26,335 nt of DNA from a virus. The position numbers and the translations under genes are program-made. Below, one piece after another: positions 1 to 26,335 of this stretch. Location: the IMG/VR virus record IMGVR_UViG_3300044568_001783, positions 1 to 26,335 of that record. One strand, given 5' to 3'. The notes beneath the pieces were generated by a model. It did not search any database. It had not been told where the DNA came from and saw only the letters and a list, made by a program, of their open reading frames with translations. The number at the start of each line of letters is the position of its first letter. Position 1 is the first letter of the stretch.

Positions 1-873
1 ATGCGCCGTGCTTGCCGTATATTGCAGCGTAGCCTGTGCAACATTCTTGACTATCAAGATTTTCTCTCCATCCAGTCTAAACTCTCAAATGACGAGATCC
101 AACCCCTGGGCATCGGAATCACCAACCTTGCCTACTGGCATGCCAAGCGCAGCCTCCAATACGGAGAATCAGACGCCTTGGCTGAAGTCAAGACGTGGAT
201 GGAACACCAAGCCTACTACTTGACCGAAGCCACTGTTGAGCTGGCCAAGGAGCGTGGTCCTTGCAAAGATTCTGACCGTACCTGGTATGGTCGTGGTGTG
301 TTTCCTTGGGAACGAAGAGCTGTTGGGGTTAACGAACTTGTAAATTTTGCACCGGAACTAGACTGGGAACCACTACGAGCACTCATGAAAGAACATGGCG
401 TGCGCAATGCCACACTGATGGCAGTGGCACCTGTTGAATCAAGTTCAGTTGTGATCAACTCAACCAACGGCATTGAAATGCCCATGAGCCTGATCTCTGT
501 GAAAGAATCCAAAGCAGGATCACTCACACAAGTTGTACCTGAATATCACAAATTGAAAAACAAATATCAACTGATGTGGGCACAAAAAGACTGCATTGGC
601 TATTTGAAAACCGCGTGTGTGTTGGCAGCGTATATTGACCAAAGCATAAGTACTAATACATTTTATTCACCAAAGCATTTTCCGGATCGTAAAATACCTA
701 CAACGTTAATTGCTAAGAATTTGATGCAAGCACATCATTGGGGGTTGAAGACCTTTTATTACTCACTTGTGGATAAACAAGGTAGTAAATCGGGATCAGA
801 AACAGATACATTTGTAGACTTACCAGCTGGTGACATCGACACGGATGAAGACTGCGAATCGTGTAAATTATAA
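1..873 (+). CDS. nrdA: Class Ia ribonucleoside-diphosphate reductase alpha subunit, C-terminal part
   Basis: Reduces ribonucleoside diphosphates to deoxyribonucleotides together with NrdB. Only the last 290 residues are in the window; the ATG at base 1 aligns with an internal part of E. coli NrdA (the LLDYQDY region), so it is the window edge and not the start. Visible family signatures are LGIGITNLAYW near residue 40, NATLMAVAPVESSS and NGIEMP in the barrel core, the paired tyrosines of the radical-transfer path (KTFYYS, Y253-Y254), and a C-terminal redox pair C285/C288 in CESCKL. E. coli has CESGAC, so the spacing between the swinging-arm cysteines is two residues here instead of four. The stop overlaps the next start by one base (TAATG). 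Codon use matches the rest of the window. Confidence 0.95.
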   Translation: MRRACRILQRSLCNILDYQDFLSIQSKLSNDEIQPLGIGITNLAYWHAKRSLQYGESDALAEVKTWMEHQAYYLTEATVELAKERGPCKDSDRTWYGRGVFPWERRAVGVNELVNFAPELDWEPLRALMKEHGVRNATLMAVAPVESSSVVINSTNGIEMPMSLISVKESKAGSLTQVVPEYHKLKNKYQLMWAQKDCIGYLKTACVLAAYIDQSISTNTFYSPKHFPDRKIPTTLIAKNLMQAHHWGLKTFYYSLVDKQGSKSGSETDTFVDLPAGDIDTDEDCESCKL

Positions 874-1070
874 TGAATAGTGTAGAAAAAGTCTGGGCAC
901 GAGCCACAGGCCATCTAATGGGGCACACAGACGATGACCGTCCTGATGTGCCCATTTTAACCTTGAGAGAAGCTCGATTGGCCTTGTTCTTCAAGACCTT
1001 TTGGGTTATAATACACGTTGTGACCTGTGGGTTCATCATAGCAAATACAATAAGGCACTGGAACAATTGA
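873..1070 (+). CDS. Small single-pass membrane protein between nrdA and nrdB
   Basis: A 65-residue protein with a soluble N-terminus of about 35 residues rich in Asp and Arg, followed by one hydrophobic segment (about residues 36-59, from ALFFKTF to IIANTI) and a short basic tail. The start overlaps the nrdA stop by one base, so it is probably translationally coupled to nrdA. No enzyme motif is visible. The position within a nucleotide-reduction operon does not by itself imply a role in reduction. I do not recognise a named family; its reality rests on the coupling, the clean frame and the amphipathic layout. Confidence 0.75.
   Translation: MNSVEKVWARATGHLMGHTDDDRPDVPILTLREARLALFFKTFWVIIHVVTCGFIIANTIRHWNN
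984..1012 (+). promoter_or_regulatory. Weak possible promoter inside the small membrane gene
   Basis: TTGTTC, 17 bases, then a perfect TATAAT at 1007-1012. Only TTG of the -35 is conserved. It would feed 1072 and nrdB. Chance occurrence in coding sequence is quite possible. Confidence 0.2.
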
Positions 1071-1071
1071 A

Positions 1072-1707
1072 ATGAGTTATATTGTAGGATCTTTACCACC
1101 AATCAAATGCTTTGTTAAAAGAGAATTTCTTTACAACTTTGAAAAAGGTCACGGAGAATTAGAACCCGCCATCTGGGTCAGTCTTAAAGCCCTACGTGGA
1201 CAGGTGTTTCGCATTGAAAGTCTGTTGCCCAACTACGGAGCATTGTATGACAAACTGCCCATCCATGCCTATGTCTGGCAAGAAAATTACACAGGCAATT
1301 TGCCCATAGACACCTTGCAACTCTGGGACTGCATGGGCTATCGCTTCACTATAATTGAAAAAATAGGCCTACGTAATCTAGGAGTTAAGTTCTTAGGCAA
1401 AGATAAAGAATGGCACTACGGAACTTATTTGTTCACTGTGGACTTTTGTGCAGATGGTATGGACGTGGACACAGGCTTTACTGAAGTTGCAGAAGAGCAC
1501 AAGAGTTTCAATTTTATTAGATTGGAAAACGGTCAATTTGCTTGCCAACCCAACAATCGATGTTTGTGGTACGATCAAAGTCTGATTACTGCCGACACCA
1601 AGTGGCCAGACTTTCAGGCAGCCAGAACACTGTGGACCGTGGATGGTACACGCAAGTGGTCAGCAGGCGATGATTGGTTTTACACCATAGAAGAAAAAAA
1701 TGAATAA
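1072..1707 (+). CDS. Conserved T4-like phage protein of unknown function
   Basis: A 211-residue soluble protein. From memory it resembles a protein common in T4-like cyanophages and pelagiphages, with the landmarks YIVGSLPPIKCFVKREFLY at the N-terminus, YGALYDKLPIHAYVW near residue 65, LQLWDCMGYRFTIIEK near 95, and EEHKSFNFIRLENGQFACQP near 155. The start follows the upstream stop by one base and lacks a good Shine-Dalgarno sequence, suggesting coupling. It lies between the small membrane gene and nrdB. It is probably an accessory phage protein; no catalytic motif can be named. Confidence 0.85.
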   Translation: MSYIVGSLPPIKCFVKREFLYNFEKGHGELEPAIWVSLKALRGQVFRIESLLPNYGALYDKLPIHAYVWQENYTGNLPIDTLQLWDCMGYRFTIIEKIGLRNLGVKFLGKDKEWHYGTYLFTVDFCADGMDVDTGFTEVAEEHKSFNFIRLENGQFACQPNNRCLWYDQSLITADTKWPDFQAARTLWTVDGTRKWSAGDDWFYTIEEKNE

Positions 1708-1722
1708 AAGGAAAATACAAAA

Positions 1723-2823
1723 ATGAGCCAAGCGCAATACAACCTATCAACCAAAACAGATTACCTGCATCGCAAGATGTTTCTGGATCCTGCCGGTCCT
1801 GTAACCATTCAACGATTTGAAGAAGTCAAATACAACAAACTGGCCAAGTACGAACAAGAGGCTCGTGGATTCTTTTGGGTGCCAGAAGAAATTTCATTGA
1901 GCAAGGATGCCAATGACTTTAAAGAAGCATCAGAAACTGTCAAGCATATCTTTACTGCCAACCTACTACGACAAACAGCACTAGACAGTTTACAAGGTCG
2001 CGGTCCAGCACAAGTGTTTACTCCTGTAATTAGTATTCCAGAATTAGAAGCACTAATGTACAACTGGAGTTTCTTTGAAACCAACATTCACAGCCGCAGT
2101 TACAGCCACATCATTCGCAACATCTACAACGTGCCCAAGGATGTGTTCAACACCATTCACGACACCAAAGAGATTGTGGACATGGCGTCAAGCGTGGGCA
2201 AGTACTACGATCACTTGCACATGGTCAACTGCGAAAAAGAATTAGAAGTTCCTGTTAAGGATCATGCACACGTCAAGGCCATTTGGATGGCACTCAATGC
2301 CAGTTACGCATTGGAAGCATTCCGCTTCATGGTATCATTTGCCACCAGTTTGGCCATGGTAGAGAATCGTATCTTCATTGGTAACGGCAACATCATTCAG
2401 TTGATCCTGCAGGACGAAATCCTGCACAAGGAATGGACTGCTTGGATTATCAATCAAGTTGTGAAAGAAGATCCGCGCTTTGCTCAAGCCAAACAAGAGT
2501 GTGAAGCCGAAGTGTATCAACTGTATCTAGATGTTATCCGTGAAGAAAAAGAATGGGCAGACTACTTGTTTAACCGAGGTCCAGTGATTGGCCTCAATGC
2601 ACAGATCTTGAAAGACTTTGTGGACTACACAGCAGCCAATGCACTGAAAGAAATTGGCATCAAGTATCAAGAGCCTGCACCACGCTCTACGCCCATTCCA
2701 TGGTTCAACAAGCATGTGGACACCAGCAAGAAACAGGCGGCTTTGCAAGAAACAGAGAGCACTAATTATGTAATTGGGGTAATGGGCGACCAACTCAATT
2801 ATGATGACTTGCCTGACTTATAA
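1723..2823 (+). CDS. nrdB: Class Ia ribonucleoside-diphosphate reductase beta subunit
   Basis: Supplies the di-iron tyrosyl radical for NrdA. At 366 residues it is close to the E. coli length (376). Metal ligands and radical site can be placed against E. coli: D88 (ALDSLQG), E119, H123, radical tyrosine Y127 (HSRSYSHIIRN), E199 (YALEAF), E232 and H235 (DEILH). The C-terminal tail ending in NYDDLPDL resembles the NrdA-binding peptide. One oddity: E119 and H123 are four residues apart (ETNIH), where E. coli has ETIH, so the usual ExxH is ExxxH. AAAGGA at 1707-1712 serves as ribosome binding site. The 3' end overlaps the convergent homing endonuclease gene by 25 bases. Confidence 0.96.
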   Translation: MSQAQYNLSTKTDYLHRKMFLDPAGPVTIQRFEEVKYNKLAKYEQEARGFFWVPEEISLSKDANDFKEASETVKHIFTANLLRQTALDSLQGRGPAQVFTPVISIPELEALMYNWSFFETNIHSRSYSHIIRNIYNVPKDVFNTIHDTKEIVDMASSVGKYYDHLHMVNCEKELEVPVKDHAHVKAIWMALNASYALEAFRFMVSFATSLAMVENRIFIGNGNIIQLILQDEILHKEWTAWIINQVVKEDPRFAQAKQECEAEVYQLYLDVIREEKEWADYLFNRGPVIGLNAQILKDFVDYTAANALKEIGIKYQEPAPRSTPIPWFNKHVDTSKKQAALQETESTNYVIGVMGDQLNYDDLPDL

Positions 2824-3365
2824 CGACAATTGTCAAAGTGGTATCTTTTCATTGCATTTGTCCCGCCTGATAATCCACAATGCAAGCAAGTTAATATAGG
2901 TTTTGGTCCTAATGATTTTCCTTTCATTGGACTAGGAAGACCTTTATTCCAAGCTGTATGCCCTTTGGATTTAGGACTATTTAATCTCGCTGTTCTTACT
3001 GCTTCTATGTGTTTGGGAGATTTCTTTTTGTTTTTATACAGTTCACTAAGATTCTTTTTAAACGCATCTGACCGAACAGCACCGCTTGCACCTTCGCCAC
3101 CATTTGTTCCGTTTTTTAGAATCCCAGTTTGAACATCTTGCCGACCGTACCATTTGATGTACCGGCGCTCAAGGGCAAATGCACCAATCTCGGTTAAATG
3201 TGTTTCTAGAAACACAATTCGAGAATTGTCTTTTGGGGTATGAACTCCTTTGCAATTTACTCTATGTTGCACAAAGGCTCGATTTTCTATACCTTTTCCT
3301 ATATAATAAGGAGTTCCGTCCTTGCGCAAATATGCGTAGACATAAAAATTGTTAGTTAAATACAT
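2799..3365 (-). CDS. GIY-YIG homing endonuclease, free-standing
   Basis: A 188-residue site-specific DNA nuclease of the phage mobile type. The GIY-YIG domain is residues 7-90: FYVYAYL stands in for the GIY strand, YIG is at 21-23, the metal-binding Glu is E66 (ALERRY) and the Asn lies in LKNGTNGGEG. The middle segment GHTAWNKGLPSPMKGKSLG (135-153) looks like a NUMOD3-type DNA-binding helix. The C-terminus carries a CxxC-HxxxC zinc finger (C160, C163, H176, C180). It is on the strand opposite to its neighbours, has a good ribosome binding site (AAAGGAGC) upstream, and its last eight codons lie inside the end of nrdB, a classic insertion point for such mobile genes. Confidence 0.93.
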   Translation of the reverse strand: MYLTNNFYVYAYLRKDGTPYYIGKGIENRAFVQHRVNCKGVHTPKDNSRIVFLETHLTEIGAFALERRYIKWYGRQDVQTGILKNGTNGGEGASGAVRSDAFKKNLSELYKNKKKSPKHIEAVRTARLNSPKSKGHTAWNKGLPSPMKGKSLGPKPILTCLHCGLSGGTNAMKRYHFDNCRYKSGKSS

Positions 3366-3391
3366 TGCTGATGCTCCTTTAAAGCGTTAGA

Positions 3392-3419
3392 GTAGTTGGG
3401 CCTGCCAGCCGCGAACTAC
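3392..3419. other. Inverted repeat between the homing endonuclease and the PGDYG gene
   Basis: Perfect arms GTAGTT and AACTAC enclose an inner GGC/GCC pair with loop CTGCCA. It sits in the 64-base space between two divergent starts. There is no T-run on either side, so it is not a plain rho-independent terminator. It could be an operator, an RNA 5' hairpin for either gene, or a trace of endonuclease insertion. Confidence 0.4.
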
Positions 3420-3429
3420 ACCTATATTT

Positions 3430-3852
3430 ATGAAAAAGTCTATGATTAACGACGAATGGTTCCAACAAGGTGGGTTTGAAACCTACAAGCACCCTACTCC
3501 CATCAAGTATGAAACTGCCACAGACAACGGCACAGTAGACACACTAGAAGGTCCTGTTGCCTACACAGTGGGTCACAAGATTATTACAGGACCCAAAGGT
3601 GAACGTTATCCTGTGAGCCCTATCAAGTTCTCAGCCTACTACGATGACAACGGTGATGGCACTGCTACGCCCAAGAAGATCATGAAAATAGCAAAACTTG
3701 CTGATCATGATGGTGTTGTTCGAGCAAGTTGGGGCAACTTAGAATACACTAGAGGTAATGACTACATTGTTCGACACGGTCCCGGTGACTATGGTGTGGT
3801 CAAAACAGACATCTTTGCCAAGACGTACGATAAATCAAAAGAAGGAAAATAA
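3430..3852 (+). CDS. PGDYG-family protein of unknown function
   Basis: A 140-residue soluble protein. Near the C-terminus it carries NDYIVRHGPGDYGVVKTDIF, which matches the signature from which the PGDYG family takes its name. It also has a repeated Asp-rich turn, YYDDNGDGTATPKK. The function of the family is unknown to me. The start ATG at 3430 lacks a clear Shine-Dalgarno sequence; ATG 3442 is an in-frame alternative that would remove four residues. It is followed after one base by glutaredoxin, suggesting one transcript. Confidence 0.8.
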   Translation: MKKSMINDEWFQQGGFETYKHPTPIKYETATDNGTVDTLEGPVAYTVGHKIITGPKGERYPVSPIKFSAYYDDNGDGTATPKKIMKIAKLADHDGVVRASWGNLEYTRGNDYIVRHGPGDYGVVKTDIFAKTYDKSKEGK

Positions 3853-3853
3853 A

Positions 3854-4084
3854 ATGAAAGCAATTGTATGGTCGAAGGACCAATGTCCTTACTGCGACCA
3901 AGCCAAGGCCTTGCTCAAATCACGCAACATTGAATTTGAAGAACGCAATATCCAGCATGACTGGACACGAGAACAACTGCTAGAAGCAGTACCAAATGCT
4001 CGCTCAGTACCACAGATCTTCTTGGATGAAGAACTGGTAGGTGGGTTCACTGAACTCAGAACAAAATTAACAGAAAGCCGATAA
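3854..4084 (+). CDS. Glutaredoxin
   Basis: A 76-residue thioredoxin-fold dithiol reductant with the active site CPYC (residues 11-14), the cis-proline TVP-like element SVPQIF and the C-terminal glutathione-site GG (VGGFTEL). These are the hallmarks of a short T4/cyanophage-type glutaredoxin, the natural electron donor for the ribonucleotide reductase encoded just upstream. The start at 3854 is preceded by GAAGGAAAATAAA. An upstream in-frame extension to 3758 would run inside the preceding gene and adds no glutaredoxin sequence, so I reject it. The stop overlaps the next ATG (TAATG). Confidence 0.95.
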   Translation: MKAIVWSKDQCPYCDQAKALLKSRNIEFEERNIQHDWTREQLLEAVPNARSVPQIFLDEELVGGFTELRTKLTESR

Positions 4085-4377
4085 TGGAAATTGGAAAAGT
4101 TTACACATTCAAACTGAACTCTGGCGAAGAAATGATTGCCAAAGTTGTGGACACTGGCGAAGGATTTGCCATGCTACAAGACCCTGTAAGTGTGGCACCT
4201 GGACCACAAGGCATGGGACTTGTACCGAGTATGTTTACCGCAGATCCTGACAAAAATCCCCGGCTAAATATGAATTGTGTTGCTATCTCTGCATTGACAG
4301 ATGAATCAGTTTGTATGAAATACATCGAAGCAACTACAGGTATCAAAGTACCAGAAAAACGAATCTTAGTAGGATAA
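4084..4377 (+). CDS. Small conserved phage protein, possible LSm-like fold
   Basis: A 97-residue soluble protein. The first 35 residues (YTFKLNSGEEMIAKVVDTGEG followed by MLQDPV) have the strand pattern seen in LSm/Hfq-like phage proteins, in which a short beta-barrel follows a GEE motif. The second half has no recognisable motif. It is coupled to glutaredoxin by TAATG and followed after one base by the PAAR gene. The fold suggestion is an inference from pattern only. It might bind RNA or be a virion accessory. Confidence 0.7.
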   Translation: MEIGKVYTFKLNSGEEMIAKVVDTGEGFAMLQDPVSVAPGPQGMGLVPSMFTADPDKNPRLNMNCVAISALTDESVCMKYIEATTGIKVPEKRILVG

Positions 4378-4378
4378 C

Positions 4379-4669
4379 ATGCCAGCAGTACAACGAGTAG
4401 GTGATGCAGACGGCGCAGGAGGCGTAGCCGGTGGTGGTGTTGGTTCAGTGCGAGTCAACAATCGTCCTGTAATCGTTGATGGCAATTCTGTAAGTGCTCA
4501 TCCTTGTTGTGGTCAACGAGGGTGCCCCCCTATTCATTGCAGTGCTGTCACAGCCGGCGGATCTGGCTCAGTCCGAGCCGGCGGCATTCCTGTGGTGTAT
4601 ACTGGTGCTGGCGACACATGCGGCCATGTTCGAGATGGTGGATCTGACAATGTTAGGGTGGCAGCATAA
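4379..4669 (+). CDS. PAAR-repeat tail spike tip protein
   Basis: A 96-residue Gly-rich protein with the layout of phage and type VI PAAR domains: V-N-N-RPVIVDGNSVSAHPCCG, then PPIHCSAVTAGGSGSVRAGG, then a third short segment. Cysteines and histidines at about 42-45, 53-54 and 80-82 would bind the zinc that sharpens the cone. In contractile phages this protein caps the gp5-type spike and touches the cell envelope first. Its stop overlaps the start of the large probable structural gene by one base, so the two are probably made together. Confidence 0.9.
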   Translation: MPAVQRVGDADGAGGVAGGGVGSVRVNNRPVIVDGNSVSAHPCCGQRGCPPIHCSAVTAGGSGSVRAGGIPVVYTGAGDTCGHVRDGGSDNVRVAA

Positions 4670-6750
4670 TGGCCGGCATCTTAACACCATTGCAGTTGAC
4701 AGCGGCTGCAGGACTGTTGGCCAACACAGGTATAAAACCATTCCCCCCTGCATTAATGTCGGCTATTGTGACGTTCAATGCCACTACAGTTATCACCAAT
4801 TTTATTGCCGCAGTTAATTTTTACAAAGCACAGTCTTTTGCTACTCAAAGCACGTTGGAAAGTTTGTTAAACATTGGTAGTACAGTATGTCCTGCATTGG
4901 GAAACAGTATACCTACCAGTCCTGTTGGCACATATCCATATCTAAGAACAGAATATCTTACTACTCCATTCAATGCCACAGATGGCTCAACTTTAGATCC
5001 ATCAGGTTTTAGCAATTTAATTGAACAAACTTGTGCGGCCTATCTTGGCAATGGCGATGTAGGCAGATTTACATTGGGTTTCATGGCGGTGCAAGGTTAC
5101 ATTAATACAACCAACCAATTTATTAATTCTGCCGCCAATGCACAAACGTATCTTGGTCCTACCTTCACTGACATGGATGCATTGGTCACAAACAGCATCA
5201 GTAATTTGAATCCTGACTTTGGCAACTTTGCCACAGACCTGGCCAATCAAGGCAATCTAACCAACCTAAATGACATTCGATTATATGGCACACCTGCTGG
5301 ATTATTGCGTCAGTTGGCTGCAGAAGGCAACATGGTAGGTGGTGTGTTCGGACCTGTACAAACACCATTGCTGGCTACTGGATTGGCAGCTAAAGAAATA
5401 CAAACATTATTAGCAGGATCAACTACAGTTTCAGATAATGAATATTTGCGGTTGCAACAGTTGGCCTATCAAGGCATGATGAATGTTAAAGGCACTGACT
5501 TACAACAAGTGCTGAGTATACTGGAAGTTACTACCCCTAATATCAATAGCATGGCCGACTTGTTGGATCTTACCAAAATATTTCCCAACAGTTACACCAC
5601 ATTGCAAACTCCTACTCCTGTTGGACCGGTACCTGTGTACGGTACAGATGGCAGTGTTAACATGAACTTGGCAGACAATGTGTCAGTATACCTGGCATCG
5701 CCTAACGGATGTGAGGATCTAGGCAAAGTGATTCCTCCTGCACAGGCAGTGTCTAATAAGGCTGTGCAAGTGGCATTTGAGCAAGTCACTAACATTACCA
5801 ATACCACAATACCTGTGTTGGCCAACACAATCAACGCTGTGTCAAGGACGCCTTGGAATATTAATATACCATATCTTGCCAACGATGTGGTAGCAGACGC
5901 CCCGGCAGTGCCCACAGTGGGAAATCTAGCACAATTAAGTCCGGACACTGTGTTTTATCGTGCTCAACAAGATGTGCCGGCTGCTGGGTCAACTGATGCT
6001 CCAACTGGTATAAACATCAATGATACAGACTATTGGCTGCCAACCACATTAGGATGCGGATTAAACACTATGGCTGATTTGCCATTGATTCAAGCACAAG
6101 CCACACCTATTGATCCTTCTGTTGCTGCATATTTTTCTAACATAGTGGCAACTGGTACAGGATCAGATGGTAATATAACTACCTGTGATGTAATTGGTCT
6201 GGCAGTTGATCATGATGATTTTGCTACCCGGCTTACTACATCTACCGCAGCCATTAATGCATTACAGACTGCTGGTAGTCTTGCCACATTGAATACTGCC
6301 TATACTAACTTGCTGGGCGCCGGCGATGATCCCGCGGTGCTAACACAAATTACCAATGCTAACAATGCTATCAGTGCATTGAGTGCCAGTGCTTACGTGA
6401 CCACACTAAACACAGCATGGACCTACATGGCCAATTTGATGAATCTATCAGCCAAGTATACTACTGAAGGCGCAATTGATTATTTTACATTCCCTGCTGG
6501 TGACAAAATTAGCACCATGAGTTTTGTGCAAAATCTTCCACAGTATGGCAATCAGACTGATCCATGCGGTCCGGCTGCCTTTTTGAACAGCGTGGCAGAC
6601 ACAACACTTTTGGCTGGCCAAGCCATGGTAGGTGCTTTGCGCGAAGGTAAAAACAATCAGTGTCTAGGTGAGTCTAGTTTGAACGTTGACACTACTCCCC
6701 TTCCGCGCCTAGCAGTGACTCCTGTGCCTGCTGTGACTCCTGTATATTAA
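4669..6750 (+). CDS. Large probable virion or baseplate protein
   Basis: A 693-residue protein rich in Ala, Asn, Thr, Leu and Gly, with low charge, no signal peptide and no obvious transmembrane helix. Its composition, and its coupling (TAATG) to the PAAR tip gene, fit a baseplate or central-spike component. I do not recognise a named domain. Local internal similarity is visible: two stretches near residues 515-580 share the pattern AINAL.TAGSLATLNTAYTN and AISAL.ASAYVTTLNTAWTY, which looks like a tandem helical repeat of about 40 residues. It ends in a Pro-Val-Thr tail with the repeated unit AVTPV. The stop at 6748-6750 is followed by a promoter region, so it ends its operon. Confidence 0.8.
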   Translation: MAGILTPLQLTAAAGLLANTGIKPFPPALMSAIVTFNATTVITNFIAAVNFYKAQSFATQSTLESLLNIGSTVCPALGNSIPTSPVGTYPYLRTEYLTTPFNATDGSTLDPSGFSNLIEQTCAAYLGNGDVGRFTLGFMAVQGYINTTNQFINSAANAQTYLGPTFTDMDALVTNSISNLNPDFGNFATDLANQGNLTNLNDIRLYGTPAGLLRQLAAEGNMVGGVFGPVQTPLLATGLAAKEIQTLLAGSTTVSDNEYLRLQQLAYQGMMNVKGTDLQQVLSILEVTTPNINSMADLLDLTKIFPNSYTTLQTPTPVGPVPVYGTDGSVNMNLADNVSVYLASPNGCEDLGKVIPPAQAVSNKAVQVAFEQVTNITNTTIPVLANTINAVSRTPWNINIPYLANDVVADAPAVPTVGNLAQLSPDTVFYRAQQDVPAAGSTDAPTGININDTDYWLPTTLGCGLNTMADLPLIQAQATPIDPSVAAYFSNIVATGTGSDGNITTCDVIGLAVDHDDFATRLTTSTAAINALQTAGSLATLNTAYTNLLGAGDDPAVLTQITNANNAISALSASAYVTTLNTAWTYMANLMNLSAKYTTEGAIDYFTFPAGDKISTMSFVQNLPQYGNQTDPCGPAAFLNSVADTTLLAGQAMVGALREGKNNQCLGESSLNVDTTPLPRLAVTPVPAVTPVY

Positions 6751-6768
6751 AGTACACATTTTTACTGG

Positions 6769-6798
6769 TTGACCAATAAAGGCTGTGCCCGTTATAAT
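6769..6798 (+). promoter_or_regulatory. Strong sigma-70 type promoter P1
   Basis: TTGACC at 6769-6774, an 18-base spacer, and TATAAT at 6793-6798. It is preceded by GG and followed by TA-GGGCATG. The predicted transcription start falls at or beside the ATG at 6805, so the first product would be leaderless. It shares its extended -35 (GGTTGACCA) and its -10 context (TATAATTA-n-GGCAT) with P2, about 132 bases downstream. Confidence 0.75.
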
Positions 6799-6804
6799 TA
6801 GGGC

Positions 6805-6939
6805 ATGTGGACCAAAATACAACGCCAAATACTAAAGTACTACTATCGTACTAATTTTACGGTAGTAGAACTCTTAGTGATTGTAGGGTTATTATTTTGG
6901 TTGACCAGAAATGTGTTATTTGCTATAATTATGGCATAG
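6805..6939 (+). CDS. Putative 44-residue membrane peptide resembling a prepilin N-terminus
   Basis: This short open frame starts seven bases after the P1 -10 hexamer and has no ribosome binding site, so it would need leaderless translation. The peptide has a 17-residue leader with four Lys/Arg, then FTVVELLVIVGLLFWL. This closely matches the conserved start of mature type IV pilins (F1-T2-x-x-E5 plus hydrophobic helix), except that the residue before F is Asn and not Gly. It ends after one hydrophobic segment. The P2 promoter lies inside the 3' half, and a hairpin (6840-6868) lies in the middle, so the frame may be accidental. Confidence 0.35.
   Translation: MWTKIQRQILKYYYRTNFTVVELLVIVGLLFWLTRNVLFAIIMA
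6840..6868 (+). other. Hairpin in the P1 transcript
   Basis: Arms CTACTATCGT (6840-6849) and ACGGTAGTAG (6859-6868) form ten pairs including one G-U, with a nine-base loop. No T-run follows. It may be an RNA structure of the short P1 transcript or a consequence of the coding sequence. Confidence 0.4.
6901..6929 (+). promoter_or_regulatory. Strong sigma-70 type promoter P2
   Basis: TTGACC at 6901-6906, 17 bases, TATAAT at 6924-6929. It drives the gene at 6961, leaving a leader of roughly 25 bases with AAAGGAG at 6948-6954 as the ribosome binding site. It resembles P1 in both hexamers and flanks. Confidence 0.85.
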
Positions 6940-6960
6940 TAAGCAACAAAGGAGCCCCAA

Positions 6961-7245
6961 ATGACCCAGATGTCTAAGATCCAGCAAGTTAACTCTGCTA
7001 TCATGTTTGGTGAGTTTTCAAACACTGAACTTGACAGCATCATCAGTGCAGTGCAATTTGCCAAGACCAGCCTGCGCAAACACAATATCCGTCAGTTTGC
7101 CAAAGGTGATTTGGTAAAGTTCCACAGCACCAAGCGTGGCATGACCATGCAGGGCACCGTGAGCAAGATTGCTATCAAGTATGTCACAGTAACCACGCCC
7201 CAAGGCTTGTGGAAAGTGCCTGCTAACATGTTGGAGGCAGCATGA
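6961..7245 (+). CDS. Small conserved T4-like phage protein with SH3/KOW-like C-terminus
   Basis: A 94-residue protein. The N-terminal half is helical (VNSAIMFGEFSNTELDSIIS). The C-terminal half, FAKGDLVKFHS followed by GMTMQGTVSKIAIKYVTVTT and GLWKVPANML, has the strand spacing of an SH3-like or KOW barrel. I recall very similar proteins in T4-like cyanophages, function unknown. It is the first gene behind promoter P2 and has a strong AAAGGAG site. It overlaps the next gene by four bases (ATGA). Confidence 0.85.
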   Translation: MTQMSKIQQVNSAIMFGEFSNTELDSIISAVQFAKTSLRKHNIRQFAKGDLVKFHSTKRGMTMQGTVSKIAIKYVTVTTPQGLWKVPANMLEAA

Positions 7246-7409
7246 CATTTCGACGCTGGTTAAATCAGCGTTGGTATGCTCACTGCCTTGAAATAGAAGA
7301 ATGGACTGGCCGCATGCCGCCCTATCCAATATCTGAATATTTTGCCAAATACAAATATTGGCTCAAACGCGAATACCGTCATCAACAAGGAGAAAACTAT
7401 GGGTCTTGA
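7242..7409 (+). CDS. Small conserved phage protein, 55 residues
   Basis: Starts at ATG 7242 inside the stop of the previous gene (ATGA) and ends at TGA 7407-7409, overlapping the next start. The protein is basic and aromatic, with many Trp and Tyr residues: RRWLNQRWYAHCLEIEEW at the N-terminus and EYFAKYKYWLKREYR near the C-terminus. This W-L-x-x-W-Y ... WLKR pattern is familiar from tiny T4-like phage proteins of unknown role. Four-base couplings on both sides support it as real. Confidence 0.75.
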   Translation: MTFRRWLNQRWYAHCLEIEEWTGRMPPYPISEYFAKYKYWLKREYRHQQGENYGS

Positions 7410-7851
7410 TATGTACGCCTATGTGGCCACCCGTGAAGGTCAGCAACGCGAATACTACGACGGTGCTGAGTGGGACGAAACCACCAAAGATCTTGTGAAC
7501 ACAAAGGTGAACAAGCCGCGTGAAATTGCCTATTGGCGCAAGCATCCTAACCTGCATGGCTGGATGGAACAACTTTGGAGAAATAAAAAGTATTCTGTAC
7601 AACCAACAGATGCATCCGCACCTGTTGAATCAGATTCTGACATGTTCAACGGCATTGAAATGGAACTCACTGCCGAGGATTTAGATGAACTTGAACGAGC
7701 AGTCACACACAGTAAGTTGCCGGCCACACGTGGTTTCTTCTTTGGAGACGAAGCAGATCAATTCTACAACGACCGGGACTTGGCGTTTATCAAAGCCGCC
7801 AGAATAGAAATGTTTATGGGCTTGAAAGTGTTTTATAACTCATCGTGGTAA
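7399..7851 (+). CDS. Conserved phage/prophage hypothetical (MGLDMYAY type)
   Basis: A 150-residue protein beginning MGLDMYAYVATREG, with YWRKHPNLHGWMEQLW near residue 45 and a C-terminal DLAFIKAARIEMFMGLKVFY. This N-terminus and the YWRKHPNLHGWM block recur in phage hypothetical proteins; no activity is known to me. The start is set at 7399 because CAAGGAGAAAAC lies directly upstream and because an earlier in-frame extension would run through the 55-residue gene. It is soluble and acidic in the middle. Confidence 0.82.
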   Translation: MGLDMYAYVATREGQQREYYDGAEWDETTKDLVNTKVNKPREIAYWRKHPNLHGWMEQLWRNKKYSVQPTDASAPVESDSDMFNGIEMELTAEDLDELERAVTHSKLPATRGFFFGDEADQFYNDRDLAFIKAARIEMFMGLKVFYNSSW

Positions 7852-7863
7852 GGCGTTAAGTAT

Positions 7864-9237
7864 ATGAATGAAACTGATTACAGCCACTCAAGGTTTGATG
7901 CCATAATGGCCGCAGGATGGATCCGAGATCTCGAAAGTTCAGACAGTCGCATTCACAAAGAGAAAGTGATTGAAAAAGCCCTGATGGCCTCAAGGCTGGG
8001 CAGTGCCGATGCACAGTGTTTCTTGTTCAACTGCTATCAAGCCTACAATCCGTTCTATGTGTTTGGCATTAGGCAAGTGCCAGAAACTACAGGCCTAACC
8101 GGCCGTGACAATCCTTGGACACAGTTCTGGGCCATGCTAGAAGCCCTGCGCACTAGATACGTCACAGGCAATCGTGCTAGAGATGCAGTTGAAAAAATGA
8201 GCCAGCAGTTTGACTCAGAAGAGTGGAATGGCCTAGCTCGTCGCGTGTTGATCAAGGACTTGCGATGCGGCATCTCTGAAAAGACCATCAACAAAGTTGT
8301 GGGCCGAACGGAGTACAAGATTCCCATATTCTCATGTCAGTTGGCACAGGACTCCACAGACCATCCCAAGAAAATGAAAGGTATCAAACGCCTGGAGTGC
8401 AAGTTGGATGGGGTGCGGGTGCTGGCAGTAGTCAGTGGGCCCACAGTCACACTGTACAGCCGCAATGGCAAAGAGTTTGAGAACTTTCCGCAGGTTGCCG
8501 ACGCTATCGAAGATGCTCGCAAGCACTTTCAACATGGACGCGGTACAGGTGGGCATTATGTGTTGGATGGTGAGATTGTGGGCGAAAGTTTCCAGCAACT
8601 CATGCGCCAAGCACATCGCAAGTCAAACGCCGAAACCACAGGCATGGTGTACCATATTTTTGATATCATTCCGCTTGACGCCTTTCAAGAAGGACATTGC
8701 AACCTGCAACAGTACAAACGTATTGAATGGTTAGAGTCAGCCCGTGCTGGCCTGGAAGAAACTGCATGCCTGCGCATCATGCCAGGATTGGATGTGGACC
8801 TGGACACGGCCGAAGGGCATGATATCATGCAACGCTATGCGGAAGCTGCCGTGGAAGGTGGCTTTGAAGGCATCATGATCAAGAGCCTGGACGCACCGTA
8901 TCAGTGCAAACGTTCAGACTCGTGGATGAAGTGGAAACCCACAATCTCAGTAGATTTGACTATTGTGGGATTTGAACAAGGAACTGGTAGGAACGAAAAC
9001 CGGTTGGGTGCTATAATCTGTGAAGGAGATGATAATGACCGTAGAATTTGCGTTAATGTTGGCAGTGGCTTTAGTGATGCTGTTCGTGATGAGTATTGGG
9101 CCAGTAGGGATCAGTTGCTTGGTCACTTGGTTGAAGTCCAAGCAGACGCAGTTACCCAAAACCAAGACGGAACATACAGTCTCCGATTCCCCCGGTTCTT
9201 AAGGTTCCGTGACTTTGAAGCAGGCAATAAAGTATGA
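7864..9237 (+). CDS. lig: ATP-dependent DNA ligase, T4 gp30-like
   Basis: Seals nicks by adenylyl transfer. At 457 residues it is close to T4 gp30 (487). An N-terminal helical domain (1-170) precedes the nucleotidyltransferase core, with motif I KLDG at 180-183 (K180 is the AMP-carrying lysine, R185 follows), motif III YSRNGKEF at 198-205, E237 in DGEIVG, motif IIIa YHIFDIIP around 263-270, motif IV EGIMIK at 335-340, and motif V WMKWKP at 354-359. The C-terminal OB-fold follows (LTIVGFEQGTG, RFPRFLRFRDF). All key residues are present, so it should be active. It starts at ATG 7864 after a short gap and its end overlaps the next gene (ATGA). Confidence 0.96.
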   Translation: MNETDYSHSRFDAIMAAGWIRDLESSDSRIHKEKVIEKALMASRLGSADAQCFLFNCYQAYNPFYVFGIRQVPETTGLTGRDNPWTQFWAMLEALRTRYVTGNRARDAVEKMSQQFDSEEWNGLARRVLIKDLRCGISEKTINKVVGRTEYKIPIFSCQLAQDSTDHPKKMKGIKRLECKLDGVRVLAVVSGPTVTLYSRNGKEFENFPQVADAIEDARKHFQHGRGTGGHYVLDGEIVGESFQQLMRQAHRKSNAETTGMVYHIFDIIPLDAFQEGHCNLQQYKRIEWLESARAGLEETACLRIMPGLDVDLDTAEGHDIMQRYAEAAVEGGFEGIMIKSLDAPYQCKRSDSWMKWKPTISVDLTIVGFEQGTGRNENRLGAIICEGDDNDRRICVNVGSGFSDAVRDEYWASRDQLLGHLVEVQADAVTQNQDGTYSLRFPRFLRFRDFEAGNKV

Positions 9238-9641
9238 AAATTGGATTGAGCTATAGCCGATGTGTTCGAGACATTGTGCAAGGGCGTGTGGACATCGACG
9301 ATGTGTTGGTGGTGATCTCTCGCACAGATTTTGACCCGCATGACGACAAGCAGTGGGCGGATATCTGGTTTGGTTATCGCTATGGATCAAATCCTGAGTG
9401 GTGGGATTGCAGGGATCAGGATGATGGTCACTATCGACAAGTGAGCATTGATCTTTGGGAAACTGGCCGGTTGCATCAACCACGCAAGTTTGGATACAAG
9501 CCTCGCCGCCACGGCTATCACTGGCTGGAAACAATATTGTCCAGTGAAGAACTGGATCGTAACCCCACTGTAAAAGATGCGTGGGACAAATTCCAAATGG
9601 TTGCTGGGTTGACCAATGTCAAACTGGATCGAACATATTAA
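9234..9641 (+). CDS. Conserved phage hypothetical downstream of ligase
   Basis: A 135-residue soluble protein starting MKIGLSYSRCVRDIVQG, followed by VDIDDVLVVISRTDFDPHDDKQW. It is coupled by ATGA to the ligase gene. The N-terminal block, and the WFGY...WWDC segment after it, recall a small conserved protein of T4-like aquatic phages. No catalytic motif is evident. The acidic Asp clusters could bind metal, but this is only a guess. Confidence 0.8.
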   Translation: MKIGLSYSRCVRDIVQGRVDIDDVLVVISRTDFDPHDDKQWADIWFGYRYGSNPEWWDCRDQDDGHYRQVSIDLWETGRLHQPRKFGYKPRRHGYHWLETILSSEELDRNPTVKDAWDKFQMVAGLTNVKLDRTY

Positions 9642-9658
9642 ACAACTAGGAGATTCCC

Positions 9659-10924
9659 ATGTGGAAACTTGTAATCCCTGCACTAGCAGTGGCTCTAACA
9701 GGATGTGGTGGGGGAGGAGGTGGCACCGCAGGATCGGCAGCAAGTGCCATTGAAGCAGTTGGACTGACTGCCACGGCAATTAGCAGATACAAAAACGAGA
9801 TTGGTTCTACGCAAGTTTTCAATTCTGCTGTAGCTGATCTTAATGGTGATGGGTTAGACGATATTGTGTTATCTGGATGGGCCACAGGCCCGCACATGTC
9901 AGGTAGTAGAGGCGGCTTTGTAAATCTAAAAATCTTCATCCAACAAGATAATGGTAGTCTGACAGATAAAACTGATAGCCTAATAGGTGACGCAAACTCT
10001 ACCATTTGGGGTTCACAACGAATTTTAATTAACGATTATGATAATGATGGTCGTCCGGATATTGCAGTGTTAGGATTTCAAGACGGTCCAACAGCTGGAT
10101 TTTCACCAAGTTCAATTTTCTGGAACAACGGAAACTCGTTTTCAAGATCAGATCTACTAGATAAACTTAGTGCCCATGCCGCATGTTCTGGAGATCTCAA
10201 TGGTGATGGCTTGCCTGAGCTGATTGCTGGTGCCGCCGATAACTGGCAAAATACAATATATTCTAATCTAGGACAAAGACAATTTCTTAACAATCACGAT
10301 ATCACTCAAGAACCCATAAGCTCCGGCGGCACATGTGCAGTATTAAAAGATAATGTGACTGGTAATGTAGCTATTGTTACTACCAATACGCCATTATATC
10401 TTTCCTACAACTCAGTGATAAAAATTTGGGACAAAGATCTAAAGTTTATCAAAACCAATGCCCTAGTAGGTGGCGAAGAATCAGACATTGTTAATGCGAT
10501 TCCAATGGACATCAACAGTGATGGCAAAATTGATTTAATCATCACCGACAACGGCAATTTTAGATTGAACTATGCTAACGGTTACCTATCAGTATTGATC
10601 AACCAAGGAGACTTTGTTTATAAAAACGAAACTGATACCTACCTACCAAATCAAACAAAAAATTCATTTTTTAATTACTACTACACAAAACTCACAGTTG
10701 ATGGATATCAATCAATTTATTTGGATCATAGCGGGACTGTGTCGCTCTGGCAAATCAAGAATGGTAAGATGGTCAAGCATAAAGAAGCATTATTAAATTC
10801 CTTAACAAGTGGATATCAGTACACAAACATATACAAAACAAAGAATGGATACTCGTTATTCCTTGTGAGTGCAACTGAGTATCCGTATGCAACATTTTAT
10901 TATCGTCCTATACCTACAAACTAA
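9659..10924 (+). CDS. Secreted lipoprotein with FG-GAP/VCBS calcium-binding repeats
   Basis: A 421-residue protein with a lipoprotein signal peptide (hydrophobic residues 4-13, lipobox LTGC with C16), six glycines as a tether, then a beta-propeller-like domain. Four Ca-binding DxNxDGxxD-type loops are visible: D60-D68 (DLNGDGLDD), D126-D134 (DYDNDGRPD), D179-E187 (DLNGDGLPE) and D284-D292 (DINSDGKID). Such domains bind proteins or glycans at the cell surface. In a phage this suggests a host-envelope protein made during infection, for instance for superinfection exclusion, or a cargo gene from the host. AACTAGGAGATTCCC provides the ribosome binding site. The codons in the second half are more AT-rich than in the neighbours, which hints at separate origin. 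Confidence 0.88.
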   Translation: MWKLVIPALAVALTGCGGGGGGTAGSAASAIEAVGLTATAISRYKNEIGSTQVFNSAVADLNGDGLDDIVLSGWATGPHMSGSRGGFVNLKIFIQQDNGSLTDKTDSLIGDANSTIWGSQRILINDYDNDGRPDIAVLGFQDGPTAGFSPSSIFWNNGNSFSRSDLLDKLSAHAACSGDLNGDGLPELIAGAADNWQNTIYSNLGQRQFLNNHDITQEPISSGGTCAVLKDNVTGNVAIVTTNTPLYLSYNSVIKIWDKDLKFIKTNALVGGEESDIVNAIPMDINSDGKIDLIITDNGNFRLNYANGYLSVLINQGDFVYKNETDTYLPNQTKNSFFNYYYTKLTVDGYQSIYLDHSGTVSLWQIKNGKMVKHKEALLNSLTSGYQYTNIYKTKNGYSLFLVSATEYPYATFYYRPIPTN

Positions 10925-10926
10925 CT

Positions 10927-11388
10927 ATGAAAAAGATTTACTACGAAAAAAAGGGACGCAGGTATGTGCCTGTGAGTGAGTATGACAGTGAGTACTTGGA
11001 TAGTTTCTCTAAAGGCACACACATTGTGATGTGCTACCCAGGTGGACAAAGCCGACGGTACAATATTGATCCCAACTATGCCGCAATGATTGCGGCAGGG
11101 CGTGTGGCCGAAGATGGCATCTGTGAAGCCATGCGTAAGGCCAGTGAGATGCGGCCACAGCGTACTCCTCTCACTCCGGGGCAAATAAAAGCCTGGAAAA
11201 AATTGGCAAAAGAGTTTGGCGATGACCTATGTCCGTTGACCTATGGCAGTGCTCGAGATCATGCCGAAGCAGGAGTTAAAGCCATGCAAGAAGAAGCAGA
11301 TAAATTGATGACTCATCCTGCTGTACGTGATGCATACGAACAGTTCCAAACTGTGTGCAATCTTGTCAAACAAAAACAAAACACTTGA
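10927..11388 (+). CDS. Conserved T4-like phage protein (MKKIYYEK type)
   Basis: A 153-residue soluble protein. It starts MKKIYYEKKGRRYVPVSEYD, has YNIDPNYAAMIAAGRVAED near residue 45 and RPQRTPLTPGQIKAW near 75, and ends in a helical tail. I recognise this layout from T4-like cyanophage and pelagiphage hypotheticals. It follows the lipoprotein stop by two bases without its own clear ribosome binding site. The last bases contain the -35 of the following promoter. Confidence 0.83.
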   Translation: MKKIYYEKKGRRYVPVSEYDSEYLDSFSKGTHIVMCYPGGQSRRYNIDPNYAAMIAAGRVAEDGICEAMRKASEMRPQRTPLTPGQIKAWKKLAKEFGDDLCPLTYGSARDHAEAGVKAMQEEADKLMTHPAVRDAYEQFQTVCNLVKQKQNT

Positions 11389-11413
11389 CAATCTCGTTGA
11401 GTGTTGTTATAAT
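11385..11413 (+). promoter_or_regulatory. Consensus sigma-70 promoter P3
   Basis: Perfect TTGACA at 11385-11390, 17-base spacer, perfect TATAAT at 11408-11413. It is the best promoter in the window. Transcription would start near 11420 and pass through about 180 bases before the first convincing start codon at 11603. Confidence 0.9.
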
Positions 11414-11419
11414 TACTGT

Positions 11420-11602
11420 GCATGATCAAAGAGATTGGGTAGTCTAATGGTGGGGCGGGGTGAATCGATAACCTGGGCCTGCTCGGACCGTGGCAAGTTA
11501 GACTTAAATCCTGTAGGTTGCGACAAGGACCTCGATCTTAGGATCAAAACCGGGCTGATACCCCGGGAGTATGCCGAGAGGATAAATCTGGAAAGGTTAG
11601 AA
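11420..11602 (+). ncRNA. Candidate structured leader or small RNA behind P3
   Basis: This stretch lies between a perfect promoter and the gene at 11603. It can be read as an open frame, but that reading uses CGG, AGG, GGG and ATA codons avoided by neighbouring genes, so I treat it as non-coding. Visible pairings: AGTCTAA (11441-11447) with TTAGACT (11498-11504) as a seven-pair closing stem; GGGCC (11475-11479) with GGACC (11485-11489) around TGCTC with one mismatch; ATCCT (11508-11512) with AGGAT (11540-11544); CCGGG (11550-11554) with CCCGG (11562-11566). The D-arm-like TAGTCTAATGGTGGGGC is suggestive, but no complete tRNA folds. Riboswitch, attenuator or free small RNA are all possible. Confidence 0.4.
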
Positions 11603-11923
11603 ATGACTGTCAAAATTGAGGGCTCTGCGTTGAGTATCCCTGAGTCACTTGACTCGCTTAATGTAACGCCTTTGGTCATGCACCGTATTTGGTTTCAATT
11701 GCATTCTGTTAAAGAATGGTATGCAGTTATGAAAGAGGCTAGGGTGATGTTTGGAACAAACTGGCGCACTCAAAGCAGAGTAAAACGCAGATTAGAACAC
11801 ATTACATTGTGGGGGATTTCGTTGCAACCAGTGCCTGTATGGTTCGAAGTGCCAGATCAGACCTTTGCCACATGGGTGGCAGTAAAGCATGCGGTGATTG
11901 CCATGCCACCGCCTGGTAAATAA
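11603..11923 (+). CDS. Small conserved phage hypothetical
   Basis: A 106-residue protein from ATG 11603, with GGAAAGG six bases upstream. The core has RIWFQLHSVKEWYAVMKEAR near residue 29 and ends with VPVWFEVPDQTFATWVAVKHA, a strand-helix ending seen in many short T4-like phage proteins. A longer reading from TTG 11435 would include the structured region and is not favoured. The function is unknown. It is the first gene of the P3 transcript and is followed after five bases by a membrane protein gene. Confidence 0.72.
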   Translation: MTVKIEGSALSIPESLDSLNVTPLVMHRIWFQLHSVKEWYAVMKEARVMFGTNWRTQSRVKRRLEHITLWGISLQPVPVWFEVPDQTFATWVAVKHAVIAMPPPGK

Positions 11924-11928
11924 TTTTT

Positions 11929-13431
11929 ATGATATTTGGATTTGCAATTCTCGCCACCGCATTACTCTTAAGCGCCGTAGCAGCCTGGTACTCAGTAGCA
12001 GGTCTTACTGCTATATTCTCAGCGGCCACAATACCCGTGATCATCATGGGCGGTTCATTAGAACTGGGCAAAATTGTTGCCACTGTATGGTTACACAACA
12101 ATTGGAAACGTGCCGGCATTGTGTTCAAGCTGTATTTGATACCGGCCATAGCATTCCTAATGATCTTGACCAGCATGGGTATCTTTGGATATCTTTCAAA
12201 GGCACACTCAGATCAAAGCCTGGTGTCAGGAGACGTTGTCAGCAAGATTGCGATATATGATGAAAAGATCCGAACCGAAAGAGAGAACATAGATGCTAAT
12301 CGCAAAGCACTCAAACAGCTTGATGAATCAGTGGACCAGGTTATGGGTCGCAGTTCGGATGAAAAGGGCGCAGAAAAAGCCGTTGCTATTCGAAGAGCCC
12401 AGCAGAAAGAACGTGGTCGCCTCGCTCAGGACATTGCAGTCTCTCAGAAAAGAATCGCTGGACTCAATGAAGAACGTGCGCCAATTGCCGCTGAGGTTAG
12501 GAAAGTTGAGGCGGAAGTAGGACCGATAAAATACATTGCGGCTTTGTTGTACGGGGACAATCCAGATGCCAATCTATTAGAACGAGCAGTGCGTTGGATG
12601 ATCATAATGATTGTGTTGGTGTTTGATCCACTAGCACTTACACTTATCTTGGCATCCAACAAACAGTTTGAATGGGCACGACAAGGCACAGGTGGATTTA
12701 TACACGACGAACCTAAATATGAGCCTGACAATGGACCGTTAACCGAACAGCAAATAGAACAGATTCAAGACAGTGCCGACCTACCAAAAGATCCACATCC
12801 ACCAGGTTGGATGTTTGATAAGCCTGACCCAATCAATTGCTACAAGTGTGGCACAGAACTAGTAGATGCTACAGGTATAGGGCTTTTCTGTCCAAACAAA
12901 GAGTGCGATGTGTTTGACTCTACTTCTGGTACCACGATTAGTTTTATACAACCTGAAACACCAAGCTCACCAGTGTTTGTGGATATGCCTAACTTTGATC
13001 AAGAGGAAATTGGAGCACTAGATACAAATATTGATGACACTGAAAAAACCGCCATCAAGGCCTGGAAAGCAGCCAATCCAGACGACACTATCAAGGCACA
13101 AAGAGTCAAACTGATCCGTGGGCAAATTGATCGTTTGCCTTGGCAAGAACCGTCAGCAACCACACACGCATTTGGCGCAGAATTTCCTGACCAGCCGTAC
13201 AAAGGTGATACATATTTAAAAGTAGATGTGATTCCCAGTCGATTGTACAAATACAACGGAAAGAGTTGGATACATATTGACAAAGATCTTTCGGACAATT
13301 ACACTTATAACACAGCATACATTGATTATCTCATCGCCAAAGTTGACTCGGGTGAGTATGATCCAGAATTGCTGAGTGACATAGAACAAGAACAAATAGC
13401 CATACGGCTCGACCCCGAAAATAAAACATGA
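11929..13431 (+). CDS. Phage inner-membrane protein with coiled coil and zinc ribbon
   Basis: A 500-residue protein. Predicted helices lie at about 5-30, 34-55 and 68-90, and a fourth at 222-244 (WMIIMIVLVFDPLALTLIL). Between the third and fourth lies a charged coiled coil (about 105-195). After the last helix come a four-cysteine zinc ribbon (C304, C307, C321, C326) and an acidic C-terminal tail. The N-terminal block with GGSLELGKIVATVW and LTSMGIFGYLS resembles large membrane proteins of T4-like cyanophages of unknown role. It may anchor a replication or sensing complex at the host membrane. Its end overlaps clpX by four bases (ATGA), which couples the two. Confidence 0.85.
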   Translation: MIFGFAILATALLLSAVAAWYSVAGLTAIFSAATIPVIIMGGSLELGKIVATVWLHNNWKRAGIVFKLYLIPAIAFLMILTSMGIFGYLSKAHSDQSLVSGDVVSKIAIYDEKIRTERENIDANRKALKQLDESVDQVMGRSSDEKGAEKAVAIRRAQQKERGRLAQDIAVSQKRIAGLNEERAPIAAEVRKVEAEVGPIKYIAALLYGDNPDANLLERAVRWMIIMIVLVFDPLALTLILASNKQFEWARQGTGGFIHDEPKYEPDNGPLTEQQIEQIQDSADLPKDPHPPGWMFDKPDPINCYKCGTELVDATGIGLFCPNKECDVFDSTSGTTISFIQPETPSSPVFVDMPNFDQEEIGALDTNIDDTEKTAIKAWKAANPDDTIKAQRVKLIRGQIDRLPWQEPSATTHAFGAEFPDQPYKGDTYLKVDVIPSRLYKYNGKSWIHIDKDLSDNYTYNTAYIDYLIAKVDSGEYDPELLSDIEQEQIAIRLDPENKT

Positions 13432-14660
13432 AAACAACCGAAAATCTCGATAGCTGTAGTTTTTGTAACAAACACAAAGACACTGTGATCAAACTCATTG
13501 TGGGCGAGGATGTTGCAATATGCAATGAATGTGTGGAATTGTGTGAAACGTTATTGGTTGATGAACCTATAACCAAGCCTGTAGAGCATGTTAGTCTTGA
13601 CCCAAGGTTAATTCAAAAGCATCTTGATCAATATGTTATAGGACAAGATCGAGCCAAGATGGTGCTGGCAGTGGCCATTGCCAATCACTATAAACGCATA
13701 CGCAACCCGGACAAAAATACTGAAATTGAAAAAGTCAACATTCTCATGTTAGGCCCAACTGGTTCAGGTAAAACATTGCTGGCACGATCTGTGGCCAGAT
13801 ATTTAGACGTGCCTTTTGTGATTGCTGATGCTACCAGTTTGACAGAAGCAGGGTATGTAGGCGATGACGTTGAAAGTTTGATTTCTCGATTGTATTCGGC
13901 CTCGGGCAACGATATTGACAAAACGCAACAGGGTATTGTGTTTGTGGACGAAATAGACAAGATCAGTAGACGTTCAGAAAGCCAAAGCATCACACGAGAT
14001 GTATCAGGTGAAGGCGTACAACAAGCCTTGCTCAAGTTGGTAGAAGGTACCAAGTGCAGAATCACCCCCACTGGAGGACGCAAACACCCCAATGGTGAAA
14101 CTGTGGAGATTGACACCACCAATATTTTGTTTATTGCTGGCGGTGCATTTGTGGGCTTGGACAACATTGTGAAGAGTCGTATTCGTGGCACGTCGATTGG
14201 ATTTCAAGCTGATGTGTCAGTAGACCGTCTAGGTGACCTTGATCAAGTAACACCCGACGACCTGGTTAAGTTTGGCATGATTCCAGAGTTTGTGGGACGT
14301 TTTCCAAGTTGGGTTGCACTTAACGAGCTTGCTTTAAAAGATTTGATATCTATCCTGACAGAAATCAAACACAGTTACGTAGACCAGTACAAATGGTTGT
14401 TTGTGCAAGATTCTGTCAAACTGGAATTTGTTCAATCAGCACTAGAACAAGTAGCCAAAAACACTCTAAAAAATAAAACAGGTGCTCGTGGCCTGCATAG
14501 TGAATTAGAACGTGTGTTACTGCCACACATGTTTAACTTGGCACGTTACAAAGAACAAGGAATTGACCAGGTAAAAATCACCGACGACCTGGTAAATACT
14601 CCTATAGAATTAAAGGCACCCAATGAGCAAATTGCGAGGAAGGTCGGTAATAGTCGCTGA
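13428..14660 (+). CDS. clpX: ClpX, ATP-dependent unfoldase
   Basis: Unfolds tagged proteins and feeds them to ClpP. At 410 residues it is a full-length ClpX. An N-terminal zinc-binding domain (C10, C13, C32, C35) is followed by the AAA+ core: Walker A GPTGSGKT at 109-116, pore-1 loop GYVG at 142-145, Walker B VFVDEID at 171-177, RKH loop at 218-220, arginine finger R291 (PEFVGRF) and sensor II R354 (GARG). The ClpP-docking IGF tripeptide is intact at 257-259. No clpP is in the window, so the sequence predicts docking on host ClpP. The gene starts inside the stop of the membrane protein gene and overlaps bS21 by 38 bases in another frame. Confidence 0.97.
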
Positions 14661-14847
14661 CGGCAATGTAGAAAAAGCCCTGCGTAAATTCAAGAAAAAA
14701 ATCCAAGTATCTGGTATTCTTAACGACCTGCGTGATCGTGAATTCTACACCAAGCCTACTACTGCTCGCAAGCTCAAACGCAGTGCTGCCAAAAATCGCT
14801 TGCGTAAACAATTGGCTGAGCAGGCATTACCTAAAAAAATGTACTGA
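14623..14847 (+). CDS. rpsU: Ribosomal protein bS21
   Basis: A 74-residue, very basic protein matching bS21: [20 protein letters not shown] near residue 8 corresponds to the bacterial block VxxxENVExALRxLKKK, followed by FYTKPTTARKLKRSAAKNR. In cells bS21 sits near the anti-Shine-Dalgarno region of 16S rRNA and helps initiation. Phage-encoded bS21 is documented in several large and aquatic phages and is thought to favour phage mRNAs. The start lies inside clpX, with AAAGG at 14612-14616 six bases upstream. The stop overlaps the next start (TGATG). Confidence 0.92.
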   Translation: MSKLRGRSVIVADGNVEKALRKFKKKIQVSGILNDLRDREFYTKPTTARKLKRSAAKNRLRKQLAEQALPKKMY

Positions 14848-15074
14848 TGTACATTGAGTTTCAGTTGCCCTCAGACTTGGTTCGAAACAAACTGAGTGCA
14901 TGGGCAGCAAAATACAATATCAAATACCGTACTAAAGTATTCAAATACACCTTGCGGGTTACATTTGATTCAGACGAATCTTACACACTATTTGCCCTGA
15001 CCTGGGTACCAGACTCAGAACATCCAAGTTGGACAAACTACCGCCTGATAACTGACCTAAATAATAAAATATAA
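14847..15074 (+). CDS. Small conserved phage hypothetical, 75 residues
   Basis: Starts within the bS21 stop (TGATG), so it is coupled to bS21. The protein has alternating strands and a helix (MYIEFQLPSDLVRNKLSAW, then YRTKVFKYTLRVTFDSDESY), compatible with a small alpha/beta fold. It has no motif I can name and no membrane segment. It closes the clpX-rpsU transcript; a new leader begins right after it. Confidence 0.7.
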   Translation: MYIEFQLPSDLVRNKLSAWAAKYNIKYRTKVFKYTLRVTFDSDESYTLFALTWVPDSEHPSWTNYRLITDLNNKI

Positions 15075-15086
15075 GTTTTTTTCGTG

Positions 15087-15092
15087 TATAAT
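15087..15092 (+). promoter_or_regulatory. Possible -10 element upstream of dnaK
   Basis: Perfect TATAAT, extended as TATAATAAATAATG, nine bases ahead of the dnaK leader hairpin. No acceptable -35 lies 16-18 bases upstream, where the sequence is AT-rich. Either an activator or phage-modified polymerase is needed, or dnaK is read from the upstream operon. Confidence 0.4.
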
Positions 15093-15100
15093 AAATAATG

Positions 15101-15151
15101 TTGTAGTGCCAATAGTTGGGCTACAAAACTTAATCTTGCTTAACAAAGGAG
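15101..15151 (+). promoter_or_regulatory. dnaK leader: conserved hairpin plus ROSE-like SD-sequestering element
   Basis: Hairpin I: TTGTAG (15101-15106) pairs with CTACAA (15121-15126), capped by TGCC, loop AATAGTT and GGG, which gives U-G, a bulged G and two C-G pairs. Element II: CTTGCT (15135-15140) can pair with AGGAG (15147-15151) across the loop TAACAA, with the G of UUGCU bulged. This is the same anti-Shine-Dalgarno geometry as in ROSE RNA thermometers. The Shine-Dalgarno sequence sits six bases before the dnaK ATG. The same two elements, in the same order, precede hsp20. The thermometer role is inference. Confidence 0.55.
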
Positions 15152-15157
15152 AACATT

Positions 15158-17047
15158 ATGAGCAAAGTCATCGGTATCGATCTGGGTACCACAAATTCAT
15201 GCGTAGCCGTTATTGAAAACGGAATCCCCCGAGTAATTGAAAATTCTGAAGGTGCTAGAACAACACCAAGTATTGTGGCCTATGCCAACGAAATTCTTGT
15301 GGGTGCCAGCGCCAAACGTCAGGCAATTACCAATCCAAAAAACACAGTGTATGCAGCCAAGCGCCTGATTGGACGCAAGTTCATTGAAGAAGCTGTGCAA
15401 AAAGACATCAACTTGATGCCATACAAAATCATTGCCAACGACAACGGTGATGCCTGGGTTCAAGTCAATGATGAAAAACTAGCACCCCCACAGATTTCGG
15501 CAGAAGTCCTTCGCAAGATGAAAAAGACTGCGGAAGATTATCTGGGGCATGAAGTCACACAAGCAGTGATCACTGTGCCTGCCTACTTCAACGATAGCCA
15601 GCGCCAAGCCACCAAAGATGCAGGTCGCATTGCTGGCCTGGAAGTGTTGCGTATCATCAATGAACCCACTGCCGCTGCCTTGGCATACGGTGTGGACAAA
15701 ACAGACAAACGTGATCGCAAGGTTGCAGTGTATGACCTGGGTGGCGGAACATTTGACGTATCCATCATTGAGTTGGCTGATGTTGACGGTGACAAGCAAA
15801 TTGAAGTGCTGAGCACCAACGGTGACACATTCCTGGGTGGTGAAGACTTTGACCAGCGCATCATGGACTTCTTGGTCGATGAGTTCGAGAAAGACACCGG
15901 GGTAGACTTGACCAAAGATGTGTTGGCATTGCAACGTCTCAAAGAGGCTGCAGAAAAGGCCAAGATCGAATTGTCAAGTTCAGCACAAACAGATGTGAAC
16001 CTGCCCTACATCACAGCAGATGCTACAGGTCCCAAGCACTTGAATGTCAAACTGTCACGCAGTAAACTGGAGCAACTGGTCGAAGAGCTGATCAAGCGTT
16101 CAATTGAGCCTTGTAAAACAGCCATGAAAGATGCTGGTGTAAGTGCCAGCGACATTGACGAAGTTATTCTTGTTGGTGGTATGACACGCATGCCCAAGGT
16201 GCAAGAAGAAGTTGAACGGTTGTTCGGACGAGCACCACGCCGCGATGTCAATCCTGATGAAGCAGTGGCAGTGGGTGCCGCTGTACAAGGTGCTGTGTTG
16301 AGTGGCGAGCGCAAAGACGTGTTGTTGTTGGATGTCACACCATTGAGCCTGGGCATTGAAACCATGGGCGGTGTGTTTACCAAGTTGATTCAAAAGAACA
16401 CCACTATCCCGACCAAGGCCAGCCAGTCGTTCAGCACTGCTGAAGACAATCAACCTGCTGTGACCATCAAAGTGGCACAGGGAGAAAGAGAATTGTTTAA
16501 ATTCAACAAAACTCTGGGCGAGTTCAACCTTGATGGCATTGCACCTGCGCCACGTGGAACACCACAGATTGAAGTCACCTTTGACATTGACGCCAATGGT
16601 ATCATGAAAATCAGTGCCCGAGACAAAGGCACAGGCAAAGAAAACAAAATCACCATCAAGAGTAATTCAGGATTGAGTGAAGCTGAGATTCAACAAATGG
16701 TTCAGGATGCTGAGGACAATGCAGAATCAGACAAAAAAGCACGTGAACTGATTGAAGCACGTAACAGTGCAGAATCGGCGTTGAATGTGTTCCAAGTTGA
16801 TTTCAACAAGTACAAAGATGCAGTCACAGACGAAGAACGTACACAAGCTGAAACAGCATTGAAAGCAGTGGAAGATGCAATCGCAGGCGATGACGTAACA
16901 GTGATCCAAGAAAGTATCCCCAAACTGTACGAAGCAATTGCGCCCATTACCAAGGCCAAGACTGATGCTGAAGAAGCTGAAAAGAAACAATCACAAGACC
17001 CTAATGTGGTTGACGCAGAAGTTAAAGAGTCAGTAGAGACTGTTTAA
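15158..17047 (+). CDS. dnaK: DnaK (Hsp70) chaperone
   Basis: A full-length, 629-residue Hsp70. The ATPase domain has [14 protein letters not shown] at 5-18, catalytic K68 (AAKRLIGR), phosphate loop DLGGGTFD at 193-200 with T198, and [10 protein letters not shown] near 340. The allosteric linker VLLLDV is at 388-393, followed by the substrate-binding domain and a helical lid. Sequence blocks such as [37 protein letters not shown] and [13 protein letters not shown]-type segments follow the betaproteobacterial pattern, indicating capture from a Burkholderiales-like host. The C-terminus ends ESVETV and lacks a bacterial EEVKDKK-like tail. No dnaJ or grpE is nearby, so host co-chaperones would be needed. 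Confidence 0.98.
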
Positions 17048-17055
17048 CTAACCCA

Positions 17056-17109
17056 GTCGGGTGCCAGAAATGGGCCCGACAACATGTCATAACTTGCTTA
17101 ATAAAGGAG
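17056..17109 (+). promoter_or_regulatory. hsp20 leader: second copy of the hairpin plus ROSE-like element
   Basis: GTCGGG (17056-17061) pairs with CCCGAC (17075-17080), capped by TGCC, loop AGAAAT and GGG, exactly the architecture of the dnaK leader but with a different lower stem. CTTGCT (17093-17098), loop TAATAA and AGGAG (17105-17109) follow. The Shine-Dalgarno sequence is seven bases before the hsp20 ATG. No T-run follows the hairpin, so it is not a normal terminator of dnaK. Confidence 0.55.
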
Positions 17110-17116
17110 AAAACAA

Positions 17117-17569
17117 ATGACAAAAACACTAACCCTTCGCGGCTTCGACATTCCATCAATTCACAAATTTGGTATCGGTTTCGATAACATGCTTGATGAA
17201 TTTATGCGTGTGAGTGCTCAACAATCCACTTCAAACTATCCGCCTTATAACATTGTACAAATCAGTGAAGATGAGTACATGATTAGTCTTGCTGTGGCTG
17301 GATTTGGACTGGACAATCTTTCAGTTACCAAGGACAAAAAGTTCTTGATAATCGAAGGCAAAGAGTACGATTCTGACAGCGAAAAGATTGTGCCAAACTA
17401 CCTGCACAAAGGCATCAGCAACAGAGATTTCCGACGTGAATTCCAACTTGCTGACCATGTGGAAATCAGCAATGCTCATCTTGAACTTGGTATTCTGAGC
17501 GTTTACCTAAAGCGTGAAGTGCCGGAAGACGCCAAGCCAAAGACTATTGCGATCACCTACACTTCCTAA
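17117..17569 (+). CDS. hsp20: Small heat-shock protein, Hsp20/IbpA family
   Basis: A 150-residue holdase. The alpha-crystallin domain spans about residues 43-145: YPPYNIVQISEDEYMISLAVAGF, the LSVTKDKKFLIIEGKE strands, RDFRREFQLADHVEI, and the typical A-x-L-x-x-G-x-L block as AHLELGILSVYL. It binds unfolding proteins and passes them to DnaK, the gene just upstream. Small heat-shock proteins are frequent in T4-like aquatic phages; pairing with DnaK is not. It carries the same leader as dnaK. Confidence 0.96.
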   Translation: MTKTLTLRGFDIPSIHKFGIGFDNMLDEFMRVSAQQSTSNYPPYNIVQISEDEYMISLAVAGFGLDNLSVTKDKKFLIIEGKEYDSDSEKIVPNYLHKGISNRDFRREFQLADHVEISNAHLELGILSVYLKREVPEDAKPKTIAITYTS

Positions 17570-17575
17570 TATAAT
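17547..17575 (+). promoter_or_regulatory. Probable promoter for clpS
   Basis: TTGCGA at 17547-17552, 17-base spacer, TATAAT at 17570-17575, overlapping the end of hsp20. The -35 matches the consensus at four of six positions. The transcript would begin a few bases before the 17586 hairpin. Confidence 0.5.
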
Positions 17576-17585
17576 AGTGTAAATA

Positions 17586-17611
17586 CAGTGGCAGCAATCC
17601 CGCTGCCACTG
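17586..17611 (+). other. Ten-pair perfect hairpin between hsp20 and clpS
   Basis: CAGTGGCAGC (17586-17595), loop AATCCC, GCTGCCACTG (17602-17611). It is GC-rich and perfect, but followed by ATTGTATAG and not a T-run. It lies at the very 5' end of the predicted clpS transcript, so it may stabilise that RNA; alternatively it is a weak terminator for hsp20. Confidence 0.55.
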
Positions 17612-17637
17612 ATTGTATAGCAAAGCAAGGAATAGAA

Positions 17638-17946
17638 ATGGCACAGAGCGACACCCGCACACGAATCAAACCATCAGAGGCCGTAAAAGAGCCACCCATG
17701 TTTCGCGTGGTTTACTTGAACGACAATGCAACCTCTATGGAGTTTGTGGTTGAAAGTTTGGTTGAGTATTTTGAATACACCCACGAAACCGCAAAACAAA
17801 TCACCATCGACATTCACGAAGAAGGCTCTGCTTGTGTGGCAGTGTTGCCTTACGAAATTGCCGAACAAAAAGGTGTCGAAGTCACTGTGAGTGCTAGATC
17901 ACAAAACTATCCGCTTCAGATCAAACTGGAACCTGAAACAGTTTAA
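17638..17946 (+). CDS. clpS: ClpS, N-degron adaptor
   Basis: A 102-residue adaptor that delivers proteins with destabilising N-terminal residues to ClpA-ClpP. The pocket residues align with E. coli ClpS at identical spacing: N28 and D29 (N34, D35), M34 (M40) and H60 (H66). The second acidic residue of the NDD motif is Asn (N30). An unstructured N-terminus of about 20 residues, needed to engage ClpA, is present. No clpA is in the window; a host ClpA, or conceivably the phage ClpX, would be the partner. The ribosome binding site is AAGGAA. The 3' end overlaps the convergent phosphoesterase by four bases. Confidence 0.95.
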   Translation: MAQSDTRTRIKPSEAVKEPPMFRVVYLNDNATSMEFVVESLVEYFEYTHETAKQITIDIHEEGSACVAVLPYEIAEQKGVEVTVSARSQNYPLQIKLEPETV

Positions 17947-18734
17947 TAATCAATGGTTATACGCAGTGGATGATATGTATGTTGTGACCATGGGGTGTTA
18001 CCGCGACCGCGGCAGTTATTGACATAACGAACACCATCTCGATACTGATCGACTTTGCCGTGATAATGTCCAAAGCACCAGGTATCAATTTTGTGTTCTG
18101 TATCCATGTCTAAAGCATTTAACAGGTGTCTGTTGCCCATGACATTAAATTTCAGTTTGTTGGCTAACCCAATGTCATGCCAAATCAATTCAGGCATGGG
18201 CACAGTATGAGTGGCTATGACAATTTTCTTAACATCTCTATGGGTTTGTAATTTTTTTACGCTGGATATCAAGTAATTGGCATCGGTAGTACTAGCCCGG
18301 CGTACAGCATTATAGTTATCGTGTGTGTAGGAATATTTCTCACACCACCAATCTCGAACTGCTTCAGGATCCAAGGTGTTATCGAAGTCAAATCCCCACC
18401 AACCATTTGTGCCCAAAATAGCCACACCGTTAACCACTACTACATTGTCATGCATGTACACCACATTGGGAATTTGCCCAATTCGTTGAGACATTTCTTC
18501 ATAACTGAATTGAAGATCGTTAAAAAAGTTCACATGTTCATCGTTGCCGTCAATATAAAACACAGCTTGGTAACATTTTCCAAGATGTTCCAATGTTTTG
18601 TATAGTAACGGTCTGTGTTCACACACATCACCAATCACCACACAATGTGGACTGGTAGCTTGGCTAGTCCAATCAAACTCACCATCCCAGGTGTTAATAT
18701 GTAAATCAGAAATTAAATCAAACGCTAGTTGCAT
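17943..18734 (-). CDS. Calcineurin-like metallophosphoesterase
   Basis: A 263-residue hydrolase with the metal-site motifs in order: DLISDLH (D10, H12), VIGD (D36), GNDEH at 63-67, ATHTVP (H176) and GHYHGK (H223, H225). The usual GNHE has Asp in place of His at the fourth motif, with a histidine two residues later, so catalysis may differ or the motif has shifted. The substrate cannot be told from sequence; nucleotide, phosphoprotein and nucleic-acid phosphoesters are all possible. It is transcribed opposite to the clp-dnaK island and divergently from 18760 across 25 bases. The minus-strand leader has only a weak AT-rich context. Confidence 0.9.
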   Translation of the reverse strand: MQLAFDLISDLHINTWDGEFDWTSQATSPHCVVIGDVCEHRPLLYKTLEHLGKCYQAVFYIDGNDEHVNFFNDLQFSYEEMSQRIGQIPNVVYMHDNVVVVNGVAILGTNGWWGFDFDNTLDPEAVRDWWCEKYSYTHDNYNAVRRASTTDANYLISSVKKLQTHRDVKKIVIATHTVPMPELIWHDIGLANKLKFNVMGNRHLLNALDMDTEHKIDTWCFGHYHGKVDQYRDGVRYVNNCRGRGNTPWSQHTYHPLRITIDY

Positions 18735-18759
18735 GATACATATTTAAAAGGAATTAACC

Positions 18760-19125
18760 ATGAACATAATATTTGGCGACGCTATTGAACAAGTATCTGA
18801 CACTCACACTGTTTTAGAATTAGATACATTTAAGTTAATGCCATCAGAGCGAACAGTAACAAGTTATTGCGTGATTGATAAATTGCCATTAGCAGAGTTT
18901 CCGCAGTTAGAGGTTAATAAAAAAATACATCACCAACTGATAGAACAGTACAAACAACGGAATTGGGAATTCTGTCGTAGTGCATTGCATTCGTTAAACG
19001 GGTGCTGGAATGGCGAAGTAGATACATTTTATCAACATCTGGCCGAACGCATTGATGAATATACTGCTAATCCACCGGGCGCGGATTGGAATGCATATTT
19101 GATTCGTGCTGAATCCGTGCAATAA
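18760..19125 (+). CDS. Small conserved T4-like phage protein
   Basis: A 121-residue soluble protein starting MNIIFGDAIEQV, with TVLELDTF near residue 17 and a helical C-terminal half containing QLIEQYKQRNWEFC and GCWNGEVDTFYQHLAERI. This matches my memory of a conserved hypothetical of cyanophages and pelagiphages. AAAAGGAA eight bases upstream is the ribosome binding site. Its last 59 bases overlap the end of the convergent 19067-20386 gene. Confidence 0.82.
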   Translation: MNIIFGDAIEQVSDTHTVLELDTFKLMPSERTVTSYCVIDKLPLAEFPQLEVNKKIHHQLIEQYKQRNWEFCRSALHSLNGCWNGEVDTFYQHLAERIDEYTANPPGADWNAYLIRAESVQ

Positions 19126-20386
19126 CGTCATAAACAACTTGCCTGGCCTGGCCCGAATTTTGTCGTTCTTGTTCTGTGGTCAATTTGTTGTAATCACCGG
19201 CACTAATAATTGCATTAAGATATGTTTCAAAATAAATTGGGCTACAACTTTGCATGACCTGTTGGTAGGCTGACTCAAAGTTTTGTTGGAATTCGTCAAT
19301 GACCTGCTGGTGGAAATCATCACTAAAAAATCTGCGCTGATTAAACTTGGCAATTTCAACTAACTGTTGATATATGAGTGGCTTGTTTTTGCAGTGTTGA
19401 ATCTCTTGCATTAACTCGACCACAGCATGAATTCTTTGCAACGGATCTTGTATTGTGTCATAACTTTCGTCGATCACTGAATCAAAAGTTTTGAATCCAT
19501 ATCTACGCAAATATTCCAGACTGTGTGGTGCTGCAAGCAAAATAAAAGGATGACCACATGCAATCGGTCTTAGAGTTTTTTCTGTCAGGTGCCACCGGGT
19601 ATCGTCAAACAATGTTTCTAGTACAACTTCAATAGCAGTTTCTTGATAATCTTGATTACAATAATCTGCACTGGCATTTGCTGACGAAGTGTTTAAAAAA
19701 AAGTGTTGGTCCAAATTGTAGTTTTCAATTTGAAATTTGGGATTTTTGAACACATGATCACAATAGTTAATTTCATCAATAGCGTTAAACCCCATTCGAC
19801 AGTGTTGATCCAATTGGTGTTTGACTACAAGTTCTGCAAATTTTAAACGATACTCTCTAGTACCACTCCATGCTCTATTGTATATTAAAAAATCTTGGCA
19901 AATATTTTTTTCCAGTAATTCTGGGTCAATTTTTGCAAATCTAAACCAATCTCTTGCAATTATTGCATGTGACCAATAGTAGACTCCAACAAAGTTTTTT
20001 TGTTGATATTTTTCTAATTCTACACTATTAAGTTCTGAATGGCACAACATAGTTTTGGTGAAAACATGCATTTTGTGAAGACCTAGAGCAGTTCTTAAAT
20101 GCCAGTCAGCAAATTGCCGAGCCACAGGCAACGATTCATAACCTTTAGTTGTGTATCTAACAAAATCATCTTTGGACCAATACTCAACCTTTAATGGTTC
20201 TTGATCATGACAAATCATTGGAGGTTTAGTTATCGCAACATGAGTCTTTTTCACTATGTCATAGCAACTTAATCTACTTAAATCTTCTAGTTTTTTAGAG
20301 CCATGTGGCAACCAACGATAAATTATGATATCCCGGTTGCAAAGACCTTGCAAAAAATTGTATAATCTATCTAAAGGAACGTTCAT
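19067..20386 (-). CDS. Large phage protein with glycosyltransferase-like C-terminal motif
   Basis: A 439-residue soluble protein. The region around residues 270-310 (HLTEKTLRPIACGHPFILL, then LEYLRRYGFKTFDSVIDESYD) resembles the nucleotide-sugar end of GT-B and fucosyltransferase-like enzymes, where a conserved Glu-Lys precedes a helix and PFI/PIV strand. This block is widespread in viral hypotheticals. I call it a possible glycosyltransferase, not a certain one. Upstream is a run with HDQEPL and YNRAWSGTREYR. Its ATG (20386-20384) shares CATG with the start of the divergent dehydrogenase gene. No Shine-Dalgarno sequence is visible upstream; the next Met is 57 residues in. Confidence 0.75.
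   Translation of the reverse strand: MNVPLDRLYNFLQGLCNRDIIIYRWLPHGSKKLEDLSRLSCYDIVKKTHVAITKPPMICHDQEPLKVEYWSKDDFVRYTTKGYESLPVARQFADWHLRTALGLHKMHVFTKTMLCHSELNSVELEKYQQKNFVGVYYWSHAIIARDWFRFAKIDPELLEKNICQDFLIYNRAWSGTREYRLKFAELVVKHQLDQHCRMGFNAIDEINYCDHVFKNPKFQIENYNLDQHFFLNTSSANASADYCNQDYQETAIEVVLETLFDDTRWHLTEKTLRPIACGHPFILLAAPHSLEYLRRYGFKTFDSVIDESYDTIQDPLQRIHAVVELMQEIQHCKNKPLIYQQLVEIAKFNQRRFFSDDFHQQVIDEFQQNFESAYQQVMQSCSPIYFETYLNAIISAGDYNKLTTEQERQNSGQARQVVYDVIARIQHESNMHSNPRPVD
20337..20366 (+). promoter_or_regulatory. Probable promoter for the UDP-sugar dehydrogenase
   Basis: TTGCAA at 20337-20342, 18-base spacer, perfect TATAAT at 20361-20366. It lies inside the first codons of the divergent minus-strand gene. 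A transcript from it would start about 12 bases before AAAGGAAC and 13 before the ATG. Confidence 0.6.
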
Positions 20387-21629
20387 GGCAAAAATTGGTG
20401 TTATTGGAATTGGTAAACTCGGACTAGACTGTGCCGAAGTAATGGCAGAAAAACATGAGGTGCGCGGGTATGATATTTACCCACGTACTAGTGAATCGGT
20501 AAAAGTTTGCGGCATCGACGAAGTTGTAAACGAAAGCGAATGGATTTTTATTGCGGTACCTACTCCACACGCAGAGGGATACGATGGGTCAGTGCCTAGC
20601 TCACATATGGAACCTCGAGACTTTGGACACGATGCAGTGATTGAAGCAATTAACAATGTAAATCGATATGCTCGCAGTTCAAAAAAAGTTGTGTTGATCT
20701 CTACAGTATTGCCGGGCACCACACGCAAGAAGTTTGTGCCATTGTTAGACTCCACACATCAGTTCTTGTACAATCCTTACTTGATTGCCATGGGTTCAGT
20801 GAAGTGGGATATGGTCAATCCTGAAATGGTAATCATTGGGACAGAAGATGGCAGTGTCACTGGTGTTGCAAGTGAACTGATTGATCTCTATCAGACCATG
20901 ATGGAAAATGATCCACGTTACGAAATTGGTACTTGGGACGAGTGCGAGTCTATCAAAATTTTCTACAATACATTTATTTCCGCCAAAGTCGGATTGGTAA
21001 ACATGGTGCAAGATTTTGCACTACGCATTGGTAACATCAACGTGGATGTGGTCACAAATGCACTCAGCCGTAGCACCATGCGTATTATGGGACCTAAATA
21101 CATGACCGCTGGCATGGGCGATGCAGGTGCATGTCATCCACGAGACAACATTGCCTTACGTTGGTTGGCCAAAGAATATGATATTGGGTATGACTTGTTT
21201 GATACTGTGATGCATGCTAGAGAAATCCAAGCTGAAAATCTAGCCAAATTCTTAATTGATACCAGCTTAGCCAATGGCACATTGCCTATTGTGATTCATG
21301 GTAAAGCATACAAACCAGATGTGCCATACTGTATTGGCAGCTACAGCACACTGGTGGGTCACTATGTAACCAAACATGGTCACACTGCGCTAAAATATGT
21401 TGACCCATTGGCCGATGATCCAACTGATGTAGTCAATAGTGTAGATCATGCCGCAGTATTTTTGTGGGCACACAATCGCAAAATTACCTATGAATACACC
21501 GGCAACCAAGCAGACACCAAACCATATTGTGACATTTTGCCCGGCAGTATAATTGTTGATCCATGGCGCAAATTAGAGTCCTCTGTTGACGTTAAAGTTG
21601 TACACTATGGCAACACCCGTGGTGCTTGA
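20385..21629 (+). CDS. UDP-glucose/GDP-mannose dehydrogenase family enzyme
   Basis: An NAD-dependent nucleotide-sugar 6-dehydrogenase that makes a uronic acid for polysaccharide. At 414 residues it fits the short end of the family. The Rossmann site GIGKLG is at 8-13, STVLPGTT at 106-113, the conserved Lys K201 in NTFISAKVGLVN, and the catalytic Cys C250 in GDAGACHPRDN (canonical GGSCFPKD). The C-terminal sugar-binding half follows (HGKAYKPDVPYCIGS). The start at 20385 is chosen over an upstream in-frame codon because AAAGGAAC lies five bases before it and the protein then begins directly with the Rossmann strand. Sugar specificity is not decidable here. Confidence 0.92.
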   Translation: MAKIGVIGIGKLGLDCAEVMAEKHEVRGYDIYPRTSESVKVCGIDEVVNESEWIFIAVPTPHAEGYDGSVPSSHMEPRDFGHDAVIEAINNVNRYARSSKKVVLISTVLPGTTRKKFVPLLDSTHQFLYNPYLIAMGSVKWDMVNPEMVIIGTEDGSVTGVASELIDLYQTMMENDPRYEIGTWDECESIKIFYNTFISAKVGLVNMVQDFALRIGNINVDVVTNALSRSTMRIMGPKYMTAGMGDAGACHPRDNIALRWLAKEYDIGYDLFDTVMHAREIQAENLAKFLIDTSLANGTLPIVIHGKAYKPDVPYCIGSYSTLVGHYVTKHGHTALKYVDPLADDPTDVVNSVDHAAVFLWAHNRKITYEYTGNQADTKPYCDILPGSIIVDPWRKLESSVDVKVVHYGNTRGA

Positions 21630-22125
21630 ATACCACATTGAACGATTCTGGGATGATGAGTTCAAAGCATTAGACTACATTCAAGAACCATTTAATGATC
21701 CAACAAGTCTGTCTCTCTGGGTTTCACAGGGATACACAAGTAAAATCTGTGGAGGTCTGTGTGACATGCGGCATCGCTTGCCCTCCTGGGCTGGTAAATT
21801 TATTGAAATATACGAAATGCAAGGATGGAAAGACATTGGGCTTGCATTTTATCGAATGAGCACTGACACAGTAATGCCAGTGCATCAGGATCTGTACAAA
21901 CGCTACGTTGAACTGTTCAATCTTCAAGATCAAGAAACTTCAATTCGTCGTGCCTTGCTAGTGCTGGAAGATTGGAAACCTGGGCATTATCTTGAAGTAG
22001 ATGGCAAGCCGTATGTTAACTGGAAAGCAGGGTTCACAGTTGAATGGGCGTATGATTTGCCACACATGGCTGCTAACATTGGTCTTAAAGACCGTTATAC
22101 ATTACAAATTACTGGACACGTATGA
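21607..22125 (+). CDS. Putative 2OG-Fe(II) oxygenase, aspartyl hydroxylase-like
   Basis: A 172-residue protein with a probable iron facial triad H93-x-D95 (MPVHQDLY) and H153 (LPHMAANIG), and R163 in DRYTLQITG, which would bind the 2-oxoglutarate carboxylate. The ending GFTVEWAYDLPHMAANIGLK followed by RYTLQITG is typical of the compact phage oxygenases related to aspartyl/asparaginyl beta-hydroxylases. The substrate is unknown. ATG 21607 lies inside the end of the dehydrogenase gene (23-base overlap). A TTG seven codons earlier is an unlikely start. The end overlaps the amidinotransferase start by four bases. Confidence 0.8.
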   Translation: MATPVVLEYHIERFWDDEFKALDYIQEPFNDPTSLSLWVSQGYTSKICGGLCDMRHRLPSWAGKFIEIYEMQGWKDIGLAFYRMSTDTVMPVHQDLYKRYVELFNLQDQETSIRRALLVLEDWKPGHYLEVDGKPYVNWKAGFTVEWAYDLPHMAANIGLKDRYTLQITGHV

Positions 22126-23039
22126 TATCAACTGTTGATGAGTGGAGTCCACTGAAAAAGATAGTGGTAGGTAGTGCCACCAATGCCAATTGGCCTGTAA
22201 ACGATCCTGTGTTTTCTAAAGAGTCAGAAAAGACTACCTGGAAAGAAACACCTGTACCAAGTGGACCTGTGCCACAAAGAATAATTGATGAAGCCAACGA
22301 AGACCTAGATACACTAGCAACCACACTGATCGGTCTGGGGGCGGAAGTTGTTCGTCCAGATCCGCTTAACTTTCAAACGCATGATGGCATGTACAATTAT
22401 TGCCCACGTGACCGTTTCCTTGTGTACGGGTCAACTGTGGTAGATCCTGCCATGATGTATCCCTGCAGAGACATGGAATTGCAATGCTATCACGACATTG
22501 TGGATTCTGCTGACCAATATTTGTTTATGCCACGTAATGAAGGCATGACACTGGATGCTGCCAATGTGTGCAGGCTTGGCGACAAGATGTTGTATTTAGA
22601 ATCAGCGTCAGGAAATCGAAAAGCATACAATTGGCTGTGTGAACAGTTTCCGGAGGTCACAATAGAACTGTGCAATTTTTACGCTGGTGTGCATATTGAT
22701 TCAACCATTGTGCCTTTGAGAGAAGGCCTAGTCTTGCTAAACGGACACAGAGTTGGGTTTGATACTGTGCCCAAGGTGTTTGATGGTTGGCACAAGATTT
22801 GGATCAATAACGTGATAGCCCAGGACTTTTACCAGTATCCCTATGCATCAAAATGGATTGCTATGAATATGTTGGTAGTGGATCCGCACACTGTGATCTG
22901 TGACATTGACCAACCCGAATTGATCAAAACACTAAAGAGTTACCAATTTGAAGTTATCCCGTTAAAACTGCGCCACAGTCGAACATTAGGTGGCGGTTTT
23001 CATTGTGTGACCCTAGACCTAATTCGTCAATCTCGTTGA
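22122..23039 (+). CDS. Glycine/arginine amidinotransferase-like enzyme (pentein fold)
   Basis: A 305-residue enzyme of the guanidino-group modifying superfamily, closest in layout to L-arginine:glycine amidinotransferase. The catalytic triad is complete: D145 (TLDAANVC), H191 (GVHIDST) and C295 (GGGFHCVTLD). The substrate-site block CPRDRFLVYG at 94-103 matches the PRD-ILLVVG element of that family. It would transfer an amidino group from arginine to an amine, or hydrolyse a guanidine. It is coupled to the oxygenase by ATGA. The product is unknown; co-location with a sugar dehydrogenase suggests modification of an amino sugar or amino acid. Confidence 0.88.
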   Translation: MISTVDEWSPLKKIVVGSATNANWPVNDPVFSKESEKTTWKETPVPSGPVPQRIIDEANEDLDTLATTLIGLGAEVVRPDPLNFQTHDGMYNYCPRDRFLVYGSTVVDPAMMYPCRDMELQCYHDIVDSADQYLFMPRNEGMTLDAANVCRLGDKMLYLESASGNRKAYNWLCEQFPEVTIELCNFYAGVHIDSTIVPLREGLVLLNGHRVGFDTVPKVFDGWHKIWINNVIAQDFYQYPYASKWIAMNMLVVDPHTVICDIDQPELIKTLKSYQFEVIPLKLRHSRTLGGGFHCVTLDLIRQSR

Positions 23040-23064
23040 CCTTTTAATAATATAGTCGTATAAT
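23036..23064 (+). promoter_or_regulatory. Strong promoter directly in front of uvdE
   Basis: TTGACC at 23036-23041, 17-base spacer, TATAAT at 23059-23064. The ATG of uvdE begins seven bases after the -10, so the predicted transcript has essentially no 5' leader, and no Shine-Dalgarno sequence is present. Confidence 0.8.
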
Positions 23065-23070
23065 ACATAC

Positions 23071-24111
23071 ATGACTACACTTACACATCCGCGTTTTGGT
23101 TTTTGTTGCAAATGGCTCAATGACCCCGAAGAATGCGGGGGCATGAAAGTCAATGCTGTGGACCGTGATATAAACGGAAGATCAACTACCATGCGCTGGC
23201 TTCGTGAGCATGCTGCCGAAGCCGATCAGCGGCAGTGGGACATCATGAACCATAACGCTGCCGCGGCCCTAAAAATGGTTGAGCGTGTGGGCGCAATGGA
23301 GCCCGAACGCAGAATGGTGCGACTGGGTTCAGAAATGTTACAGGGCTACACAGAACCCTCCTGGATAGATTGGTGGCAACGACGTGAAATTCAAGATCAC
23401 TGCGAACGCATATTCGCGCCGGTTGGTGATGCTGCTCGGCGTCTTGGCGTACGGCTATCCTTCCATCCAGGGCAATTTTGTGTACTGGCAAGCGAATCGG
23501 ATGAGATCGTTGAACGATCCATACTGGAATTTGAGTATCACGCTGATATGGCGCGGTGGATGGGTTACGGCGCTGACTGGCACGATCATGGATTTAAAAT
23601 CAACGTGCATCTCTCGGGCAAAGGTGGCCCTGCTAAGTTTTTGCGCACTCTAGGCAGACTAAGTACAGAAGCCCGAAACTTAATCACAATAGAAAATGAT
23701 GAACTTACAAATGGAATTGATGTTACCTTGGCCGTGGCTGATCATGTGGCTCTTGTGTTGGATATCCATCACCACTGGATCAACAGCGGAGAATACATTA
23801 CCCCTACGGATCCACGTGCGCAACGGGTTATTGAGTCTTGGCGTGGTGTTCGTCCTGCACTACATTACTCAGTTAGTCGTGAAGACTGCCTTGTTGACCA
23901 CTCTCGCACAGTAAAACCTGACTTGAGTGCGCTGTTGGCACAGGGTTACAAAAAGCAAAAACTTCGAGCACATTCTGACTTCATGTGGAATGATGCTGTA
24001 AATAAATGGGCTGTTACCTTTGCAAATCAATGGGACATTCAAGTAGAAGCTAAAGGTAAAAACTTGGCTACCGAAATGGTCCATGCACAATGGCAACAAC
24101 TGAAATCATAA
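23071..24111 (+). CDS. uvdE: UV-damage endonuclease, UvdE family
   Basis: Nicks DNA 5' of UV photoproducts, starting an alternative excision repair. At 346 residues it has the TIM-barrel fold of the family. Metal-site motifs are in order: RFGFCCKW near the start, RLSFHPGQFCVL at 128-139 (H132), ITIENDE (E208), LDIHHHW (D231 and the histidines), HYSVSRED (H265), AHSDFMW (H301) and VEAKGK (E326). All expected ligands are present. It is an unusual repair gene for a phage but fits one exposed to sunlight in surface water. It has its own promoter and seems leaderless. The 3' end overlaps the radical SAM gene by 22 bases. Confidence 0.94.
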   Translation: MTTLTHPRFGFCCKWLNDPEECGGMKVNAVDRDINGRSTTMRWLREHAAEADQRQWDIMNHNAAAALKMVERVGAMEPERRMVRLGSEMLQGYTEPSWIDWWQRREIQDHCERIFAPVGDAARRLGVRLSFHPGQFCVLASESDEIVERSILEFEYHADMARWMGYGADWHDHGFKINVHLSGKGGPAKFLRTLGRLSTEARNLITIENDELTNGIDVTLAVADHVALVLDIHHHWINSGEYITPTDPRAQRVIESWRGVRPALHYSVSREDCLVDHSRTVKPDLSALLAQGYKKQKLRAHSDFMWNDAVNKWAVTFANQWDIQVEAKGKNLATEMVHAQWQQLKS

Positions 24112-25247
24112 ATTTTAACAAAAATCCAAATTGGTACTGTGCTAACATTCATGCCGGATTATATTTAACACTAGATTTTAAAGGTAATTTACAGGTCGCT
24201 CCGTGTGTGTTGTTTAATAATCCACAAACAGTCAATGAGGAAACACTCACTGATCAGTCAATTTTTAATAATTCGTTTCTTGAAGAAATAAGACAAAATC
24301 ACAAACAAGACAAACAATTGTCCGGCACATGTAAAAGATGCGATCCTGTGTTGTGCAACGGAACAGGGCCAGCCAACAGGTCATCAGACAATTTGGCTTA
24401 TGTAAAAGATCAATTATTATATGATCAACCAGGACCAAAACTTCTTAGCCTACAAATTAGCACTTTATGTAACTTGGCTTGCACCACGTGTGGACCAATG
24501 TTTAGTTCAAAATGGCGATCATTGGGAGGGAAATTTCCAAGAGTGGTATCGTCTCTAAGAGAAGATAAAATTCGATCTGCACTAAGAAATATAAATTTTC
24601 AAAACTTAGAGACTGTACATATCCTAGGTGGAGAACCGTTTTTGGACAGTATACACGAGGTGGTGCTTGAAGAATTAATGCGATATGGAAAAAATATTAC
24701 CATACGTTATGACACCAATGCCACACAGTTTCCATCATCATACACTATAAAATTGTGGAAAATGTTTAAACTAGTAAAAATTAAATTCAGCATAGATGGC
24801 ATTGGTGAATCATTTGAATACTTGCGTTGGCCTGCAAAATGGAAATCAGTTGAACAAAATATGTTAAACATGGTACAACTACTTCCTAGCAATGTGATGT
24901 TTGGACTGCGGCCAGCCATTGGATTTTTAAATCTGCACCTTGTTAAGAACATCAGAGATTGGTATGAAAAAAATATACCTACCAATCGTGAAGGCGATCC
25001 AACTGAATTTGAATACAATGGAGTATACGGTGTTTTTTCTGGTAATTTTATTACATCTGAGTTTAAACAAGAATTAAATCAAACATACGATTCTGCTGAT
25101 CCCATACATCAAGTATTACCCAGAGTAATTAATACAACTCCACAAAATCTTGTACAAATAAAAAAACAGCTTGAAAAAATTGATGAACTACGAGGCACAG
25201 ATTACAAAATTGGATTGCCTCACTTGGTAAAGTATCTTAATGTTTAA
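24090..25247 (+). CDS. Radical SAM protein with extra cysteine cluster
   Basis: A 385-residue iron-sulfur enzyme. The SAM-binding CxxxCxxC is at C127, C131, C134 (CNLACTTC), followed by ILGGEPF at 178-184 and FSIDG. An N-terminal group of cysteines (C39, C81, C84, C89) could bind a second cluster, as in twitch/SPASM-type proteins, but here it lies before the core and not after it. This arrangement is known to me from T4-like aquatic phages, where the function is undetermined. It is more AT-rich than uvdE and starts within the end of that gene. Confidence 0.9.
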   Translation: MATTEIINFNKNPNWYCANIHAGLYLTLDFKGNLQVAPCVLFNNPQTVNEETLTDQSIFNNSFLEEIRQNHKQDKQLSGTCKRCDPVLCNGTGPANRSSDNLAYVKDQLLYDQPGPKLLSLQISTLCNLACTTCGPMFSSKWRSLGGKFPRVVSSLREDKIRSALRNINFQNLETVHILGGEPFLDSIHEVVLEELMRYGKNITIRYDTNATQFPSSYTIKLWKMFKLVKIKFSIDGIGESFEYLRWPAKWKSVEQNMLNMVQLLPSNVMFGLRPAIGFLNLHLVKNIRDWYEKNIPTNREGDPTEFEYNGVYGVFSGNFITSEFKQELNQTYDSADPIHQVLPRVINTTPQNLVQIKKQLEKIDELRGTDYKIGLPHLVKYLNV

Positions 25248-25530
25248 TGCACTGTCAACTATTTTTGATTGGATAAAAAGTGATTACAAGACCCACCCTT
25301 TTAGGTTTGTCATGGAAGTATTGGCTTGGGCTATCAGCATTGGTTGTAGTATCGCAATGGCGATCACTCTACCAAATCCACCCTTCTTTGCTCTTTATCC
25401 TGTGTGGATCACTGGCTGCACTATCTATGCCTGGGCTGCTTGGACTCGCCGAAGTTTTGGGATGTTGGCTAACTACCTTCTGCTCACGACTATTGACACT
25501 ATTGCGTTGATTCGACTGTTGATGCTGTAA
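25240..25530 (+). CDS. Small multi-pass membrane protein
   Basis: A 96-residue protein with about three hydrophobic segments: residues 22-44 (RFVMEVLAWAISIGCSIAMA), 50-68 (FALYPVWITGCTIYAWAAW) and 74-95 (GMLANYLLLTTIDTIALIRLL). The block WIKSDYKTHPFRF and AAWTRRSFGMLANYLLL recall a conserved membrane protein of T4-like cyanophages and pelagiphages. No transport motif is visible. The start overlaps the radical SAM stop by eight bases; the stop codon lies within the Pho box of pstS. Confidence 0.85.
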   Translation: MFNALSTIFDWIKSDYKTHPFRFVMEVLAWAISIGCSIAMAITLPNPPFFALYPVWITGCTIYAWAAWTRRSFGMLANYLLLTTIDTIALIRLLML

Positions 25531-25559
25531 CAAAATTGTAATATGATTTGGCCTAAATA
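25525..25559 (+). promoter_or_regulatory. pstS: Pho box and promoter of pstS
   Basis: CTGTAAC (25525-25531), AAAA, TTGTAAT (25536-25542) form two direct heptamers with an 11-base period and match the E. coli Pho-box consensus at 14 of 18 positions. TAAATA at 25554-25559 lies 11 bases downstream as a -10, the spacing used in PhoB-activated promoters, and no separate -35 is needed. This predicts induction by host PhoB under phosphate limitation. Confidence 0.75.
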
Positions 25560-25583
25560 GTTGTGAACTACAAAGGAGAAATC

Positions 25584-26335
25584 ATGTTCAAATATTTACT
25601 GACACTACTGACCGCTGTGGCGGTTACAGCACAAGCAGCCGACATCACAGGGGCTGGAGCAACCTTCCCTTATCCAATCTACGCCAAGTGGGCCGAAGCC
25701 TACAAGAAAGAAACTGGCGTGGGATTGAACTATCAATCAATTGGTTCATCAGGCGGCATTCGTCAGATCAACAACAAAACAGTGGCCTTTGGTGCAACTG
25801 ATGCACCAGTCAAAGGTGAAGACCTTGACAAGCTGGGTCAGGTGCAATTCCCTGCTGTTATTGGCGGAACAGTACCTGTGATCAACTTGGAAGGATTTAA
25901 ACCTGGCGAATTACAAATTACCGGTGCAGTAATGGCAGAAGTGTTCATGGGCAACATTGTGAAGTGGAACGACCCAAAATTATTGGCGTTGAATCCCGGC
26001 AAAAAGTTACCTGATCAAAATATCACAGTGGTACATCGTGCTGATGGATCAGGCACAACATTCAACTGGACAGACTATCTCACAACCGTTAGTCCTGAAT
26101 GGGCCAGCCGAGTGGGTCGTGGTGCCGCGGTAAAATGGCCGGCTGCTAGTTCGGTGGGCGGCAAAGGCAACGAAGGTGTTGCGGCAAACGTTAACCGAGT
26201 AAAAGGTGCCATTGGATATGTTGAGTATGCTTATGTTAAAAAGAACAACATGACATTCATGCAGTTGCAAAACAAAAATGGTAAATTTGTCAGCCCAGAC
26301 GATCTAACCTTTGCAGCCGCGGCAGCAGGTGCTGA
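25584..26335 (+). CDS. pstS: PstS, periplasmic phosphate-binding protein (3' end outside window)
   Basis: High-affinity phosphate receptor for the PstSCAB transporter. The first 250 residues are present and the frame is open to the window edge. A Sec signal peptide (residues 1-18, cut after AQA) precedes ADITGAGATFPYP. Phosphate-contact blocks are all there: GAGATFPYP, IGSSGGIRQI, FGATDAP and HRADGSGTTFNW. The sequence follows betaproteobacterial PstS closely. CAAAGGAGAA five bases upstream of the ATG is the ribosome binding site. Phage pstS is well known in cyanophages; here the host seems to be a betaproteobacterium. Confidence 0.96.
   Translation, partial: MFKYLLTLLTAVAVTAQAADITGAGATFPYPIYAKWAEAYKKETGVGLNYQSIGSSGGIRQINNKTVAFGATDAPVKGEDLDKLGQVQFPAVIGGTVPVINLEGFKPGELQITGAVMAEVFMGNIVKWNDPKLLALNPGKKLPDQNITVVHRADGSGTTFNWTDYLTTVSPEWASRVGRGAAVKWPAASSVGGKGNEGVAANVNRVKGAIGYVEYAYVKKNNMTFMQLQNKNGKFVSPDDLTFAAAAAGA

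Follow-up and report, generated by a model that had tools for sequence, protein, structure and literature searches.

A structured mRNA domain around the start site of a small-protein gene in huge freshwater phages and its probable role in translational control

The rpsO (S15) operator is an mRNA structure that embraces both the Shine-Dalgarno sequence (SD) and the AUG (PMC10931766). In the leader of the maturation gene of phage MS2, a long-range fold shuts the ribosome-binding site (RBS) of this first gene, and the nascent form is accessible to ribosomes (PMC6071253, PMC6733600). Among dsDNA phages, the leader of T4 gene 32 contains a pseudoknot that serves autogenous translational control, which a 2010 review considered to be possibly the sole viral case of that structure in translational autoregulation (PMC3014915). 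In type I toxin mRNAs (e.g., hok and aapA), the 5' end pairs with a segment far along the mRNA, which yields a translationally inert form (PMC6733600). The locus analyzed here, from a huge freshwater phage, contains an RNA domain of about 260 nt that, as judged from the comparison of relatives, encloses its own RBS and probably acts in cis to control its own translation. No published match for this RNA architecture was found in the open-access literature searched.

The locus, its promoter and the linked gene

The window, i.e., the entire analyzed stretch of 26,335 nt (a 26-kb fragment, virus record IMGVR_UViG_3300044568_001783), carries genes for ribonucleotide reductase, DNA ligase, ClpX and a DnaK-like protein, and relatives of its genes are present on phage contigs of up to 364 kb. 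The ORF that directly follows nrdB, on the other strand (2799–3365, minus strand), starts with what by eye is a GIY-YIG-like motif (YVYAYLRKDGTPYYIGKG) and probably encodes a homing endonuclease. The 421-aa protein encoded at 9659–10924 (plus strand, as are all features below) contains FG-GAP repeats (Pfam FG-GAP_3, E=1.6e-19) and a signal that resembles a lipobox (LTGCGGGGGG). A protein quality-control block at 13428–17946 includes a ClpX-like ATPase with a zinc finger along with DnaK-like, Hsp20-like and ClpS-like ORFs, and the clpX/clpS cluster of phage SCTP-2 occupies the same relative place. Read by eye, the product of 23071–24111 resembles a UV-damage endonuclease of the UvdE type and that of 24090–25247 a radical-SAM protein (CNLACTTC).

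A search of viral contigs with the neighboring proteins identified many relatives of the leader, with 70–99% DNA identity. In all, the relatives come from about 60 other contigs of huge freshwater phages, the largest of which measures 364 kb. A covariance model was built from 50 leaders, and searches with this model and with the 106-aa protein family described below supplied the 73 distinct sequences used in the extended analysis, the most divergent relative, L169, not being among them. Covariation was also assessed with a tree-aware scan (own implementation: G-test, average-product correction, null simulated along the tree). The Rfam and tRNA searches proposed in a first-pass annotation of the bare sequence both came back empty: Rfam 15 gives no match at the gathering cut-off in the window or in 6 relatives, a permissive Rfam scan of 11360–11640 gives one chance match only, on the other strand, and ARAGORN detects 0 tRNA or tmRNA genes. 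The RNA element is outside every Rfam 15 family.

The region is preceded by a sigma-70 promoter, TTGACA-17-TATAAT with an extended -10 TG (11385–11413). The first-pass annotation had called this promoter perfect and the only one with a full consensus; indeed, it matches at 12/12 positions and is the sole full match in the 4 kb scanned, and the 12/12 match is retained in 59 of the 73 distinct relatives, with 11/12 in 8 more. The distance from the end of the -10 element to a conserved GCATG (11420) is 6 or 8 nt among the relatives, which places the predicted transcription start at the first conserved base of the RNA itself, 11420. On the preferred reading, the region is the 5' part of a phage mRNA transcribed by the host sigma-70 polymerase. 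No terminator was seen after the leader and no strong minus-strand promoter was seen nearby over the element. An upstream ORF starting at the 5' AUG was considered and rejected: two relatives, L238 (GCAUC) and L252 (GCAUU), lose this AUG, which is therefore not a conserved start codon.

The putative regulated gene (11603–11923), which occurs 1:1 with the RNA, encodes a basic 106-aa protein without a Pfam family. All 93 of 93 loci with this gene contain one model match each, usually 23–34 nt 5' of the start codon. An independent RNA-pattern search identified 53 loci, 52 of which contain the 106-aa gene; in the remaining one, only 120 nt of sequence follow the match. Of 11 large records, 8 encode exactly one RNA and one 106-aa gene and 3 neither. 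The gene for a membrane protein that follows in the window shows no such linkage: the RNA is missing from loci that have this gene but not the 106-aa gene, and L058 carries the RNA and the 106-aa gene 1.4 kb away from it. This co-occurrence, together with the absence of the RNA beside a lone membrane-protein gene, indicates that the element belongs to the 106-aa gene. The first-pass suggestion of a riboswitch-like leader of both genes is thus not supported for the membrane protein; for the small gene, its cis-regulatory part stands, given that the RNA is always directly upstream of this gene and pairs with its codons, and the ligand-sensing part is taken up below. Covarying helices in a 5' leader that is always located upstream of one gene family are what is expected of a structured cis-regulatory leader. 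The membrane-protein gene has distant relatives in phages XacN1 and SCTP-2; in the latter, it is followed by clpX and clpS as in the window, and the preceding gene encodes a topoisomerase subunit rather than the 106-aa protein. In L048, the reading frame of the 106-aa gene extends to 204 aa.

Covarying helices from the transcript 5' end into the codons

In the leader, 92.7% of the cells of the predicted pairs are paired, compared to 26–48% when the strands are slid; double changes are observed in 19 of the 31 pairs, and the covariation score is reached by 0 of 500 shuffles. Arm A (11437–11512) consists of P1 (11437–11439/11510–11512), P2 (11441–11447/11498–11504) and P3 (about 11453–11459/11478–11484), with tree-aware support for 11438-11511 (E=0.003) and 11444-11501 (E=0.023). 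It is followed by two hairpins, P4 (GAUC-UUAG-GAUC, 11534–11545), with 4 of 5 pairs doubly changed, and P5 (CCGGG-loop-CCCGG, 11550–11566), with 97% of cells paired and 2 pairs doubly changed. Two of these helices, P2 and P5, are the closing stem and the CCGGG hairpin of the first-pass annotation, which had named covariation of the stems as the check; it is found in both (e.g., 11444-11501 is C-G in 37 sequences, U-A in 33 and U-G in 2). The non-coding status that it assigned to the leader is likewise borne out by the comparison of relatives: just 5 of the 73 keep the ATG frame open as far back as the equivalent of 11435, and the leader lengths fall into all three frames, so that the ORF at 11435 was rejected as coding.

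The same annotation had envisaged about 180 bases of structured RNA, which is correct with respect to the structure but not the extent, as the domain is larger and reaches about codon 27–29. Single-sequence folding of the leader is uninformative: on its own, the 183-nt leader of the window has no exceptional stability (z = -0.57), and leader-only folding of 12 listed sequences gives a mean z of -0.35. For the same 12 sequences, the leader plus 29 codons gives a mean MFE z of -2.3, i.e., unusual stability appears only with the codons included. When the alignment of leader and codons was submitted to RNAalifold without hints, it returned P0, P2, P3, PA, P4, P7 and P6, with 41 pairs, 32 of these with double changes, and 96.7% of the cells paired. 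The entire domain extends from the predicted start to codon 27 (11420–11681).

The outermost helix, P0, joins the transcript 5' end (GCAUGAUCAAAG, 11420–11431) to codons 23–27 (CUUUGGUCAUGC, 11670–11681). In this helix, 852 of 876 cells are paired (slid controls, 27–46%), 7 of the 12 pairs are doubly changed, and P0 ranks first among 35,778 possible 12-bp helices (97.3%, against a mean of 38% and a 99.9th percentile of 68%). It is present in the MFE structures of all 12 sequences listed (10–12 pairs); in L238, GCAUCACCUGUG and CACAGGUGAUGC form 12/12 pairs from different codons, and in the divergent L169, 11/12 pairs can be read by eye. Taken singly, no pair of P0 or P7 is significant by the tree-aware scan (best E=0.85), and the evidence for both is at the level of the helix. 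In L004, a 48-nt in-frame deletion in the 106-aa gene (around 5680–5800) removes the PA and P0 partners and leaves the leader intact; this could be a natural deletion or an assembly fault.

Leader-only RNAalifold had proposed a different closing stem, between the 5' GCAUG and UAUGC in the leader (11570–11574), which was rejected, both strands being essentially invariant. Given that the covarying partner of the 5' end in the extended alignment is codons 23–27, this stem appears to be either an effect of truncation or an alternative pairing. The invariant leader GUAUGC (11569–11574) resembles GUCAUGC of codons 25–27 and could take its place opposite the 5' GCAUG; no covariation was seen for this possible alternative state.

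Within P0, arm B ties the leader to the start site and to the codons. The PA helix pairs GCGA (11520–11523) with codon 18 (UCG) and the first base of codon 19 (11654–11657). It is canonical at all four pairs in 73/73 sequences (292/292 cells), with compensatory changes in 3 of 4 pairs, although codon 18 varies (UCG, UCU, UCA, CCU, UUU, UUG) and PA spans Ser, Pro, Phe and Leu codons. The combinations are GAGA/UCUC (35), GCGA/UCGC (29), GUGA/UCGC (3), GAGG/CCUC (2), GAAA/UUUC (2), GUGA/UCAC (1) and GCGA/UUGC (1), such that the replacements of Ser by Pro and of Ser by Phe in codon 18 are matched by changes in the leader. In the tree-aware scan, 11521-11656, the latter being the third base of codon 18, scores as well as the best pair of the core (E=0.003), and on a tree built from codons 25 onward only, this pair undergoes 12 changes of state. 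The PB strand (11524–11529) pairs just 5' of the SD (about 11586–11591) in a register that varies between groups, with the co-varying types CACUG/CAGUG, CAAGGA/UCU and CAAAGG/CCU. The SD (AAAGG) and the start codon (11592–11608) form a 3-bp hairpin (11595–11597/11606–11608) with the AUG (11603–11605) in the loop; AGG[A/U] and [U/A]CU flank the AUG, 219/219 cells are paired, and 11597-11606 is A-U in 54 sequences and U-A in 19 (tree-aware E=0.07). Codons 3–17 form a coding hairpin (11609–11653) composed of P7 (11609–11613/11649–11653) and P6 (11619–11622/11638–11641), in which most pairs are formed in 71–73 of the 73 sequences and most are doubly changed. The supported helices P0, PA, PB, P7 and the SD hairpin are mutually nested; the first reading of PA/PB as a pseudoknot was dropped once the partner of P0 had been located.

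The excess of synonymous conservation is 0.43 in codons 2–24 compared to 0.16 in codons 25–106 (p=0.0003), Leu19 is CUU in 73/73 sequences, and some synonymous constraint extends as far as codon 29. Thus, comparative sequence analysis establishes a structured domain around the SD and AUG with its main helices, linkage in cis to the 106-aa gene, and RNA-structure constraint on the codons.

The 106-aa protein and possible modes of control

The 106-aa protein has a pI of 9.9 in the window (mean pI 9.5; most members are basic) and shows no significant match in Pfam, PDB sequences or Foldseek. A family of unknown function, phrog_5720, is a weak match (8/32 members, best E=3e-4); a pattern-based scan of bacterial genomes detected no relative, and cultured phages yielded no convincing one. 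The AlphaFold2 (AF2) model (pLDDT 79) has no significant fold match, and no recognizable RNA-binding fold was found. The first ~20 residues are modeled with low confidence and are probably disordered, and the remainder adopts a b-a-a-b-a-b arrangement with good confidence. It is this probably disordered N-terminus that the RNA domain encodes, as would fit a constraint imposed on the protein by the RNA. A conserved block, NWRxQxHVKRRLE, would suit a nucleic-acid-binding protein, without proving any binding.

These features suggest the following model. With P0 joining the 5' end to codons 23–27, arm A (P1–P3) and arm B (PA with codons 18–19, PB beside the SD, the SD/AUG hairpin and P7/P6 over codons 3–17) would lie inside a closed fold that may limit access of the 30S subunit and so lower initiation. 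Translation would then depend on whether the domain is open, i.e., nascent or held open by translating ribosomes, or closed; ribosomes on codons 1–27 would keep it open, and a factor would set the balance. With no more than 3 bp in the SD hairpin, strong repression is not guaranteed. The most likely trigger, with a chance somewhat short of even, is feedback by the basic 106-aa protein binding to the fold, the best candidate because of the analogy with S4, S15 (PMC10931766) and T4 gp32 (PMC3014915). A more elaborate version, which we consider tentatively, is a new class of bistable phage mRNA switch in which the 12-bp P0 locks the SD and AUG, the disordered N-terminus evolves largely for the RNA fold, and the 106-aa protein is a phage-specific operator-binding repressor.

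The main rival to own-product feedback, with perhaps half its chance, is timing by folding kinetics alone in the style of the MS2 maturation leader, whereby nascent RNA would be translatable until P0 closes, giving a short ligand-free burst. This fits the geometry, as P0 requires both the 5' end and codons 23–27 and so closes only after about 262 nt, as well as the unusual stability of the whole domain rather than of the leader alone, and the invariant GUAUGC could be a transient partner of the 5' GCAUG. However, ribosomes on the mRNA of a DNA phage can trail RNA polymerase and hold the domain open, and kinetics alone do not explain the long conserved unpaired core.

In a metabolite- or ion-sensing riboswitch, the conserved core (CCGUGGCA, GUAGGUUGMGAC and GUAUGCC) would be the aptamer and the ligand would open or close the RBS; in favor of this possibility, the unpaired blocks that surround the multi-helix core are highly conserved, and the core is coupled directly to the RBS. 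Riboswitch aptamers are usually found 5' of several unrelated genes and rarely need codons such as 18–27. Here, by contrast, the element accompanies a single gene family, the function of which is unknown, in a single phage group and has no Rfam match; instead of several genes of one pathway (a usual although not obligatory feature), 52 of the 53 pattern matches have the 106-aa gene only. A ligand of this kind therefore appears unlikely as the trigger, and another factor takes up what remains of the probability.

A stable trans-acting small RNA merely placed upstream of the gene, a form of the abundant small RNA that the first-pass annotation had also suggested, would fit the strong conserved promoter and the compact conserved core but is highly improbable given the compensated pairing with codons 18–27 (conserved pairings reach codon 27), the lack of a terminator after the leader, and the fact that the RNA is never found without the 106-aa gene where enough sequence is present. 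Equally improbable is the notion that only the leader is structured and that the coupling to codons is an artifact of codon bias, common descent or misalignment: the relatives do share kinship and some helix columns are invariant, but compensation is seen at replacement as well as silent positions and amounts to 12 changes when traced on an independent tree, slid controls fall from 97% to 27–46%, and a structure-blind scan puts P0 first.

Comparison with known systems

The domain offers a model, open to direct testing, of the way in which a huge phage might set the dosage of a gene that is read from a strong host-type promoter. The compensatory changes extend into the codons and include amino-acid replacements that preserve base pairs, an example of RNA structure shaping protein sequence, and much of an element of this kind can escape a search confined to intergenic sequence.

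As in the alpha-operon (S4) and rpsO (S15) operators of E. coli, which regulate initiation by product feedback, the mRNA structure includes the RBS. Those operators, however, are pseudoknots bound by ribosomal proteins, whereas here P0, PA, PB, P7 and the SD hairpin are nested, which does not fit an RBS pseudoknot of the S4/S15 type; the protein is a phage orphan, and the transcript 5' end pairs with codons 23–27. The hok and aapA mRNAs share with this element a 5' end paired with a distant segment, but they encode small toxic peptides and are accompanied by antisense RNA; the 106-aa product with a predicted folded core and the lack of a strong minus-strand promoter led us to reject a type I toxin-antitoxin system. 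The MS2 maturation leader is likewise a phage RNA with a long-range fold around the RBS, a likeness in architecture; in MS2, the RNA is the genome and the fold opens transiently while the genome is being synthesized, whereas here it is the mRNA of a DNA phage, the 5' end of which pairs with the coding region. In T4 gene 32, the pseudoknot is small, lies 67 nt 5' of the AUG and nucleates protein binding, without being closed over the start codon; the domain described here is much larger, encloses the RBS and is present in a single copy in many huge freshwater phages. Thus, the element would work like the RBS-enclosing operators or the MS2 leader, yet belongs to neither the S4/S15 nor the MS2 leader type.
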